Assembly: GCA_029907475.1 (NCBI GenBank)
Contig: JARYLU010000010.1
Coordinates: 1 to 64,000 of the forward strand
Direction of reading: 5' to 3'
DNA: 64,000 nt
DNA from: Bacillota bacterium
Lineage (GTDB): Bacteria; Bacillota; DSM-12270; Thermacetogeniales; Thermacetogeniaceae
The position numbers and the translations under genes are program-made. The notes under the pieces were generated by a model. That model worked only from the letters and a program-made list of their open reading frames with translations. It was not told where the DNA came from and made no database searches. Shown here piece after piece: positions 1-64,000 of the stretch; position 1 is the stretch's first letter; the number at the start of each line of letters is the position of its first letter.

Positions 1-298
1 GTGCTGGGGTAAAATATTTTTGCCATTGCCCTAAAACGGCCTATTCATCTTTACTTCCGGTCATCGCAATTGGCTCATGATATATAAAGCTGCCGGGTTT
101 AATTGAAAGAGCCAGTGTGTAATAGGATTATTAGACAATAACTGCTTTTTTCCTTCAACACAAACAGGCCGCAAAGCAGAATATTTGGCTGCATGCGGCC
201 TGATTGATTTTTCTTTTCCAAACCAAGATCCAATGCAAACGCCTCACATCCAACTAATTTATAATTTTAGCTCTCTGGTACAATTAAATTGATCGACA
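1..298. other. AT-rich stretch without a recognisable gene
   Basis: No convincing reading frame is seen. The first twelve bases read as three sense codons and TAA on the plus strand and could be the tail of a gene outside the window. The only structured element is the hairpin at 165-202. Confidence 0.5.
165..215. terminator. hairpin, possible terminator
   Basis: CAGGCCGC at 165-172 pairs with GCGGCCTG at 195-202, with an inner GCAG/CTGC pairing. On the plus strand it is followed by a T-rich run to about 215. On the minus strand it lies downstream of the small ORF at 299-471 and could end that transcript too. Confidence 0.45.
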
Positions 299-471
299 TT
301 AATCAGCAGGTTCATCTTCAGTTAACTCTTCCTCAATGCTGAATCCATCAGATAATTCCTCTTCGTCTATTACTTTACTTTTCTTGCCGCGTTTTCCCCT
401 CAGTTTCAGAATTTTTTGAGCCTCTGAAATTAAACTTGATAACTCTTTTTTACTTGCTCATTAACATTCAT
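299..471 (-). CDS. small acidic-tailed protein, readable only with a -1 frameshift
   Basis: The ATG at 471 opens a frame that stops after 13 codons (stop at 430). At codons 7-9 the message reads GTA AAA AAG, so it holds the classic slippery heptamer A AAA AAG (445-451 on the plus strand). Slipping back one base gives MNVNEQVKK followed by 48 further residues, about 57 in all, with a basic middle (LRGKRGKKSK) and a strongly acidic end rich in Glu and Asp, stopping at 299. It lies 76 bases after the TIR gene on the same strand. I recognise no family. It may be a programmed frameshift, a single-base deletion in a decaying gene, or a homopolymer sequencing error; the sequence alone cannot decide. 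Confidence 0.35.
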
Positions 472-547
472 GATTTTCCCGGCTTGACCCAAAAGGTTTT
501 CCTTCAGCGGCTTCGCCAATGCCGGTGTTAGATGCAGGACGGTAAAC

Positions 548-1267
548 CTATTCACCAAGCACTTTAGCCAATTCTTTTGCAATTTGCATGATGGATTTAT
601 TTGAAGTTGATAATGCAACTTTATCAGCTAAAGTTGGACTATACTGTAATACATCATGTTTCTCTACTTCATGCCAGATTGGCAGAATGACTTTTTTACC
701 CTCAATTTCTCTAGCTACTAACCCATTTAATTCATATTGGGGCCAGTTTTTTGCAAAAAACGATTTCGATAAAATAATGATTCCGTATCTTGAGTTAATT
801 AGCCCTTTATCAATCGATTCGCGTAGACTATCTCCTACTTTTAGCTCAAACTCGTCATACCAAATCCTAAATCCCATACGGCTCAATGCTTTTGCGAGTG
901 GGCGGACAACTTTATCTTTATCTTCACTAGCATGTGAAATAAAAGCATCGTAACCAATGTCTTCCGGGACATTTTTGTCCTCAACATAATCTCTGGCCGA
1001 TAATCGAAGCATAAGCCCTGTATGCATCGAAAAAACTTCATCTGGAGAAGCAAAATAAGATTTAGAATATAGGTTCATTGGGGTAGAGCCACCAACAACC
1101 CACCATTCTGGGTGATCAGGATCGGTTGTTTTAACAGATAAAACAACATCTTCTCGCCCAAACAGGTAAAAACGCTCTGCAAACTTTACTTCAGTTACTT
1201 TTGTAGATGCTTCAAGCTCAACATATTCTTTTGCACGCCTTTTCAACTGCTCTATTTTCAGCCCCAA
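548..1267 (-). CDS. TIR-domain protein with unrecognised N-terminal region
   Basis: About 239 residues. The C-terminal half is a TIR domain: it opens with YDAFISHASED, continues through an LSRMGFRIWYDEFEL segment, and has WPQYELNGL, where the Glu is in the position expected of the catalytic residue of NAD-consuming bacterial TIR domains. The N-terminal hundred residues match no family I know. The TTG start at 1267 is chosen because GGGAGG lies six bases before it; an upstream GTG at 1294 would place that site inside the gene. No transmembrane segment is seen. Bacterial TIR proteins mostly serve in anti-phage or inter-bacterial conflict by cleaving NAD, so a defence role is plausible but inferred. 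The AT-rich island setting next to a tRNA and a HEPN/MNT pair agrees with that. Confidence 0.82.
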   Translation of the reverse strand: MGLKIEQLKRRAKEYVELEASTKVTEVKFAERFYLFGREDVVLSVKTTDPDHPEWWVVGGSTPMNLYSKSYFASPDEVFSMHTGLMLRLSARDYVEDKNVPEDIGYDAFISHASEDKDKVVRPLAKALSRMGFRIWYDEFELKVGDSLRESIDKGLINSRYGIIILSKSFFAKNWPQYELNGLVAREIEGKKVILPIWHEVEKHDVLQYSPTLADKVALSTSNKSIMQIAKELAKVLGE

Positions 1268-1520
1268 AAATAATCCTCCCAAATTGAAATTCACTTAGTC
1301 TTGTGTCTAACGTATCATCGGCTACATGAACTTTCCCTGGGCTCGCTGGTTGGCGGGCTTTTTGCTTACTCCCTTTCTTCCCGGAAATAGCAAATAGCGT
1401 GATAACCACTAGCCGTGAAAGTTAGGCCGGAGCTCAGCGAAGCCGTGTACGGGTGTTAGGCGATGTGACCAAATTTTTTTTGGAATGAATAGCAAAACCA
1501 CGTTGTCTTTCGACCGGCAG
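1268..1520. other. intergenic stretch upstream of the TIR gene
   Basis: No gene is seen. The stretch mixes a GC-richer block with two copies of GTTAGGC (1421-1427 and 1455-1461) and a GTCTAAC (1305-1311). These resemble integron core sites but do not form the paired arms expected of an attC site. Confidence 0.4.
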
Positions 1521-1573
1521 TATGGTACTATTTAAATAACTAGACTCCTTCGCCTGGAGTTATGGTACTATTT
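1521..1573 (+). promoter_or_regulatory. 13-bp direct repeats flanking a small inverted repeat, possible operator
   Basis: TATGGTACTATTT occurs at 1521-1533 and again at 1561-1573, exactly 40 bases apart, about four DNA turns. Between them lies ACTCC (1544-1548) and GGAGT (1556-1560). The block ends just before the ribosome-binding site of the gene at 1591, whose N-terminus looks like a DNA-binding fold, so autoregulation is a reasonable guess. Confidence 0.5.
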
Positions 1574-1590
1574 TATTTGGAGGGATGTAT

Positions 1591-2313
1591 ATGCCAAAAC
1601 AAAATTTTATTTCGATACCTGTCTCAGATAGTATTCAAGCAATCTTCGACGATTTTGTGAAAACAAAGGACATAACAAAAACTGCGGCACTTACAGATAT
1701 GTTAGAACTCTATATGATTGCTACCGATGAGGATCTCTATCTAAAACTTAAGAAAGAGTATCTGAAAACAGAAAATGTCAAAGACATGATTGCCTCAAAA
1801 AATCATATTTTTGAAGAGGATGTTTTTGACACGTATCTCTTTATGAAACTAGGCCATGCACAAGATATCCATGGCAATATACATAACGGTCACGAAACCA
1901 TGCAGAAATATATTGAAGACGAAAAAACGAGAGGTTATACCTGGTTTTCTACAGAAAGCTTATTCTATGGTATGTCGAAAAGACAGGTAGCTATTTTTAA
2001 ACATGCGATTGAAAGAGGTCATTTAGTAAAAATTCTCTTCGCCATTGGTCAAGATGCAGGCGGAACCAATGACATTCACTATAGTGCTGATGTATTCGAC
2101 CTTCATTCTTCCATCCAGCCTACTCCCTGCCCTGAACCCGATGCTTTTCCGGATATTTGGTATGACAAAGCTCGTATCTGGATAAAAATCAAGAACTTGA
2201 AACCGGAAAGCACGATAACAGTTGATCAGTTAATAGTGAAAAGTACTGGAACATCACTAAAGAAAGTGATTACTAACAGCCAGTATCACTTTGGATATGT
2301 GTCCTTACGATAG
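1591..2313 (+). CDS. uncharacterised protein, possible ribbon-helix-helix N-terminus
   Basis: About 240 residues, family not recognised. The ATG at 1591 is preferred over the ATG at 1585 because GGAGGG sits six bases before it. The first 50 residues have a strand-helix-helix look (FISIPVSDSIQAIFDDF, then ITKTAALTDMLELYM), similar to CopG/Arc-type or replication-accessory proteins. The remainder is mixed charged sequence with a possible C-terminal domain of beta type. No membrane segment or catalytic motif is evident. Codon use is AT-rich, unlike the genes beyond 6.3 kb, which points to recent acquisition. It is convergent with the gene at 2453-3391, with 139 bases between. A DNA-binding role is a guess based only on the N-terminus and the repeated operator-like sites upstream. 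Confidence 0.65.
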   Translation: MPKQNFISIPVSDSIQAIFDDFVKTKDITKTAALTDMLELYMIATDEDLYLKLKKEYLKTENVKDMIASKNHIFEEDVFDTYLFMKLGHAQDIHGNIHNGHETMQKYIEDEKTRGYTWFSTESLFYGMSKRQVAIFKHAIERGHLVKILFAIGQDAGGTNDIHYSADVFDLHSSIQPTPCPEPDAFPDIWYDKARIWIKIKNLKPESTITVDQLIVKSTGTSLKKVITNSQYHFGYVSLR

Positions 2314-2452
2314 CAGCGGAAACTCTGCATCTTTTTTTGGTCATTTCGTATAACTTCTGCATTCCCGTTATATTATCGCGAATTTCCTCATCCAATGGCT
2401 TTTGCATCTGCAGAAGTCGAAGACAGCGCGTTGCATGAAGTTACAAAAACTT

Positions 2453-3391
2453 TTAATCAGAGTATCCCTGAACCAAAGCACTGGGCTCTTCAAGGTAAAT
2501 CCCTAATTTACAGCCCTGGGTTAAAACATTGTCAACTATTTCGAGCCAGAGGTTCTTTGCTTCATCCAGGCTTTTGAGTTCTTTTACCTTGATACCCTGC
2601 TTTTGCGAAGCGCTTATGACAGATGAATGATTTATGTCTACCACAGGACGCCGGAAACCACTCTCTCCTGCGGGCCCCACAAGACAGGGGGTAAAGCTGA
2701 ACATGCCGTTAAGCCTGTTTTTCTCTTCGTAGTTGGAACCGTAATAAAGCCTGAAAGAATAGCCTTGCCTGCAAATGTCAACTGATTTAGTTTTTGAGCC
2801 TTGGCAGGCCTCATCACCCCTTTCATACAGGGGCTTGAGAGATACATCCATGTAAGTGGTGGTGACCTTATTCCTCAATTTAATTCTATAATCACTAAAA
2901 TTATGGTCAGTATATCCACCAACGACAAATACGGTGTCCAATATAAAATTACCGGCTTTATGAGATCCAAAAATTATGACCGATCCTTTACTCAAATATC
3001 TCACCGGCTGTGGTTTATATGTAAGCCCTTTCTTTTTAAACTGCTGACAACACGTGTAGAGAAAGTGTGTCCCAAACACGTAAGGATCGGTGTTCTGGAC
3101 GGCAAGATAGCTCGTACGCGGAACATAGTAGGGAGAGTATATATAGTGAGGGCCGTTCGGTACAGGCTTGCTGATTCGAACCACCCTCGATTCGGGTTCC
3201 CATTCTCCCCAAAAATAAAGGGTATCCTCATGGACTTTTTCATCGGTGGCGCTGTCTATATAGTGACCCCGCTGTCTTAAGAATTTTCTTTTATGCTTTC
3301 CGGCATTCCAGCCGATCGCATTTTTGCTGTCAGGTCTGTGTTCTGCTCCCGGATGATAGAAAGTGACAAAGCCCAACTTATCCTCTTCCAT
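2453..3391 (-). CDS. uncharacterised 312-residue protein
   Basis: The ATG at 3391 follows GAGGTG at good spacing. The protein is soluble by appearance, without a signal peptide or membrane segments. The N-terminal third carries GWNAGKHKRKFLRQRGHYID and LYFWGEWEPES, a dense cluster of Trp, His, Lys and acidic residues that looks like a conserved active or binding site. A second feature is a YIYSPYYVPRTSYLAVQNTDP segment, shown here only in part: PYYVPRTSY and QNTDPYVFG. The middle has a Cys pair (YTCCQQ). I do not recognise the family and assign no function. Its location between a TIR gene and degenerate phage-like genes suggests a role in a mobile or defence module, which is inference only. 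Confidence 0.68.
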   Translation of the reverse strand: MEEDKLGFVTFYHPGAEHRPDSKNAIGWNAGKHKRKFLRQRGHYIDSATDEKVHEDTLYFWGEWEPESRVVRISKPVPNGPHYIYSPYYVPRTSYLAVQNTDPYVFGTHFLYTCCQQFKKKGLTYKPQPVRYLSKGSVIIFGSHKAGNFILDTVFVVGGYTDHNFSDYRIKLRNKVTTTYMDVSLKPLYERGDEACQGSKTKSVDICRQGYSFRLYYGSNYEEKNRLNGMFSFTPCLVGPAGESGFRRPVVDINHSSVISASQKQGIKVKELKSLDEAKNLWLEIVDNVLTQGCKLGIYLEEPSALVQGYSD

Positions 3392-3511
3392 ACTTACACC
3401 TCAAGGTACTAACCTTATTAGCACTTTCTTCCTTCGCTATCGAACTGAAAAATCCTCTTGGTTTCCATCCCGAACGATTTCAGGTAAAACATACTCCGAA
3501 AAAAAATGCCC

Positions 3512-4128
3512 TCAGCAGGTCCGTACAGGTGGTACGACCCAGGCCTCGAAGCCGGCGGCCCGGAGCTTTTCGGCTAAAGCTTCCGCGTTCTCTTTTCTGG
3601 CGAAGGCCCCGGCCTGGACGCGCCAGAGGCCGGAGGCCGGGGGCGCAGGTTCCGGCGGGCCGCCTCCTTCCGGTCCGGGTGGGGGCGCGGGCGCGTCCTG
3701 CCCACCTGACGCTAGGCGCGCCGCCAGGTCCCGCCGCACTCCGTCCATGTCCAGGCACCTGCCCGCGCAGTCGGTAGCCGCTCCGGGCACCTCGCGGTGA
3801 CCGAGGATATGGTCCGGTTGGATACCGAGCGCCGGCAGAGGTCAACCAGCAGACCGTATAAAGATGTGACCTGCTCGGGCAGGGGCAGGTGGTTCTCCAG
3901 GTTGCCGATCAGCGACACCCCGATCCCCTTGAAGTTCATCCCATCCGCCCTGCAGTGGGCCCCGGGCAGATCGAGGCTCCTGCCGGTTACGACCTTACCA
4001 TCCTGCTCTATTGCATAATGGTAGCCGATGTCGCGCCAACCCAGGGAGAGGTGGTAGCGGCGCACCTGCTCCGCGTCCCTCTCCTCCGCCCCGGTGTGGT
4101 GGACGATGATGTAAGACCGGCTTGACAC
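3512..4128 (-). pseudogene. frameshifted N-acetylmuramoyl-L-alanine amidase with C-terminal SPOR domain
   Basis: The first 100 codons encode an Amidase_2/PGRP-type zinc amidase: IIVHHTGAE with the zinc-binding His, GWRDIGYHYAIEQDG, GAHC and IGVSLIGN. The frame breaks after DLCRR near 3825, where one base seems missing. In another frame the protein resumes as GIQPDHILGHREVPGAATDC, holding the last zinc His and Cys. A proline-rich linker and a SPOR-like end (WRVQAGAFARKENAEALAEK) follow to the stop at 3512. Restored, it would be about 205 residues and would cleave the amide bond between N-acetylmuramic acid and the stem peptide. Such genes often sit beside DUF1659/DUF2922 pairs, as here. A sequencing indel is possible, but two neighbours are broken too. 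Confidence 0.8.
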
Positions 4129-4238
4129 TGTTATACCTCCTCGCTTCTTACACTTTGGATATTGTGAATTCTTTCATCAAAAACGGTGGACCGGCCGCCT
4201 GGAATGCCGGGACTCTTCCGGGCCCCCGGGCGGGATCT

Positions 4239-4507
4239 TCAACTGCCCACCGGCCGAAGGCAAGCCGCCCGGGGAAGCCGCCGGCTCCTGCCTGCCGGGA
4301 TCAGGGTATCGATTAACCGCTCCCCCCTGCAGGAATGGCCCCCTGTCCTGGATGTGAAGATGTTCTTGGCCGCAATGGTGTTCATAGCGGCGTTCACCTC
4401 TGCTGTGGTCAGATCCGGGCGCGGATCGGGCGCGGATCGGGCACGGAGAGCCGGAGCCGGCCTCCCCCGGCGGTTGCGAATACGAACTCCAGCGTCTTGC
4501 TGATCAC
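4239..4507 (-). pseudogene. DUF2922-family gene broken by an 11-bp tandem duplication
   Basis: A GTG at 4507 after GGAGAGGGGGTG opens a frame reading ISKTLEFVFATAGGGRLRLS, typical of the short DUF2922 family. At 4417-4438 the unit GGGCGCGGATC is present twice in tandem, which shifts the frame to a stop at 4409. Deleting one unit restores VPDPRPDLTTAEVNAAMNTI and AAKNIFTS, the family core, and leaves an open frame to the stop at 4239. The last 40 codons of that frame no longer resemble the family, so the 3' end is also altered. DUF2922 genes normally pair with DUF1659 genes; the partner lies just upstream at 4554-4778. Family function is unknown. Confidence 0.72.
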
Positions 4508-4553
4508 TTTCGGTTCACCCCCTCTCCTGTGTTAAAGGCTTCGAAATGCCTGG

Positions 4554-4778
4554 TTAAGCCTGCACGAGGTCCAGGTCGTTAACCTGGCCGATGGAGTTGA
4601 CCGGATTCGACTGCAGGCCGGCGATGGCCACCCCGACTTCGTGGACATCCGCGTCCAGGGCATCAGGCCTGACATTCCGGTAGGAACGGGTGGCCAGATC
4701 GGGGTTTCCCTGGGCGTCGGTTCCGGTCTGCACGGTGATCCTGAGGGTAGACCCGACCGGTACGGCGTTTACTGCCAT
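4554..4778 (-). CDS. DUF1659 domain-containing small protein
   Basis: 74 residues beginning [19 protein letters not shown], followed by [17 protein letters not shown] and a C-terminal helix. This is the usual length and sequence pattern of DUF1659 proteins in Firmicutes. The start follows AGGGAGGTG at good spacing. It is intact, whereas its usual partner DUF2922 downstream (4239-4507) is broken. These tiny proteins commonly precede DUF2922, YvrJ and amidase genes. Their function is unknown; a link to cell-surface or phage-like modules is only suggested by neighbourhood. Confidence 0.85.
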
Positions 4779-4800
4779 CCGCTTCACCTCCCTTGCCCCG

Positions 4801-5418
4801 GTTCTCCGAGGCGGTCGGACATTCCTCCCGGCCCGGTATGTGGCCGAAGCCTTCGGGTGGCAGGTCCTGGGACGGGAAGACCAGAACCGTCTATGTGCGC
4901 CTGCCGGGATACACAATTGACATGGCGAAGGCCCGCGCCGGGACCCTGGAGCCCCCCGAAGGGGGCAACAATAATTTTAGATGAATCGCTCCGAAAGACT
5001 ATGAAGATAAACATCTAAGCGCCCTCTACATCCCCTTCATCCCCGTTGCCAGGGCCTTCGGCGTTCCCGAGGAGAACGTCGTCTGGGACGGAGAGCACCT
5101 GGGGGTGTTCGGGTACTACGGCTACAAGGAGAACTACCGGGTGCTGACGGAGGGGACGAAGGTGCAGATTAGTAAGTGGATGGAACAAGGACATCCAGTA
5201 GTTGGAGAAAATCGTTTGAACTTTCCGTTTTTCGTAAAAGACGGAATTCCGATGGTTGGGATCAACAGCGTGGATGACGTAACAATGGTTTTGCTGGCCA
5301 GCTTCTCTGGGCACCCCCGACTGGATAGATGTCTACGATGGAGAAGGTGGCTGGAACTATGAAACTGGTACAGCCTCGGTTTTGGTTGCGATCCCCGGGA
5401 ATAGCATGAGAGGTTAAA
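4801..5418 (+). pseudogene. shattered stalk-domain (copper amine oxidase N-terminal-like) gene
   Basis: Three reading frames each hold a recognisable piece in the right order. [17 protein letters not shown] starts near 4813. [18 protein letters not shown], in another frame, ends at a stop near 4983. LYIPFIPVARAFGVPEENVV runs on from about 5020 through FFVKDGIPMVGIN to about 5300. The tail PDWIDVYDGEGGWNYETG, in a third frame, ends at 5418. The LPAR...W...TRTV pattern is that of the PF07833 stalk domain, seen intact in the protein encoded at 27196-28761. No start codon or ribosome-binding site is obvious, so the 5' end is probably lost. At least three frame changes mean it is dead, not a sequencing slip. 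Confidence 0.7.
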
Positions 5419-5793
5419 ATGTGCTACGATAAACAACAAGGGCAGGTGAATATGTTGTTAGAAGAAACGACCAAACAAAAAGCTAAAATACCAGGGCAGT
5501 TAAGTAAACAATTCATTCTCAAAACTTTGGAAAAACACGCCAGCATCCTCAAGAAGTACGGTGTCCGTCGGATAGGGGTTTTTGGTTCAATCGTTCGGGG
5601 CGCTGCCAACAAGGAAAGCGACATTGATTTCCTGGTGGAGCTCTCAGAAAAAAGCTTCGATAACTACTTTGGTTTGAAGTTTTTTCTTGAAGACCTGTTC
5701 GGAAGAAAAGTGGATCTTGTTATTGTAGAGGACATAAAACCTCGCCTCAAGTCACGGATTCTTTCAGGGGTGGAATATGTCCAGGGACTTTAA
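5419..5793 (+). CDS. MNT-type nucleotidyltransferase antitoxin
   Basis: About 124 residues from the ATG at 5419, preceded by GAGAGG; an ATG at 5452 after AGGTG is an alternative. The core is the minimal nucleotidyltransferase motif: GVFGSIVRGAANKESDIDFL, the GS...DxD signature that binds metal and nucleotide, with a third acidic residue in KVDLVIVED. Proteins of this family paired with HEPN proteins act as antitoxins by adding AMP to a tyrosine of the HEPN toxin. The partner overlaps it by 17 bases (5777-5989). Base composition is AT-rich compared with the core genome. Confidence 0.85.
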   Translation: MCYDKQQGQVNMLLEETTKQKAKIPGQLSKQFILKTLEKHASILKKYGVRRIGVFGSIVRGAANKESDIDFLVELSEKSFDNYFGLKFFLEDLFGRKVDLVIVEDIKPRLKSRILSGVEYVQGL

Positions 5794-5989
5794 GGTGTAT
5801 CTGGAAGATGTTTTAAAAGCAATTGCGAGGATAAAGCTATATACAAAGGTGGAGTGGCGGGGGATTGCGGGAATGCGTGACATTCTTGTTCATGACTATT
5901 TTGCGGTGAACCTAGAAATTGTCTGGGACGTGGTACAGAATAAGCTGTTTGAACTTGAACGGGTTATCAAAAAAGCTCTCGACTCTTAA
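5777..5989 (+). CDS. HEPN (DUF86) toxin with internal deletion
   Basis: Only 70 residues, against the usual 105-115 for DUF86 HEPN proteins. The N-terminal helix (FKVYLEDVLKAIARIKLYTK) runs directly into VEWRGIAGMRDILVHDYF, which normally comes some 40 residues later. The missing part is the second helix with its IRNLEIIGEA-type segment. The RxxxxHxY motif, site of RNase activity and of AMP addition, is intact as RDILVHDY. The deletion is in frame. The product is probably an inactive or altered toxin; whether the antitoxin still binds it is unknown. Confidence 0.75.
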   Translation: MSRDFKVYLEDVLKAIARIKLYTKVEWRGIAGMRDILVHDYFAVNLEIVWDVVQNKLFELERVIKKALDS

Positions 5990-6025
5990 ACGCTTAAACG
6001 TTTGTCAGCAGTTAAAGGCTGGCAC

Positions 6026-6091
6026 CTGGCGATTACAAGCGGCCTGCGGCGGGGAGAAATCTTGGGGCTTAAGTGGGTAAAATTGGGGTAG
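6026..6091 (+). pseudogene. tyrosine-recombinase (phage integrase) remnant
   Basis: A 21-residue stretch, LAITSGLRRGEILGLKW and four more residues, matches the box I region of tyrosine recombinases, where the Arg of GLRRGEI is catalytic. Nothing else of the gene is left. It lies 50 bases from the 3' end of tRNA-Lys, the common integration target of such enzymes. Confidence 0.7.
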
Positions 6092-6099
6092 TAAATTCC

Positions 6100-6131
6100 T
6101 ATTAGAAAAGGCTTCCAACCCCGGAAGCCTT
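6100..6131 (-). terminator. rho-independent terminator of tRNA-Lys
   Basis: AAGGCTTCC (6108-6116) and GGAAGCCTT (6123-6131) form a perfect 9-bp stem; read on the minus strand it is followed by TTTTCT. It lies directly after the tRNA 3' end. Confidence 0.8.
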
Positions 6132-6139
6132 GATTTTCC

Positions 6140-6215
6140 TGGTGAGCCATGCTGGACTCGAACCAGCGACACCCTGATTAAAAGTCAGGTGCTCTACCAA
6201 CTGAGCTAATGGCCC
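6140..6215 (-). tRNA. tRNA-Lys (UUU)
   Basis: 76 bases with encoded CCA. The acceptor arms GGGCCAT and ATGGCTC pair with one G-T. The anticodon arm is CCTGA-CTTTTAA-TCAGG with anticodon TTT, and the T arm holds GGTTCGAGTCC. It separates the accessory island from core genes. Confidence 0.97.
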
Positions 6216-6280
6216 ACTTATTCATGATGTTATTTAATTTTATAAGGTCTTAGACGTGCTTTAAGCCGTTCCAGCCATAT

Positions 6281-6308
6281 GTTACAATAGAAACCCCGTT
6301 TCTGTCAA
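6281..6308 (-). promoter_or_regulatory. promoter for tRNA-Lys
   Basis: On the minus strand TTGACA (6303-6308) is followed after 16 bases by TGTAAC (6281-6286), placing a start site about 60 bases before the tRNA. Confidence 0.5.
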
Positions 6309-6494
6309 CACCCTTTTGACGAAACCGGGCGAAACCGGGAGCCGGTAAACCGGTAAGGCCCGCCGCCTGCTCCAACCATGCCGGCGCACCTGCACGCCTG
6401 ACCGATCAAACGGCAAGGCCGCCGCCTGCCCGGCACGCCGGCAGGCTGCCCGACAAAACCGCGGGCGAGCCGCTTAGCCAACCGGGGGCCAGAA

Positions 6495-7808
6495 CTACAG
6501 CGGTTGCGAGACCTTTTCGCGGGGGGAGAAAAAGACATCCCGGAGGACGACGGTCTGCTCCCGGTCCGGCCCTACGGAAACCATCACAACGGGGATTCCC
6601 GTGAGTTCGGTAATCCGCTGCAGGAAACGGCGCGCCGCCGGAGGCAAATCCTCTTCCCGCCGGATTTCGGAGGTATCCTGCTGCCACCCCTCCAGTTCTT
6701 CGTAAACCGGCTCGCACTCCTGGAGCAGCCGCAAACTGGCAGGAAATTCCGTGACTACGGAGCCTCCGGCACGGTAGGCGGCGCACAACTTGATCTCCGG
6801 CTGGGTGTCAAGAACATCCAGCTTGGTGATGATGAGGCCGCCCAGGCCGTTTACCCGCGCCGCGTAGCGGAGCATCACCAGGTCAAGCCAGCCGCAGCGG
6901 CGGGGACGGCCCGTCGTGGTTCCGAACTCCCTTCCCCGCTCCCGGATTTCCTCGCACCGGGGTCCCGTCAATTCCGTCGGGAAGGGACCCTCCCCAACCC
7001 GGGTGAGGTAAGCTTTGCTGACTCCCAAAACGAGGTCGATCGCCGTGGGGCCCACTCCCGCACCGTAACACGCCCCCCCGGCGGTAGGACTCGAAGATGT
7101 CACAAAAGGATAGGTGCCGTGGTCCAGGTCGAGCATTGTTCCCTGGGCACCCTCGAAAAGGATATTCTTATCCTGTGCCAGGGCCCCGGCGAGAATTAAA
7201 GAGGTATCGGTCAGGTAAGGGCGCAGCCGCGCTGCGTAGGGCCTCAACCACTCAACGATCTGCTCCGGTTTAAAACCCGGCACCCCGTAGAGCCGCTCGA
7301 AGATCCGGTTTTTATCGCGCACCAGTTGGGAAACGCGCGCCTCCCAGCCCGGCTCCACTAATTCTCCGACCCGGAGCCCGCTCCGCGCCACCTTGTCTGC
7401 ATAAGCGGGCCCGATCCCGCGCTTTGTCGTCCCGATGCGTTCTGCCCCCCGGCTTTCCTCTTCCAGTTCGTCAAGCCGCAGGTGATATGGGAATAAAAGG
7501 TGGGCGCGGTCGCTGATGTAAAGGCGAGCGGTTTCTACGCCCTGGGCGACGAAATTATCCAGTTCTTGAAACAGGACCTCGGGATCGATTACCATCCCGT
7601 TCCCAATCACGCACACCTTATCGGGGTAGAAAATTCCCGAAGGAATCAGGTGGAGGCGGAACTCCCGGGACCCGATCACAACGGTATGGCCGGCGTTGTT
7701 CCCCCCTTGATAACGAACAACAAGATGGGCCTGACGGGCCAGATAATCGGTAACCTTTCCCTTTCCCTCGTCACCCCACTGCGCTCCTACAATCACAACA
7801 CCTGACAT
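6495..7808 (-). CDS. purA: adenylosuccinate synthetase
   Basis: 437 residues, the normal length. It joins IMP and aspartate using GTP, the first step from IMP to AMP, in the cytoplasm. The N-terminus has the signature QWGDEGKGKVTD (Asp and Lys of the active site), then GGNNAGHTV; TTKRGIGPAY and FEGAQGTMLD follow, and GRPRRCGWLD near residue 310 is the family's second signature. The ATG at 7808 has GGCGGAGG before it. The gene is last in a run with the FAD protein at 7896, dnaB and lonC on the same strand. purA next to dnaB is common in Firmicutes. Confidence 0.97.
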   Translation of the reverse strand: MSGVVIVGAQWGDEGKGKVTDYLARQAHLVVRYQGGNNAGHTVVIGSREFRLHLIPSGIFYPDKVCVIGNGMVIDPEVLFQELDNFVAQGVETARLYISDRAHLLFPYHLRLDELEEESRGAERIGTTKRGIGPAYADKVARSGLRVGELVEPGWEARVSQLVRDKNRIFERLYGVPGFKPEQIVEWLRPYAARLRPYLTDTSLILAGALAQDKNILFEGAQGTMLDLDHGTYPFVTSSSPTAGGACYGAGVGPTAIDLVLGVSKAYLTRVGEGPFPTELTGPRCEEIRERGREFGTTTGRPRRCGWLDLVMLRYAARVNGLGGLIITKLDVLDTQPEIKLCAAYRAGGSVVTEFPASLRLLQECEPVYEELEGWQQDTSEIRREEDLPPAARRFLQRITELTGIPVVMVSVGPDREQTVVLRDVFFSPREKVSQPL

Positions 7809-7895
7809 GTTCCTCCGCCTCCTATAACGCCTCTCTCAAATTTTTCTACGGCTTCCTGTTCTTCTATTTCTCCTGTCGCTCCGCCTGCAAAGAAT

Positions 7896-9314
7896 TCAGG
7901 GCTCCTGCCACTCTGCCCGGCCGCGCCGGGCGATTTCACGCCCCACAACAACTCCGCTGAGGGATGCCTGGGCCAGCCCGCGGGTGATCCCCGCCCCGTC
8001 CCCCGCAACAAAGAGATTGCGGACACCGGTCTCCAAAACCCGGCTCACCTCGAGGCGAGAAGAGTAAAACTTGACCTCCACGCCGTAAAGAAGGGTGTGA
8101 CGGGAGTAAACGCCGGGCGCAACCTGGTCCATCGCCTTCAACATCTCAATGATGGCCAGGAAGTGGCGGTAAGGAAGGACCAGGGAAAGATCTCCCGGGG
8201 TGGCCTCTTTCAACGTAGGCTGGACAAGGCCCTTCGCAATCCGCTCCCTGGTGGAACGGCGACCCGCCATCAAGTCGCCCAGCCGCTGCACGATCACGCC
8301 CCCACCCAGTAAATTCGCGAGACGGGCGATGTATTTGCCGTAAGCAATCGGCTCTTTAAAGGGTTCCGTGAAGCTCTTGCTCACAAGCAGGGCAAAGTTC
8401 GTGTACGCGGTTTTATGTTCGGCATGGGTGTGGCCGTTCACGGTTATAATCCCGTCGGTATTTTCCATGACCACTTCCCCGTACGGGTTCATGCAAAAGG
8501 TGCGAACCTGGTCCTCAAAAGTGGGTGAGGAGTAAATGAACTTTGCTTCATAAGTCAGCCTGGTGAGGGGTTCCATCACTACGGCGGGCAGTTCCACCCG
8601 GAGCCCGATGTCGACGGGATTAATCGCGGTTTCAATACCGAGGCGGGCGGCTTCGTTTGCCATCCACTCGGCGCCGTGCCGGCCGGGAGCACAGATCACG
8701 TAGCGGCTCTCAATCTCTTCCCCGTCTTCGGCCACAACTCCGGCCACCGCCCCGTCCCTGACCAGCAAAGATGCCACCGGGCGCTGCGTCTGGACCGTGA
8801 CACCTTCTCCCAGGAGGTAATCCTGCATCTGCCGCAGAATTGCCTGGGTGCGCCCCGTCCCCAGGTGGCGCACCGGCGCCGGGATCAGCCGCAGCCCTGC
8901 GAGGGCGGCGCGCCGCTGGAGAGCCTCGATCTCTTCCTGGTTTTCCAGCCCGTAGACTTCCGGGGGTGCTCCAAATTCCAGATAAACCTCATGCACATAT
9001 CTAATCCCCGCCTCAAACTCGTCCCGGTCTAAATACCAGCCGAGCATCCCGCCGACCTCGGTAGAAAGAGCGAGCTTCCCGTCACTAAAGGCCCCGGCCC
9101 CGCCCCACCCGGAAACAACGGCACAGGCAGGGCATCCGAAACAGGGAGCCCCTTTTGTGCGCGCCGGGCAGGTCCGCTTCTGGAGGTCCGCCCCCTTCTC
9201 GAGGATCAAAATCTTAAAACCTGCACCCTGCCTGACCAATTCCAGGGCACAGAAGATTCCCGCAGGACCCGCACCGACAATCACGACATCGTATTTTGCT
9301 CCAGCTTTTGCCAT
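7896..9314 (-). CDS. FAD-dependent dehydrogenase, NAD(P)/FAD oxidoreductase family
   Basis: 472 residues. The FAD-binding Rossmann motif is DVVIVGAGPAGIFCALEL near residues 9-26. A Cys-containing segment CPARTKGAPCFGCPAC follows, then SGWGGAGAFSDGKL, characteristic of the uncharacterised FAD-dependent dehydrogenase family found across Firmicutes. The C-terminus has the second FAD-contact motif NLFVAGDGAGITRGLAQAS. The Cys cluster is of the kind that could bind metal or an iron-sulfur cluster, but this is not established. GAGGGGGTG precedes the ATG at 9314. Substrate is unknown. It lies between dnaB and purA on the same strand. Confidence 0.88.
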   Translation of the reverse strand: MAKAGAKYDVVIVGAGPAGIFCALELVRQGAGFKILILEKGADLQKRTCPARTKGAPCFGCPACAVVSGWGGAGAFSDGKLALSTEVGGMLGWYLDRDEFEAGIRYVHEVYLEFGAPPEVYGLENQEEIEALQRRAALAGLRLIPAPVRHLGTGRTQAILRQMQDYLLGEGVTVQTQRPVASLLVRDGAVAGVVAEDGEEIESRYVICAPGRHGAEWMANEAARLGIETAINPVDIGLRVELPAVVMEPLTRLTYEAKFIYSSPTFEDQVRTFCMNPYGEVVMENTDGIITVNGHTHAEHKTAYTNFALLVSKSFTEPFKEPIAYGKYIARLANLLGGGVIVQRLGDLMAGRRSTRERIAKGLVQPTLKEATPGDLSLVLPYRHFLAIIEMLKAMDQVAPGVYSRHTLLYGVEVKFYSSRLEVSRVLETGVRNLFVAGDGAGITRGLAQASLSGVVVGREIARRGRAEWQEP

Positions 9315-9371
9315 AACAAAAGCACCCCCTCTGCAAGGCTTCGATCAAGGTGCGGTAACATTACCTTGCCA

Positions 9372-9398
9372 AAATAAAAAAAGCAGGATGTGCTGCAA
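9372..9398 (-). terminator. weak hairpin with T run after dnaB
   Basis: Read on the minus strand, GCAG and CTGC form a short stem followed by seven T. The surrounding sequence has a larger imperfect inverted repeat, ATTACCTTGCCAA and TTGGCAACGTAAT. The stem is short, so this is tentative. Confidence 0.35.
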
Positions 9399-9467
9399 AC
9401 CTACAGATCTTGGCAACGTAATCTTAACAGAAGCGGAACCGGATGTCAAGCAAGATAAGGCTTTGGC

Positions 9468-10886
9468 TCAGGTACGCCTTTTCCCCGGCTTTTGCGCCGG
9501 TGAATTCGCGGGAGCCCCCTCATCCGGCTCCTCGCTCTCCTCGTCCGGCATTTCTGGAGGAGATGATTTCTCCAGGTTTACGAATTTCGTAAACTCTTTT
9601 AAAAAAGCGAGCTCTACGGTTCCTACCGGCCCGTTGCGCTGTTTGGCCACGATAATCTCCGCGATCCCTTTTTTTTCGGAATGGGGGTTATAATAATCAT
9701 CCCGGTAAATGAACATCACCACATCGGAGTCCTGCTCGAGGCTCCCGCTTTCCCGCAGGTCGGAAAGCAGCGGGATGCGATCCCCTCGCTGCTCCACCGC
9801 ACGGCTCAACTGGGAGAGAGCGAGCACCGGAATGTCCAGTTCCCGGGCGAGGGATTTCAGAAAACGAGAAATTTCCGAGATCTCCTGCACCCGGTTTTCG
9901 ACGCGCCTCCCGGTCTGCATCAACTGCAGGTAATCGATCACCAGAAAGCCGATCTGGTGCTCGATCTTGAGGCGCCTCGCCTTGCTGCGCAGCTCTAAAA
10001 GAGAGATGGCCGGAGTATCGTCGATAAAAATCGGGGCCTCGGCCAGCCGGTTTGCCGCCCGGATGAGACGCGGCCAGTCGTCCTCCGTTAGAAACCCGGT
10101 GCGCAGGCGCTGCTGGTCAACAAGGGCTTCCGCGCAGAGGAGCCGCTGGACCACCTGGTCCCCCGCCATTTCCAAGCTAAAAACCCCGACCGGCACTCGC
10201 GCTTTCAAAGCCACGTTCTGGGCGATGTTCAGCCCAAGCGAGGTCTTTCCCATTGAGGGGCGGGCCGCCAGGAGAATGAGATCGCTGGGCTGGAGGCCCG
10301 AAGTCAGGCGGTCCAAATCGGTAAACCCTGTGGGGAGACCCGTTACCTCGCCTTTGTGCCGGTAGAGGTACTCGATCTTTTCAAGGGTCTCCAGGAGCAG
10401 ATCTTTGACGGCGCGGTAGCTCCGGGTCTGGCGGCGCACGCTTAAGTCCAGAATCATCCGTTCCGCCTCATCGAGGATTTGCTCGCTTTCCACGCCCTCT
10501 TCGTACCCCCGCGCCGCCAGTTGGGTACAGCCGGAGATGAGGGTGCGGAGGAGGCCTTTTTCCGCCACAATCTGGGCGTAATACTTGACATTTGCCGCGG
10601 TTGGGACGGAACCGGCCAGGGAGGCAAGGTAGCTCGCCCCTCCTGTTTTTTCCAGAAGCCCTCTCTGGCGCAGTTCCTCCGTGAGTGTGACCAGGTCCAC
10701 CGGGCGGCCGGCCTCGGCCAGATCGCGTAAGGCGCGGAAGAGATCGCGGTGCCCGTCCCCGTAGAAGTCCTCGGCTTTTACAATTTCTGCTACAGTCGCA
10801 AAGCTCTCCGGGGCGATAAGCAGGGCGCCCAGAACGGCCTGCTCCGCTTCCAGGTTATAGGGAGGGAGGCGATCAAGGAACTCCAT
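9468..10886 (-). CDS. dnaB: replicative DNA helicase
   Basis: About 472 residues. The N-terminal primase-interacting domain opens with LPPYNLEAEQAVLGALL. A linker follows, then the RecA-like helicase core with Walker A ARPSMGKTSLGLNIA, the FSLEM motif, FLVIDYLQLM (Walker B) and SQLSRAVEQRGDRIPLLSDL. It unwinds duplex DNA ahead of the replisome. The ATG at 10886 overlaps the lonC stop as TGATG, with GGGGAGG seven bases before it; a GTG one codon upstream is less likely. Translational coupling with lonC is therefore likely. The acidic proline-containing tail is ordinary. Confidence 0.97.
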   Translation of the reverse strand: MEFLDRLPPYNLEAEQAVLGALLIAPESFATVAEIVKAEDFYGDGHRDLFRALRDLAEAGRPVDLVTLTEELRQRGLLEKTGGASYLASLAGSVPTAANVKYYAQIVAEKGLLRTLISGCTQLAARGYEEGVESEQILDEAERMILDLSVRRQTRSYRAVKDLLLETLEKIEYLYRHKGEVTGLPTGFTDLDRLTSGLQPSDLILLAARPSMGKTSLGLNIAQNVALKARVPVGVFSLEMAGDQVVQRLLCAEALVDQQRLRTGFLTEDDWPRLIRAANRLAEAPIFIDDTPAISLLELRSKARRLKIEHQIGFLVIDYLQLMQTGRRVENRVQEISEISRFLKSLARELDIPVLALSQLSRAVEQRGDRIPLLSDLRESGSLEQDSDVVMFIYRDDYYNPHSEKKGIAEIIVAKQRNGPVGTVELAFLKEFTKFVNLEKSSPPEMPDEESEEPDEGAPANSPAQKPGKRRT

Positions 10887-12832
10887 CACGCATCCTCCCC
10901 GCTACCCGGAGCGCATAAAATGTGCGGGAAGACTTCGGTGATCTCGTCAACGGCGACCAGTTCGACCCCCCAGCCTGACAAATTCAGCCCGTTTTCGCGG
11001 GGGACAACCACCTTCTTGATTCCGGCCTGGTGCGCCCCGAAGATTTTCTCGGGGACTTGCCCGACCGCCCGGACGCGGCCCTGGATCGCGAGTTCCCCGG
11101 TCACTGCCACATCCTGACGCAAGGGTACCCCTTCGATGGCGCTGTAAAGGGCGAGAAAAACCGCGGCACCGGCGGAGGGTCCCTCAACCCTTCCCCCCCC
11201 GACGATGTTGACATGAATGTCGAAATCGGCGGCATCTTTCCCCGTTACTTTCCTGAAGACGGCCAGGGCGTTGAAGACGGAATCCTTCGCCATCACTCCC
11301 GCCGCGTCGTTGAACCGGACGGTCCCCTCCCGCGCTTTACGCGCCGGAAAAGCGATGGCTTCGACCTCCAGGACCGTCCCGAGAAAACCGGAAACGGCCA
11401 GACCAAAAACTTTCCCGATTTCTCCCACCGGCCGGGCGCGCCGGGCCACAAAGGGGGTCAGCCTGCTGGCGTGGATGACCTCCTGCAGGTCCTCGAGCCT
11501 GATCCGGACCCGACTTCCTTTACGCCGCGCCGATCTTTCACGGTGGCAGGCCATTGCGTAAGCATCTACGAGAATGTTGGTGGCTTTACGGGCCTCAACG
11601 GTATACTCGCAGATCGCCTCCGCAGCCCCGGGCGTCAGCACAACATCCAGCTTCCGGGCCGCCTGGCGGACCACCTGCCGGATGTCCCCGGGAGTCAGGG
11701 AATCAAAAAAGATTTCGGCGCACCGGGAGCGGAAGGCCGGATTGATCTGCTCCGGCTCGCGGGTGGTCGCCCCGATCAGGATGAAGTCGGCCGGGGCGCC
11801 CTCCTCAAAAAGCTTCTTGATGTACTGGGGAATCTGGGGATCACTCGATTCGTAATAAGAAGATTCGAAGGTGACCCGTTTATCTTCAAGAACTTTTAAA
11901 AGCTTGTTTTGTAAGATCGGGTCGAGGTCCCCGATCTCGTCGATAAACAGAACTCCCCCGTGCGCCGCCGTGACCAGCCCCAGTTTCGGCTCAGGGACCC
12001 CGCTTTCCGCCAGATCTCGTCTCGCCCCCTGGTAAATGGGGTCGTGAACCGAGCCCAGCAGCGGGTTGGTAACCTCGCGGGGATCCCACCGCAGGGTTGC
12101 TCCATCCACCTCAATAAAGGGAGCATCGGGGCGAAAAGGGCTCCCTCCCAGCGCTTTGACGTGCTCCAGGGCGATTCTGGCTGCCGAGGTTTTCCCGACT
12201 CCGGGCGGTCCGTACAGCAAAATGTGCTGGGGGTACGGCGCCGCCAGCTTCGCGATCAGCGCCCGGACGGCGCGCTCCTGCCCGATGATTTCTGAAGGGG
12301 TGCAGGGGCGCAGCACCTCGACCACCTGGGCGTTGAGCCGGACCTGGTTCATTTTTTCTAAAATTGCCAGCTTTTTAAGGGTCGCCGCGCTCTCGGGCCC
12401 TCCCTTTTCTTTTAAGACCTGGACCTTCATGTCCTTTAAATACTGCTCGTGGCGCTCCTGGAGCTTTTCGGCGATCTTTTTCTCGATATCCTCTTCGACA
12501 ACCCGGCGTGCCACGATCTGGGCGAGTTCTTCTTCCAGCTCTGTTAAAAGGCCGGGGATCTCACCGGGCGACGGCGCCTTTTCAAGGGTGGGGTCCCCCA
12601 TGACGAGCTTTTGGAGGGCCAGCACCTGCTCGGCCAGATAAGGGGAGCGCATTGCCTCAAGGATACCCAGTTTGCTCGCCCGCAGGACCAGCTTTTCGGA
12701 CCCGTAAATGTCCCCGAGAATTGCGTAAAGAGCCGCGACCTGCCTTTTCAATCCCTGTTCCTGCGCTTCCTCTTCCTTTGACCCGCCTGGAACATTACCG
12801 GTCAGCGACCTTTTCCTGATTGACCTTGCCAT
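10886..12832 (-). CDS. lonC: spore-type Lon family ATP-dependent protease
   Basis: 648 residues. A charged N-terminal coiled region is followed by an AAA+ module: Walker A GPPGVGKTSAAR near residue 210 and Walker B GVLFIDEIGDLD. The C-terminal Lon protease domain has the catalytic Ser in EGPSAGAAVF and the Lys in the segment around VPEKIFGAHQAGIKK. The domain order and the missing classical Lon N-domain match the LonC family of endospore formers, usually found beside dnaB and rplI as here. It degrades proteins in the cytoplasm; its spore-related targets are not known. The ATG at 12832 follows GGGAGG. Repeats at 12872-12917 lie just upstream. Confidence 0.9.
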   Translation of the reverse strand: MARSIRKRSLTGNVPGGSKEEEAQEQGLKRQVAALYAILGDIYGSEKLVLRASKLGILEAMRSPYLAEQVLALQKLVMGDPTLEKAPSPGEIPGLLTELEEELAQIVARRVVEEDIEKKIAEKLQERHEQYLKDMKVQVLKEKGGPESAATLKKLAILEKMNQVRLNAQVVEVLRPCTPSEIIGQERAVRALIAKLAAPYPQHILLYGPPGVGKTSAARIALEHVKALGGSPFRPDAPFIEVDGATLRWDPREVTNPLLGSVHDPIYQGARRDLAESGVPEPKLGLVTAAHGGVLFIDEIGDLDPILQNKLLKVLEDKRVTFESSYYESSDPQIPQYIKKLFEEGAPADFILIGATTREPEQINPAFRSRCAEIFFDSLTPGDIRQVVRQAARKLDVVLTPGAAEAICEYTVEARKATNILVDAYAMACHRERSARRKGSRVRIRLEDLQEVIHASRLTPFVARRARPVGEIGKVFGLAVSGFLGTVLEVEAIAFPARKAREGTVRFNDAAGVMAKDSVFNALAVFRKVTGKDAADFDIHVNIVGGGRVEGPSAGAAVFLALYSAIEGVPLRQDVAVTGELAIQGRVRAVGQVPEKIFGAHQAGIKKVVVPRENGLNLSGWGVELVAVDEITEVFPHILCAPGSGEDA

Positions 12833-12871
12833 CTCCAGCCTCCCTCTCTTAGCAACGGATCCGGTTCTAAC

Positions 12872-12917
12872 CTGAATTCAATAAAATCTATTTGAATTCG
12901 AACCGTTGAATTCGAAC
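12872..12917 (-). promoter_or_regulatory. tandem TTGAATTCGAAC repeats upstream of lonC
   Basis: The 12-mer TTGAATTCGAAC occurs at 12892-12903 and 12906-12917, and a related CTGAATTCAA lies at 12872-12881. The units are nearly palindromic around GAATTC. They occupy the 97-bp gap between rplI and lonC, the expected place for a lonC operator. No known regulator site fits well. Confidence 0.4.
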
Positions 12918-12929
12918 TTGCCGCGGTCT

Positions 12930-13382
12930 TCAGGGGTTAGCAGGAACCACACACACTTTGATCTTTACTTCGACGCCGGGGTGCAAACGAAGCAAGACGG
13001 GGTGCGTGCCCAGGGTTTTGATCGGCTCGGAAAGCTCGATCTTGCGCTTATCCACAGCCCTGCCCAGGACGTTTTCCAGTTCCCGCGCAATGTCGCGGCT
13101 GGTCACCGCACCGTACAGTTTCCCCCCCTCGCCGGCCCGGCTCGAAATCGTTAAAGTGAGATCCTTCAGCTTTGCAGCCGCGGCCTCAGCCTCTTTTTGG
13201 GCGCGGGCTTCTTTTTTGGCGCGCCCCTCCTGGATCAGGGCGGTCTCTTTGAGCTTGCCTTCCGAGGCCGGCACCGCAAGCCCGCGCGGGATCAGGTAGT
13301 TGCGCCCGTACCCTTCAGCAACTTCTATAAGATCCCCTTTTTTACCCAGGTTTTTTACATCTTCCTTTAAAATCACCTTCAT
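12930..13382 (-). CDS. rplI: 50S ribosomal protein L9
   Basis: 150 residues of the normal two-domain form. The N-terminal domain is MKVILKEDVKNLGKKGDLIE with GYGRNYLIPRGLA, the L9 signature that binds 23S rRNA. A long Ala/Lys/Glu helix follows, then the C-terminal domain with KLYGAVTSRDIA. The start overlaps the gdpP stop as ATGA, so the two are translationally coupled. The gdpP-rplI-lonC-dnaB order is typical of Firmicutes. Confidence 0.97.
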   Translation of the reverse strand: MKVILKEDVKNLGKKGDLIEVAEGYGRNYLIPRGLAVPASEGKLKETALIQEGRAKKEARAQKEAEAAAAKLKDLTLTISSRAGEGGKLYGAVTSRDIARELENVLGRAVDKRKIELSEPIKTLGTHPVLLRLHPGVEVKIKVCVVPANP

Positions 13383-15067
13383 GATTTTTCTCCTCCCGCA
13401 CCCTTGAGGACCTCTACCAGCCGGGAGCGCGCCGCGGCGAGGTCGCTTCCCTCGAGATAAGCACCTGCAACCGTGAAGTGGCCGCCTCCCCCCAGCCTCT
13501 CCATGAAACGGTGAACATTCACATCACCGGCCGAACGGGCGCTGATCGCCACTCCCCCGGGCGCAGGATACAGCACGAAGGAGGCCGCCACCCCTTCCAC
13601 CTCCAGCAAGGTCTCGGCCGCGCGCGCGGCCGCCACCTGGGCCTCGGGAAATTCCTGTTCGTGCCCGGTCAGGGCGTACCGGCCCTCGAGGATTTCTACA
13701 TTCTGCAGCAGCTGCGCCCGGTAGAGGAGCGCCGGCAGGCTGGCCTTAAAAAGAGTGCGGATAACCGCAGGGTCGGCCCCTGCCTCCCGCAGCCGCGCCG
13801 CAATGTGGAAGGTGCGAGGACTTGTCGCAAAAGTGAACTGCTTGGTATCGACAACCAGACCGGCCAGCAGGGCCGTGGCCGTGAGGGGAGAAAGCGCCAC
13901 CTCTTCGGGAAGATAGCGGATCAGTTCCCCCACAAGCTCGCTGGCCGAAGAGGCTGCCGGCTCCAGGTAAGCAAGACTCGCTCGCTCCAGAAACTCCTCG
14001 CCGCGCCGGTGATGGTCGATCACTCCGATAGAGCCGGCACGATTCAAGAGGGGCGGGTAGGCTACCATCTCGGGGCGGTGCACGTCAACCAGAAGCAAGA
14101 GAGTATCGGAGCCCACTCTTTCTCCGATTTCCTTCCCCTCCCCGAGCAGCCCGGGATGCTTCCCGGCGACGGCGTCCAGGAGTTTTTCGATTGTTCCCCC
14201 GGGGTGGTCCACAACGACCCGCGCCTGCTTTCCAAAATGCCGCGCCGCCTCCGCCAGGCCCAGGGCTGCGCCCAGCACATCGAAGTCGATTCCGGCATGG
14301 CCCATGACCACAACAGAATTGCAGTTGCGAAAAAGGTTGACAAGCTCGGTTGCGGCGACCCGGGCGCGGACCTGGGTCCGCTTTCCCACCGCCTCGGTCC
14401 GCCCCCCGTAGAACCAGGTATGGTCGGGGTCCTTCACGACAGCCTGATCTCCTCCCCGCGCCAGCGCCAGGTCGAGGGCCTGCTGGGCAAGCTGTCCCAG
14501 CACGGCAGGGTCCCCCCCTCCCCCTTTCCCCGCCCCGATGCTTAATGTCACAGGAAGGGTGTTTCCTGTTTTGATTTTCCGGATCTGGTCGAGGATAGGA
14601 AATCCACTTTCCTCAAGTGAGGCGAGTTCTTTTGCGGGAAGCAGCATCAGGTAGCGGTCCCGCCCGTCTTTACGCAGGTGCGCCCGGAGGCCGCGCGCCC
14701 ACTCCCGCAAGAGTTTATCCACTTCGGCCACCAAAAGGGGGCGCTGTTCCTCCGCTAAGCCCTGAAAAACCTCGTCGTAGTCGTCAACCTGGAGGACAGC
14801 AAGGGCAAGCCCGGCCTCGGGAGGAGGCGAGGCGGGGAGTCCCTCCTCTTCACGCCGCCCGATCTCTTCCACAATTTCCTTTTCCCGGGCGGCTTCTTCC
14901 TTTTTATCCAGGTATGCAAGCCCGAACATCCCGCCCATGGTCAGGAGAAAACCGAATATTCCCAGCAGCAAGTAGTAACTCGCCAGGGCAAGACTTGTAA
15001 AGGCGAGCAGTACTGCCACTCCAATGAAAAAAAGCCGTTTATAATTCCGGTAAAACTTTGACTCCAC
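13379..15067 (-). CDS. gdpP: GdpP-type c-di-AMP phosphodiesterase lacking a PAS domain
   Basis: About 562 residues from the GTG at 15067; upstream in-frame TTG and ATG codons would add a basic tail with no family likeness. Two membrane helices lie at about residues 10-50. A degenerate GGDEF domain follows directly (TLSIGAGKGGGGDP), then a DHH phosphodiesterase domain with VVMGHAGIDFDVLGAALG and IGVIDHHRRG, and DHHA1 ending in GGGGHFTVAGA. GdpP hydrolyses the second messenger c-di-AMP at the membrane. Standard GdpP proteins have a heme-binding PAS domain between membrane and GGDEF parts; here there is no room for it. First gene before rplI, with ATGA coupling. Confidence 0.88.
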   Translation of the reverse strand: MESKFYRNYKRLFFIGVAVLLAFTSLALASYYLLLGIFGFLLTMGGMFGLAYLDKKEEAAREKEIVEEIGRREEEGLPASPPPEAGLALAVLQVDDYDEVFQGLAEEQRPLLVAEVDKLLREWARGLRAHLRKDGRDRYLMLLPAKELASLEESGFPILDQIRKIKTGNTLPVTLSIGAGKGGGGDPAVLGQLAQQALDLALARGGDQAVVKDPDHTWFYGGRTEAVGKRTQVRARVAATELVNLFRNCNSVVVMGHAGIDFDVLGAALGLAEAARHFGKQARVVVDHPGGTIEKLLDAVAGKHPGLLGEGKEIGERVGSDTLLLLVDVHRPEMVAYPPLLNRAGSIGVIDHHRRGEEFLERASLAYLEPAASSASELVGELIRYLPEEVALSPLTATALLAGLVVDTKQFTFATSPRTFHIAARLREAGADPAVIRTLFKASLPALLYRAQLLQNVEILEGRYALTGHEQEFPEAQVAAARAAETLLEVEGVAASFVLYPAPGGVAISARSAGDVNVHRFMERLGGGGHFTVAGAYLEGSDLAAARSRLVEVLKGAGGEKS

Positions 15068-15349
15068 ACAATCCCCCGCTTTCTTTTTTGCTTTTACAGT
15101 TCTGCAACTCCTTTTTTGATTCCTGCCGCGACAGAACTCTTTTCGCTGGTATTTTGGTTCCGCTGCAAGGAGAATATTCCTCATGAAACCGCTTCTTTTC
15201 AATTTTCCCGCTCCCCTGATGTGTTCCAGAGATTTGCTGTCTCATCCTGGACGCTTTTAAGCATTTCTTTGTTCAGCGCACCCAGCTTCTCCGGGAGCAT
15301 CCAGGTGAAGGCGGCAGGTGAACGGCTGAGAAGGCCACAGGAAAATTGT
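15068..15349. other. gap upstream of gdpP
   Basis: No confident gene. On the minus strand a short frame from an ATG near 15302 to a stop near 15205 (MLPEKLGALNKEMLKSVQDE and 12 more residues) might be a tiny gene or the leftover of one; it lacks a clear ribosome-binding site. In many relatives a membrane protein (YybS) gene precedes gdpP; none is seen here. Confidence 0.35.
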
Positions 15350-15379
15350 TCTTAAAAAGTAAACACCGGGCTTCCGGTG
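15350..15379 (-). terminator. terminator after the P1 peptidase gene
   Basis: CACCGG (15364-15369) pairs with CCGGTG (15374-15379). On the minus strand the stem is followed by TTTACTTTTT. Confidence 0.65.
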
Positions 15380-15427
15380 CTTTAAGGCTGTTGACAAAGG
15401 GGTGTGTCAGCTGAAGGATATTTCCGT

Positions 15428-16411
15428 TTATTCAGGTGTTAGATCGCGGGCGGCCGGCACACCACCGAGCGACCAGGCCTCCTGCACCGCCCTGATCGCA
15501 GCCCGGGATATGCACTCCGCAGCCAGGATTCCCACCTGGTCCGGGTTTACCTGCACAGTGCCCCGGGCCAGGACAAAGATGGCGTCCCCGTCATAGCTTG
15601 TGTGGGCCGGACTGATGGTGCGCACCAACCCGGTGTGGCTGATGGCAGCCACCCGGTTGGCCGCCACCTTGTCCAGGCAGGCGTTGGTGGCCACCACGCC
15701 CAAAACCGTGTTTGTCCCCAGGAAGGTCCGGTTTATCTCGCCTTTTGCCATCAAGTCCCTGGTATCGAGAAAAGTACCGTTTTCCGGATGGCGCAGCCCG
15801 GCGCAAATCTCTCCGGTCGCAGGGTCGACAACATCGCCCAGGGCGTTGGTTACGACAACCGCCCCCACAATCAACTCGTCCTGCTGCAATGACCATGTCC
15901 CCAGGCCGCCTTTCATGGCGCAGGACTTGCCCAACAGGTTGCCAACCGTGGCTCCAGTACCAACACCCACACAGCCTTCAGGGAGCGGCCCCCTCGTTGC
16001 CGCCAGGCAGGCAGCGTATCCCATTTTTCTGTCAGGCCACACGTCCTTTTTTCCTACGTGCAGGTCAAAGATGATCGCGGCAGGTACAATCGGCACCAGC
16101 GCAATACCTGTATCGTAGCCGTAGCCCCGTTCTTCCAGGTACTGCATGGCCCCGCAGGCGGCATCGAGGCCGAAGGCGCTGCCTCCGGCCAGCACAATTC
16201 CATGAACCAGCTCCACCCGGCAACCAGGGCGCAGCAGATCGGTCTCCCTGGTGCCTGGTGCCGACCCTCTCACATCTACACCGCCTACTCCTCCTTCGGG
16301 GCAAAGCACCACGGTGCAGCCCGTCAGGGCCTCGTAGTCCGAGGCATGCCCTAAGAGAACGCCGGGGACATCGGTAATGTTTCGAAACAGTGCGCTGCTC
16401 TCTTCCTTCAA
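15428..16411 (-). CDS. P1 family peptidase (DmpA/L-aminopeptidase D-esterase type)
   Basis: 327 residues. This family consists of self-cleaving Ntn hydrolases that remove N-terminal residues from peptides or amides. The sequence has the usual opening NITDVPGVLLGHASD, the GLDAACGAMQYLEERG segment, GVGTGATVGN, and GTNTVLGVVATNACLDK near residue 245. In the last, a Thr just before the VVATNA block is the expected nucleophile released by autoproteolysis. No signal peptide is seen, so it should act in the cytoplasm. It stands alone between two terminators (15350-15379 and 16655-16689). Physiological substrate is unknown. Confidence 0.9.
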   Translation of the reverse strand: MKEESSALFRNITDVPGVLLGHASDYEALTGCTVVLCPEGGVGGVDVRGSAPGTRETDLLRPGCRVELVHGIVLAGGSAFGLDAACGAMQYLEERGYGYDTGIALVPIVPAAIIFDLHVGKKDVWPDRKMGYAACLAATRGPLPEGCVGVGTGATVGNLLGKSCAMKGGLGTWSLQQDELIVGAVVVTNALGDVVDPATGEICAGLRHPENGTFLDTRDLMAKGEINRTFLGTNTVLGVVATNACLDKVAANRVAAISHTGLVRTISPAHTSYDGDAIFVLARGTVQVNPDQVGILAAECISRAAIRAVQEAWSLGGVPAARDLTPE

Positions 16412-16654
16412 TCAGGCTACCTCCCCCGCAATGATTATAATTCGAACCCTTTACTCCCTTCCTCGATAGTGCCGGTCGAACAAGTCTCCAGGGCACCTCT
16501 TATCTTGCCTCCAAAAAGCATTGAACAGTACTCCAACCGCAGGATGCTAGAAGAGTTTTTCTATTACAAAAGCTGAACTACCGGGTTATCATGGAATTTT
16601 CAAACGTTGAATTAAGTTCCCTTTACGGTGAAATGAGACTGGGTATATCCGTCA
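16412..16654. other. gap between the P1 peptidase gene and rpsR
   Basis: No gene is seen. At 16457-16496 a sequence with GTGCC/GGCAC arms and TATCGAGGAAG (minus strand) resembles part of the hairpin repeats at 22083-22126 and 48143-48186. The rest is AT-rich and should hold the peptidase promoter. Confidence 0.4.
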
Positions 16655-16689
16655 ATAAAAAGGGGGAGCGTCTTCCGGACAGGCTCCCC
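16655..16689 (-). terminator. terminator of the rpsF-ssb-rpsR operon
   Basis: GGGGAGC (16663-16669) pairs with GCTCCCC (16683-16689); on the minus strand the stem is followed by CTTTTTATT. It lies 40 bases after rpsR. Confidence 0.85.
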
Positions 16690-16728
16690 AAATCACTTTT
16701 CGGCACAGGTTTCGGATGACTGTCTATA

Positions 16729-16956
16729 TTATTCAACGGTGAACGGAAGGAGGGCCACATTCCGCGCCCGTTTAATAGCTATCGTAAGCTGGCGCTGGTG
16801 CCCGGCACAATTCCCGGAAATCCGGCGCGGCAAAATCTTCCCCCGCTCCGTGATGTACTTCCGCAGTTTATAGGCATCTTTGTAATCGATGTAACTAACC
16901 CGGTCAACGCAAAAACTGCAAACCTTTTTTCGCTTTTTCCCGCGTTCGCGCCGCAA
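16729..16956 (-). CDS. rpsR: 30S ribosomal protein S18
   Basis: 75 residues from a TTG at 16956, chosen because GAGGAGGTG stands five bases before it; an upstream TTG at 16974 would swallow that site. The protein has the S18 pattern [39 protein letters not shown] and [14 protein letters not shown]. The two N-terminal Cys and the later Cys make this the zinc-binding-capable form common in anaerobic Firmicutes. It binds S6 in the small subunit, and rpsF is two genes upstream. Confidence 0.96.
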
Positions 16957-16993
16957 GATGTCACCTCCTCGCAAGGATCGCTAAAATAGGGGC

Positions 16994-17422
16994 CTAAAAC
17001 GGGGGGTCTCCGGAACCAAAATCTTCGCCCCCGAGATCCTCCGCGGGGAACCCCAGGTCGGGCTCCGGAACAGCTCCTGCCCCCGGCCCCACCCCTTCCC
17101 GGGCACGGTCCAGGAACCTCACCGTTTCTCCGATCACTTCCGTAGCCGTGCGGTTCTGGCCCTCCGGGGTCTGGTAGGTGCGGACCTGCAGCCGCCCTTC
17201 TACGGCGACCAGGCGCCCCTTCCCCAGGTAGTTGGCACAGGTTTCGGCCTGTTTCCCCCAGACAACGATCCGGATAAAATCGGTCTCCCGCGCCCCCTGG
17301 CTGTTCAGAAAGGGGCGGTCCACCGCCAGGGTAAAGTTTGCCACCGCGGTCCCCGAAGCAGTAAAGCGCAGCTCCGGTTCCCGGGTGAGCCGCCCGATTA
17401 AAATTACCCGGTTCAAAAACAA
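16994..17422 (-). CDS. ssb: single-stranded DNA-binding protein
   Basis: 142 residues. An OB-fold domain spans about residues 1-105 (MFLNRVILIGRLTREPELRF, FIRIVVWGKQAETCANYLGK, VEGRLQVRTYQT). A Gly/Pro/Glu-rich linker follows, and the acidic tip ends in GDPPF, the C-terminal motif that recruits replication and repair partners. It coats single-stranded DNA as a tetramer. Located between rpsF and rpsR, the usual Firmicute order. Confidence 0.96.
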   Translation of the reverse strand: MFLNRVILIGRLTREPELRFTASGTAVANFTLAVDRPFLNSQGARETDFIRIVVWGKQAETCANYLGKGRLVAVEGRLQVRTYQTPEGQNRTATEVIGETVRFLDRAREGVGPGAGAVPEPDLGFPAEDLGGEDFGSGDPPF

Positions 17423-17481
17423 GGCTTTCTCCTCCCCCGCTCTTTACTCCGCCCCGGTGGATTGAAGTCGCCCTGGCGGAT

Positions 17482-17772
17482 TTACGCCGCCTCCCGGCGG
17501 ACGATCAAATGGCGCAGCACTTCGTCGGAGATTCGCATCACCCGGTCAAGCTCCCTTGCGGTTTCGGGTTCCCCCTGAAAGAGCATCAGGGTATAAAAAC
17601 CCTCCCGGTAATCTTGAATCTCGTAGGCCATCCGTTTTTTTCCCCAGCGGCTGATCTGCTCGACAGCACCCTTATTCTGCTGAATGAGGGCGGCGAACTT
17701 TTCGATAGCGGCGCTCGTTGCCTCTTCTTCAAGATCCGGCCTCAAGACGAAAAGAACTTCGTAGGCGCGCAA
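17482..17772 (-). CDS. rpsF: 30S ribosomal protein S6
   Basis: 96 residues. It opens MRAYEVLFVLRPDLEEEAT and contains WGKKRMAYEIQDYREGFYTL, the S6 signature. It binds S18 and 16S rRNA. It is the first gene of the rpsF-ssb-rpsR operon, with a promoter at 17834-17862. No acidic tail extension is present. Confidence 0.96.
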   Translation of the reverse strand: MRAYEVLFVLRPDLEEEATSAAIEKFAALIQQNKGAVEQISRWGKKRMAYEIQDYREGFYTLMLFQGEPETARELDRVMRISDEVLRHLIVRREAA

Positions 17773-17833
17773 AACTGTTGCACCTCCTCCCTCTGGACTT
17801 GCGGCCCCCGCAGGGGCAGGGATCTACGGGGGG

Positions 17834-17862
17834 ATTATAACATATCCGTCCTCCAAAAACAA
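17834..17862 (-). promoter_or_regulatory. sigma-A promoter for rpsF
   Basis: On the minus strand TTGTTT (17857-17862), a 17-bp spacer and a perfect TATAAT (17834-17839) stand about 60 bases before the rpsF start. Confidence 0.75.
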
Positions 17863-18002
17863 CCTGCTCGAGGATAAAAAAGCGGGTATGCCCGGGCAGC
17901 CCGGGCTGCGGGGGTATATTTTTAGAGGTAAGAGAGAATTTAAATATGTGCCGCGATTTCTGCATCCACCCCAGATGAAAAACACCAGGAGGAGTGCGTG
18001 CC

Positions 18003-18986
18003 ATGCATAAAAAATGGTTCGTGGCGGCCGGTTTGGCCGCGGCGCTGGTAATGGGAGTTATTTTTTTTGCCGGCAACATGCCCGGGCAGCCCTTCCTGGC
18101 GCGTTTATGGTCCGGCCAGGGCGCCATAAAAAAACCCCTGCACCAGCCCCGGGAAGGCAAGAAGCAAGAGGTGGCCCCCAAGGCAACCCCGGCGATCCCG
18201 GGGGACGACCCCGGCGGCGCAGTGGGCGAACCCCTGCCGTGGGCAGGAAATAAACGGCTAGAGACCCTGAAAAAGAGATACAACGCTCCTTTACTGATGG
18301 CGGCCTACCGGGCGAGGCTCTCGGATCCCATTATGGACGAGGCCTACAACATCGACCTGGCCGCGCAGATGCTGGCTGGAACGGTGGTCGCACCCGGCGA
18401 GGTCTTTTCCATGAACAAGCGGCTCGGCCCCTATACCCGGGACCGGGGCTTCAAAGAGGGCCCCATGTACGCCGGCACCCGCATCGTACCGTCCGTGGGC
18501 GGGGGAGTGTGCAAAATTGCCTCCCTGCTGTACAACGTAGCGATCCTCAGTGACCTTAAAATAGTCGAGCGGCATCCTCACTATATGACCGTACCCTACG
18601 TCCCCCCGGGCCAGGATGCTACAGTAGCCTACGGGGCGTACGACTTCCGGTTCAAAAATACCAGCGGCGGGCCTATTCTGATCTGGGCGGACATGGTGGG
18701 AAACAGTCTCTATATGGCCATCTACGGCCAGAAAAAGCCCCCGCTGGTCCTCTGGCACCACGAAACACTGAACCGCACGAAATTCTGGACCAAAGTGCAG
18801 TACAACCCCTCGCTGCCGCCCGGGACGGAAAGGGAAGTCATTCCCGGCTACGACGGGGTAGTGGTCCGCTCCTGGCTGACCATCAAAACAGCAGATGGCG
18901 AGATGATCCGGCGGGACCTGGGTACAGATTATTACCGGGTCTGTCCCCGGGTGATTGAATGCGGCCCGGTCCGGGACAAACCCTAG
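18003..18986 (+). CDS. VanW family protein
   Basis: About 327 residues from the ATG at 18003, which follows AGGAGG by ten bases; the GTG at 17994 is too close to it. An N-terminal membrane anchor (FVAAGLAAALVMGVIFF) is followed by a proline-rich linker. The VanW domain has AQMLAGTVVAPGEVFSMNK, RLGPYTRDRGFKEGP and VGGGVCKIASLLYNVAILS. The domain is widespread in Firmicute surface proteins and occurs in some vancomycin clusters, but its biochemical role is unknown; it need not indicate resistance. The gene diverges from rpsF and its end overlaps the end of the convergent EamA gene by 4 bases. Confidence 0.9.
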   Translation: MHKKWFVAAGLAAALVMGVIFFAGNMPGQPFLARLWSGQGAIKKPLHQPREGKKQEVAPKATPAIPGDDPGGAVGEPLPWAGNKRLETLKKRYNAPLLMAAYRARLSDPIMDEAYNIDLAAQMLAGTVVAPGEVFSMNKRLGPYTRDRGFKEGPMYAGTRIVPSVGGGVCKIASLLYNVAILSDLKIVERHPHYMTVPYVPPGQDATVAYGAYDFRFKNTSGGPILIWADMVGNSLYMAIYGQKKPPLVLWHHETLNRTKFWTKVQYNPSLPPGTEREVIPGYDGVVVRSWLTIKTADGEMIRRDLGTDYYRVCPRVIECGPVRDKP

Positions 18987-19411
18987 ATTCTAGGTTCCAG
19001 CCCCACCAGCACCAGGCCGCTGATGATCAGCAGGGCACCAATTGCCTGGAAACAGGTAACACGTTCCCCGAGAAAAACGTACGAAGCCAGCATGGTCACC
19101 AGGGGAGAGCAGGACATGATGAGGGTTACCTGGTTGATGTTGGCGCGCTTGAGGGCCATGAAGTAGGCCAGATCCCCGATCAGGGTAGCCAGCAGCGCTT
19201 CCAGGACAATGAAGATGAGGTTCTTGAGGGGAATCACGTAGTAATACTGGTGGTACCCAAAAAACGCATTCCAGCCCAGGATGAGGATGGCTGCAAAAAG
19301 GGTGCGGATGCTCAAGGCTGCAATGGAGCGAACCTGAAACAGGCCCAGCTTTCCCAACAAGGGTGCAAACCCCCAGCAGAGCATGGCCAGCAATGCAAAA
19401 AACAGGCCCAA
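18983..19411 (-). CDS. EamA/DMT-family membrane transporter, single-domain
   Basis: 142 residues with four to five hydrophobic helices and a typical EamA end (SPLVTMLASYVFLGERVTCF, then IGALLIISGLVLVGL). Standard drug/metabolite transporters have two such domains and ten helices; this has one, so it would work as a dimer, like small EamA proteins of about 140 residues. Substrate cannot be told. It is monocistronic and convergent with the VanW gene. Confidence 0.82.
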   Translation of the reverse strand: MGLFFALLAMLCWGFAPLLGKLGLFQVRSIAALSIRTLFAAILILGWNAFFGYHQYYYVIPLKNLIFIVLEALLATLIGDLAYFMALKRANINQVTLIMSCSPLVTMLASYVFLGERVTCFQAIGALLIISGLVLVGLEPRI

Positions 19412-19641
19412 GGCGTTCTCCTCCTGAGTAAACTTATGGGGATGAGCTGCGGTTTAGAACTCCATTTCTCAGCAGGCGGGCCATACCTAAACAGGTCATC
19501 TATTTGAATCCCTTTCGGTTCACATCAGGACAGGCTTAAAACTAGACCGGCGGAGAGTTCAGGAACTTTGATGCGCCCGGAGACCGGCCGGATTCCCGGA
19601 GCCTGGCGCTGGCCGGCGCAGGCAGAAGTGGTATGAAAAGA

Positions 19642-20721
19642 TCAGGCGTGGTGGCGGAAGTGAATGAGGTCCCCCTCCCTAACCAGGTAGTCGCGGCCCT
19701 CGATGCGCAAAAGCCCCTGCTCGCGGGCGGCGGCAAGGGAGCCTGCGGATACAAGGTCCGAAAAAGAAACGACCTCAGCCCGGATAAAGCGCCTGGCAAA
19801 ATCGGAGTGGATCTTCCCGGCTGCTTCTACCGCCCGGCTCCCGGAAGGGATCGTCCAGGCCCGGAGTTCGGGGCCTGTAGCCGTAAAAAAGGTAATAAAA
19901 TTTCCCAGTTTATAACAGGCGTGAACCAGTTTCACCAGCCCCGACTCCGCCCCGGCACGGAAGGCCTCCTGATCCTCCGGGGAAAGCTCCGCCAGTTCCG
20001 CCTCCCACCGGGCGTCAAGCACTACCAGCAGGGCGCCCCGCTCTGCCGCCGCCTCCCGGAAAGCCTGAAGGTAAGCGGCTTCTTCTTTTTCCTCTTCCCT
20101 GATATTCGCCACGTAGACGACGGGCTTCGCGGTGAGCAGGAAAAGGGTTTCAAGAACCGGGTTCTCCCGCGCCGCAGGAAGAGATCGGGCCGGCTTTCCG
20201 GCGGCGAGGTGGGCCGCCAGGGTTTCCAGGAGCTCTCCTTCCTCCCGCGCCCCTTTTTCCCCGGCCTTAATCGCCCGTCCCACCTTTTCCTGGCGCCGCG
20301 CCACAGCTTCCAGATCCGCCAGGGCGAGTTCTGCTTCGACCAGCTCCGCATCCCGCCGGGGATCCGGCTCTCCGTAAGGATGGGGAATGTTTCCGCCCCG
20401 GAAACACCGCACCACATGCACGAGGGCGTCCATCTCGCGGATCGAGGCGAGGAACCTGTTGCCCAAACCCTCGCCCCGGCTCGCTCCTTCCACCAACCCG
20501 GCAATGTCCACAAACTCCACCGTTGCAGGGACGACCCGTTCCGGTTCCAGGATACCTGCAAGGACTGTGAGCCGGGGCTCGGGGACGGGAACAATCCCCC
20601 GGTTCGGGTCTACGGTGCTGAAGGGATAGGAAGCCACGAGGGCCTGCAGCCCGGTTAAAGCGTTAAAAAGGGTGGACTTGCCGGCATTCGGCAAGCCTAC
20701 CAGGCCGATTGAAAAAGGCAT
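19642..20721 (-). CDS. ychF: redox-regulated ATPase YchF (OBG-like GTPase family)
   Basis: 359 residues, normal length. The Walker A motif is GLPNAGKSTLFNAL near residue 8. NRGIVPVPEPRL and FVDIAGLVEGASRGEGLGN (G3 region) follow, then VKPVVY-type sequence where the usual NKxD of GTPases is absent, as expected of this ATP-preferring family. A coiled-coil insert is followed by the TGS domain with WTIPSGSRAVEAAGKIHSDF and FIRAEVVSF. YchF binds ribosomes and affects stress responses. The downstream 230 bp to 19412 holds no gene that I can see. Confidence 0.95.
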   Translation of the reverse strand: MPFSIGLVGLPNAGKSTLFNALTGLQALVASYPFSTVDPNRGIVPVPEPRLTVLAGILEPERVVPATVEFVDIAGLVEGASRGEGLGNRFLASIREMDALVHVVRCFRGGNIPHPYGEPDPRRDAELVEAELALADLEAVARRQEKVGRAIKAGEKGAREEGELLETLAAHLAAGKPARSLPAARENPVLETLFLLTAKPVVYVANIREEEKEEAAYLQAFREAAAERGALLVVLDARWEAELAELSPEDQEAFRAGAESGLVKLVHACYKLGNFITFFTATGPELRAWTIPSGSRAVEAAGKIHSDFARRFIRAEVVSFSDLVSAGSLAAAREQGLLRIEGRDYLVREGDLIHFRHHA

Positions 20722-20731
20722 CTTTTTCCTC

Positions 20732-20932
20732 CTACGCCTCTTCTTCGGACAGGGCGGATTTTACAACCGCCCTCACGCCCTTTTCGAATTTGGCGCGGGG
20801 AAGCATCACCTGTCGCCCGCACTTTAAGCAGCGGATCCGGAAATCCATCCCCACGCGCATAATTTCCCACTCGTAGTTGCCGCAAGGGTGCGGCTTTTTC
20901 ATCCGCACCACATCACCTAAATGGAACCGCAT
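20732..20932 (-). CDS. DUF951 family protein
   Basis: 66 residues from the ATG at 20932. The sequence MRFHLGDVVRMKKPHPCGNY followed by WEIMRVGMDFRIRCLKCGR is the typical DUF951 pattern with CG...CxxCG, a probable zinc site. It lies between mscS and ychF, its usual place. It overlaps the mscS end by 20 bases. Function is unknown; nucleic acid binding has been guessed for the family. Confidence 0.9.
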   Translation of the reverse strand: MRFHLGDVVRMKKPHPCGNYEWEIMRVGMDFRIRCLKCGRQVMLPRAKFEKGVRAVVKSALSEEEA

Positions 20933-21812
20933 CGGAGGCACCGTCCTTAGCTCCTTCCTGCTGCCGGGGGATAATTACCCTGCGGGGATAGGGAATTTCA
21001 ATCCCGACCTGATCAAAAGTCTCCTTAATCCGTTTCCGCAGCTCCCGCCCAACGGCCCACTGCTCCATCGGCTTAACCTTTCCGAAAACCTGCAAGGTAA
21101 CCCCCGACTCTCCCAATTGCGTGACCCCCAGCACACGGGGCACCTCTAAAATCACCCCGGGTTTTTCCCCCGCCACTTCGCGGCAAAGGCGATCGATGAC
21201 CTCAATCGCCCTCCCAAGGTTTTCTTCATAGGCGACATCCACTTCAACCAGAACCCCCATCCCCCCGCGGGCATAATTTGTCACCTGCTTGATCTCCCCA
21301 TTGGGGATAATGTGGAGCTCTCCCGTCCACTGCCTGATCTTGGTGACACGCAGCCCCATCTCCTCTACCGTCCCGGTCACCCCGGCGGCGGTCACGTAAT
21401 CGCCGACCGCGTACTGGTCTTCGAAGAGGATAAAAAACCCGGTGATCACGTCCCGCACAAGGTTTTGGGCCCCGAAACCAACGGCTAAGCCCACAATTCC
21501 CGCCCCTGCCAGCAAGGACGCGGTATTCACGCCAAGTTCAGCGAGGACCATGATCCCCCCGACAAAATAGAGCAAATAACGGAGCAGGCTCCGGGCCAAA
21601 CCCCTGACGGTATTAATGCGGCGCTCGTCCCAGTCGCCCGGGATCCGGTCCGGGCGCAGGACCCCTTCGATCAAACGCCGGCCGAGCCTTCCCGCCAGTA
21701 CCAGGCCCGCCACAATCAGGGCGATCCGGAGGATAACTACCCCGTACCCTGTGAGGTCCGCCGCGGAGAACGATGTCAGCAGTTCGGTCCAGAGTTCCAT
21801 AAATTTAGACAT
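20913..21812 (-). CDS. mscS: small-conductance mechanosensitive channel, MscS family
   Basis: 299 residues. Three membrane helices lie within the first 130 residues; the pore-lining third helix is ASLLAGAGIVGLAVGFGAQN, rich in Gly and Ala, followed by LVRDVITGFFILFEDQYAVGD. The soluble vestibule domain carries the beta domain with IPNGEIKQVTNYARGG. The channel opens under membrane tension to relieve osmotic shock. It is first in a run with DUF951 and ychF. Another possible start is the Met at codon 5. Confidence 0.93.
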   Translation of the reverse strand: MSKFMELWTELLTSFSAADLTGYGVVILRIALIVAGLVLAGRLGRRLIEGVLRPDRIPGDWDERRINTVRGLARSLLRYLLYFVGGIMVLAELGVNTASLLAGAGIVGLAVGFGAQNLVRDVITGFFILFEDQYAVGDYVTAAGVTGTVEEMGLRVTKIRQWTGELHIIPNGEIKQVTNYARGGMGVLVEVDVAYEENLGRAIEVIDRLCREVAGEKPGVILEVPRVLGVTQLGESGVTLQVFGKVKPMEQWAVGRELRKRIKETFDQVGIEIPYPRRVIIPRQQEGAKDGASDAVPFR

Positions 21813-21995
21813 CTATGTTCCATTCCTTCAAATTCAGGCCTTCCCCCGGTTGTTCGGACTCACCTGCTTCAGGGTCCAGACTCCGGCCCCGGCCGCTCCC
21901 CCGCAAGGCGAAACCAAAGCGAAACCCCGGAGCCATAAGAAGAAGGCCTGCATATAGTTTCCTTTCGTAACTGCCTTGAAAAATATGATCCGGTC

Positions 21996-22082
21996 ATCCT
22001 TGCGCTCGCTCCCGGACTCCGGTCGGTTGCCAGGCAAGCACTTCCACTCGCTCCTGATTCCGCTCCCAGCACTCACTGCTGC
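21996..22082 (-). repeat. 87-bp dispersed repeat, copy A
   Basis: These 87 bases recur without a mismatch at 37654-37740 in the same orientation. The repeat contains short self-complementary parts (minus strand TTGCC-T-GGCAA and CCGGA-G-TCCGG), so an RNA or DNA structure is possible. It lies between yedF and mscS with no gene of its own. No terminal inverted repeats, target duplication or transposase were seen. Confidence 0.9.
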
Positions 22083-22126
22083 ATTTTCATCCTTCCGGTG
22101 GTGCCGCATGAGCGGCATAAGGTCTA
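22083..22126 (-). repeat. hairpin repeat abutting the yedF stop codon
   Basis: On the minus strand the yedF stop TAG begins TAGACCTTATGCCGCTCATG, folding as TGCCGC-TCA-TGCGGCA. A close relative lies at 48143-48186, also starting at a TAG stop codon. No T run follows, so this is not a standard terminator. Confidence 0.6.
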
Positions 22127-22711
22127 AAGGTAGATGACGCGGGGGATTTTCTGCAGGTAGTCCAGAATGGCATACATGTTGGTGGCCTCCCCCACGCCCA
22201 AACTTTCCCGCAACTGATAATAATCGAGGCAGGTGCCGCAGGACAGAATCTCGGCGCCGTCCTGCTCCAGCTCGTACAGGTAATCTAAAACCGGAGAGCC
22301 GGTGCACGTAAGATAAACGCCGCTGTTGAGAAAGATTAAGACCTTCCCCAATCCTCCCTGTTCCGTCAAGGCGTAGAAGAAGTTTTTCATCAGAAGCTTC
22401 CCCAGCTCCTCGCTCCCCCGGCCAAGGCTCTCGGAGGTTACAAGCACCAGGAGGCTCTCCTGGGGATCCAGTTCCGGAGAGAAATCCTCCGGCTTCGTAA
22501 TCCGAATGTAATAGTCTGAACCCTTGTGGTCCACCTCGACTTCACAGGCAAGGGCGCGGGCCATTTTAACAATATTATCCCGCGCCACTTCGTTATCAAC
22601 AACCGCCGTGACCTGCTGCCGACCCGAACTTTCCAGCACTTTGCGCGTTAAAATTACAGGCTGCGGACAACTTAAGCCCCTCACGTCAACGAGTTCGGCC
22701 TTTTTCCCCAT
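22124..22711 (-). CDS. yedF: sulfurtransferase-like selenium metabolism protein YedF
   Basis: 195 residues. The N-terminal TusA-like domain has VDVRGLSCPQPVILTRKVL with the conserved CPxP Cys. The C-terminal DsrE-like domain includes LGKVLIFLNSGVYLTCTGSP and ILSCGTCLDYYQL with conserved Cys. This two-domain architecture is the form that accompanies selenium genes. It follows selD directly (one base apart), so it is probably cotranscribed with it and may handle selenium for selenophosphate synthesis; that role is inferred from context. Confidence 0.92.
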   Translation of the reverse strand: MGKKAELVDVRGLSCPQPVILTRKVLESSGRQQVTAVVDNEVARDNIVKMARALACEVEVDHKGSDYYIRITKPEDFSPELDPQESLLVLVTSESLGRGSEELGKLLMKNFFYALTEQGGLGKVLIFLNSGVYLTCTGSPVLDYLYELEQDGAEILSCGTCLDYYQLRESLGVGEATNMYAILDYLQKIPRVIYL

Positions 22712-22712
22712 C

Positions 22713-23771
22713 TTATTTCCCCCTCACCATAATCTTGCCCGTTCCCCGTCCGGTTACGCGCCCGATGACGCGGGGGCGCGGAACCCCCTCCCGGCGCAAG
22801 GCGGCTAAAAGGTCGTCCTTTTGCGGCTCAGGAACGGCAATCAGCAGGCCGCCGGAGGTCTGCGGGTCGTAGAGAAGATCTTGTTCAGCAGAAGAAACCT
22901 CTCCGGCCAGCTCCACAAAAGGAGCGAAGTGATCCCTGTTCCGGTAGGCCCCTGCGGGAACGATCCCCTCCCCGGCCAGCTCCCGCACCCGGGGCAGAAG
23001 GGGAAGGGAGTCAACCTCGACCTCAACATCTACGCCGCTGCTAAAAGCAAGCTCCCGGAGGTGCCCCAGCAGCCCGAAGCCCGTAATATCTGTACAGGCA
23101 GTAACTCCCACCTGCCGCATCGCCCGCCCCGCGGCAGCGTTCAGGGTCGCCATCACTTCCCCCAAAACCCTTTCCTCACGCCGGCCGAGCAGCCCCCCCT
23201 TGAAAGCGGTAACGAGAATCCCTGTCCCGAGGGGCTTGGTGAGGATCAAATAATCCCCTCCCCGCGCCCCCTGCTTGGTGATGATTTCGTCGGGGTGAAC
23301 CGTTCCCGTAACGGCAAGCCCGTACTTCGGCTCCTGATCCTCCACGGAGTGGCCTCCCAGCACCACCGCTCCCGCCTCGGCGACTTTGTCGCTTCCCCCC
23401 CGCAGGATCTCGCGCAGGGGCTCCATCCCCAGCGCACAGGTGGGATAAGCCACGATATTCAAGGCGGTCAAAGGAACTGCTCCCATCGCGTAAATATCGC
23501 TCAGGGCATTTGCGGCAGCAATCTGCCCGAAGAGGTAAGGGTCATCCACAACAGGTGTAAAAAAATCCACCGTCTGGACGAGGGCGAGATCCGGGCGGAT
23601 CCGGAAAACTCCGGCGTCATCCGGAACCCCGCAGCCGACCAGAAGATCTGGGTGTTCAAATCCCGGTAAATCTTGCAAAATCTCCGCCAGGGCCCCCGGC
23701 CCCAGTTTTGCCGCTCAACCCGCAGCCTGCGTATACGCCGTTAACTTGATCTCCTCCCGTTTTTTCTGCAT
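22713..23771 (-). CDS. selD: selenide, water dikinase (selenophosphate synthetase), itself a selenoprotein
   Basis: 352 residues when the in-frame TGA at 23715-23717 is read as selenocysteine (residue 19). Starting at the ATG at 23771 (GAGGTG upstream) the protein opens MQKKREEIKLTAYTQAAG, then Sec, then AAKLGPGALAEILQDLPG, the normal SelD N-terminus, with Sec in the catalytic position before the conserved Lys. A plain ORF call from 23678 would lose this active site. The rest is typical AIRS fold: TVDFFTPVVDDPYLFGQIAA, CTDITGFGLLGHL, QTSGGLL. It makes selenophosphate from selenide and ATP. Cotranscribed with yedF; selA, selB and tRNA-Sec lie at 55-59 kb. Confidence 0.95.
23689..23717 (-). promoter_or_regulatory. 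SECIS-like hairpin for the selD UGA codon
   Basis: On the minus strand, 11 bases after the TGA, GGGGCC-GGG-GGCCCT folds into a six-pair stem with a GGG loop (23689-23703). The loop is 17 bases past the UGA, within the range known for bacterial SECIS elements read by SelB. Confidence 0.65.
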
Positions 23772-23979
23772 CCCTTCTCACCTCGCTTCTTGAAGCCGCG
23801 TCCCCCCGCCTGCCGGGTCATCCCGGGAGCCAAGGCAACCCCGCCACCCCCTGCCCCCGGCCCCAGCCGGGTCAGTCGACGCTGCCCTCTCTTCCCCCTT
23901 CGCCCGTCCGGCGTGAAGGACAGATGAGGCCTCCGAAAAATACTGCGCCGGGCTCCCCCTCGGGATCGCCCGCAAAAAG
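23772..23979. other. gap between cvpA and selD
   Basis: GC-rich, with no gene seen. It should contain the promoter for selD-yedF. Confidence 0.4.
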
Positions 23980-24693
23980 CTAAACCGCTCTGAAGAAGTA
24001 CTGCAGTGCCGGAGCGGCCGCGTTCCAGCCCTGCGTAAAATACGGAACCAGCAGGGAGTTGCGCCAGGAATTGGCGAAGGCTTCTCCCCAACCCCCCGCA
24101 GCAGGAAGGCCCAGGGCGAAGCTGAGCACAATGGGGTTTAACATCCCGATCACCACGACCAACCCCAGCGCCCTCGTTACGAGTCCGAGCCCCAGCCCTG
24201 CCAGGCGGTTAATGCCGCCCAGGAAAAAGAGGTGGGCCACCCTTGTGATGAATGCCGCAAGAAGCCCCACCAGATAACCAAAAACCGCCCAGATCAAGAA
24301 AAAGGCGATCAGTTTCACGATGGCACCGGCGAGCAGTTGCGCCAGCGCGGAACCCCCGATGCCGGATTTCAAACCCAGCCAGGGTTCCCAGAGCGCCGGA
24401 GGAAAACCCGTTGGGAGTGCACCCGCCGGGCCGGCCGACCCAACGGGAATAGCTGCCGTGAACCCACCCCCGGGAACTCCGGCGCAAAAGGGGATGAGGA
24501 TGCGCGTCAGGATCTTTTCCATCCCCAACCGCTCGCCCAAAAATCCCGCGAAAGGCAGGTAATACAATCCCGCCAGCCAGATTCCCCCGAAAAAACCGAA
24601 AAGGCCACCCGCTGTGCTGATTAAGCCCCGGCGGTAGCCTCCCCAGGCTCCGGCCGCCAGGAGAAGCAAAACCACTGCATCCAGGAGATTCAA
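23980..24693 (-). CDS. CvpA family membrane protein
   Basis: 237 residues. The N-terminus NLLDAVVLLLLAAGAWGGYRRGLIS and the following Gly-rich helix match CvpA. Four membrane helices are visible, with a 50-residue Pro/Gly-rich loop between helices 2 and 3. CvpA proteins are linked to colicin V production in E. coli and to envelope or sporulation functions elsewhere, but the mechanism is unclear. No operon partner is evident; it is divergent from the XRE regulator. Confidence 0.85.
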   Translation of the reverse strand: MNLLDAVVLLLLAAGAWGGYRRGLISTAGGLFGFFGGIWLAGLYYLPFAGFLGERLGMEKILTRILIPFCAGVPGGGFTAAIPVGSAGPAGALPTGFPPALWEPWLGLKSGIGGSALAQLLAGAIVKLIAFFLIWAVFGYLVGLLAAFITRVAHLFFLGGINRLAGLGLGLVTRALGLVVVIGMLNPIVLSFALGLPAAGGWGEAFANSWRNSLLVPYFTQGWNAAAPALQYFFRAV

Positions 24694-24909
24694 AACAATT
24701 CCCCCTTGAGCACCGCAAAAAGCCGCCCAAAAACTGCGGTCCCGGGTACTCCATGTCTGGCTCTAGCTTACCCAAACTCTTGAGAGATGTCAATGGACAA
24801 CCCGCTACCGGCGCGGGAAGCAGCCGGCCCGTGCCGTCCGGCCCGGAAGCGGCGCGGCGGCCGCGCTGTTTAGCTAAAACCCTGGAGAGAAACCGTAAGA
24901 CGCATAGAA

Positions 24910-24931
24910 CAACAAATGATACTTATTGTTG
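24910..24931 (+). promoter_or_regulatory. inverted repeat CAACAA-N10-TTGTTG upstream of the XRE regulator
   Basis: The arms at 24910-24915 and 24926-24931 are perfect. A TATATT at 24959-24964 could be the -10 box of the regulator's own promoter, with the repeat at the -35 side. This layout suggests autoregulation. Confidence 0.5.
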
Positions 24932-24984
24932 CTTTACACCGGAGCCCTTCTCCCGCAGTATATTGCGAAGAGGAGGAAAACAAA

Positions 24985-25353
24985 ATGACCAAGAAAAGAG
25001 GACTAAACCAGCTTGGAAGAAGGATCCGGAGCCTGCGCCAGCAGTTGGGTCTCACACAGGAGGAACTGGGAGAACGCGCCCACATCCACTACTCCTACGT
25101 CGGGCAGGTTGAGAGGGGAGATAAGATGCCGTCGCTTCGGACCTTGAAAAGCCTGGCGGCAGCCCTGAACGTAGACCTTCATTACCTCCTGGAAGAACCC
25201 GCCTCTTACCAGACAACCGAAGGCCCCACACCCGATGACCTGGCAGAGCTAAAAACCCTCCTGCGGAGCCGCAGTCCCGCCGAAATCCGCCTCTGCATGG
25301 ACATCATCCGGCTAATCCTCCAGTTTTTAAACAACCGGAGAAATGAGAGCTGA
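24985..25353 (+). CDS. XRE family transcriptional regulator
   Basis: 122 residues; AGGAGG stands well before the ATG at 24985. The N-terminal helix-turn-helix is of the Cro/C1 type: LGRRIRSLRQQLGLTQEELG, then HIHYSYVGQVERGDKMPSLR and LAAALNVDLHYLLE. The C-terminal 50 residues (DDLAELKTLLRSRSPAEIRL and a hydrophobic helix) probably dimerise or sense a signal. It resembles small SinR/SlrR-like regulators. Upstream is an inverted repeat that may be its own operator. Targets are unknown. Confidence 0.9.
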   Translation: MTKKRGLNQLGRRIRSLRQQLGLTQEELGERAHIHYSYVGQVERGDKMPSLRTLKSLAAALNVDLHYLLEEPASYQTTEGPTPDDLAELKTLLRSRSPAEIRLCMDIIRLILQFLNNRRNES

Positions 25354-25363
25354 ATGAGCTGCC

Positions 25364-25639
25364 TCACTTATGGCGCAGCTTAAAAAGTTCGGAAAGGGCG
25401 TTTGAGCCCCGGGAAATGATGATCCCGGAGAAAAGGTAATCAATAAAGGGGTACTTTGTCCGGAGGCCCAGGCTCGAAAAGATGCCGACCTCATAAGCAA
25501 AGCAGAGGGTGACTCCCACCAGGATCGAAACCAGCTCGGTCGCCCTTTTGCTGACCAGGTGCCGGAAAATCGCGACCAGAAACTCCACCACCACTGACAT
25601 AAAGATCAGGGTTTGGAGGGCCTCCATGGGGTTCTCCAA
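25364..25639 (-). CDS. small membrane protein, unknown
   Basis: 91 residues with two or three hydrophobic stretches (LIFMSVVVEFLVAIF, ELVSILVGVTLCFAYEVGIF and YLFSGIIISRGS). The pattern and size are holin-like, but I cannot assign a family. The GC content matches the surroundings. It is convergent with the XRE gene, ten bases apart. Could be an envelope protein or a phage-derived holin fragment. Confidence 0.6.
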   Translation of the reverse strand: MENPMEALQTLIFMSVVVEFLVAIFRHLVSKRATELVSILVGVTLCFAYEVGIFSSLGLRTKYPFIDYLFSGIIISRGSNALSELFKLRHK

Positions 25640-25750
25640 GGTTTCTCCCTCCTGCGAAAAACTTCATCCCTAATCTTTATGCGGCCCTCCCCCGTTCAAG
25701 ACTCCAAACGGCTGCACCCGAAAATTTTCGCGTCAGGCCGCGCTCCGGCT

Positions 25751-26866
25751 TCACTCCGGACACAGGGGGACCGAGTAGCGCTCCCCGAGCACCTGCAGTT
25801 CCTTCAGGACCCCCGCGGGTACGGGGATTCCTTCGGCCCTTCGCTTTTCTTCCCATTCCCACTCAATTTCCCCGGGCAGGTAGATCCGTTCCCGGCCGGC
25901 GGCACGGGGAGCCTCTTTGATGTCCCGCACGAGGCGTTCCATCCCCTCCGAAAAATCCTCCAGGTCAAGGAAAGCTGAGATCTTGAGGGCAGCGAAGAAG
26001 TGTCCGACATTCTGCGGCCCATCGAGGCGCCGCAGGTTGCTGACGTAGGGGCCGAAAGCGGCACCCGCCAGGATTCCCGCGAGCACGTCAACCATCAGGG
26101 CGAGCCCGTAGCCCTTGTACTCCCCCATCGGGAGCAGGGTTCCCGAAGCAGCAGCCCCGGGATCGGTGGTCGGCTCCCCTTCCGGGCCGGTTGCCCAGGT
26201 GGGAGGGATCCTTTCCCCCTTCTTTGCCGCCAAAATGATCTTCCCGATCGCCACGACACTGGTCGCCCCGTCGTAAATAACCGGCCTTTCCCGCCCGGCG
26301 GGGACCGCCACGCAAATCGGGTTGGTCCCGAAATAGGGGTCCTTTCCGCCCCAGGGGGCCATCGACGCCGAAGCGTTGGTAAGGGCGATCCCGATCATGT
26401 TTTCTGCCAGCGCCGGCCGGGCGTAAAAGGCCGCGATCCCGAAATGGTTGGAATGTCGCACCACCGCAACCCCGACCCCGGCCCGGCGCGCCCGTTTGAC
26501 CGCCTCCTGCATCCCCGCCAGCCCTGCCACCGCGCCCCAGCCGTTGTTGGCGTCCAGAACGCAGGCAGCGGGGGTCTCCCGCACGACCTCCAGCTTCGTC
26601 CGGGGCGCGACAAGGCCCGCCTCCAGGCGCTCCACGTAGAGGGGAAGGCGAATCACCCCGTGAGAGTCGATCCCCCGCAAATTTGCAGCCACCAGGTTTT
26701 CTGCCACGACCGCGCTCTCCGCGGGGTCCACCCCGGCGGCCTCCAGTACCCGGCGCGCAAAGGCCTCGAGGGTACCGGCAGCAAAGATTTCTTCAGCCTT
26801 TTCTTCAGCCACTGACTTCATCTCCTTCCCTTCCCCGATTTTACCACAAGTCGCGCACCCATACAT
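25751..26866 (-). CDS. Ldh family (malate/L-sulfolactate/ureidoglycolate-type) NAD(P)-dependent oxidoreductase
   Basis: Up to 371 residues; the true start may be the Met at codon 16 (MKSVAEEK) or the nearby GTG, since GGGAAGGAG lies inside the first codons. Family motifs are present: DSHGVIRLPLYVERLEAG, NGWGAVAGLAGM, VAVVRHSNHFGIAAFYARPA (catalytic His), PFGTNPICVA-like YFGTNPICVAVPAG, and GEYKGYGLALMVDVLAGIL. These enzymes oxidise 2-hydroxy acids using a fold unlike classical malate dehydrogenases. The substrate cannot be told from sequence alone. It appears monocistronic. Confidence 0.9.
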   Translation of the reverse strand: MYGCATCGKIGEGKEMKSVAEEKAEEIFAAGTLEAFARRVLEAAGVDPAESAVVAENLVAANLRGIDSHGVIRLPLYVERLEAGLVAPRTKLEVVRETPAACVLDANNGWGAVAGLAGMQEAVKRARRAGVGVAVVRHSNHFGIAAFYARPALAENMIGIALTNASASMAPWGGKDPYFGTNPICVAVPAGRERPVIYDGATSVVAIGKIILAAKKGERIPPTWATGPEGEPTTDPGAAASGTLLPMGEYKGYGLALMVDVLAGILAGAAFGPYVSNLRRLDGPQNVGHFFAALKISAFLDLEDFSEGMERLVRDIKEAPRAAGRERIYLPGEIEWEWEEKRRAEGIPVPAGVLKELQVLGERYSVPLCPE

Positions 26867-27195
26867 CCTTACTACCCAATGGCACGATCCAGATTATCTT
26901 TTGCTCCATTTTTCCAGCTCAACCCCCGGCAACAACAAGCAACATGCGTCAGGCCAGCAGCAAGCAAACCAAAACAGAGTAAAGATTTTTCTCGTGAAGG
27001 ATTGGCCGATCGAATAATCCCTATTCCCCTGGGAAGCGATGAACCGGGGATTTTCTTTTTTTGTTGAGGGTGGTCCACTTTGGGGGTTGGTATGTTTTAC
27101 CAGGGCACTTGTTGCAGGAATAACGGTCTCTCTTGCGGAATTTGTATTTGATCCCCTGCCAGGTAATGGAGGGCTTGAGAGAAAGGGGCGACAGC
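26867..27195. other. gap upstream of the NamZ-like gene, with a terminator-like hairpin
   Basis: No gene. AATCCC (27016-27021) and GGGATT (27047-27052) form a stem followed on the plus strand by TTTCTTTTTTTG, like a rho-independent terminator. Because it lies ahead of the gene at 27196 and after the start of a divergent gene, it could be an attenuator in the leader. I recognise no riboswitch class in it. Confidence 0.45.
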
Positions 27196-28761
27196 GTGAA
27201 AAAATGGATGGTGGCAATGATAATCATGGCGGTCTTGGTGTTCCCGCCCAATATGGTACTCCCCGCGAAAGCGGCGGCGTTGCGGTTGGGGAATGAACGG
27301 CTGATGGAGGAATACCACCACCTGATCGCCGGGAAAAAGGTCGGACTGGTCACGAATCAAAGTGGGGTGAACACCCGGGGAGAAAGCACGATTGACGTCC
27401 TGGTCCGGGACGCGTCGGTCCGGCTGGTGGCGCTTTACGGTCCGGAGCACGGGATTGACGGGACCGCCAAGGCGGGGGAATACGTCGAGTCGTGGGTGCA
27501 TCCCACGTTGGACATTCCGGTGTACAGCTTGTACGGGCCGACGCGCATGCCGACCGCGGAAATGCTGCGCGACATCGATGTGCTTCTCTTCGATATCCAG
27601 GACATCGGCGCCCGGACGTATACCTATATGTCCACCCTCAATTACTGCATGGTCGCGGCTGAAAAGCATAACAAGCCGATCGTCATCCTGGACCGTCCCA
27701 ATCCGGTCGGCGGCGTAATCGTGGAAGGACCGGTCCTGGAAGAGCCGTTCAAGTCCTTTGTCGGCGTCGATAATCTACCCATGGCGCACGGCATGACCGC
27801 CGGCGAGTTGGGCCTGTTCTTCAACCGCCGGATCGGCGCTGACCTGACAGTGGTTCCCATGGAAGGCTGGACGCGCGACATGATCTACCAGGACACGGGA
27901 TTGCCATGGGTGCAGACCTCGCCCAATATCCCGGACCTGGAGGCGGTGTTCGGCTACATGGCCACCGGGCTGGGGGAGGGGACCGGCATCTTGCAGGCCG
28001 ATAAGTTCCGGTGGATCGGCGGTACCGGCGTGGATGCCCGGAAGTTCGCCGACCTCTTGAATCAGGCCGGGCTGCCCGGGGTGACTTTCATTCCCGAGAC
28101 CCGGGACGCGGCCGGCGGGGTGCGCTTGAACATCGTTGATTACCGCACCTTCAACCCGGCCCGGACCGGGATATACGCCCTGGCATACGCGCGTACCCTC
28201 AACGGGTTCAAGGTACCCAAAAGCAGCGGCCAAAACATCGTCATGTTCGATAAGATTATGGGCACGGACAAAATCGGGCAGTACCTGGAGCAGGGGCTTT
28301 CCCCGGCTGAGATCGAAGCCCGGTACGCGCCGGCGCTGAATCGGTTCAAGGCGGAGCGGGAGAAGTACCTCATCTACGGTTACGAGCCGGGCAAGCCGTA
28401 CACGCCCGGGGCGATCCAGGTGCTGGTCGACGGCCGCCCGGTGGCTTTTGACGTCGCTCCGTACATCGATGCCAACAGCCGGGTGATGGTGCCCCTGCGG
28501 GCGATCGTGGAAGCCCTGGGCGCGCAGGTGGATTGGGATGCGGGAACCAAGAGAATCACCATCACCGGGGCGGGAAAGAAAAGCCTGTTCACGGTCGGCA
28601 GCACCACCGCCGTATTTAACGGCACCACGGTAACCCTGGATACCTGCCCGGTGATCAAAAACGGCCGCACCATGGTCCCCGCGCGGTTCACGGCCGAATC
28701 GGTGGGTGCCAGGGTCCTGTGGGATGGCGGCACGCGCACGGTCACAATTGTCAGGCCTTGA
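27196..28761 (+). CDS. exo-beta-N-acetylmuramidase NamZ-like protein (DUF1343) with C-terminal stalk domain
   Basis: 521 residues from the GTG at 27196 (AAAGGGG before it). A signal peptide (KKWMVAMIIMAVLVFPPNMV, ending in LPAKA) leads to the DUF1343 domain, residues about 30-400: GKKVGLVTNQSGVNTRGEST, YGPEHGIDGTAKAGE, DVLLFDIQDIGARTYTYMST, ILDRPNPVGG. NamZ enzymes remove MurNAc from the non-reducing ends of peptidoglycan fragments. The last 110 residues are a PF07833 stalk domain: VDGRPVAFDVAPYIDANSRV, MVPLRAIVEALGAQV and NGRTMVPARFTAESVG. The secreted enzyme may thus be held at the cell surface. Monocistronic. Confidence 0.9.
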   Translation: MKKWMVAMIIMAVLVFPPNMVLPAKAAALRLGNERLMEEYHHLIAGKKVGLVTNQSGVNTRGESTIDVLVRDASVRLVALYGPEHGIDGTAKAGEYVESWVHPTLDIPVYSLYGPTRMPTAEMLRDIDVLLFDIQDIGARTYTYMSTLNYCMVAAEKHNKPIVILDRPNPVGGVIVEGPVLEEPFKSFVGVDNLPMAHGMTAGELGLFFNRRIGADLTVVPMEGWTRDMIYQDTGLPWVQTSPNIPDLEAVFGYMATGLGEGTGILQADKFRWIGGTGVDARKFADLLNQAGLPGVTFIPETRDAAGGVRLNIVDYRTFNPARTGIYALAYARTLNGFKVPKSSGQNIVMFDKIMGTDKIGQYLEQGLSPAEIEARYAPALNRFKAEREKYLIYGYEPGKPYTPGAIQVLVDGRPVAFDVAPYIDANSRVMVPLRAIVEALGAQVDWDAGTKRITITGAGKKSLFTVGSTTAVFNGTTVTLDTCPVIKNGRTMVPARFTAESVGARVLWDGGTRTVTIVRP

Positions 28762-28792
28762 TCCCCAAAAGGACACAGGCACGGAAAAGCGC

Positions 28793-28817
28793 GGTTGCCC
28801 GGCAGCGGCGGGCAACC
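28793..28817 (+). terminator. hairpin after the NamZ-like gene
   Basis: GGTTGCCC (28793-28800) pairs with GGGCAACC (28810-28817). There is no T run after it, so termination is uncertain. Confidence 0.4.
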
Positions 28818-28921
28818 ATTGACGATTACCCTGGAGAATAGCGAGAGAAAAGAGAGGTACTAGCAAAGCTCCACGCATTTTCCAGTAGTTTTCTGCCGGT
28901 CCATCTGTTTGAACGCGGAGG

Positions 28922-30406
28922 TCAAGTGGGAACGCTCCGGCGTCGGGCGCGGCAGGCGGCGGCAAAGCGCGCCGCAGCGCGGGGGGAGGACGCAAAGTGG
29001 AAGTGGAGGTACGATGCAAGGAGGTTTTCCCGCGCGTAACCGTCGGGTCTCGGCTCCCCGTCTCCCCGGTCAAAGGAAAAGGCCCAGGGAAAGAATTCGC
29101 AGTGGGGAACAAAGGAGGAATAATGAAACTCGTGCCCCCGCAGGGATTCGCCGGTCTCGCAGAGGATGCTGGACGCCAGGGCACGCGCCGTGACATATCC
29201 CATCCCGACGAGGCGCTTTTCCATCCGGCAGGCGCCCGGGACAAGCCCGACCATCCCGTAGGAGCAACCCTCCTGATCCACGAGCCTCTCGCAAAGATAC
29301 ATGAATCCCCCGCACTCCGCATAGATCGGAAGTCCCCACCTGTGGGCCTGCCGCAGGCTCTCTTGCATTGCCCGGTTCGCGGCGAGCTGCCCTGCAAAGA
29401 GCTCGGGAAAACCGCCCCCGAGGATCACCCCGCCGACCCCCGGGGGAAGAGCCGCGTCGCGTAAAGGGCTGAAGGGAACAAGTTCGATCCCCAACCTCTG
29501 GAGGGCATCGAACCCGTCCCTGTAATAAAAGTTGAAGGCCTCGTCCCAGGCAAAGGCCACCCGAACCCTGGCATTCGAACTCCCTGCCGCCAAAGCCTCC
29601 CGGGGTTCTTCCCCCGCCCCGCGCCCGGCTCCTCCCTCTTCCGGGTTTTGCGCGGCCGCTGCCGGGCAGCCCGCTGGAGCGCCGCCGGCAGCAGAAAAAG
29701 GGGAGCGACCGGGCGCAGCCCTGGCGACCTTCAGGATTTCTTCCAGATCCACCTGCTGCGCCACCGCTTCCGCCAGGGCGGCAAGCGCCGCGCCCGCCTC
29801 CTGCTGCTCCGGAACCGGGACGAGGCCGAGATGGCGCTCCGTGAAGCGGGGGAAGCTCCCCTCCTGGATCGCCCCCAGGACCGGGATTTTTCCGGCAGCT
29901 TCAAAGCCCTCCCGGAGCATGGCGAGGTGCCGGGGCCCGTGGACGCGGTTGAGGATAACCCCGGCAAGGGGAAGCGCGGGATCCAGGGCGCGGCACCCCA
30001 GGAATTCCACGACCGCGCTGCGCGCCTGGGCGCGTACATCAACCACAAGGATCACGGGGCAGCCCAGCAGTTTGGCGATCTCCGCGCTGCTCGCCCTTTC
30101 TCCCCTCCCCCTGAGGCCGTCGAAAACGCCCATCACCCCTTCGACCACGGCCAGATCTGCATCTGCCGAGGCCGCCCCGAAAAACTCCCGCACCTGGGCA
30201 GGAGAGAGGAGCCAGGTGTCCAGGTTGCGCGCCCAGCGACCGGTGGCGGCGGTGTGGTAACTGGGGTCGATGAAGTCGGGGCCCACCTTAAAACCCTGGA
30301 CGCGGTAGCCCCGCCGCGTAAAGGCTCCCATGAGGCCGGTGGCAATGCTGGTCTTCCCCGCCCCGCTCCGGACCGCGGCGATCATCACGCGGGGCTTCCC
30401 GGTCAT
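28922..30406 (-). CDS. cbiA: cobyrinate a,c-diamide synthase
   Basis: 494 residues. It amidates the a and c carboxylates of cobyrinate using glutamine and ATP. The N-terminal synthetase domain has MIAAVRSGAGKTSIATGLMG (P-loop) and GFKVGPDFIDPSYH. The C-terminal glutaminase domain carries GVILGGGFPELFAG, YAECGGFMYLCE with the nucleophilic Cys, and the catalytic His in GHEFHYSSF. A Pro/Ala/Glu-rich linker between the domains is longer than usual. It starts with an ATGA overlap on the cbiP stop and ends the cobalamin cluster. Confidence 0.96.
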   Translation of the reverse strand: MTGKPRVMIAAVRSGAGKTSIATGLMGAFTRRGYRVQGFKVGPDFIDPSYHTAATGRWARNLDTWLLSPAQVREFFGAASADADLAVVEGVMGVFDGLRGRGERASSAEIAKLLGCPVILVVDVRAQARSAVVEFLGCRALDPALPLAGVILNRVHGPRHLAMLREGFEAAGKIPVLGAIQEGSFPRFTERHLGLVPVPEQQEAGAALAALAEAVAQQVDLEEILKVARAAPGRSPFSAAGGAPAGCPAAAAQNPEEGGAGRGAGEEPREALAAGSSNARVRVAFAWDEAFNFYYRDGFDALQRLGIELVPFSPLRDAALPPGVGGVILGGGFPELFAGQLAANRAMQESLRQAHRWGLPIYAECGGFMYLCERLVDQEGCSYGMVGLVPGACRMEKRLVGMGYVTARALASSILCETGESLRGHEFHYSSFVPHCEFFPWAFSFDRGDGEPRPDGYARENLLASYLHFHFASSPRAAARFAAACRARRRSVPT

Positions 30407-31947
30407 TTCATCTCACCCCGCGGCCCCGGCAGCCCCAGGAGAGCGTAAATCTTCTCCATGTTCAGGTGGGTGCGGCACTGCTCCGCCAGCCGATCCAGTT
30501 CCCTTTCCAGGCGGTCCCCGCCGGCCGGTCCCGCCGGGGGCTGCTCTGCAAGCCCCCGGCACTGCCGGAGCCAGCGGAGCAGGTGGGCGCGCAAGGGGTC
30601 GTTGTCGAAAAGGCCGTGGAAGTACGTCCCCCAGACCAGCCCCGAATCCGCAACAGCGCCGTCAAACCCGGCCGCGCCGCTTCCCTGCCGCCGGAGGAGG
30701 CGCAGGAAGGGACGCGCGCCGGCCCCTAAAACAGTCCGCCCCATGTGGATTTCATACCCCGCAACGGGGAGCCCGGCAACCCCTCGAAAAAGCGGCCCGC
30801 TGCCGCAAATTTCTCCTTCAGCCTGGGCGAGCACCTTATCCCGGCAGAAGGTCGTCACCGCGTCCAGGAGCCCGAGCGCGGGGAGCTCGTCACGGGAGGA
30901 CTCGGTGTGCTCGGGATCGCGCAGCTCCCGCCCCAGCATCTGGAAGCCCCCGCAGATGCCGCAGACCGGAACCCCCAGGGCGGCGGCGCGCCGGACCTGG
31001 GCGGCGTAACCTGTCTCGTAGAGGTAGAGCAGGTCCTCCACCGTATTTTTAGTCCCGGGAATGATGATTAAATCTGGGGTTCCGAGGGGTTCTCCGTCCT
31101 TTACGTACCGGAGGCGCACCCCCGGTTCGAGGGCAAGGCAGTCAAAATCCGTAAAATTGGAAATCCGGGGAAGGTAGAGCACTGCGATTTCAATCTCTCC
31201 GTTTCCCGCCGGGCCGGTTTCTTCAAGGCAGACGGAATCCTCCGCCGGGAGGCGCAGCTCCGGGAAATAGGGAAGGACACCCAGCACCGGCTTTCCGGTT
31301 TTGGCTTCGAGAAAATCTAAAGCCGGCTCCAGAAGAGAGCGGTCCCCCCGGAATTTGTTGATAACGATCCCCTGTACCTGTTCCGACTCTTCAGGGTCCA
31401 GGAGGGCGAGGGTCCCGACGACCGAAGCGAGGGCGCCCCCCCGGTCGATGTCGGCCACCAGGAGCACCGGGGCGCCCGCCAGCCGGGCGGCCCGCATGTT
31501 GGCAAGGTCGCGCTCTTTCAGGTTAACCTCGGCCGGGCTCCCGGCCCCCTCTAAAACGATGATCTCGTATTCCGCGCGGAGCCGCCCCAGGGCCTCCTCG
31601 ATCACCTGCAAAAGGTCAAGGTTCTTTTTCAGGTGGTAGTCCCGGGCGCTCATGTTCCCTACCGGCCTGCCCAGCACGATGACCTGAGAGGCAGCGTTTC
31701 CGGTGGGCTTTAAAAGAACGGGATTCATCTCAACCGCAGGCTCGAGCCCCGCCGCCTGGGCCTGCAGGACCTGGGCGCGCCCCATCTCCCCTCCCCCTGC
31801 CGTGACAAAGGAATTCAGGGCCATATTCTGCGCTTTAAAGGGGACGACCCGGTAACCGTCCTGGTAAAAAATGCGGCAGAGGGCCGCAACAAGTGTGCTC
31901 TTTCCGACATTTGATCCCGTTCCCTGAACCATAATCGCCTTCGCCAT
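30403..31947 (-). CDS. cbiP: cobyric acid synthase
   Basis: 514 residues from the ATG at 31947 (GAAGGGTG before it). It amidates side chains b, d, e and g of adenosylcobyrinic acid diamide. Motifs: MVQGTGSNVGKSTLVAALCR (P-loop), FKAQNMALNSFVT, GGGEMGRAQVLQAQAA, VLEGAGSPAEVNL, DIDRGGALASVVGT, then the glutaminase domain with IIPGTKNTVEDL, VCGICGGFQMLGREL (nucleophilic Cys) and GYEIHMGRT. A C-terminal extension of 20 residues is variable. The gene lies between cbiXC and cbiA. Confidence 0.96.
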   Translation of the reverse strand: MAKAIMVQGTGSNVGKSTLVAALCRIFYQDGYRVVPFKAQNMALNSFVTAGGGEMGRAQVLQAQAAGLEPAVEMNPVLLKPTGNAASQVIVLGRPVGNMSARDYHLKKNLDLLQVIEEALGRLRAEYEIIVLEGAGSPAEVNLKERDLANMRAARLAGAPVLLVADIDRGGALASVVGTLALLDPEESEQVQGIVINKFRGDRSLLEPALDFLEAKTGKPVLGVLPYFPELRLPAEDSVCLEETGPAGNGEIEIAVLYLPRISNFTDFDCLALEPGVRLRYVKDGEPLGTPDLIIIPGTKNTVEDLLYLYETGYAAQVRRAAALGVPVCGICGGFQMLGRELRDPEHTESSRDELPALGLLDAVTTFCRDKVLAQAEGEICGSGPLFRGVAGLPVAGYEIHMGRTVLGAGARPFLRLLRRQGSGAAGFDGAVADSGLVWGTYFHGLFDNDPLRAHLLRWLRQCRGLAEQPPAGPAGGDRLERELDRLAEQCRTHLNMEKIYALLGLPGPRGEMK

Positions 31948-31997
31948 TTTCATCACCCTTCTCCTCCGGTATAAACCCGCGCTAACCGGACCGCGCG

Positions 31998-33050
31998 CTA
32001 CAGTCCGGCCTGGCCCCGCGCCAGGGCTAACAGGGCGTTTACAATGGCCACCGCCACGGTGCTTCCCCCCTGGGGGCCGACCATCGTGAGATAAGGAACC
32101 TTTTGACGCACCAGGCGCGCCTTCACCTCAGCCGCGCCTACGAAACCGACGGGAGTCCCGATGATCAAAGCCGGCCGGAAGCCCTGCTCAAGCTGCCGGA
32201 TCACCTCGGCCAGCGCCGTCGGGGCATTCCCGACCACCACGATGCTATCCTGAAGGAGTTCCCGGAAGAGGCGCACTGCCACGAGGGCGCGGGTCAACCC
32301 CTGCGAACCGGCGAGGAGGCGCACCCGCGGGTGGTGAATCAGGCAGACGGCCCTCCCTCCCAGGTCCCGCAGCACTGCCCTGTTGATTCCCGCTTTCACC
32401 ATCCGCACGTCTGTAAAAAGGAGAGCGCCCCGGCGCAAGGCCCTGAGCCCCGCTTCAACTGCTTCGGGGTGAAAACGGAGCAGGTAGGCGACAGAGGGAT
32501 CTCCCGTGGCGTGGACCACCCTCCGAACAACCTCCCCCTCCGGGCCCGGAAACCTCCTCCGGAAAAATTCCTCTCCTAAAAATTCCTCGATCAGGTCCCG
32601 GCTCCGGGCGGTGATCACGCCGGGATCGGTTAAATCCCACGCCCCGGCCTGGTGCGCGCCCGGGCCGCTTCCCTCGGGCGAAAAGCCGTTTACAGCCCGC
32701 ACCCTCTCGACAATGATTTCTGCAAGGCGGGGGTCGGGGCCCAGGCAGGGTGTGACCCAGAACCTGATTTCTTCTCCGTACCGGGCCTTGATTCCTGCAA
32801 CCACCTCCGGTACATCCTCTTCAAGGTGCACCCCGGGGAAGAGAAAAACGGGGACGATAATGATCTCTTTAACTCCTTCAGACGCCAGCCGGGCCACTCC
32901 CCCGGCCAGGTCAGGCTTGCCGAACTGAAAAAAAACCGGGAGGGTGCGAATCCCCAGGCACTCCTGAACCAGCCCGCCGAGGACCTCCAGCCCTGCGTTG
33001 GCCGCGCCGCGCCGGCTGCCGTGGCCGAGGAGCAAAACCCCTCTTTCCAT
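31998..33050 (-). CDS. CbiX-CbiC fusion: sirohydrochlorin cobaltochelatase and precorrin-8X methylmutase
   Basis: 350 residues from the ATG at 33050. Residues 1-130 are a short CbiX-type chelatase: GVLLLGHGSRRGAANAG with its metal-binding His, and VPVFLFPGVHLEEDVPEV with the second His; it inserts cobalt into sirohydrochlorin. A 20-residue linker follows. Residues 145-350 are CbiC/CobH, which moves the C11 methyl to C12: DPGVITARSRDLIEEFLG, VHATGDPSVAYLLRF, LFTDVRMVKAGINR, GNAPTALAEVIRQL and GTPVGFVGAAEVK. Fusion puts the first cobalt-specific step and the last ring rearrangement on one chain. First gene of the cbiXC-cbiP-cbiA block. Confidence 0.94.
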   Translation of the reverse strand: MERGVLLLGHGSRRGAANAGLEVLGGLVQECLGIRTLPVFFQFGKPDLAGGVARLASEGVKEIIIVPVFLFPGVHLEEDVPEVVAGIKARYGEEIRFWVTPCLGPDPRLAEIIVERVRAVNGFSPEGSGPGAHQAGAWDLTDPGVITARSRDLIEEFLGEEFFRRRFPGPEGEVVRRVVHATGDPSVAYLLRFHPEAVEAGLRALRRGALLFTDVRMVKAGINRAVLRDLGGRAVCLIHHPRVRLLAGSQGLTRALVAVRLFRELLQDSIVVVGNAPTALAEVIRQLEQGFRPALIIGTPVGFVGAAEVKARLVRQKVPYLTMVGPQGGSTVAVAIVNALLALARGQAGL

Positions 33051-33426
33051 CCTGTAAAATCCTCCTCTCACTAAAACTGCGGTAAAGCAAAGTATGCCGC
33101 CCGGCAGCCCCCTGAGCCGCTCACTAGGATACCAGGCAAACCTTCCGGTGCAGGAGGTCGACTTTCCCTATACAAAGTTATACTCTAGTTGACAAAAGCA
33201 TAACTTTGTACCACGGTACTCATCGCGCAAATAGCGTTGCTACCGACGGCCACCTCCATCACCGTCTGGCTCAACTTAAACCCCCAAGGGGGAGCCCCGC
33301 ATACCTAAAAGGCGGGTGTGCGCCTGGCAGGCTCACGGCTTTAAGGCAGCACTCCAGCGTTTTTCCGTCCCGCCCGCCTGGTGAATTGTTACGCCCCTGC
33401 GCCCGGGAAAAGCCTGCACGGCGGAG
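33051..33426. other. 376-bp break in the cobalamin cluster
   Basis: No gene is seen. It holds an 11-bp inverted repeat (33171-33210), a GTACC/GGTAC palindrome just beside it and GC-rich palindromic bits. I do not find a B12 box, so the second half of the cluster is not under its own cobalamin riboswitch here. Confidence 0.5.
33171..33210 (-). promoter_or_regulatory. 11-bp inverted repeat with promoter-like boxes
   Basis: TACAAAGTTAT (33171-33181) and ATAACTTTGTA (33200-33210) are perfect arms around 18 bases. On the minus strand TTGTCA followed after 17 bases by TATAGG spans the repeat and would drive cbiXC-cbiP-cbiA. It may be a regulated promoter or a small mobile-element scar. Confidence 0.45.
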
Positions 33427-34218
33427 CTACCGGGCCTCCCGCGCCCGGACAAGGGAAGCGGCCCAGCGAATTACCTCGGGCAGAGAGGCAGCAGCCTCGC
33501 CGCCGGGTGGTGCCTGCGGGCGGTCCACCACAACCACCGGGAGCCCGCGGGCGCAGGCGGCCGCGACCTTCTCCGCCGTCCCCCCAACGGTCCCGCTCTC
33601 CTTGATCACCAGGATCTCGGCCCTGTACTCTTCCAGCAGGGCCTCGTTGAATTTCTGGGTTCCGGGGCCCTGGAGGGCGACGATTTGCTCCGGACGGAGG
33701 CCGAGCTGCAGGCAGGCGCGCAGTGACTCCGGCACGGGAAGCACCCGTACCGTAAAACGGCAGTTCCGCAAGAGGGGGTGGTTCAAAAAGAACGGGAGGG
33801 GCTTGATGCCTACGGCCAGAAAGACGCGCCCCCTTCCCGAGGCGGCAAGGCGCCCGGCCGCCTCCTCCCAGCCCGGGACGCGGGAGACCAGGGGATGGCC
33901 CGCGGGAAGGGGGGCGCGCGGCCGCTCCCACCGCAGGTACGGAATCCCGCACTGCCGGGCAATCTCCCGTGCGAGGCAGGAAATCCCTGTGGCAAAGGGG
34001 TGTGTCGCGTCGAGAACCCCCCTGATCCCCCTCTTTCCGATCAGCTCCAGCAATTCCGCCGCGTCGAGCGGCCCCTCCCGGACGGAAAGTCCCGGCTGCT
34101 CCCTGAGCAGCCTGCCTCCGTAAGGAGTGGCAGCACTGGCGAGGACCGCGTACCCGGCGGCCGCGAGGTCGGCCGCCAACTCCCTTCCATCTTTTGTCCC
34201 TGCCAGAACGAGAATCAA
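33427..34218 (-). CDS. cbiJ: precorrin-6A / cobalt-precorrin-6A reductase
   Basis: 263 residues from a TTG at 34218 that overlaps the cbiH stop as TTGA, with GGGGGGAG six bases before it; an ATG at 34239 is less well placed. The protein has the CobK/CbiJ pattern ILVLAGTKDGRELAADLAAA, GVLDATHPFATGISCLAREI, YLRWERP, LFLAVGIK-type sequence VFLAVGIKPLPFFL, and IKESGTVGGTAEKVAAA. It reduces the macrocycle using a pyridine nucleotide. Last gene in the cbiL-F-G-H-J run. Confidence 0.9.
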   Translation of the reverse strand: MILVLAGTKDGRELAADLAAAGYAVLASAATPYGGRLLREQPGLSVREGPLDAAELLELIGKRGIRGVLDATHPFATGISCLAREIARQCGIPYLRWERPRAPLPAGHPLVSRVPGWEEAAGRLAASGRGRVFLAVGIKPLPFFLNHPLLRNCRFTVRVLPVPESLRACLQLGLRPEQIVALQGPGTQKFNEALLEEYRAEILVIKESGTVGGTAEKVAAACARGLPVVVVDRPQAPPGGEAAASLPEVIRWAASLVRAREAR

Positions 34219-34964
34219 TCCCGGCTCCCCCCCAAGCATCCAACAGGGTAACCCCGCGGTGTGACGAGATAGCCCTCTTTCACGTAACTCCGGCTGTTCC
34301 CGACAAGCACAAGAGACTGCATGCCGACCTCAACGCCGGGCAGGCCTGCCAGGTCGGTGAGCACCACCTGCTGCCCGCGCCGCCCGGCCGCTGTTACTAC
34401 GCCGACCGGGGTTTCCGGCGCCCGGTATTTAAGGAGAATCTCCCTTGCTGCCGCAAGCTGGGTGACCCGCCGCTTGCTTTTGGGGTTGTACAGGACGACC
34501 ACGAAATCCCCCCAGGCGGCGGCCTCAATCCTGCGCAGGATCACCTCCCAGGGCGTCAGGAGGTCGCTCAGGCTGATCACCGCAAAATCGTGCATCAGGG
34601 GAGCCCCCAGCAGGCCGGCTGCAGCCGAGGCGGCGGTGATCCCGGGCACCACCTCGAAATCGACCTGTTGCCGCCGTCCCGTACTCAGCAGCACCTCCAG
34701 CACCAGGCCTGCCATCCCGTAGATCCCCGGGTCCCCGCTGCTCACCACCGCGACTCTCCGGCCGGCAAGAGCAAGCTCAACGGCATGCCTGGCGCGCGCC
34801 ACCTCCTCCCGCATCCCGCTCCCTACCCGCTCCTGTCCCGGAAGGAGCACTCCCTCAAGCAGCCGGAGATAGGGCCGGTACCCGACAACCACCTCCGCCT
34901 GCCGCAGCAGCTCAAAGGCGCGGCGACTTAAATCCGCCGGATCGCCCGGCCCGATGCCGACCAC
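34215..34964 (-). CDS. cbiH: cobalt-precorrin-3B C17-methyltransferase
   Basis: 249 residues from a GTG at 34964; the frame stays open to 35066 but those codons overlap the end of cbiG and have no family likeness. SAM-dependent tetrapyrrole methylase: VVGIGPGDPADLSRRAFELL, then VAVVSSGDPGIYGMAGLVLE, EVVPGITAASAAAGLLGAPL, MHDFAVISLSDLLTPWE and VVLYNPKSKRR, the last two specific to CbiH/CobJ. It methylates C17 with ring contraction. The stop overlaps the cbiJ start. Confidence 0.92.
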   Translation of the reverse strand: MVGIGPGDPADLSRRAFELLRQAEVVVGYRPYLRLLEGVLLPGQERVGSGMREEVARARHAVELALAGRRVAVVSSGDPGIYGMAGLVLEVLLSTGRRQQVDFEVVPGITAASAAAGLLGAPLMHDFAVISLSDLLTPWEVILRRIEAAAWGDFVVVLYNPKSKRRVTQLAAAREILLKYRAPETPVGVVTAAGRRGQQVVLTDLAGLPGVEVGMQSLVLVGNSRSYVKEGYLVTPRGYPVGCLGGSRD

Positions 34965-36049
34965 AGCAAGCAGGCCTCGGCGAGGGCGACGGTGACCTTC
35001 CCCAGCTTCAGCTTGGGAAGAACGAGCACCCCCTCCGGGACCGCTGCCAGGGCTGCTGTTTCGCATACATTTCCCACCCCCATCTGTCTCCGCACAAACT
35101 CCGAATCCTTGAGGCCGGGCCTCCCCTCCAGGATCCCTCGCAAAAGGGAAGAAGTGAAAAAATGCAGGGGAAGTCCCAGGTTCCGGGCCGCCTCCCTCAA
35201 CCCTTTTTCGTTCACTTTGGCGGCGTGAGTGGCAAGGACCCCCAGGCTCCCCGGGTGGCGCCCGGCCCGGCTGCAGGCCTCTGCGAGGGCGTCCATGATC
35301 TCTCCGGACGGTACTCCCCGCCGGCAGCCGATTCCTGCGGCGAGGCTGGGGGGGCAGAGATAGCAGCCGGCCGGGGGAAAGTGCGAAACCTTTCTGCTGG
35401 TTGCATAAACGGAAAAGGGCACGGGATCTGCCGGGGAACCCTGCGCAAGATCCCGGTGGGCCCGGAGGGGCTGAATTTCAAGCCCCGGGAATTCTTCCCT
35501 TCCCAAAGGAGGCTCCCAGTCGGTATAAACAATGACCGGCTTCCCCTCAAGCAGGGCTCTGTTGGCTGCTTTCACAGGCTCCCGCGGGACCGGGAGAAAC
35601 CCCCAGCGACGGGCGAGGAGGTCCACCGCGGCCTTCCCCCGGATATCGGTGGCGGTAGTAACCACCGGAACCGCTCCCAGCAGCCCCGCGACCCGCCGTG
35701 CGAGGTTATTCGCGCCTCCCCAGTGCCCCCCGACCAGGCTGATGGCAAACCTCCCCCCTTCGTCCACTACCACGACCGCGGGGTCGCGCCATTTACCGGC
35801 GAGGAGAGGGGCGAGCACCCGGACAACGATCCCCACCGCCATAATGAACACAAAACCCTCGTACCGGTCCCAAAGAGAGCCCACCAGGGCACCCAGCGGG
35901 GAGGTGGCGCAGTGCACCCGGGCGCTCCCCCCCTCCTCATTCCAGGCTGCCGCCAGCCTTCCGGCGAGCGCCTCCCCTCCCGGGGTCAGGGCTAAAACCG
36001 CAAGACGCCGGACCTCCCCTGTTCCCCTTACCGCATACCGTTCCCCCAT
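34928..36049 (-). CDS. cbiG: cobalt-precorrin-5A hydrolase
   Basis: 373 residues. It opens the lactone ring of cobalt-precorrin-5A, releasing acetaldehyde. The N-terminal domain has GFVFIMAVGIVVRVLAPLLA and DPAVVVVDEGGRFAISLVGG with HWGGAN; a central linker follows, and the C-terminal domain has LAAGIGCRRGVPSGEIMDAL, LGVLATHAAKVNEKGL and GNVCETAAL. The start is three bases from the cbiF stop. The end overlaps cbiH by about 37 bases. Confidence 0.94.
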   Translation of the reverse strand: MGERYAVRGTGEVRRLAVLALTPGGEALAGRLAAAWNEEGGSARVHCATSPLGALVGSLWDRYEGFVFIMAVGIVVRVLAPLLAGKWRDPAVVVVDEGGRFAISLVGGHWGGANNLARRVAGLLGAVPVVTTATDIRGKAAVDLLARRWGFLPVPREPVKAANRALLEGKPVIVYTDWEPPLGREEFPGLEIQPLRAHRDLAQGSPADPVPFSVYATSRKVSHFPPAGCYLCPPSLAAGIGCRRGVPSGEIMDALAEACSRAGRHPGSLGVLATHAAKVNEKGLREAARNLGLPLHFFTSSLLRGILEGRPGLKDSEFVRRQMGVGNVCETAALAAVPEGVLVLPKLKLGKVTVALAEACLLWSASGRAIRRI

Positions 36050-36052
36050 CTC

Positions 36053-36832
36053 CTATCCTCTTTTCCCGCCGCGGTAACCGTGAGCGAAGGACGGGTCGTA
36101 AAGGAGGGAGCGCGCCCTGCGCTCCCCCAGGAAATCCCCGACGAAAACGAGGGCCGTCCTGGAAATCCCCGCTTCGCGCGCCTTCGTCTCCAGGTCCGCC
36201 AGATTTCCCCGGATCACCCGCGCCCCGGGCCAGGATGCCCGCGCCACAATTGCGGCCGGGGTCTCGGGAGGAAAGTGCGCCCTTAAGTCTGCCACCGCCT
36301 GGGGGAGCAGGTGGGCGCTCAAAAAAAGACAGGTCGTCGCCCGGTGGCGGGATAATTCCCGGAGGGACTCGGAAGCTGGAACCGGGGTCCTCCCCCCCTG
36401 GCGCGTCAGGATCACCGTCTGGGTTCCGCCGGGCACCGTGAGTTCCCTCCCCAGGAGCGCGGCCGCGGCAAGAAAGGAGCTCACGCCGGGCACGATCTCG
36501 TAAGGGATTCCCCTTGCCGCGAGGAGATCGAGCTGCTCCTGGAGGGCGCCGTACAAAGCAGGGTCCCCGGAATGGAGGCGCACCACCCTCTTTCCGGCTG
36601 CAACCCCTTCCGTTATCAGGTCGACCATCTCCTCGAGGGTCAGAACTGCCGTATCGCGGCAGGGGACCCCCTCTTTCACGTTCCGGAGCAGTTCCGGGTT
36701 CACCAGTGAACCCGCATAAAGAACCAGGTCCGCCTCCCGCAGGAGGCGCAGGCCCTTGACTGTAATCAGTTCAGGGTCCCCGGGCCCCGCCCCGATAAAG
36801 TAGACAATTCCCTTCCGTACCTTCCCGGCCAC
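36053..36832 (-). CDS. cbiF: cobalt-precorrin-4 C11-methyltransferase
   Basis: 259 residues from a GTG with GAGGAGG before it. SAM-dependent methylase: VYFIGAGPGDPELITVKGLR, DLVLYAGSLVNPELL, VVRLHSGDPALYGALQEQLD, YEIVPGVSSFLAAAALLGRE and LTVPGGTQTVILTRQGGRTP, the last typical of CbiF/CobM. It methylates C11 of cobalt-precorrin-4. Between cbiL and cbiG. Confidence 0.95.
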   Translation of the reverse strand: MAGKVRKGIVYFIGAGPGDPELITVKGLRLLREADLVLYAGSLVNPELLRNVKEGVPCRDTAVLTLEEMVDLITEGVAAGKRVVRLHSGDPALYGALQEQLDLLAARGIPYEIVPGVSSFLAAAALLGRELTVPGGTQTVILTRQGGRTPVPASESLRELSRHRATTCLFLSAHLLPQAVADLRAHFPPETPAAIVARASWPGARVIRGNLADLETKAREAGISRTALVFVGDFLGERRARSLLYDPSFAHGYRGGKRG

Positions 36833-36845
36833 AATGTAACCTCCT

Positions 36846-37616
36846 CTAATCTAACATCTCAAGAAGCGCCTCTCCGGCGCCCTTCCTGCCCACCAGAATC
36901 AGCGAAAAATAGTCCCCGGGGAGCTCCTTCGCCCCGGCGAGGTTCTCCAGGGCCAGCTGCCCGGGCATCCCGCACCTGCAGACGTAAGCGGCATCCTCGA
37001 GACGACCCGCTTCCGCCAGGAGGCACAGGACCTCCTCAAGCACAGGCGCCACTTTGAGCAGGACCACATTATCGAAAGCGGCAAGCACCTGGCGCAGAAA
37101 GGCGGGGTCGCGCGTGGCGGGAACCACGGCCAGGCACTCCCGGCCGAGGGCAAGCGGGCGGTTCAGGAGGGCGGCCGCCGCGCTGAAAGAGGTAATCCCG
37201 GGGATCGTCTCCACCTCAAGACCGGGTCTTGCCCTCTGCAGAGCCTCGCACAAATAGAAATGGGTGCTGTACAGAGAGCTGTCCCCCAGTGTGACAAAGG
37301 CGGAGTCCCGGCCGGCATCGAGCACGGCCGCGACCGCCTGCGCGGCCCCCTCCCACGCTTGCTCCAATTTCCGGCGCTGCCGCGTCATTGGAAAGACCAA
37401 TTCCCGCACCTCCTGGCCGGACCGCAAAAGGGGGTTGATGATTTTCAAGGCCCGGCTCTTCTCCCCCGCATCCCCGCGGGGCACGAAAACCACCGGCACC
37501 TCCTGGAGAACGCGCACCGCCTTTAATGTTAAAAGCTCCGGGGCGCCGGGGCCGGCGCCGATTCCGTAAAACTTTCCCCTTTGCCGGGCCTGTTTTTTCT
37601 GCACCTGCTTCTCCAC
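36846..37616 (-). CDS. cbiL: cobalt-precorrin-2 C20-methyltransferase
   Basis: 256 residues from a GTG at 37616, seven bases after GGAGGG. The frame runs on upstream through the 87-bp repeat, but that extension is an accident of the repeat and is not part of the protein. Motifs: KFYGIGAGPGAPELLTLKAV, VVFVPRGDAGEKSRALKII, AFVTLGDSSLYSTHFYLCEA (CbiL/CobI-specific) and VETIPGITSFSAAAALLNRP. It adds the C20 methyl group. The 240-bp gap between cbiET and cbiL is unusual in this tight cluster. Confidence 0.94.
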   Translation of the reverse strand: MEKQVQKKQARQRGKFYGIGAGPGAPELLTLKAVRVLQEVPVVFVPRGDAGEKSRALKIINPLLRSGQEVRELVFPMTRQRRKLEQAWEGAAQAVAAVLDAGRDSAFVTLGDSSLYSTHFYLCEALQRARPGLEVETIPGITSFSAAAALLNRPLALGRECLAVVPATRDPAFLRQVLAAFDNVVLLKVAPVLEEVLCLLAEAGRLEDAAYVCRCGMPGQLALENLAGAKELPGDYFSLILVGRKGAGEALLEMLD

Positions 37617-37653
37617 TTCCACCCCTCCGCCATGAAAAATACGAATCCAGGTT

Positions 37654-37740
37654 ATCCTTGCGCTCGCTCCCGGACTCCGGTCGGTTGCCAGGCAAGCACT
37701 TCCACTCGCTCCTGATTCCGCTCCCAGCACTCACTGCTGC
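37654..37740 (-). repeat. 87-bp dispersed repeat, copy B
   Basis: Identical over 87 bases to 21996-22082. It lies within the cobalamin operon between cbiET and cbiL. Unlike copy A it is followed (towards cbiET) by about 60 bases and two adjacent hairpins. Confidence 0.9.
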
Positions 37741-37798
37741 TTCGTGAGCCAAAAAGATACAAAACAGAACCATAAGTCGCTCGCTGGTAGACTCGTCG

Positions 37799-37836
37799 GA
37801 GTATTTTCATACTCTGTTGGTGTCACTAGAAGTGAC
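37799..37836. repeat. pair of adjacent hairpins beside repeat copy B
   Basis: GAGTAT-TTTC-ATACTC (37799-37814) and GTCACT-AGA-AGTGAC (37822-37836) are perfect small stems in a row. They may be part of a longer form of the dispersed repeat, since ATGAAAAT on the minus strand is shared with the flank of copy A. Confidence 0.6.
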
Positions 37837-37855
37837 GTGAAAATCTTCCCGGCAT

Positions 37856-39223
37856 TTATGGATACGCCCGGCGGGCGCGCAGGATAAAGACAGGGTTCTC
37901 CCCCTGCCAGATCCGCGCCCTCCCGCGGTAAGCAACCCGCGCCAGGTTGACCAGGACCGCCTCCTGGTCCCGCCACCCGCCTTCATGCAGGACCTGCCAG
38001 GCGGTGCTGAAAGTCTCCGGCGTCACCGCTGTGAGCACAAGGGTCCCCTCTTCGCGCAGCCAGCCCCGGGCGGCCGCAAGAATTTCCGGGAGCCTCCCGC
38101 CGCTCCCCCCGATCAGGACGCAATCCGCCGGGGGAAAGCCGGTGCACGCTCCAGGGGCCTCTCCCGCCACGAGCACGGCATTGGGTACCCGGAACTTTTC
38201 AAGGTTGGCGCGGATCAGTGCCTGTGCGGCAGGGTCCCTTTCAACCGCAAAGACCCGGCCCGGGGCGATCAGGCGCGCCGCCTCGACCGTCCATGACCCT
38301 GTGCCCGCCCCGATTTCATAAACAACCATTCCTCTTTTCAACTGCGCCTTGCACAGGGTGAGGGCGCGGACCTCGGCCTGAGACATCGCCACCTCCCCCC
38401 GCACGAAAAGCTCGTCCGGGAGCCCCGGCGTCACCATCGGGCCGGCTTCATCCGTACCGGGTTCCTGCAGGAGGTTCCCGTCCGGGCCGGGTTCCGGCCG
38501 GACCGCTTCGCCTGCCCCGGGCCCCTGCGGGACAGCTTCCTGGAGCAGGATCACCACGCTGTTCCCCCGGCCCGGAAGCTGTGCCCCTTCCTCAAGGCTG
38601 GTCGAAGTCACCACCTCGCCCGGCAGTCCCAGATCGGTAAGCACCCAGACCTGGCGGAAGCGTTTTCCCTGCACCAAAAAATACCGGCAGACCGCCGCCG
38701 GAGGAAAACGGGGGTCTGTGAGGACCGCCACCCTGTCAAAGCGGCAGGCCCGCGCCAGTTCCCCCGCCTCCCTGCCGTGGACGCTGACGCAGTACAGGTC
38801 CTCCCAGTTCAGGCCCAGCCGGGCGCACGCCAGTTGGAGACAGCTGATCCCGGGGACCACCCTCAGGTTGGCCTCCCCAAACCGCGCCCTGAGGCGCGGG
38901 AGGAGGCTGAAAAAGCCGGGGTCGCCGGAGAGGAGGACAGCCACCCGCCGCTCCTGCCGGGCCGCTTCGATGAAGTCGAGAACCTCCTCCAGGTTACGGT
39001 CGATCCGGCGGCATTCCTTTCCTGAAGCTGCAAAGAGCGCGAGGGCGCGCTGCCCCCCGACGAGGACCTCCGCCCCCGCCACCGCGGCCCCGGCGGCAGG
39101 CGTAAGATGCTCTCTGCTCCCGGGTCCAATCCCCACCACAGTCACCGGATAAGCCAAATCAACCAGTCCTTCCCCAGTTAAATTAAATGTCCGGCTTTCC
39201 TTGAAAATATCATTTTCCTTCAT
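37856..39223 (-). CDS. cbiET: precorrin-6Y C5,15-methyltransferase (decarboxylating), CbiE-CbiT fusion
   Basis: 455 residues from an ATG at 39223 that overlaps the cbiD stop as ATGA. Residues 20-235 are CbiE: VTVVGIGPGSREHLTPAAGA, RVAVLLSGDPGFFSLLPRLR, LRVVPGISCLQLACARLGLN and VLTDPRFPPAAV. Residues 280-455 are CbiT: GLPDELFVRGEVAMSQAEVR, KAQLKRGMVVYEIGAGTGSW (SAM site) and CVLIGGSGGRLPEIL. Together they methylate C5 and C15 and remove the C12 acetate carboxyl. A Gly/Pro/Glu-rich linker joins them. The order here is fused as in CobL. Confidence 0.95.
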   Translation of the reverse strand: MKENDIFKESRTFNLTGEGLVDLAYPVTVVGIGPGSREHLTPAAGAAVAGAEVLVGGQRALALFAASGKECRRIDRNLEEVLDFIEAARQERRVAVLLSGDPGFFSLLPRLRARFGEANLRVVPGISCLQLACARLGLNWEDLYCVSVHGREAGELARACRFDRVAVLTDPRFPPAAVCRYFLVQGKRFRQVWVLTDLGLPGEVVTSTSLEEGAQLPGRGNSVVILLQEAVPQGPGAGEAVRPEPGPDGNLLQEPGTDEAGPMVTPGLPDELFVRGEVAMSQAEVRALTLCKAQLKRGMVVYEIGAGTGSWTVEAARLIAPGRVFAVERDPAAQALIRANLEKFRVPNAVLVAGEAPGACTGFPPADCVLIGGSGGRLPEILAAARGWLREEGTLVLTAVTPETFSTAWQVLHEGGWRDQEAVLVNLARVAYRGRARIWQGENPVFILRARRAYP

Positions 39224-40422
39224 TCGGCGGGGACGGCGCCGCCCGGGGCGAGGCTCCGGCGGAGCGCCCAGCCTGCATCCTGAACGATCTTTGCGGCGTT
39301 TCCATCCCAGCCCAAAATCTCCTCCCGGTAAGAGAAGAGGACCGTTCCCACCCGCAAAGCGTCCCGCGCGAAGTTTTGGGCGCGCCGGCTGGCGCGGGCT
39401 GCCAGATCGCACCAAACCGCTCCTAAACCGGCCTCCCGGAGGAGGGCAGCCATCCCCTCCACCGTTGGGAAGTCCAGGATGGCGCGGACAAGCTCAACAG
39501 GCGCCCCCCTGGCAGCCGCAAGGGCGGCAACAACCTCTCCTCTTCCGTCTGCAACCCGGTTGTGGGTGTGAAAAACACCGGCGGCAACCTTCGCCAGCTT
39601 CCCTGCATGCCCCCATAAAATCACCTGCCGGAACCCGCGCCGGGCGCACTCCTCCAGCATAAATCCCATATAGTTGCCCACGAGCACCACCGCATCATGA
39701 GAAACTCCGTAACCCTCTACGGCAAGACTCTTCCCCCGCCGCCCCGGAGTGAGGAGCAGGACCTGCTCCCCCGCCGCCCGCGCGATCTGGAGCTGGGGAA
39801 CGAGGGCGAGTTTGAAGGCCTCTTCCGACATCGGCTCCACAATCCCGGTTGTTCCTAAAATCGAAATCCCCCCGAGGATCCCCAGCTGAGGGTTCATGGT
39901 CTGCCGCGCCAGCCTCTCACCTTCCGGAACGCTGATCACGATCTCCGCACCGGAGCCGGGGGGCAGCACCGCGGCCACATTTTCTTTGATCATCTGGAGG
40001 GGCACCGGATTGATGGCGGGCTGCCCCGGAGGTACGGCAAGGCCGCTCTTTGTTACGGTCCCGACCCCGGGACCCCCCCGCACCGTGATTCCTCCGGGCC
40101 GAATCCTTGCGGCAGCCTCGATTCGCGCCCCGTGGGTCACATCAGGGTCATCCCCGGCGTCCTTGATCACCCAGGCGACGGCACAATCTCCGGAGCACAC
40201 CGTTCCCCCGACCGGGAGGGACGCGACCCGCCCCCCGGGCAGGTTGACGGGAACGGTCTCCGGCTCCTCCCCGCGGAGGGCGAGCACCGCCGCCCGCGCC
40301 GCGGCCGCCGCGCAGGTGCCTGTGGTGTAGCCCCGGCGCAGCAGTTTCCCGCGGCGGTACGAGGCCCCACTCTCCTCTTTCCAAAAAGAGCTTCCCGGTT
40401 CATCTCCCCAGAACTTTCCCAC
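39220..40422 (-). CDS. cbiD: cobalt-precorrin-5B C1-methyltransferase
   Basis: About 400 residues from a GTG at 40422 after GGAGGGGAG; the frame is open further upstream over the cbiO end. The core begins LLRRGYTTGTCAAAAARAAV, the CbiD signature. DAGDDPDVTHGARIEAAARI, GGPGVGTVTKSGLAVPPGQP, AINPVPLQMI, NPQLGILGGISILGTTGIV and VILWGHAGKLAKVAAGVFHT follow. It transfers a methyl group to C1. The stop is coupled to cbiET. Confidence 0.94.
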   Translation of the reverse strand: MGKFWGDEPGSSFWKEESGASYRRGKLLRRGYTTGTCAAAAARAAVLALRGEEPETVPVNLPGGRVASLPVGGTVCSGDCAVAWVIKDAGDDPDVTHGARIEAAARIRPGGITVRGGPGVGTVTKSGLAVPPGQPAINPVPLQMIKENVAAVLPPGSGAEIVISVPEGERLARQTMNPQLGILGGISILGTTGIVEPMSEEAFKLALVPQLQIARAAGEQVLLLTPGRRGKSLAVEGYGVSHDAVVLVGNYMGFMLEECARRGFRQVILWGHAGKLAKVAAGVFHTHNRVADGRGEVVAALAAARGAPVELVRAILDFPTVEGMAALLREAGLGAVWCDLAARASRRAQNFARDALRVGTVLFSYREEILGWDGNAAKIVQDAGWALRRSLAPGGAVPAE

Positions 40423-41311
40423 ACAACTCCCCTCCACAGAGCTCCCCGCAAGTTCTGCCTGGAAAAAAACCACCGTTCTTTTGGGCGATCCTCAAAAGCA
40501 GTTCCCCTTTCGTTTTCGGCGGCAAGCCCGCCGGGACCCAACCCTTTCTTAATAATTCCTCGTAGACGTCAATCAGCCACGGCCTTTCCAGCCCGGCTTC
40601 ATCCAAAAGCTGCCGTTTATAGAAAATCTCTTCAGGCGGACCCTCTCCGACCACCGTCCCATCTTTCATAATGAATATATGATCTGCCCAGGCGTAAGCC
40701 AGATCTACATCATGGGTAGAAAAAATGACGGTCACGCCTCCGCTGTTAATTTCATCGAAGAGCTTCATGATCTGGCCGGCATGCTTGATATCCAAACAGG
40801 CGGTGGGTTCATCGCAAATCAGCACCTGGGGCTGCATCGCCAGGATATCGGCGATCGCCACCCGCTTTTTCTGGCCGTAGCTCAAAAAATGGGTAGGCCT
40901 GTCCTGCAGGGGAAGGGTCCCCGTGGCGGCCATCGCTTTCTCGACCCGTTCCCCCACCTCCTCGCGGGACAGCCCCAGGTTCAGGGGGCCAAAAGAGATC
41001 TCCTGCCTTACGCTGGCTGAGAATAACTGCGTCTCGGGATCTTGAAAGATGATGCCGACCCTTTTCCGCAGCTCGAGAAGAGCGGCATGATGATACCGGA
41101 CACCCTCTCCGGAAAAATAGATCTTTCCCCGCTGCGGCCGCAGGATGCCGTTGAAATGCAGGAATAAAGTGGTCTTTCCCGCCCCGTTGGGCCCCAAAAA
41201 GGCCGCCTTCTTGCCCCCGGGAATGGACAGGTTAACATCAACCAGCGCCTGCGTCCCGTCGGGGTAACTAAAACTTACCCCCCGGGCTTCCAGGATCGGA
41301 TCCTTTCTCAA
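40400..41311 (-). CDS. cbiO: cobalt ECF transporter ATPase
   Basis: 303 residues from a TTG at 41311 that overlaps the cbiQ stop as TTGA, with GGGGGTGG before it. ABC ATPase with Walker A FLGPNGAGKTTLFLHF, the Q-loop IIFQDPETQLF, the signature LSYGQKKRVAIADILAMQPQ, Walker B VLICDEPTACLD and the switch His in IFSTHDVD. It powers Co(II) uptake with CbiM, CbiN and CbiQ. A C-terminal extension of about 30 residues ends in a Cys/Gly-rich repeat (CGELCGGELCGK), an odd tail that might bind metal or be non-functional. Confidence 0.94.
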   Translation of the reverse strand: MRKDPILEARGVSFSYPDGTQALVDVNLSIPGGKKAAFLGPNGAGKTTLFLHFNGILRPQRGKIYFSGEGVRYHHAALLELRKRVGIIFQDPETQLFSASVRQEISFGPLNLGLSREEVGERVEKAMAATGTLPLQDRPTHFLSYGQKKRVAIADILAMQPQVLICDEPTACLDIKHAGQIMKLFDEINSGGVTVIFSTHDVDLAYAWADHIFIMKDGTVVGEGPPEEIFYKRQLLDEAGLERPWLIDVYEELLRKGWVPAGLPPKTKGELLLRIAQKNGGFFPGRTCGELCGGELCGKVLGR

Positions 41312-42102
41312 CGAGTTGCCACCCCCAAAAAGCCGCGGGACCACAGGCTCACAACCAGCAGCGCCAGCTCCGCAGCCGCGATCAGGAACAGATTCTTCCC
41401 GGACAGGACGTATGATTTTTCAAGGACTTTGAGCTCTCCCGTGTAGCACCTTGCCAGAAGAGTTGTAAAAAGCATTCTGGAGCAGTAATAAGATTTATGA
41501 AACAAGTTAGAGACAAGCTGTCCCAGCGAAAAATAGGAGGTTTTCAGGGTTGCGTACCCCCAGCGCGCTGCTTGTGCGGTGTACATTTTATCGGCCGTTT
41601 CCAGGAGAACGAAAATAAACCGGTAAACCAGAGACATCAATTCGAGAAACAAAGGAGGCAGCCTCAGCTTCTTGAGCACCGAAAATATTTCGACCACAGG
41701 CGTTGTCAGGGAAAGAAAGTAAAGGCAGGCTACTGCCCCGAGAGATTTTAAGAAGAGCCCGGCCGCCGCCCCCAGGCCCCGGGCGGTTACACCCAGCATA
41801 TAACCGCCTATTTTGACTCCATACAACAAAAAGGGGGTATCCTTTGTAATAGTCAGCGCGATGGTCAGGGTTCCAACGACGAGAAAGGATGCGGGAATGA
41901 ACATAAGCCTCAGAAAGAACCGGCCGGGTATTTTCGCCAGCAGAACCGTGACGCCGGTCATGAGCAGAAGAACCAGAAGAGAGGTGGCGGGGGAGGAAAA
42001 CGCAATGCAAATAAGCATAGTAGCACCGGCCAGGAGCACTTTTTCCGCCGGGTGAACCCGGGCCAACCGGTTGGTATATGCGTACCGGTCTATTTTCAGC
42101 AA
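41308..42102 (-). CDS. cbiQ: cobalt ECF transporter T component
   Basis: 264 residues with about six membrane helices. It begins KIDRYAYTNRLARVHPAEKV, as usual for CbiQ. The coupling helices near the C-terminus carry AARWGYATLKTS and LARCYTG, the Ala-Arg-Gly-type motifs that contact CbiO. It couples ATP hydrolysis to substrate release. The stop overlaps the cbiO start. Confidence 0.94.
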   Translation of the reverse strand: MLKIDRYAYTNRLARVHPAEKVLLAGATMLICIAFSSPATSLLVLLLMTGVTVLLAKIPGRFFLRLMFIPASFLVVGTLTIALTITKDTPFLLYGVKIGGYMLGVTARGLGAAAGLFLKSLGAVACLYFLSLTTPVVEIFSVLKKLRLPPLFLELMSLVYRFIFVLLETADKMYTAQAARWGYATLKTSYFSLGQLVSNLFHKSYYCSRMLFTTLLARCYTGELKVLEKSYVLSGKNLFLIAAAELALLVVSLWSRGFLGVATR

Positions 42103-42163
42103 CTTCGCCGCCTCCTTAGGGGGGGTTAAAAGGGGTTAAGCGGTCCCTTTCAGTGTTTGATTT

Positions 42164-42448
42164 TTACCCCTTCTCCCCGGTCTTGCCGCGTGACTTCGAA
42201 TAACCCAGATAATAACCGATAAAACCGGCGCCAAGGGCCGCCTGGAGAGCAAACAGCAGGCTTTCAATTTCGCCGCTGGGCGGCTCCCAGAAGGAGCGAA
42301 ACCAGGGCTCGTAATCAGGGTGTGTTTGCGTGATGGCGTCCTCCGCCTGCCCGTCCGCCCCGCTGAATTCGGCGTTCCCCTTCAGCCACAAGGGAACTAT
42401 GGTGAGCAGGATTACCAGAGCAATCAGAATAAGATTTTTTGATCTCAT
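42164..42448 (-). CDS. cbiN: cobalt transport accessory protein CbiN
   Basis: 94 residues. Two membrane helices, one at each end (NLILIALVILLTIVPLWLKG and ALGAGFIGYYLGYSKS), flank a loop with FSGADGQAEDAI and YEPWFRSFWEPPSGEIESLL, the usual CbiN signature. It is essential for cobalt uptake through CbiM. The start overlaps the cbiM stop as ATGA. Confidence 0.95.
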   Translation of the reverse strand: MRSKNLILIALVILLTIVPLWLKGNAEFSGADGQAEDAITQTHPDYEPWFRSFWEPPSGEIESLLFALQAALGAGFIGYYLGYSKSRGKTGEKG

Positions 42449-43212
42449 CGCACCCCGGCTCCTTTCGAAGAAATATCCCAGGGGGACAGGACCGCCAGCT
42501 CCTCCAGTTCCCGCCTGTTGTGAACAGTCAACAGATTGAAGATAACCACCGTCAGCAGTCCCTCGCTGACGGCTAAAGGAAGCTGGGTAATGGCAAAAAT
42601 TCCCGTAAATTTTACTAAAGATGCCGTGAAACCTCCGACCTCCGCGGGGAAGGCCAGGGCGAGCTGAAAGGAAGTTGTCACATATGTTGACAGATCTCCC
42701 AATGCTGCTGCAAGAAAAACACCCAACCACACGGGTGCCCTCAACTTCAGGCAAGCCCTGTAGGTGAGATAAGCAACAAAGGGCCCCACCACCGCCATCG
42801 AAAAGGTATTCGCCCCGAGGGTGCTGATCCCCCCGTGGGCCAGAAGCAGTGCCTGGAAAATCAAGACGATAAACCCCAAAACGGTCATGGTCGTCGGCCC
42901 AAAGAGCAGCGCCCCCAGGCCGACCCCTGTGGGATGGGAACAACTGCCTGTTACGGAAGGAATTTTCAGGGCCGAAAGCACGAAAGCAAAAGCTCCCGCC
43001 AGTCCCAAAAGCATTTTCATTTCCGGGTGCCGCCTTACTGTCCTACTAATTGCGAGCAGGCCGGCAATTAGAAAGGGCAGTGTTACGGCACCCCAAAGAA
43101 GAGACCAGCCAAGGGGCAGATAGCCCTCCATGATGTGCATGGCATAAGCGTTAAGGGGATAGAACAGGAAAACACCCGATAAAACCGCGACGGAAATGAT
43201 TTTTTTAGACAT
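42445..43212 (-). CDS. cbiM: cobalt ECF transporter S component
   Basis: 255 residues from the ATG at 43212. A signal-like N-terminus (VAVLSGVFLFYPLNAYA) precedes MHIMEGYLPLGWSLLW; the mature Met-His terminus binds the cobalt ion. GSCSHPTGVGLGALLFGP carries further conserved His. Six to seven membrane helices follow. First gene of the B12-riboswitch-controlled operon. Confidence 0.95.
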   Translation of the reverse strand: MSKKIISVAVLSGVFLFYPLNAYAMHIMEGYLPLGWSLLWGAVTLPFLIAGLLAISRTVRRHPEMKMLLGLAGAFAFVLSALKIPSVTGSCSHPTGVGLGALLFGPTTMTVLGFIVLIFQALLLAHGGISTLGANTFSMAVVGPFVAYLTYRACLKLRAPVWLGVFLAAALGDLSTYVTTSFQLALAFPAEVGGFTASLVKFTGIFAITQLPLAVSEGLLTVVIFNLLTVHNRRELEELAVLSPWDISSKGAGVR

Positions 43213-43299
43213 CACAGCGTCCTGGTCGAAACTTACCCCTGCCAGGCCGGGGAGACATTGACAACCAGGCTTTTTCCTCCCTTCCTGAGAAATTCTGGA

Positions 43300-43334
43300 A
43301 TTAAAATCAAAAACCCCAGCCCTACGGGCTGAGG
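43300..43334 (-). terminator. riboswitch-linked terminator
   Basis: On the minus strand CCTCAGCCC-GTA-GGGCTGGGG forms a nine-pair stem followed by TTTTTGATTTT. It lies between the cobalamin aptamer and cbiM, as expected of a transcriptional OFF switch. Confidence 0.85.
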
Positions 43335-43389
43335 CAGATTGACGGATCCATCTGTCCCACCTCCCTATCGCGCGTAGGGTACCTGGTGC

Positions 43390-43630
43390 GAAGAAACAGG
43401 CAGGTCTCCTGGCTCGGGTTCCTCGCCTTCTCTACCCCTTCCCACCCTGCACTCAGCGGTGCTCGAGACAACGAAAACGGTTTTGCTGCAGCGTGAATTT
43501 GGGGGCTGCGACAAGAATCCGTTATCTTTTTGTCCAAGCTGTCACCGGGTGCAGGACAGTGGCTTTTGTAGAGAGGCTCCCCCTCACAGTGGCGGGACCG
43601 CGCCTTTTCTCCCCCGCACTCAAATAACTT
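43390..43630 (-). promoter_or_regulatory. cobalamin (B12) riboswitch
   Basis: Minus-strand landmarks of the aptamer appear in order: GCGGTCCCGCCACTGTG near 43590-43575, AGCCTCTCTAC, GCCACTG near 43560, CCGGGTG-like sequence, a loop-rich middle, GGGTGGGAAGGGG, GGCGAGGAACCC and finally the B12 box GAGCCAGGAGACCTGCCTG at about 43415-43397. A strong terminator follows at 43300-43334. Binding of adenosylcobalamin would stop transcription of cbiM-N-Q-O and the synthesis genes behind them. Exact borders are estimated. Confidence 0.93.
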
Positions 43631-43639
43631 AACCACTTC

Positions 43640-43937
43640 TTTGAATGCAACTGCTGGATAACGCGTGTGGACAAAAACGGTTTCTGATGCGCTGGATTGA
43701 GTGCGGAAGATCAGGACTTCCCTTTTCAGCCCGTGAATCGGGCCACCTGTTTCCTGTTTTAATCGAGAAACCTCAAAGAACTCGCTAGCTAGCTTATTAA
43801 TAAACCTTTATTTGTGAACCGAATTAATTCTCTCCTCACGACCCTATAAGAGTTCGGACGCCGGCCGGAACCGGGAGCACAGGGGGTTGAGCGCCGCAGG
43901 GCCGGGTGCCCCGCGCTGTACCCCTCTCCGGCGGAGC
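43640..43937. other. gap between pstA and the riboswitch
   Basis: No gene is seen; in particular there is no trace of a pstB ATPase after pstA. The riboswitch promoter should lie in the AT-richer part near 43650-43830. Confidence 0.5.
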
Positions 43938-44882
43938 TTATGTTTTGGAGACTCTGTGCCTTGAATAAAGTAAATTCGCCTTCGAGAACCGATCTCCTGC
44001 TTTTAATCCAAAAAATCCCGCGATCCCTCCGCTAGTACCCCCTCCCGCCCGCCTGATCAGGTGCCGGACAAGGGCGTAGCTCAAGATATTCAAAACGAGG
44101 ATCAGGAGCACCAGAACCGCCCCTGTTGCAAAAGCCGCCGGGAAATGCCCGGTTTCCATCGCCACAAGGTAGAGGTGCATGGAAAGCGTCCTTGCCGGAT
44201 CGAAGATGGTCTGGGGGAGCAGGAGAGAACCGCCCAGCGTCAGGAGCAGGGGTGCAGTCTCCCCGACTACCCGGCCTACGCTCAGCAGAATCCCGGTCAG
44301 GATTCCGGGCAGGGCGCCGGGCAGAACAACCCAAACGACCGTCTGCCACCTGCTGACGCCGAGGGCCAGGCTTCCCTCCCGGTAACTGTCGGGTACGGCG
44401 CTGATCGCCTCCTCGGAGGTGCGGACGATGGTCGGTAAAATCATGCAGAAGGCCGTGAGGGCGCCGGAGAGGAGGGACCAGCCTCCGGTATAGGGCCTCA
44501 GCAAAATAACAAAAAAGGCAAAACCGAAGAGGCCGATCACGATGGAGGGGATCCCGGCAAGGGCGTCGGTGGCAAAGCGAATCGACCTGACGAGGGGGCC
44601 CGGGCGGGTGAATTCAGTCAGAAAAACGGCGGCACCCACCCCCACAGGGGCTGCCAGCAAAATAGTGAGCACTGTAAAGTAAAGTGTGCCCACCAGGGGA
44701 GAAAGGATGCCCCCTTCGGCCCCCATGCGGCAGGGGTTTTCCAGGAGGAAGGACAGGCTGAGCCGGCCCATGCCCTGGACCAGAATATAGCCGATGATCA
44801 AAACCAGAAGGAGTACCGTAACCAGGCCGGCCGCCCAAACCACGATTTTTGCAAGCCTTTCCTGTGCCCTGACACCGATCAT
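43938..44882 (-). CDS. pstA: phosphate ABC transporter permease PstA
   Basis: 314 residues, about six membrane helices. The conserved block PTIVRTSEEAISAVPDSYRE followed by GSLALGVSRWQTVVWVVLPG is the EAA loop that contacts the ATPase. The ATG overlaps the pstC stop as ATGA. The C-terminal 40 residues after the last helix (FFGLKAGDRFSKANLLYSRH) are longer than usual. No pstB follows. Confidence 0.94.
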   Translation of the reverse strand: MIGVRAQERLAKIVVWAAGLVTVLLLVLIIGYILVQGMGRLSLSFLLENPCRMGAEGGILSPLVGTLYFTVLTILLAAPVGVGAAVFLTEFTRPGPLVRSIRFATDALAGIPSIVIGLFGFAFFVILLRPYTGGWSLLSGALTAFCMILPTIVRTSEEAISAVPDSYREGSLALGVSRWQTVVWVVLPGALPGILTGILLSVGRVVGETAPLLLTLGGSLLLPQTIFDPARTLSMHLYLVAMETGHFPAAFATGAVLVLLILVLNILSYALVRHLIRRAGGGTSGGIAGFFGLKAGDRFSKANLLYSRHRVSKT

Positions 44883-45772
44883 ATCGTCTTCGCCCTCCTT
44901 CCCGTGAACAGCAGGGCCAGGCTGTTCAGCAGCATGATCACCAGAAACAGGATGATCCCGGTTGCAAACAGCGCCTGGGCGTGGGAGCCCGAGGCGTAAC
45001 CCATTTCAAGGCCGATGTTTCCGCTCAAAGTGCGCACAGGCGAGAAGACAGAGCGCGGCAGGGCCGGCGCATTTCCGGCTACCATTAAAATGGCCATTGT
45101 TTCACCGACCGCCCGCCCCATCCCGAGGATAACTCCGGCAATGATCCCGGAACGCGCTGCAGGGATCAGGCAGTGCACGATGGTCTGCCAGTGGGTAGCC
45201 CCCAGCGCAAAGGAGCCCTCGGCGTACTCGCGGGGAACGGCCCGGAGGGCGTCTTCCGATATGTTGATAATCGTCGGGAGGATCATAATGGCAAGGACGA
45301 GAGAAGCCGCGACAATCCCGTACCCCGTCTTCATCTCCGGGGCGAGCCAGGGACCAAACCAGTTTACGGCAGCGTAACGCACCAGCGGCACGATCACGGT
45401 CATCCCGAACAACCCGTACACAACCGAAGGAATTCCGGCCAAAAGTTCAATGGCGCGGCGTGTCCAAAAAGCCGGGCCCGGCGGAGCAAACTCCGCCAGA
45501 AAAACCGCCGTTGCCAGGGCGAGGGGCACTCCCAGGAGGAGGGAGCCGGAGGTCACGACAAGGGTGCCTGCAACCATCGGGAGGATCCCGAAAACTTCCT
45601 CCCTGGGAAGCCAATCCCGGCCAAAAAGAAAAGCGAGGAACCCCGTTCTTTCGAGCACGGGATAACCCTCAAGAAAAACAAAGAGCCCTACCAGCACCAC
45701 TACCAGAATCGAGGTTAAGGCACAAACGAGAAGCAAAAGAGGGTAAATTCGCTCGCGAGGCGGAATCGTCAT
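44879..45772 (-). CDS. pstC: phosphate ABC transporter permease PstC
   Basis: 297 residues from the ATG at 45772 after GAGAGGACG; the frame is open upstream without family likeness. Six membrane helices. IELLAGIPSVVYGLFGMTVI and INISEDALRAVPREYAEGSF with ALGATHWQTIVHCLIPAA form the conserved region. Forms the channel with PstA. 180 bases separate it from pstS. Confidence 0.94.
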   Translation of the reverse strand: MTIPPRERIYPLLLLVCALTSILVVVLVGLFVFLEGYPVLERTGFLAFLFGRDWLPREEVFGILPMVAGTLVVTSGSLLLGVPLALATAVFLAEFAPPGPAFWTRRAIELLAGIPSVVYGLFGMTVIVPLVRYAAVNWFGPWLAPEMKTGYGIVAASLVLAIMILPTIINISEDALRAVPREYAEGSFALGATHWQTIVHCLIPAARSGIIAGVILGMGRAVGETMAILMVAGNAPALPRSVFSPVRTLSGNIGLEMGYASGSHAQALFATGIILFLVIMLLNSLALLFTGRRAKTI

Positions 45773-45952
45773 TTTTTTCGTCCTCTCTGAAAAATTCGAT
45801 CCCTTAGAAAAGCGGCTTTGCTGCTTTTGCAAACGCGGTGCGTTTATCAAGCGCTTGCCGACGGCTTTCCCGGAAAGAATCCCGGAGACCAAGGAAAATC
45901 AGGGCAGGGTGAATCCCCCTCCCCAGGCAGGGAAATACAAGCTGTTTTACGC

Positions 45953-46792
45953 TTATTTGACCGGGATAAACTCCTCTCCCACAATGGCTTGCCCCTCCGG
46001 GCTGAGCACGAAATCGATAAACGCCTTGGTCAAGCCGGCCGGTTCTTCCTTGGTCAGGTAGAGAAAGGGCCGCGCAAGCTTGTAAGAACCGTCGAGAACC
46101 GTCTCTTTGCCGGGCACTACCCCGTCGATGGAAAGGGCCTTCACCGATTCGTTGATGCTCCCCAGGGAAATGTAGCCGATCCCGTTGGGATCTCCGGAAA
46201 CAGCCGTCCGCACCGCACCGGTCGAAGGCTGGACCCCGGCCCTGCTGCTGATCTTCGCATCTTTCATCACGATCTCTTCAAAGGCGCCGCGCGTCCCCGA
46301 GCCCTCTTCCCGGGTGAAGAGGTTGATGGCGGCATCTTTCCCTCCCACTTTCCTCCAGTTGGTGATTTCCCCGGCAAAAATCTTTTGTACCTGCTCCAGG
46401 GTCAATTCTTCCACGGGGTTCCCGGGGTGAACGACAACGGCGATTCCGTCCTTGGCGATCATGGTTTCCTTAACCGTGCCCTGTTCCTCAGGCTTCAGCT
46501 CCCGGGAGGAGGTACCGATGTCCGCGGTTCCCTCCTGGGCGGCCTTAATGCCGGCACCGGAGCCGCCCCCGGCCACATTAACGGAAGCCCGCGGGTGCTT
46601 CTCCCGAAAAGCGGTCGCCAGTTCTTCGGAAAGAGGCTGAACCGAGGTTGAACCCACGACATCAATGGAACCGCTTAAAGCCTCCCCCTCTCCCCCCGGC
46701 GCCTGGGTTCTCCCGCAGCCCGCGGCCGCCCCGAATACAAGGAGAGCTCCCAGAAGCAGTGCCAGCCACTTAACCTGTACCACAGATCTCAT
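45953..46792 (-). CDS. pstS: phosphate-binding lipoprotein PstS
   Basis: 279 residues from the ATG at 46792 (GAAGGAGG before it). The lipoprotein signal WLALLLGALLVFGAAAGC ends in a lipobox Cys. The binding fold has SIDVVGSTSVQPLSEELATA, GGGSGAGIKAAQEGTADIGT, FTREEGSGTRGAFEEIVM and a DPNGIGYISLG segment, all contacting phosphate. It delivers phosphate to PstCA. A Pho box and promoter precede it. Confidence 0.95.
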   Translation of the reverse strand: MRSVVQVKWLALLLGALLVFGAAAGCGRTQAPGGEGEALSGSIDVVGSTSVQPLSEELATAFREKHPRASVNVAGGGSGAGIKAAQEGTADIGTSSRELKPEEQGTVKETMIAKDGIAVVVHPGNPVEELTLEQVQKIFAGEITNWRKVGGKDAAINLFTREEGSGTRGAFEEIVMKDAKISSRAGVQPSTGAVRTAVSGDPNGIGYISLGSINESVKALSIDGVVPGKETVLDGSYKLARPFLYLTKEEPAGLTKAFIDFVLSPEGQAIVGEEFIPVK

Positions 46793-46861
46793 CCTGAAAT
46801 CCTCCTTCAATCCTCGTCTTTGGGTATACTGCATCCCCGCCTGAGAAGATTGTACAGGCTG

Positions 46862-46923
46862 AATATTAAAAACCTGTTGTCCCCGTGTAAAGGTTTTATG
46901 AAACTTTGTTAAGGTTTTGTAAA
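46862..46923 (-). promoter_or_regulatory. Pho box and promoter of the pst operon
   Basis: On the minus strand four hexamers stand exactly 11 bases apart: TTTACA (46918-46923), TTAACA (46907-46912), TCATAA (46896-46901) and TTACAC (46885-46890), each separated by 5 bases. This is the arrangement bound by Firmicute PhoP. A TAATAT -10 box (46863-46868) follows the last hexamer after 16 bases. Confidence 0.85.
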
Positions 46924-46975
46924 ACCCGGTTCTCTCGAGACGGCCCCGGCAAAGACCCGGGAGCCCGGCCGGGGT

Positions 46976-47506
46976 TCACCCAAACAGCGCCCTGCAGATC
47001 CAGACCGCAGCGAGAAAACCGGCGAGATCGGCAAGAAGTCCGACAGCTACGCTGTAGCGGGGGCGCTTCACGCCTACGGAAGCGAAGTAGAGGGCGAGCA
47101 CGTAAAGGGTTGTTTCCGTGCAGCCGTAAGCGGCGGCCGCACTCCGCCCCGCCAGGGAGTCGACTCCCTCTTGCGTGAAAATTTCCAGAACGAGCCCCAG
47201 GGAGGCGGGGCCCGACATCGGCCGGACGAGCAGGAGAGGAAAAACAGGAGGGGGGACGCCGAGGGTGTTGAGGGCCGGCGCAAGCAGTTGGGTCAGCCAG
47301 AGGAGGGCGCCCCCTTCCCGAAAAACGCTCACGGCCACAAAAATTCCTACAATATAGGGAAGGAGCCGGATCCCCAATGCAAACCCCTCGGCCGCACCCT
47401 CCAGAAAGGCCTGATAGACATTGACCCGGCGCAGGTAGGCGACTAACAGGACACCGCCGATAAACAGGAAGAGCGTCCAGTAAGAAATTGCGGTTAAAAA
47501 ACCCAT
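46976..47506 (-). CDS. spmB: spore maturation protein B
   Basis: 176 residues with a nucleoside-recognition (Gate) domain. It contains AAAYGCTETTLYVLALYFAS, conserved in SpmB, plus VRPMSGPASLGLVLEI. Five membrane helices. Together with SpmA it is needed for full dehydration of the spore core. The start follows the spmA stop at once. Confidence 0.94.
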   Translation of the reverse strand: MGFLTAISYWTLFLFIGGVLLVAYLRRVNVYQAFLEGAAEGFALGIRLLPYIVGIFVAVSVFREGGALLWLTQLLAPALNTLGVPPPVFPLLLVRPMSGPASLGLVLEIFTQEGVDSLAGRSAAAAYGCTETTLYVLALYFASVGVKRPRYSVAVGLLADLAGFLAAVWICRALFG

Positions 47507-48094
47507 TTAGTAACCCCCGCGCTTTTTTACCCACTGCCGGCAGCACCAGTCAGCGCTGATGGCTACACAGGCCGCCGCGCAATTGGCAAGAAAGCTCGGA
47601 ACGATAATGTCTGCCGGGTCTTTCGCCCCGGCCGTGGCGCGGATTGCCACCATTGTAAAGGGGAGCGCGAGGGCCGAGGTGTTGAGCGCGAGAAAGGTGC
47701 ACATCGCCGCGCTGGCGGCATCCTTCTTGCGGTTGAGCTCCTGAAGCTGCTGCATCGCCCTGAGTCCGAAGGGTGTTGCGGCACTTCCCAGACCGAAAAA
47801 GTTGGCGGTCATATTCAGCAGGATCGAACCCAGGGCAGGGTGACTGCGGGGCACGCCGGGAAAAAGGATGTGGATGAAAGGAGCAAGGAGGCGGCTGAAG
47901 CCCTGGATGATCCCGGCCTTCTCGGCGACCTTCGCAATACCTAACCAGAAACAGAGCACCCCCATGATCTCCCAGATTCGCTGCACTCCGGCGGCAGCCC
48001 CGTTTAAGGCGGCACCTGTCACAACCTCGGGGCTGCCTCGAAGGGCGGCCGCAAGAATCCCGCCGCACAATAAAAGCAAAAAGATGAGATTCAT
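47507..48094 (-). CDS. spmA: spore maturation protein A
   Basis: 195 residues from the ATG at 48094 (GGAGGGGAGC before it). Gate-domain membrane protein: GVQRIWEIMGVLCFWLGIAK, GSILLNMTANFFGLGSAATP, LRAMQQLQELNRKKDAASAA and MCTFLALNTSAL are SpmA-typical. Partner of SpmB, in an operon with it. Confidence 0.94.
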   Translation of the reverse strand: MNLIFLLLLCGGILAAALRGSPEVVTGAALNGAAAGVQRIWEIMGVLCFWLGIAKVAEKAGIIQGFSRLLAPFIHILFPGVPRSHPALGSILLNMTANFFGLGSAATPFGLRAMQQLQELNRKKDAASAAMCTFLALNTSALALPFTMVAIRATAGAKDPADIIVPSFLANCAAACVAISADWCCRQWVKKRGGY

Positions 48095-48142
48095 CGCTCC
48101 CCTCCTTCCCCAGGGCACGGCGTCCGGAGAAAATCCGGGCAT

Positions 48143-48186
48143 CATTTTCTCTTCCGATAGTGCCGGATGAGCGGCACAAAGGTCTA
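48143..48186 (-). repeat. hairpin repeat abutting the L,D-transpeptidase stop codon
   Basis: On the minus strand it reads TAGACCTTTGTGCCGCTCAT, then CCGGCACTATCGGAAG, folding as GTGCCG-CTCAT-CCGGCAC with small irregularity. It matches 22083-22126 over most positions and likewise begins at the stop codon of the preceding gene. Confidence 0.6.
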
Positions 48187-48966
48187 ATGGTAAATAATCA
48201 CCAGCGCGCCGTCGGGGACATTTTCATACAGCCACCGGGCATCGGGATCGCTCAACCTGATACAGCCGTGGCTTGCAGGCAGCCCCAGCTTCGCGTGCTC
48301 CTCCTCCTTGATGTTCCCTGCTTCGTCACGGGGAACGGAATGGAATAAATACTCCTTGTGGAAGCGCACCCACCAGAGGGCTCCTTCCCGAAAACGGGGG
48401 GACCAGAAAGACTGCCCGCGGTCCTGGATTGTAAACGTCCCCCGCGGCGTCTCTTGCCCCGGCTTTCCCCCCGAAGCAAGCATCAGGCGGACCGGCATCC
48501 GGTCCTCATAAACGGTTACGGTGTGAACCCGGCCGAGCTTTACCGCCACCCATTTCCCCTTAACCCGGCGGGTCGCAAACCAAAAACCCGTTTCCCTTTC
48601 CCCGCCACTGCGCGCTTGAAGCCAGAGCCGGACCTGATAGCCGGTGCCGGGCAGAAAGTGCTCACCCGGAATAAAAACCGCGGTTTCCCCCTCTACCTTC
48701 ACCTTGCCCTGCAAGCTCTTTCCGGTAAGGGGGGTCACCTCGAAACGCGCCCTCTTCAGCGGGACATCGGCGCGCACCCGGATCTCCGTATAAAGGGGAA
48801 CGTCCTGCGCCCCATCTTCGGGCGAAGTTGTGAGCACCTGCAGGGTCTGCGCCATCACCCGCGCTGCCCCTCCCCGTACCCAGGTCCCTGCAATTCCCAG
48901 AACAACTCCGAGGCCCAAAATCGATCCCAAGAAAACCATGCGCTGGCGGGACAGAAAAAAAAGCAT
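48184..48966 (-). CDS. L,D-transpeptidase with N-terminal Ig-like domain
   Basis: About 260 residues from the ATG at 48966; a TTG at 48990 is an alternative. One membrane anchor (MVFLGSILGLGVVLGIAGTW) leads to a Big_5-type beta domain (SPEDGAQDVPLYTEIRVRAD). The YkuD catalytic domain has KPGQETPRGTFTIQDRGQ, a catalytic His in WVRFHKEYLFHSV and the nucleophile Cys in PASHGCIRLSDPDARWLYEN. It forms 3-3 peptide cross-links in peptidoglycan or attaches proteins. Its place upstream of spmA-spmB suggests a spore role, which is inference. Confidence 0.92.
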   Translation of the reverse strand: MLFFLSRQRMVFLGSILGLGVVLGIAGTWVRGGAARVMAQTLQVLTTSPEDGAQDVPLYTEIRVRADVPLKRARFEVTPLTGKSLQGKVKVEGETAVFIPGEHFLPGTGYQVRLWLQARSGGERETGFWFATRRVKGKWVAVKLGRVHTVTVYEDRMPVRLMLASGGKPGQETPRGTFTIQDRGQSFWSPRFREGALWWVRFHKEYLFHSVPRDEAGNIKEEEHAKLGLPASHGCIRLSDPDARWLYENVPDGALVIIYH

Positions 48967-49079
48967 CCTTTCGCCCGGCTTTCCTTTCAAGAGAAACTTT
49001 TTCCTGATTTATTTTATTGCCCTCCTTTTTGTTCTAGACCTGAGCCGCCCTGGTTAAAATCTTTGGGAGAAATTAACAG

Positions 49080-49108
49080 GTATAAGGGCTGCCGGATCTT
49101 TGATACTA
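49080..49108 (+). promoter_or_regulatory. possible sigma-G-like promoter for the twin-CX3C gene
   Basis: GTATA (49080-49084), 17 bases and GATACTA (49102-49108) resemble the forespore sigma-G pattern (GYATA and CATNNTA) with one mismatch. Confidence 0.4.
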
Positions 49109-49156
49109 AAGGGGTAGAAAGACGTAGTACAGCTAACTATGGGGAGGTGATCCGAA

Positions 49157-49333
49157 GTGGACGTCCGCCAGACCATCCAGCAGTGCATTTCCAAATGTGA
49201 AAGCAGCGCGAAGGACCTGCGCGCGGTGGCCGGCCAGATTCAGAACCCGCAGGCAAAAAATACGGCCCAGCAGGCCGCATCTCAAATCGACAACTGTATC
49301 AAGCAATGCCATTCTCTCCTGAATCAGGTTTAG
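49157..49333 (+). CDS. 58-residue twin-CX3C protein, unknown
   Basis: A GTG at 49157 stands seven bases after GGGGAGGTG. The protein has two similar helical segments, QQCISKCESS near residue 10 and DNCIKQCHSL near residue 49, joined by a Gln/Ala-rich middle. The twin Cys-x3-Cys spacing puts the Cys pairs on one face of each helix and suggests a helical hairpin with disulfides or a bound metal. Highly soluble, no signal peptide. The gene is alone, with its own possible sporulation promoter (49080-49108) and a strong terminator (49342-49376). I do not recognise the family. A small spore or stress protein is a guess. Confidence 0.72.
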   Translation: MDVRQTIQQCISKCESSAKDLRAVAGQIQNPQAKNTAQQAASQIDNCIKQCHSLLNQV

Positions 49334-49341
49334 CTCTCACC

Positions 49342-49376
49342 GGCGGGAACCTCCTCTCCTTCCCGCCTTTTGCTTT
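49342..49376 (+). terminator. terminator of the twin-CX3C gene
   Basis: GGCGGGAA (49342-49349) pairs with TTCCCGCC (49360-49367), followed by TTTTGCTTTT. Confidence 0.88.
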
Positions 49377-49558
49377 TATCGTCCGGGGAACAGGACGTCA
49401 GCGGCCCTCGACCCGCAGGTCGAGCACTCCCCTCCTCCCTTGCCGAAAGACGGTGCGTGGCCCCTGGTACGAGTCAGATTGCCGGGGGGTTCCGGCGGGC
49501 CACCGTAAAAAACCCTATGAAGCCGGAGTTCCTCCGCAAACTGCCAGGTTTAACACCC

Positions 49559-50809
49559 TCAAAATCTATCTACTACCCTTTTGCCCTCCTTAAGCCCGGC
49601 CAGCTGCAGGTTCAGAATGACGCAGTCCCCTTCCTGCAGCCCCTTTTCGATTACGACCTCCCGGTCGTTTTCAAACCCTTTTTCGACAGGCTGGATCTTC
49701 GCTCTTCCGCTCCGCACCACCCAAACCGCCTCTCCGTCCCGCTGGGGAAACAGGGCCGTCTTGGGCACAACCAGCCGGTTCTCCTGCTTCCCGAGTGTGA
49801 ACCGGACATCGAGGGCGCAACCGGGGCGCAGCCCGGGGGCGTTGGAGGCTTCCGGCTTCACCGTAACCTTGACGCGCTGCTCTTTCAATCCGAGCGGTGA
49901 TATCTTTTCCACCGCCGCAGGAGCAATTTTTTCAACAACCCCTTGGAAAACAAGATCTTTCCCGGCGCTGTCTTGAACCAGCTCCACCTTCATCCCTTCT
50001 TCCAGGCTTCCGGCATCTCCGGCAAGCACGAACACCTCAACCAGGTAGGAGCCCTTCTGAAAAATGGTCATCAGGGAGGAATTAGGGGGCACAACCATGC
50101 CTTTCCTGAGCGCGAAGTCTGTAACAACCCCGGTTGCGGGCGCGGTGACCCTGGACTCCTCTATTTTGTGTTTCACCGCCTCAATCTGCGCCTGAAGGGA
50201 TTCCTTCATCCCAGCATAGTACTGGCCCGTTCCGCTGCCGGGCTTGTGGGACTCGACGAGCAGGGAAAGGGCTTCCTCTTGCTGCTCCAGGGCGTTTTCC
50301 GCCGTTTTTACCGCTTTCAGTGCCTCTTCGTATTCCTTTGTACTGATTGCCCCGGATTCGTGCAATGTCTCTACCCTGGCGAAATTGGTTCTGGCCGCCT
50401 CGAGATTGAGCCTTGCCTCTTCCACCAGGAGCTCCTGCTGCCTCAACTGCGACCGGTAGGGCTCCTGGTGCATCCTGGCCTCATCCCCTGCAACGCTTTC
50501 GAGCTGCGCCTGCAGCTGCGCCAGCTGGAAATGGAGCTCCTGAGCATCGAAGATCGCGAGCACCTCCCCCTTCTCTACCACATCCCCCTCCTCCACGCGC
50601 AGGTCAACGATCCTGCCGCCGTAAGAGGTAAAAACGGGGCATTCCACGGCAGGGACAACATGCCCTTCTTCCTGAAACACCCTGGCGATGGAGCGCTTTT
50701 CGATTTTCAACAGCTCTGCCTCCAGCGGCTTGAAAGCTTCGTGCAGGAAAATAACCGCAGCGAGGACCGCAGCGGCCGCCCCAAAAATGATTTTCCACTT
50801 ATTTTTCAT
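49559..50809 (-). CDS. HlyD/MacA-type efflux adaptor
   Basis: 416 residues. An N-terminal membrane anchor (IIFGAAAAVLAAVIFLHEAF) is followed by a lipoyl/barrel-sandwich hybrid with GGRIVDLRVEEGDVVEKGEV, a long coiled-coil hairpin from about residue 90 to 200, the second lipoyl half with SRVTAPATGVVTDFALRKGM, and beta-barrel domains. It links an inner ABC exporter to the outside. Last in the operon ATPase-permease-adaptor (53.9 to 49.6 kb). In a monoderm it would stand outside the membrane, extending the exporter. Confidence 0.92.
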   Translation of the reverse strand: MKNKWKIIFGAAAAVLAAVIFLHEAFKPLEAELLKIEKRSIARVFQEEGHVVPAVECPVFTSYGGRIVDLRVEEGDVVEKGEVLAIFDAQELHFQLAQLQAQLESVAGDEARMHQEPYRSQLRQQELLVEEARLNLEAARTNFARVETLHESGAISTKEYEEALKAVKTAENALEQQEEALSLLVESHKPGSGTGQYYAGMKESLQAQIEAVKHKIEESRVTAPATGVVTDFALRKGMVVPPNSSLMTIFQKGSYLVEVFVLAGDAGSLEEGMKVELVQDSAGKDLVFQGVVEKIAPAAVEKISPLGLKEQRVKVTVKPEASNAPGLRPGCALDVRFTLGKQENRLVVPKTALFPQRDGEAVWVVRSGRAKIQPVEKGFENDREVVIEKGLQEGDCVILNLQLAGLKEGKRVVDRF

Positions 50810-50833
50810 AAAAGCCCCTTCCCCCTCCAGTTT

Positions 50834-53200
50834 CTATTCCCGTGACTTGAGAACTTCCACCAGGCTTAACCTGTCGACCTTTTTGGCCGCCATCCGCTGG
50901 GCGATCCAGATCGAAGCAGCCGTTATGAAAAACGCCACCACCGCGGAGAGACCGGACATTTCAGCAGGCATGGTGTAGATGTCGGTGCTGAGCGCCTGGG
51001 CCATTCCTGCCAGGAGCAGCTTCGTCAGGGGTATTCCCGCGAGCATGGCAAAGATGCTGATCACCCACTGCTCGAAGGTGATCACGGCGAGCGCCTCCGC
51101 AGGCGTCATTCCCAGGACCATCATGGAGGCCAGCTCGCGGCTCCGCTCCGACAGTGTAATAGTGGAAGAGTTGTAGATGATGGCGAAGCCGGTGACGACA
51201 GCCATCAACGCAAAGATAAGGATCGTGCCGGAATACGAGGCCAGCAGCTCTTGGACCTGATTGAACATTTCCGCCCGGTTCACGAACCCGGCGATTGCGG
51301 AGCTGCTGTTGTACTCCCTCTGCAACAACGGAACGCGCTGCTCATCCACCAGCAGCATCACCCCTGTTGCCAGGTTCTCCTGTCCCAACAGGCGGCCTGC
51401 GGCCTCGATTTCCATGTATGCGTTAAGCCCCAGGTACTGGGGGATGACCCCCACCACCTCCACTTTTTTCTTCTCTTCCGGGCCCCTCATCATCAGGCTT
51501 GCCACGGTTAACTGGGTACCGGTGCCGGCTCCGAGCAGGCGCGCCAGGCGCTCTGAAATCAGGACCCCGTTTCGGGGAGGCGCGACCCTGCGGTCCCCTT
51601 TGTCCAGGATGTTGTAAAGCCTGCCGTCCTGCGGGAGACCCAGCAGCACCACATCCTTTTCGCGCCATTCATTTTTCAGCGTGACGGGGATCTCCGCCAC
51701 CGGTTCCGCGCTTTTTACGCCGGGGAAACGGGCGAGCTCCCGCGTTGCCTTTTCCTGATCCAGGGGATGGGCAAGGTCGACCTTGATGTTGTAGGTCTGG
51801 ACCTTTTCGTACTGCGCCAGCAGCATCTGCTCGCTCATATCCTGCAACGCCCAGGTGAGCCCCCCGAGGGAGAAGGCGAATGTGATCCCCGCGAATACGA
51901 AGAGGCTGCGCCTTTTGTTGCGGCTGATGTTGCGGAGCGCCATCTTGCCCTGGACGGTGAACATGCCCCAGATGAGAGGGAACCTTTCGAGGAGCGCTTT
52001 CGCCGCCACCGGGGGCGCCGGGGGCCGCATCGCTTCGACAGGCTTAAGGGCAAGAACCCCCTTGCACCCCTGATACCCCGCAAATCCACTGAATGTTAGC
52101 GAAAGGAGGATGCTCAGGAGGAAATACACCGGGGAAAACCTGCTCTCGAGCCCCGGCATGTTAAAAAACATCTGGTATAAGGTGGTAAAGGGGAATGACA
52201 GGGCAATCCCGGCAAGCCATCCGGTCAAGCCCCCGGCAGCCCCGACGATCAGGGGATGGACCATATAATGCAGCAGGATTTCCCGGTCTGTGTACCCGAG
52301 CGCCTTTAAAATCCCGATTTGTTCCCGCTGCTGCTCAACCATCCGCCTCAGCATGATGTATAAAATCAGGGCCGCAACCGACAGGAACAGGAGGGGCAGC
52401 GTCCGGGCGGTCGACCTCAAGCCGTTCAGCTCCTGGGTAAGCATGAAGTGGCTGATCTGGTCCTTCCGGGGGTAGATCCTTTTCAGCCCGTAAGGCTTGA
52501 GTTCCGGCTCCAGCATCTGCTCCAGCGCGAGATAGTCCGCACCCGGCCGCAGGGTGAAAACGAGGTCGTTGACCGTTTTTCCGGCCGCGAACAGCGCCCG
52601 CATTGCTTCGTAAGGAACGAAGGCGATTCCAAACCTGGCGGGGTTGGGGTAGAGATCGGTGGAGCTGCGCAGGGCGTAGATAAATTCCGGGCTCCTGCCG
52701 AACCCCACGATGCGCAAATCTTTCTTCTTCCCCTCAACGATGACCTCAATTTCCTGGTTAAGCTTGAGGTGGTTTGCTTTAAAGAACTTGTTATCCACCC
52801 AGATATTCATTTCGCCGCGCTCCAGGGGGATTCCCTGCATGAGCTCCATCCCGTTAATCGGGTTTTCCGCGGCCGGGTCCACCGAGATCAGGCGCAGGTA
52901 CACGCTCTCCTCTCTCCCCGGAAGCAGCACCCGCGCCTCCTTGACCAGGCGGCCCTGAATGTCCGCGACCCCTTCAAGGTTTCTCAGTTTTTCCACTTCC
53001 GCGCCGGGCATGGCCTCTACTTCCGCAAAGCCGTCCGCAAATCTCTGGGTCCTGTAAAAATTCCTCTGCGAGACATCCAGATTGTCCATGACGATGGAAA
53101 AAGAGCTGAACACCACGAGCCCGATAAAGATCACGGCTGTACACGCGAGATATGACGCCTTGCTGTCTTTGAGGTCCCGGACCGCCTTTTTCCAGAGCAC
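50834..53200 (-). CDS. FtsX-like ABC transporter permease
   Basis: 788 residues. Two FtsX-type membrane units and large external domains of MacB type: after the first helix (LACTAVIFIGLVVFSSFSIV) comes an outside domain of about 230 residues; three helices follow near 270-390 (LPLLFLSVAALILYIMLRRM), then one near 440, a second outside domain, and three final helices. The last holds the coupling segment ERSRELASMMVLGMTPAEAL. It starts with a GTG overlapping the ATPase stop. Substrate unknown: a peptide, lipid or lipoprotein is possible. Confidence 0.9.
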   Translation of the reverse strand: MLWKKAVRDLKDSKASYLACTAVIFIGLVVFSSFSIVMDNLDVSQRNFYRTQRFADGFAEVEAMPGAEVEKLRNLEGVADIQGRLVKEARVLLPGREESVYLRLISVDPAAENPINGMELMQGIPLERGEMNIWVDNKFFKANHLKLNQEIEVIVEGKKKDLRIVGFGRSPEFIYALRSSTDLYPNPARFGIAFVPYEAMRALFAAGKTVNDLVFTLRPGADYLALEQMLEPELKPYGLKRIYPRKDQISHFMLTQELNGLRSTARTLPLLFLSVAALILYIMLRRMVEQQREQIGILKALGYTDREILLHYMVHPLIVGAAGGLTGWLAGIALSFPFTTLYQMFFNMPGLESRFSPVYFLLSILLSLTFSGFAGYQGCKGVLALKPVEAMRPPAPPVAAKALLERFPLIWGMFTVQGKMALRNISRNKRRSLFVFAGITFAFSLGGLTWALQDMSEQMLLAQYEKVQTYNIKVDLAHPLDQEKATRELARFPGVKSAEPVAEIPVTLKNEWREKDVVLLGLPQDGRLYNILDKGDRRVAPPRNGVLISERLARLLGAGTGTQLTVASLMMRGPEEKKKVEVVGVIPQYLGLNAYMEIEAAGRLLGQENLATGVMLLVDEQRVPLLQREYNSSSAIAGFVNRAEMFNQVQELLASYSGTILIFALMAVVTGFAIIYNSSTITLSERSRELASMMVLGMTPAEALAVITFEQWVISIFAMLAGIPLTKLLLAGMAQALSTDIYTMPAEMSGLSAVVAFFITAASIWIAQRMAAKKVDRLSLVEVLKSRE

Positions 53201-53916
53201 TACCAGGCCACCTCCTCCGGAGGCAACGGATTTTCGTTACACACCATCTCCCTGATCTTCCCGTCCCTGAGGCGAAGCACGCGGTCGGCCATCCCGGCGA
53301 TGGCGGCGTTGTGGGTAATGATAAGGACGGTTTTCCCGTAAGACCTGCAGAAATCCCGCAGGAGCTTGAGGACCTGGATCCCCGTCTCGACGTCCAGCGC
53401 CCCCGTCGGCTCGTCGCAGAGGAGGAGGTCGGGGTTCTTGGCAACCGCTCTGGCGATGGCGACCCGCTGCTGTTCACCTCCCGAAAGCTGCGAGGGGAAA
53501 TGATGCGCCCGGCCGGCCAGCCCGACTTTTTCCAAAACCTCGTCTAGCGAGAGCGGGTCCTTAGAAATCTGGACGGAGAGGTCTATGTTCTCATACGCGG
53601 TTAAATTGGGGATGAGGTTGTAAAACTGGAAAACGAATCCTACGGCGCTCCTGCGGTACCGGGTCAACCTTTTGGAATCCGCAGTGTGCAGCGGCTCGCC
53701 GCGGTAGTACAGCTCCCCTTCGCTCGGCGTATCCATTCCCCCGATAATGTGCAGCAGCGTGCTCTTGCCGGAGCCGCTGGGGCCCAGGATCACGATAAGC
53801 TCCCCTTCGTAAATTTCCAGATCAACGCCGTTGAGCGCTCTCACGGTGACTTCTCCCATCTGGTAGAACTTGGAGAGGTTTTTCCCTTTGATGATCTTTT
53901 CCGTGTGCCGGCGCAC
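53200..53916 (-). CDS. ABC transporter ATP-binding protein, MacB/LolD type
   Basis: 238 residues from a GTG at 53916 after AAGGGG; an upstream GTG at 53934 has no ribosome-binding site. Walker [22 protein letters not shown]-loop [18 protein letters not shown], signature [20 protein letters not shown], Walker [13 protein letters not shown] and His of [11 protein letters not shown] are all intact. ATPase of the exporter with the two genes that follow. Confidence 0.95.
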
Positions 53917-54010
53917 GTGATCCCCTTCTTTCACGCAATGCTTACGCGGTCTCTTTCTTCATGCGGAGATTATGATTCCTTTGGCGCGGCCTGCTCTTTC
54001 GCTTTTCTTC

Positions 54011-55045
54011 TCACGATGTATACGGGCATTCCGGCTGCTGCCGGATCGACAATGCGGACGAGGTTGCCACCAGCACACCGGCCCCGCGGATTTCGCCGCT
54101 CCGCAAAGCGTCCAGCGCTTCGTTGGCCTTCTCCAGGGGAAAGGTCTGCACCTCGGTGCGCACCGGAACCCGGGGAGCGAGGACCAAAAACTCTTCACCG
54201 TCCCGGCGGGTCAGGTTGGCTACGGACCGCACCACCCGCTCGCCCCAAAGGAGTTCATACGGAAAGGACGGGATGTCGCTCATATGGATCCCGCCGCAGA
54301 CCACAGTGCCCCCTTTCGCCAGGGCCCCCAGCGCCGCCGGAACCAGTTCGCCTGCAGGCGCGAAAATAATAGCCGCATCCAGCTTCACGGGGGGTGTCTC
54401 GTCGGAGCCACCCACCCAATCAGCCCCCATATCCCTGGCGAACTTTTGGGCTTCGGCATCGCCGGGGCGGGTAAAGGCATAGACCTTCCGGCCCTGGTAC
54501 CGGGCTACCTGAGCGACAATATGGGCTGCAGCACCGAATCCGTATATGCCGAGGCGTTCTGCATCACCGGCCATGGTCAGGGAACGGTACCCGATGAGCC
54601 CGGCACAGAGCAGCGGCGCGGCCTGGAGGCTCGGATAACCCTCCGGAATTGGAAAGCAGAAACGGCGGTCTGCAACGGCGTATTCGGCAAAACCGCCGTC
54701 AATGTGGTATCCTGTAAAACGGGCTTCATCACAGAGATTTTCCCTGCCTGAACGGCAGTATTTACATTCGCCGCAGGAGAAACCAAGCCAGGGGATACCT
54801 ACGCGTTCCCCTTCGGCAAAACCCCCGGCTCGTTCGCCGGTGCCCACAACCGTTCCTACTATCTGATGCCCGGGGATGAGGGGGAGTTTAGACCCCTTCA
54901 GCTCTCCGTCAACGATATGCAGGTCGGTCCGGCAGATCCCGCAAGCGTGGACGCGAATTAAAACCTGATCCGGCCCGGGCGCCGGCACCGGCACGTCCGC
55001 CAGGCGCAGCGGTTTGCCGGGGGATTCAAAGATCATCGCACGCAT
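54011..55045 (-). CDS. zinc-dependent alcohol dehydrogenase family protein
   Basis: 344 residues from the ATG at 55045 (AGGAGG eight bases before it). Catalytic zinc ligands: Cys in HACGICRTDLHIVDGE and the His/Glu of IPGHQIVGTV; structural zinc Cys in FSCGECKYCRSGRENLCDEA. The nucleotide fold has LGIYGFGAAAHIVAQVARYQ. It resembles AdhP-like or quinone-type enzymes with a TGYHIDGGFAEY motif. Substrate is unknown. Monocistronic. Confidence 0.92.
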   Translation of the reverse strand: MRAMIFESPGKPLRLADVPVPAPGPDQVLIRVHACGICRTDLHIVDGELKGSKLPLIPGHQIVGTVVGTGERAGGFAEGERVGIPWLGFSCGECKYCRSGRENLCDEARFTGYHIDGGFAEYAVADRRFCFPIPEGYPSLQAAPLLCAGLIGYRSLTMAGDAERLGIYGFGAAAHIVAQVARYQGRKVYAFTRPGDAEAQKFARDMGADWVGGSDETPPVKLDAAIIFAPAGELVPAALGALAKGGTVVCGGIHMSDIPSFPYELLWGERVVRSVANLTRRDGEEFLVLAPRVPVRTEVQTFPLEKANEALDALRSGEIRGAGVLVATSSALSIRQQPECPYTS

Positions 55046-55381
55046 TTTCAATACCTCCTACAAGCCTCTTAACATCGACCACTTACAACAGCAACCACTC
55101 ACTCCCTTGCCGGGAGCGCAAAACAGGCACCAAGGGCCCAGATTTAAAGGTGGGGCCGGTGGCCGCCCTGTTAGCGTTCCCCAAATAGGGAGCGGCAAAT
55201 TTTTTGAAAGCGCTTATGTAAATGGAGAGTCCGGCCCTTTATTGTTATGGCGGGAAAAGGGGAAATGCCTCTGGAGTGGTTTTGCGGCAGTTGCATTTCG
55301 ACATAAAATTTTGAAGCATAAGCCTGCCAAAGCGGCAGACCTCTGCTTCGAGCCACGACAAATTGCGTCTTGCAAAGTAAG
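55046..55381. other. gap between adh and tRNA-Sec
   Basis: No gene is seen in this 336-base stretch. It must hold the promoter of the alcohol dehydrogenase gene. Confidence 0.4.
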
Positions 55382-55478
55382 TGGCGGGAGCGTGTGGGAA
55401 TCGAACCCACCGAAGACACTCGTCATGCCTCCCGCTGGATTTGAAGTCCAGGCGCACCACCAGGCACAATCCGCTCCC
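55382..55478 (-). tRNA. selC: tRNA-Sec (UCA)
   Basis: 97 bases with encoded CCA. The acceptor starts GGGAGCGG and ends CGCTCCCG. The anticodon arm CTGGA-CTTCAAA-TCCAG carries TCA, decoding UGA. A long variable arm follows, then the T arm GTGGG-TTCGATT-CCCAC. It lies directly before selB on the same strand, making the Sec-decoding unit selC-selB-selA compact (with selA and selB reading the same way from 59 to 55.7 kb). Confidence 0.96.
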
Positions 55479-55508
55479 AAGCCTTTCTGCTATTTTTTTT
55501 ACACTTAC

Positions 55509-55537
55509 ATATTATCAATTATCCGGCAAATAATCAA
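55509..55537 (-). promoter_or_regulatory. promoter for tRNA-Sec
   Basis: On the minus strand TTGATT (55532-55537), a 17-base spacer and TAATAT (55509-55514), placing the start about 25 bases before the tRNA. Confidence 0.6.
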
Positions 55538-55680
55538 TGCTGCAGAGCCTGTTTGTGTTGTGACCGGGTAAAAGGAATTCTCTCGACTTAATTCTCTCGA
55601 CTTGCGATCTTTTTCCCCAACGTTTACCCGGCAGGAAACCGGAAAAACCTTTTTAGGACACCGGCCCCCCTTCCAATTTT

Positions 55681-57582
55681 TCAGGTGCCGAATAAAACCC
55701 TTTTATCCCCGACCCGGCGCGTCTTCTTTTCGCGGTCGAAATACTCGAGCAGGGGGAGACAGTAGCGCCGCGAGGTGCCCAGGAGATCCCGCGCTGCAGC
55801 GACGGTGATCTCCCCGTGCCGGCGCAAATACCCCTCCAGGAGGCTCCATGCTCCGGCCACCGCCTCTTTTGAAAAATAAAAATCTTCTCCCACTTTCACG
55901 AGGTGCCCCTGTTGAACGCAGTACTGGAGCAGGTCCCCGTCCGCTCCCAGCAGCCCCCGGATCTCCTCCCCGGTGGGGGGAGCAAAAGGTTGAGAGGCGA
56001 CTTTTTCGAGAAGGGCCTCGACTTTCGCATCCTGCTCAGGGGTTAACCGTACCGCGAAACCGGGAAGGGCCAGCGTCTGCCCGGCAAGCCCGATCGCCCC
56101 GTTCCGCACCCAGTATTCCAGCAGTGCCTGGTAAAGGCGAGGGGGAAGAGCCTGAAAAAGGCGGGAACGGAGCTCTTCTTTCGGTAGCCCCGGGCGCAGG
56201 GGAAATTGTTTGTGGTATTCCCGGAGCGCCGCGGTCACGCCGCCCCCCCATTCCTCCAGCCGGGAAGCGGAAATCACAAAAGTTTCGTTTCCGAAGTCAA
56301 AGAGGTGGGCCTCCCCCGCCCCGGCCATTCCCGCGACGATCTCCTTAACGTCGGCCTCGCTCAAACCTGACCGCGCCGCCAGGTCCGCCGGAGTGAGCGC
56401 GCCCCGGCCGGCACGCAGCTCTTCGGCAACCCTCGCTGCGGGGCTGCCCGACAGTTTTCGCTCAAGACGCGCCAGAACCTCGGGGCGGAAGCGCCGGTAG
56501 CGGTTCCCCCCGACCTCGATCACCTCCCCCCCGCCGATTGTGGTTACGGGGGAGTAGTGCCTGATCACAAAACGGTCGTGGGCAGCGGCAATAACAGGTG
56601 CCTCCAGTTCAAGCTGCACAAGAGCGTCCTTCCCGGGCGCGAGTTCTTCCCGGTCGAGGAGCCTCACCCTCCCGAGGGTCTCCTGTGTCGCAAGGTGGAA
56701 GTGGACGCGCTGCCAGTTTTTTAAGGGCCGCGCCGCGCGGGGAAGGAGGTGCAAGGAGGCCGTCAAGCGCTTAACGGCCTGAAAAGCACCCGGTGTCACC
56801 AGAACATCCCCCCGCGCCATCTGGTTTATTTCCAGGCCGGTAAGGTTGACCGCGGTCCGCTGGCCGGCGCGGGCCTCATCCACCCTGGCTCCGTGCACCT
56901 GGAGGGAGCGCACCCGCCCCTGCAGGCCGGAAGGCAAAACCTGGAGCACATCCCCGGTGCGGATTTTCCCGCTGAGCAGGGTGCCTGTGGCCACAGTCCC
57001 AAAGCCAGTGATTGAAAAAACCCGGTCCACAGGGAGGCGGGCGTGACCCGCAAGGGGTTTTGGAACCACTTCCTGCGCCATCCGGTCAAGCACCCGGCGG
57101 AGCTCATCCAGCCCCTCCCCCGTTACAACAGAAACCGGAACGAGAGGAGCGTCTTCCAGGCGGGTGCCGCGCAAAAGCTCCCGCACCTCTTCTTCTACGA
57201 GGAGGAGCCATTCCTCTTCCGCCAGATCGACCTTGGTGAGCGCCACGACCCCCTTCTGGACCTGCAGGATCTCTAAGATGTCCAGGTGCTCCCGGGTCTG
57301 GGGCATTACCCCTTCATCTGCCGCCACCACCAGGAGAACCAGATCGATTCCGCCTGCTCCCGCCAGCATGTTCTTGACAAACCGTTCGTGTCCCGGCACG
57401 TCAACGATCCCGGCGGTAATCCCGCTGGGGAGGGAAAGGGGGGCGAATCCCAGTTCGATCGAAATTCCCCGCTCCTTCTCTTCCTTCAGGCGATCTGTAT
57501 CGACCCCGGTTAAGGCCTTGACAAGCTGGGTTTTGCCGTGGTCGACATGCCCGGCCGTACCCACGATGATCGAGGCTTTCAA
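55681..57582 (-). CDS. selB: selenocysteine-specific translation elongation factor
   Basis: 633 residues. GTPase domain: [20 protein letters not shown] (G1), [16 protein letters not shown] (G2), [17 protein letters not shown] (G3) and [12 protein letters not shown] (G4). EF-Tu-like domains 2 and 3 follow, then four winged-helix repeats from about residue 370 to the end, which bind the SECIS hairpin. It brings Sec-tRNA to UGA codons such as that of selD. Directly after selA on the same strand. Confidence 0.97.
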
Positions 57583-57724
57583 CTTTTCTCCCCTTCTTCC
57601 AACCTGGACTCAACAACCCGGGCTTTTAACGCGGATCCCAAACGACGGAACAACTGGTGCCGCCCGGGACGCAATGGTGGGCGGAAACCGCGGGGACACA
57701 AATTATGCAGAAACGGCCCCCTGC

Positions 57725-59134
57725 CTACGAAGTGCAGGCATCCTTCCGGGGTTCCCGCAGGGCGGCCCGGATCGCCCCGGCAACGAGCCCTTCTTCTTCC
57801 TCGCTCAAGGTGCGGGGGTCAACCAGCACCCCGTCCTCCTGCAGGCGCGTCAAAACCGGGGGGTCGCCCCGGCGGAGCCTGGCCGCGAGGGTGGTGGCGC
57901 TGATGAATTTCGGCCGGAGGACCACCAGCGTCGTGGGCAGCTCCGTTAAGGGAAGGGCTCCCCCTCCCACTTGAGAGGAGCCGGGCCGGACCTCGACCTC
58001 GCACGCTTCGCCCAAACATCCTGCCAGCCTTTCCTTCAGGGCGGCAGCCCGTGCAGCGAGCCGGGCAGGAGAAACCATCAGCTTCTGAAGCACAGGGAGA
58101 GCACGCTCCGCCTCCCCCTTTAGGTACGCCTGGAGGGTGGCTTCAAGAGCCGCCAGGGTGAGCTTATCTACGCGCAGGGCGCGCAAGAGAGGATTCTCTT
58201 TCATCTCCTGGAGCAACCGGGCGCGCCCGACAAGAATTCCCCCCTGGGGCCCGCCCAGGAGCTTATCCCCACTGAAGGTAACAACATCAACGCCTGCCTC
58301 CAGGCTCGCCTGGACGGTAGGCTCAAAGCCCAACCCGTACTGCTGGAGATCAACCAGAACCCCGCTCCCCAGGTCCTCCAGAACCGGAACCTGGTGCCTC
58401 CTGCCCAAATCCACCAGCTCCCCCCGCGAGACTTCCCGCGTAAACCCCAGAATCCTGTAATTGCTGGGGTGTACTTTAAGCAGGAGGGCGGTTTCCGGGC
58501 CGATTGCCCGCTCGTAATCCCGGGGGTAGGTTTTATTGGTAGTCCCTACTTCCCGGAGGCGCGCCCCGCTCTGCGCCAGGACCTCGGGGATCCGGAAGGA
58601 GCCCCCGATCTCGATCAGCTCCCCCCGCGCCACGACAACCTCCCTCCCCCGCGCCAGGGTGTGGAGGGCGAGGAGGACAGCGGCAGCGTTGTTATTCACA
58701 ACGAGGGCAGCCTCGGCCCCGGTTAAAGCTGTCAAAAGCTTTTCTACATGGCTGTACCGCGAGCCGCGCCCCCCTGTTTCCAGCTCAATTTCCAGGTTGC
58801 AGTAGCCCCGGGCAACTCTTTCAAGCGCCGCGATGGCTCCCGGACTTAGGGGCGCCCGGCCCAGGTTCGTATGGAGGACAACTCCGGTTGCGTTAACCAC
58901 GGGGCGCAAACTTGGACGAAATTTCTCCCTGATCCGGGCTCTGACCGCTTCCGCCAGATCTTCGAGGTCCGGGGGAGTTTCCCCCTTTTCCAGAACGATT
59001 TTCCGCCAGTGAGCCAGCACTTCCCGCGCCGCCCCGGCGAGAAGCTGAGCGGGGTAGCCCTCCTCTTCGCCGGAACAAGCCTTAACCAGTTCATGCACAG
59101 CCGGAAGCCGGCGCAGCAATTTTCCTTTTTCCAA
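57725..59134 (-). CDS. selA: L-seryl-tRNA(Sec) selenium transferase
   Basis: 469 residues from a TTG at 59134 in line with AAAGGGGATAGG; the frame is open for 16 codons upstream. PLP-dependent, fold-type [79 protein letters not shown] and the PLP lysine in [20 protein letters not shown]. It converts Ser-tRNA(Sec) to Sec-tRNA(Sec) with selenophosphate. selA precedes selB on the same strand, with about 140 bases between. Confidence 0.96.
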
Positions 59135-59191
59135 GATTCCTATCCCCTTTCCAAATCCGGTCCCGCAACTGTTCAGCGGCACCGGGCGCCG

Positions 59192-60175
59192 CTAAAGGGC
59201 AATCGGGTTCAACTGGCGCGGCCTCTGCAGGGGCTGGGCCACTTCTGTTCCTTCGGGAAGAAAGAGGCGCTTTTTCCCCTCAATCAGAAGCTGGACCCCC
59301 TTCACCTGCGGGAACTCCGTCAGGGTAAAAACGAGGGCATTGATGAGGGCCAGTTCCTGCGCGCTCCCGCCTCCGTAAGCAAGCACCTCGCTGCTGAGAT
59401 CCACCGTCACGATCCCGTTACTCTCTTCTACCCGGAGCACTTTCGTCCCCGGCCAAACCGGGGGCCCAAGACTGGATCCCGCCGGGGGGCCTGCCACAAG
59501 CAGCTTCAGCACGCCGGCGACGGAATGGTCCCGATCCGGCAAAAAGATAGTGACCGGAACCAGATAGAGCCCCGAATTGTCTGTAAAGTAAATTATTGCC
59601 GGATTCCCGGTATCCCTTGCGGAAAGCAGATTTAAATAGGGAGGGCGCACGAGGGGTTGGTTCAGGCTGTACCCGGCGAGGCTTGCGAGGGGGCTTCCGT
59701 TGACCAGAATTTTTACGGCCTTCACTTCCCGAAACTCGGTCAGGGTTAAAACCAGGGCCTCGAAAGCGCGGCGGGCAGCCTCCGGTTCTTTAATTTTCTG
59801 CACTTCCCCGGTCAAATCGAGAGTGACCACATTCCCCTCGATGACCAGGGCGTGCAGTTTCACATCGGGGGGAAAGGGCACGGTAAGGGACTCCTGCGAC
59901 GCGCCGGCAAGGAGCTTTTCTACCGCAACCCGCGGCGCCTCCCGCGTCGGGCTGATGTTACAGGTCACCGGGACAAAATAGCGCTCATCCTTTGTAAGAT
60001 AATAGAGATGCACCTGATCCACGGGAGAGGCGAGCCGGAATTCCTGGTTCCGGTTGGGGACCTGCCGCGACTGGCTGGGGATCTCCCGGCGGCAACCCGC
60101 AAGCCACGACCCCCCGAGGGCGAGGGCCCAAAAAACCAGCAACCAGAGGAGCTTTCTTGCCGGTAAATTTTTCAT
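59192..60175 (-). CDS. GerMN-domain lipoprotein
   Basis: 327 residues from the ATG at 60175. A lipoprotein signal (LLWLLVFWALALGGSWLAGC) ends in a lipobox. Two GerMN repeats follow: VHLYYLTKDERYFVPVTCNI, VALEKLLAG-like sequence VAVEKLLAGASQESL, EALVLTLTEFREVKAVKILV, then a second copy with IIYFTDNSGLYLVPVTIFLP and ALVFTLTEFPQVKGVQLLIE. In Bacillus GerM is needed for engulfment and cortex formation. The double domain and lipid anchor match that family. It lies just before selA on the same strand. Confidence 0.9.
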   Translation of the reverse strand: MKNLPARKLLWLLVFWALALGGSWLAGCRREIPSQSRQVPNRNQEFRLASPVDQVHLYYLTKDERYFVPVTCNISPTREAPRVAVEKLLAGASQESLTVPFPPDVKLHALVIEGNVVTLDLTGEVQKIKEPEAARRAFEALVLTLTEFREVKAVKILVNGSPLASLAGYSLNQPLVRPPYLNLLSARDTGNPAIIYFTDNSGLYLVPVTIFLPDRDHSVAGVLKLLVAGPPAGSSLGPPVWPGTKVLRVEESNGIVTVDLSSEVLAYGGGSAQELALINALVFTLTEFPQVKGVQLLIEGKKRLFLPEGTEVAQPLQRPRQLNPIAL

Positions 60176-60195
60176 CCCCGAACACTCCAAACCGA

Positions 60196-61308
60196 TTATC
60201 TTCTAGATATTTTATTCCACCAAGCCGGGAAAAATCCTTTTTTCGTCATTTTTCGCAACAGATCCTTTTTTCTCAGCGGACCCTCCAGCAAACATAAAAC
60301 CAGGGGAACCAGGAGGATGAGTCCAATTCCGCCGAAAATGGGGTAAACCGTCCGGACGAGGAAAGAAAAACGGTAGCGGGCAAAAAATAGACCGGCAGCA
60401 AGTACAAGGAGCAAAGCTGCCCGGTAGGGGAGGAGGCCCGCAAGACGTGTCGCAACCCCGTAAAAACTGACTATCGCAGTACTGAGCAGGGAGGCCCAGA
60501 GCACCAGAAAATAAGCGTATTTCAGGCCGGGGTGGACCAGGCCGGCGACAAAGAGGAGCGGCACTTCCCGCCCCGCAGCCAGTTCCCGGAAGGAAAGGAG
60601 AATCTGAAAGAGGATCAGCGCAAAAAGGGTGAGCCCAAAGCCGCCCAGCGCGGCCCCGGCCAAACGGACCCTCCCCTCTCCCCGGTGGCTGAGGGGGACG
60701 AGGACAACCGTCGCCCCCAGCATATTAAAGCCGGCGTAGAGAAAAGCCGCCTCAATCCAGTGCGGGACAAGGGGGCCGATCTGACCCTCCCCCCCCGGAA
60801 AGAGCGGCCCTGTTTTTAATGCAAAGAGGCAGAGAGCGGTACAAATCAAAAATTTAAGTGGAATTAAAATAACGTTAAAAGTTATTAAGGACTCAAGCCC
60901 TCCCCAGAGCACGGCGAGGACGACCAGTCCCGTGAGGAAACCCCCCGTCCCCGCAGGCGCCCCCAGGTGCTCCGAAAAGAGGGAGTTTCCCGCTGAGAGC
61001 ATGATGAAAGCGGCACAAAAAAGATAAATGGTAATAACAGAGCCGAAGCAAAGCGAGCCGGCGCGCCCCAGCAAAAAGGTAAGGTAGGCAGGGTAAGAAA
61101 CCAGGGACCTGCGGGCGCTCAGCTCCAACACACCGGCCGCCCACAAAGCAAAAAGAATGCCCACAAAAAAAATCCCTTTCCGCCCGGCCGCTCCGTAACC
61201 CAAAAAAAACTGGCTCAATTCCTGCCCCGAGGCAAAACCCGCTCCAACAACAGCCCCGATAAAGGTAGCTGCGATTTCCCAGACAACCCGCTTTTCTCCC
61301 CTGGTCAC
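60196..61308 (-). CDS. YkvI family membrane protein
   Basis: 370 residues from a GTG at 61308 (GGGAGGGG five bases before it). About ten membrane helices in an APC/LeuT-like arrangement; the first is WEIAATFIGAVVGAGFASGQ with the Gly-rich break typical of the family, followed by ELSQFF. A second Gly-rich segment is NMLGATVVLVPLSH. A transporter of unknown substrate. It is divergent from yyaC and followed by the GerMN gene. Confidence 0.87.
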   Translation of the reverse strand: MTRGEKRVVWEIAATFIGAVVGAGFASGQELSQFFLGYGAAGRKGIFFVGILFALWAAGVLELSARRSLVSYPAYLTFLLGRAGSLCFGSVITIYLFCAAFIMLSAGNSLFSEHLGAPAGTGGFLTGLVVLAVLWGGLESLITFNVILIPLKFLICTALCLFALKTGPLFPGGEGQIGPLVPHWIEAAFLYAGFNMLGATVVLVPLSHRGEGRVRLAGAALGGFGLTLFALILFQILLSFRELAAGREVPLLFVAGLVHPGLKYAYFLVLWASLLSTAIVSFYGVATRLAGLLPYRAALLLVLAAGLFFARYRFSFLVRTVYPIFGGIGLILLVPLVLCLLEGPLRKKDLLRKMTKKGFFPAWWNKISRR

Positions 61309-61379
61309 CCGATCCCCTCCCGTCCCTTCCAAAAAATATGCGGGAACGGGAGTTTTCTTGCCGCGCCTTCCTGCGACAC

Positions 61380-61407
61380 GCATAAAAATTTGCTTTTTAC
61401 CATATTA
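61380..61407 (+). promoter_or_regulatory. sigma-G/sigma-F-like promoter for yyaC
   Basis: GCATA (61380-61384), a 16-base spacer and CATATTA (61401-61407) fit the forespore sigma-G pattern. It lies 34 bases before the yyaC start. Confidence 0.6.
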
Positions 61408-61440
61408 CTTTAAAGAACCAGGTTTACAGGGAGGAGCAAA

Positions 61441-62049
61441 ATGGTTTTCGGCGAAAGTTTATATACCTTACCCGGCCTCCGGCCCAAGCGGGATATCAGG
61501 GTTAATGTCCACGAACGGGATGCAGTCCAGAGCCTCGCTGCTTTTCTGGAGGATTTACTCCGGGAACTTGATCCCGGGCGCGCCCGTCCCCTTGTGGTCC
61601 TCGCCATCGGGTCCGACCGTTCGACCGGGGACAGCCTTGGGCCCCTGGTGGGGACAAGGTTGGCGGAGCTGGCGCCCGGCCTCCTTCCCGTCTTCGGAAC
61701 CCTCGACGAACCCGTCCACGCCGTCAATTTAAGTGAAAAGCTGGCGGCAATCGAAAGAACCTTTTCCCGCCCCCTCATTATTGCGGTAGATGCCTGCCTC
61801 GGGCAGCTCCAAAATGTAGGAACCATCGCGCTTGGCAAGGGCTCCCTCCGGCCAGGTACCGGGGTCAACAAGGAACTCCCCCCGGTAGGAGAAATCTTTA
61901 TTTCGGGTGTGGTTAATATCGGGGGCTTTTTGGAATATTTAGTCCTCCAGAATACCCGCCTCAGTCTCGTCATGAAGATGGCCGACTGCATCACCCGGGC
62001 CTTAATTATCGGGGGCGTCGCCGGTGCGAGAGGCGGCATCAGAAAGTAA
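61441..62049 (+). CDS. yyaC: spore protease YyaC
   Basis: 202 residues; GGGAGGAG precedes the ATG. The sequence VVLAIGSDRSTGDSLGPLVG, GTLDEPVHAVNLSEKLA, IIAVDACLGQLQNVGTIALG and GIFISGVVNIGGFLEYLVLQ-type sequence (EIFISGVVNIGGF) match YyaC, related to the germination protease Gpr. In the family it is made in the developing spore. Monocistronic, with a sigma-G-like promoter and a hairpin at its end. Confidence 0.95.
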   Translation: MVFGESLYTLPGLRPKRDIRVNVHERDAVQSLAAFLEDLLRELDPGRARPLVVLAIGSDRSTGDSLGPLVGTRLAELAPGLLPVFGTLDEPVHAVNLSEKLAAIERTFSRPLIIAVDACLGQLQNVGTIALGKGSLRPGTGVNKELPPVGEIFISGVVNIGGFLEYLVLQNTRLSLVMKMADCITRALIIGGVAGARGGIRK

Positions 62050-62050
62050 A

Positions 62051-62069
62051 AAGCAGCCTCTGGCTGCTT
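62051..62069 (+). terminator. hairpin after yyaC
   Basis: AAGCAGCC-TCT-GGCTGCTT is a perfect eight-pair stem. The following sequence has only a late T run, so strength is uncertain. Confidence 0.6.
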
Positions 62070-62171
62070 CAGCTTCCTACTCTGTTTTTCCTGATGCGCT
62101 CCCTTTCTTCTGTTTTTCTCTCCGGCCCTTCTCCTGCTTCCGTCCCCAGGGAGTCTCAGAAAACCAGGGGA

Positions 62172-62411
62172 TCAGAGCAAGCGCCCTCTGAGATCTTCGA
62201 CAACTTCTGCCGCGCTTCGTCCCCCGGCGCTGATCACCGGGACCTCGGTTTTGATATCCTGGCGCTGAAGGACATCCACATCCAGCCCGCTGATCACGAC
62301 AGCCTGGGCCCTTTTCATCTCCTCGCGCCCCATCCCTGTTACTTCAAAGCCGGCTTCCGCCAGGGCGCGCCGGACATTTGTCAATCCATCTTCAACTGCA
62401 ACCACAGGCAT
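62172..62411 (-). CDS. UPF0180 (YkuS) family protein
   Basis: 79 residues from the ATG at 62411, after AAAGGAGGAGG. The sequence VAVEDGLTNVRRALAEAGFE, then AQAVVISGLDVDVLQRQDIK and TEVPVISAGGRSAAEVVEDL, matches UPF0180. Function unknown. It follows the phosphoribosyltransferase gene on the same strand. Confidence 0.88.
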   Translation of the reverse strand: MPVVAVEDGLTNVRRALAEAGFEVTGMGREEMKRAQAVVISGLDVDVLQRQDIKTEVPVISAGGRSAAEVVEDLRGRLL

Positions 62412-62451
62412 CGAATCCTCCTCCTTTATTACCGGATCTGCCGGACATTTC

Positions 62452-63114
62452 TTATTCTGTCTCGGGCCGGGAGTAATTATGCGCGAGGGCGGCAATTACC
62501 TCCTCATCTGTTGTCTGGCGGAAATCCTTGTAAAACTGGCCAACCGCGTAGAAGACTTCCGGGTTCAATAGACAAATGAGTTCATCCACCTCGGGCTTGA
62601 GGCGAACCACCGCTTCCCAGGGCGCAACGGGCACGGCCAGGACGAGCCAGGTCAGCTTCTGCCGGCGGAGGGAGCGCAGGGCGGCCTGCACGGTAAAACC
62701 GGTTGCAATGCCGTCATCAATGACGATCACGGTACGCCCCTCCAGGGCGAGGGGTTCCCGCTCCCCCCGGTAAAGCTGGAGACGCCGTTCGATTTCATCA
62801 AGCTGCCGGGAAATCTGCTTCCGCAGGATGCTCTCGTCCAAACCAAGGTACCGCATCATGGCCTCATCGTACAGCACCGTCCCATCCGGCGCGACAGCCC
62901 CCACCGCCAGCTCCTGGTTGAAGGGTGCCCCGATCTTGCGCGGGATGATCACATCCAGCGGAGCCTCCAGCGCCGCTGCCACCTCGGCCGCAACGATCAC
63001 ACCCCCGCGGGGGATTCCCAGAATCAGGGAGTTCTTGTCCTTAAATTTGAGGAGCTTTTCGGCCAGCAGGCGGCCTGCCTCCTTGCGGTCGGAAAAAACC
63101 AATTTGCGCACCAC
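62452..63114 (-). CDS. phosphoribosyltransferase domain protein
   Basis: 220 residues. PRTase type I fold: ILGIPRGGVIVAAEVAAALE, the PRPP loop VIVIDDGIATGFTVQAALRS and a hood-like N-terminus. Large single-domain proteins of this kind (as in Mycobacterium and thermophiles) are often called phosphoribosyltransferases without known base. Substrate cannot be told. Upstream of UPF0180. Confidence 0.88.
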   Translation of the reverse strand: MVRKLVFSDRKEAGRLLAEKLLKFKDKNSLILGIPRGGVIVAAEVAAALEAPLDVIIPRKIGAPFNQELAVGAVAPDGTVLYDEAMMRYLGLDESILRKQISRQLDEIERRLQLYRGEREPLALEGRTVIVIDDGIATGFTVQAALRSLRRQKLTWLVLAVPVAPWEAVVRLKPEVDELICLLNPEVFYAVGQFYKDFRQTTDEEVIAALAHNYSRPETE

Positions 63115-63154
63115 CCTTCGAGCTGCCTTTTTGGGGCCGGTTCATTCATTATTA

Positions 63155-64000
63155 TTACCCCGGGAGATTACTCCGACGCGTCCTTTTCTTTCCCGGATTG
63201 CCCTTGAACAACTTTTCGTCCGGCACCAGCACCTTCAGGCCCCGCTCCACGATCCGGAAAGAGGCCGGGGTTGCACCGAGCAGCTCCCCGTCTCCCTGGA
63301 TGTAGAGGGTCCGCACCGGGCAGGAAACGGTCACCTCCCGGGCGCGAAAAAATTTCACCTGGGGGTGTGTTTCGTGCTGCCCCCGGAAAGCAAGCGGGAG
63401 CGTCCGCAACAACTCGAAGCGGCTCAGCTCCCCGATTATACAAACCTCAAAAAAGCCGTCGTCCGGACGGGCTTTTGGCGCAATTTTAATTCCCGCCCCA
63501 TAATAAGGCCCGTTTGCCACGGCTACCAGCAGCCCTTTGGTCTCAAGCTCAGCCCCGTCCAGGGTCAGGTGCAGGGGGACCGGCTTAAAACTAAGCAGGG
63601 TCCGGATAATCCCGGCGAAGTAGGCCGGGGTGCCGGAAAGCCAGCGGAGGCCGTTATTCACGGCATGAGCGACTTCGGCATCAAAACCGATACCGCAGAT
63701 ATTCAGAAAGTAGCGGTCTCCTGCAATCCCCAGATCAAGGCAGCGGTACCGTCCGGTACAAAGTGCCAGTGTCGCCATCAAAGGGTCCTCCACGATTCCC
63801 AGGGCGCGGCAGAAGTCATTCCCGTTCCCGGTAGGGATCAGGGCGAGGGGTACCCCGGAGGCGGCAAGCCCGTTCACCACTTCGTTAATCGTACCGTCGC
63901 CGCCCACGGCAACAACCGTCCCCGCTTCATGCAGGGCCGCCTCTCGCGCCAGTTCCGTTCCGTGCCCGGGGGCCTCGGTAAAAACGACCCTGTAATGCAA
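63155..64000 (-). CDS. diacylglycerol kinase family lipid kinase, 5' part missing
   Basis: 281 residues to the window edge; roughly 20-40 N-terminal residues are cut off. The catalytic motif VVAVGGDGTINEVVNGLA and ALIPTGNGNDFCRALGI are present, with IGFDAEVAHAVNNGLRWLSG and GDGELLGATPASFRI near the end. The family (YegS/DgkB/BmrU) phosphorylates diacylglycerol or related lipids at the membrane. A basic tail ends the protein (GKKRTRRSN). Confidence 0.92.
   Translation of the reverse strand: MHYRVVFTEAPGHGTELAREAALHEAGTVVAVGGDGTINEVVNGLAASGVPLALIPTGNGNDFCRALGIVEDPLMATLALCTGRYRCLDLGIAGDRYFLNICGIGFDAEVAHAVNNGLRWLSGTPAYFAGIIRTLLSFKPVPLHLTLDGAELETKGLLVAVANGPYYGAGIKIAPKARPDDGFFEVCIIGELSRFELLRTLPLAFRGQHETHPQVKFFRAREVTVSCPVRTLYIQGDGELLGATPASFRIVERGLKVLVPDEKLFKGNPGKKRTRRSNLPG

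Follow-up and report, generated by a model that had tools for sequence, protein, structure and literature searches.

The 87-bp repeat that occurs twice in the 64,000-nucleotide stretch of Bacillota DNA analyzed here (the window) makes up the left half of an interspersed repeat that is palindromic and modular. This longer repeat is bounded by end modules X and Y, has interchangeable arms and is present or absent between relatives. The 87 bp end inside a second, nested palindrome of ~95 nt, CCNGCACTCA...TGAGTGCNGG. Among the genomes searched with it, the X-Y repeat is limited to one bacterial family, and the nested family is lodged at the tips of hairpins that belong to RNase P RNA, rRNA, riboswitches and ribosomal-protein leaders in several phyla. 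With a little better than even confidence, we read the modular X-Y repeat and the palindrome nested in it as non-autonomous elements that would both spread as DNA through stem-loop replacement.

Within the window, a repeat search returned 91 nt at 99% identity in the same orientation (21992-22082 and 37650-37740). The preliminary description, made from the window alone, had reported two non-coding, same-orientation copies identical over 87 bp, and this holds: the single mismatch (90 of 91 bases agree) falls outside the 87 bp, and homology including the flanks covers ~96-98 nt (Table 1). Both copies are intergenic with minus-strand genes on either side, copy A in the gap between a yedF-like and an mscS-like gene and copy B between cbiL and the next cobalamin gene. 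Copy B was also correctly said to lie in the cobalamin operon and to add a spurious frame to cbiL: a GTG at 37730, inside the repeat, extends that frame, and another GTG, with a Shine-Dalgarno-like GGAGG, is found just inside the gene.

Each window copy consists of X, the left half of a core that we term beta2 and the left end of a nested hairpin, gamma. Copy B extends 54 nt into gamma and then passes into a variant Y, and the truncation of gamma in copy A is judged from an intact 96-nt gamma in the same setting at L002, L004, L010 and L011; the gamma ends of both window copies were also listed among those that lack a partner end. Because the two truncated composites share only this stretch, the repeat is 87 bp long; as one half of a palindrome, it folds as a single RNA strand no better than shuffles (z 0.31 and -0.15 for the two strands). 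No Rfam match above the gathering score was found at copy A or B, in keeping with the earlier remark that the family was not recognized. What that description missed is the copy number, the longer composite and the origin of the last 18 bp from another element family.

Table 1. Positions of the repeat modules and riboswitch inserts in the window, and of nested inserts at other loci
Feature	Position	Strand	Remark
Copy A, end module X, CTGCCTTGAAAAATATGATCCGGTC	21971..21995	+	left boundary common to many genomic copies with unrelated flanks
Copy A, 87 bp	21996..22082	+	base-stem arm ATCCTTGCGC..., left half of core beta2, 18 bp of nested hairpin
Copy A, truncated left end of nested gamma hairpin, CCCAGCACTCACTGCTGC	22065..22082	+	right half lost
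Copy A, end module Y, hairpin GGTGCCGCATGAGCGGCATAAGGTCTA	22083..22126	+	joined directly to truncated gamma; Y occurs in other copies
Copy B, end module X	37629..37653	+	abuts cbiL ribosome-binding region
Copy B, 87 bp	37654..37740	+	
Copy B, truncated left half of nested gamma hairpin	37723..37776	+	
Copy B, variant Y-type end, GACTCGTCGGAGTATTTTCATACTCTGTTGGTGTCACTAGAAGTGACGTGAAAATC	37786..37845	+	module also after other copies, e.g. L008
Cobalamin riboswitch (RF00174)	43382..43765	-	384 nt for a 189-position model
Cobalamin riboswitch, insert 1	43613..43707	-	CCNGCACTCA-type hairpin in loop
Cobalamin riboswitch, second insert	43446..43552	-	decayed, same family, other loop
Further insert loci of the source genome	L224:1893-1984 (G000:C21), L222:1970-2074 (G000:C9), L223:2091-2195 (G000:C17), L400, L401, L402 (G000:C2)		
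Insert in S10-Clostridia ribosomal protein leader	L246:310-405, L257:271-365, L296:3351-3438		three Tissierellia/Clostridium genomes

A 98-nt query matches 35 places in the 3.01-Mb source genome (G000) at E<=1e-3, ~20 of them over most of the query, a number that is far beyond chance, and dozens of copies that are 90-99% identical lie there between unrelated flanks. The same query matches 8 of 61 relatives, including the source genome, and all eight belong to one bacterial family, in which a full-length relative of ~275 nt is abundant (G015 has 75 pieces that match, and the complete genome G006 has 46). A genome of the same genus, G001, is collinear with window positions 20.5-39.5 kb at ~80% identity, and both sites A and B are empty in it; together with the similar copies between unrelated flanks, this bears out the recent spread that had been proposed for the repeat. 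An exact 29-mer of the repeat was not found in a genome-contig collection from which records near the window were possibly excluded. Matches in that collection at L242, L245, L250 (probably coding), L273, L293, L294 and L284 appear unrelated to the element family and were set aside.

Alignments resolve the X-Y repeat into three parts: end X (CTGCCYTGAAAAATATG) on the left, end Y on the right and, between them, a base stem (TTATCCTTGCGC...GCGCAAGGATAA) with a T-run after it on one strand. Y comprises a T-rich stretch, a hairpin such as GGTGCCGCCGGAGGCGGCATGG and then TGGTCTA. The inverted repeat of X-Y is the inner base stem only, the outer ends X and Y not being inverted copies of each other, and alternative palindromic cores (beta1, beta2 and mixtures) occupy the space between the stem halves. 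Pairing in the beta1 core is kept across G006, G015 and the source genome, with 49 consensus pairs, 10 of them showing double-sided change, and 28 of 1198 cells broken, counts that are not independent since the copies are related; the RNAalifold energy is -37.2, whereas column shuffles average -12.3. Selection on a structure, earlier offered as one reason for the complete identity of the copies, is not borne out for the 87 bp themselves, with z near 0, although the complete palindromic core of the full-length relative does retain its pairing.

At orthologous sites in G004, G011 and G015, flanks and ends are the same and cores differ. In G015 (L209), as compared with G011 (L188), the loop of CC(TCCGTA)GG became gamma, CCCAGCACTCAC...GTGAGTGCTGGG; another element, delta (CCCCGCACTCA...TGAGTGCGGG), takes the position that the tip hairpin GGCATCCATGCC holds in other copies of G015; and the comparison of G011 (L192) with G004 (L178) sets a long arm against a short arm on the same stem. 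The gamma and delta cases, like the RNase P P12 tips described below, have a palindromic target replaced by the incoming hairpin, as in a stem-loop-replacing element. No target site duplication was seen at the empty sites, which are only ~80% identical or have replaced loops, and the X-Y ends are approximate.

Gamma, delta and similar elements form the nested family. Beyond their common ends, its members are 79-105 nt long (typically 85-105), carry no gene and show inverted repeats of 10-13 bp or longer, at least 10 bp of which is perfect in nearly all copies. In 146 of 149 distinct copies, the variable base N is paired with its partner (55 A:T, 54 C:G, 30 G:C and 7 wobbles), and flank complementarity beyond CC/GG is not above that of shuffled pairings. 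A phylum scan found 32 of 398 genomes positive, with 0 for reversed-pattern controls; the highest count in the bacterial family is 54 copies, in G015, and the unrelated G286 has 59. When one variant was sought in 257 Gb, 60 stretches were returned against ~7 expected by chance by our own estimate. The nested hairpin was not found in viral contigs, and we rejected a phage or viral source.

Among 106 distinct nested elements, 48 lie wholly inside a known RNA, a small part of the genome, 2 touch one, 19 are in X-Y repeats and 37 are elsewhere, proportions that reflect loci picked by motif rather than genome-wide frequencies. Many of the last group are in repeats of other lineages, and a few are probably chance matches. 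The host RNAs are RNase P RNA, 16S and 23S rRNA, the cobalamin, c-di-AMP and FMN riboswitches and S10 leaders. In the window itself, the cobalamin riboswitch is as long as it is because it holds two inserts in different loops (Table 1), both of which are also present in the cobalamin riboswitch of G001 (L221:15620-15991). Elsewhere in the source genome, nested inserts occur in RNase P RNA, two c-di-AMP riboswitches, an FMN riboswitch and two further cobalamin riboswitches. A selenocysteine tRNA gene in the window (55386-55478, minus strand) has its normal length, without an insert.

Outside the bacterial family, RNase P RNA carries matches in Nitrospirota, Moorella mulderi, Tissierellia and Desulfurellaceae, as do c-di-AMP riboswitches in Moorella and Ammonifex and S10 leaders in Tissierellia. 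The phylum scan adds six further RNase P RNAs together with 23S rRNA and cobalamin riboswitches, as well as the 16S and 23S rRNA of G117. In E. coli numbering, the rRNA inserts fall at 16S ~70-100 and 1440-1481 and at 23S 539-554, 1866-1875 and 2789-2820, all of them hairpin tips, and 23S 539-554 is helix 25, a classical site of intervening sequences (IVS) (PMC2672173). A single rRNA operon of G117 (L387:1038-6869, G117:C1) has 16S inserts at two sites and 23S inserts at at least two, its 23S match being 3914 nt long, and a 301-nt version with the same nested-family ends lies at L387:5456-5756.

For RNase P RNA, filled and empty tips can be set side by side. Empty tips in the family read CCCAGC-AGT-GCTGGG (G013) and CCCGGC-GGT-GCCGGG (G012); the filled tip reads CCCAGC-ACTCA...TGAGT-GCTGGG in G032 and CCCCGC-ACTCA...TGAGT-GCGGGG in the source genome, G001, Moorella and Nitrospirota. 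Within the family, where full-length RNase P RNAs were found in ~18 members, only the source genome and G001 have inserts, and a class-wide survey covered the same 20 genomes. Between these two inserts the 15-bp ends are identical and the interiors no longer align. Matches of nested interiors are confined to repeats and to orthologues of a single host RNA, and no similarity of interiors was found across different host RNAs, so that movement from RNA to RNA is not directly seen. The ends are more constrained than the interiors, which speaks for recognition by some enzyme, at the DNA or the RNA level. One RNase P RNA (L365:1295-1801, G295:C3) holds an element in P12 and a second one close to the 5' part of the molecule.

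In the reading that we favor, both families would be palindromic, non-autonomous and dispersed at the DNA level. The short hairpins may take the place of a loop or tip in a palindrome that is already there, much as IS1272 does, and palindromes would therefore accumulate inside palindromes; sites at which a longer hairpin is harmless, such as intergenic repeats and peripheral RNA hairpins, would retain the inserts. The composite X-beta2-gamma would then have spread as a unit in the source genome and have been trimmed independently at A and B. Inserts in functional RNAs may be tolerated as stem extensions or, by analogy with the 23S IVS that RNase III removes, may be cut out of the transcript. 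In the stem-loop-replacing transposition of IS1272, the nearest process that has been described, palindromic targets are replaced with no target duplication (PMC5678879), and a process of this type would explain the nesting, the loop replacement and the lodging in RNA hairpins. The nested family resembles IS1272/IS1182 in palindrome targeting and in hairpin replacement, but IS1272 is a full insertion sequence (IS) with a 548-aa transposase (PMC5678879), whereas the nested elements are 79-105 nt long and have no gene.

A partner transposase, the search for which had been suggested at the outset, did not emerge, within the stretches of sequence examined, from RAYT proteins (discussed below), IS1182-type transposases or IS-sized elements. 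The IS1182-type transposases (PF13751) in these genomes are without GCACTCA ends and are absent from G015, no IS-sized element with nested-family ends occurs in 2.03 Mb of examined sequence, and no DDE transposase associated with nested ends was found. We consider it possible, at somewhat less than even confidence, that the ~95-nt hairpins of RNA tips and intergenic palindromes are one cross-phylum family, CCNGCACTCA...TGAGTGCNGG, whose ends would be kept by a dedicated enzyme and which would move or be excised like a minimal intron. If the ends are a recognition signal, one family would link rRNA IVS, oversized P12 arms of RNase P and oversized riboswitch loops, expansions of rRNA, RNase P and riboswitches that otherwise look unrelated, and would provide a concrete source for RNA expansion segments. 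Whether bacteria possess a system for RNA-hairpin excision or stem-loop replacement with these ends as its substrate would become testable, and, more practically, the elements account for a class of repeats between genes and of enlarged RNAs that mislead annotation, the false cbiL start being an example.

Several known systems share some of these features. The IVS of 23S rRNA are inserts of ~100 nt that form stems at the tips of hairpins, helix 25 among them, and are tolerated or excised (PMC8708148, PMC2672173), the excision being performed by RNase III (PMC8708148). The nested family is like them in forming stems at rRNA hairpin tips, at both 16S and 23S sites; IVS, however, have been described in rRNA, whereas the nested family has constant ends and extends to RNase P RNA, three riboswitch classes, S10 leaders and repeats between genes. 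In the open-access literature that we searched, we found no description that links IVS with the inserts in RNase P and riboswitches. Like MITEs, the elements described here are short, non-coding and present in many copies, have inverted-repeat ends (terminal inverted repeats in the case of the nested element) and show presence/absence polymorphism; unlike MITEs, they show loop replacement rather than simple insertion, and in the sequence examined no autonomous partner was found and no target duplication was seen at the ~80% identical or loop-replaced sites. The palindromic elements of Rickettsia and Wolbachia and the STRR of cyanobacterial RNase P RNA are palindromic or repeat sequences inside genes and RNA genes. 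Their sequences differ from those of the nested family, and we know of no ends shared across phyla among them.

An alternative that we consider unlikely, but that retains some weight, is that the CCNGCACTCA hairpins are a common RNA-level signal, a double-stranded motif read by a host nuclease or RNA-binding protein, selected or convergent, and are not transposons. It would account for ends that stay intact in the RNase P RNAs of the source genome and G001 while interiors diverge beyond alignment, for the lack of any interior match across host RNAs, for the same ends in different phyla and for the lack of finds in viral contigs. It sits poorly with the abundance of the element in non-genic repeats (54 in G015 and 59 in G286), with its presence or absence between orthologous repeats, with the decay of the ends in some riboswitch inserts and with its patchy occurrence, exemplified by the RNase P RNA of 2 of ~18 family members. 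An RNA processing signal, by analogy with RNase III-excised intervening sequences, could coexist with DNA mobility.

REP/BIME sequences, which are associated with RAYT proteins, are intergenic palindromic mosaics in many copies, and the RAYT gene is usually flanked by the repeat. The X-Y repeat is likewise an intergenic, palindromic, many-copy mosaic, but its units are larger and modular, and the presence of RAYT does not track it. Single-copy Y1_Tnp proteins of 234-278 aa do occur in six genomes (G000, G001, G002, G004, G011 and G015); yet G005 and G006 have repeats and only IS200-type Y1 matches, three RAYT-like proteins occur in G007, which lacks the repeat, and no Y1 locus is flanked by any module. 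Mobilization of a REP/BIME-like X-Y repeat by RAYT (TnpA-REP, Y1 transposase) is, in our judgment, improbable. RAYT-like Y1 proteins such as L159 (G000:C12) and L154 (G015:C27) are single-copy and lie without flanking X-Y-type repeats.

We give just as little credence to the X-Y repeat as a conserved cis- or trans-acting RNA, a regulatory hairpin or terminator that does not move. Copies in the source genome are intergenic, with 3 apparent overlaps in 60, one of which is the spurious frame of copy B, and their orientation to genes, whose positions came from a simple hexamer-based gene call, is unbiased (20 versus 16 in tandem gaps, 8 convergent and 7 divergent). Intergenic placement, unbiased orientation and empty orthologous sites amount to the behavior of a mobile element and not of a strand-specific RNA signal. 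The internal modules swap freely and the 87 bp fold no better than shuffles, which also tell against a conserved RNA, although the core pairing kept across genera and the T-run after the base stem on one strand speak for it. A local duplication confined to two copies, which the preliminary description had named as the outcome that would undo a wider family, or gene conversion between these two alone, draws on the 90 of 91 bases common to A and B and is refuted by at least 35 places in the genome, by copies in seven other genomes and by the empty sites A and B in G001.

Related structures occur in other lineages. In G295, a genome from another family, a Y-type hairpin, CTGTTGGTGCC...GGCATGGGGTCTGCCC, carries a nested element at its tip (L398:1674-1778, G295:C4), suggesting that Y modules may reach beyond the bacterial family of the X-Y repeat. 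L358 and L394 (Moorella-like) and L371-L386 (G286) have large palindromic intergenic repeats of their own with the same nested hairpin ends.
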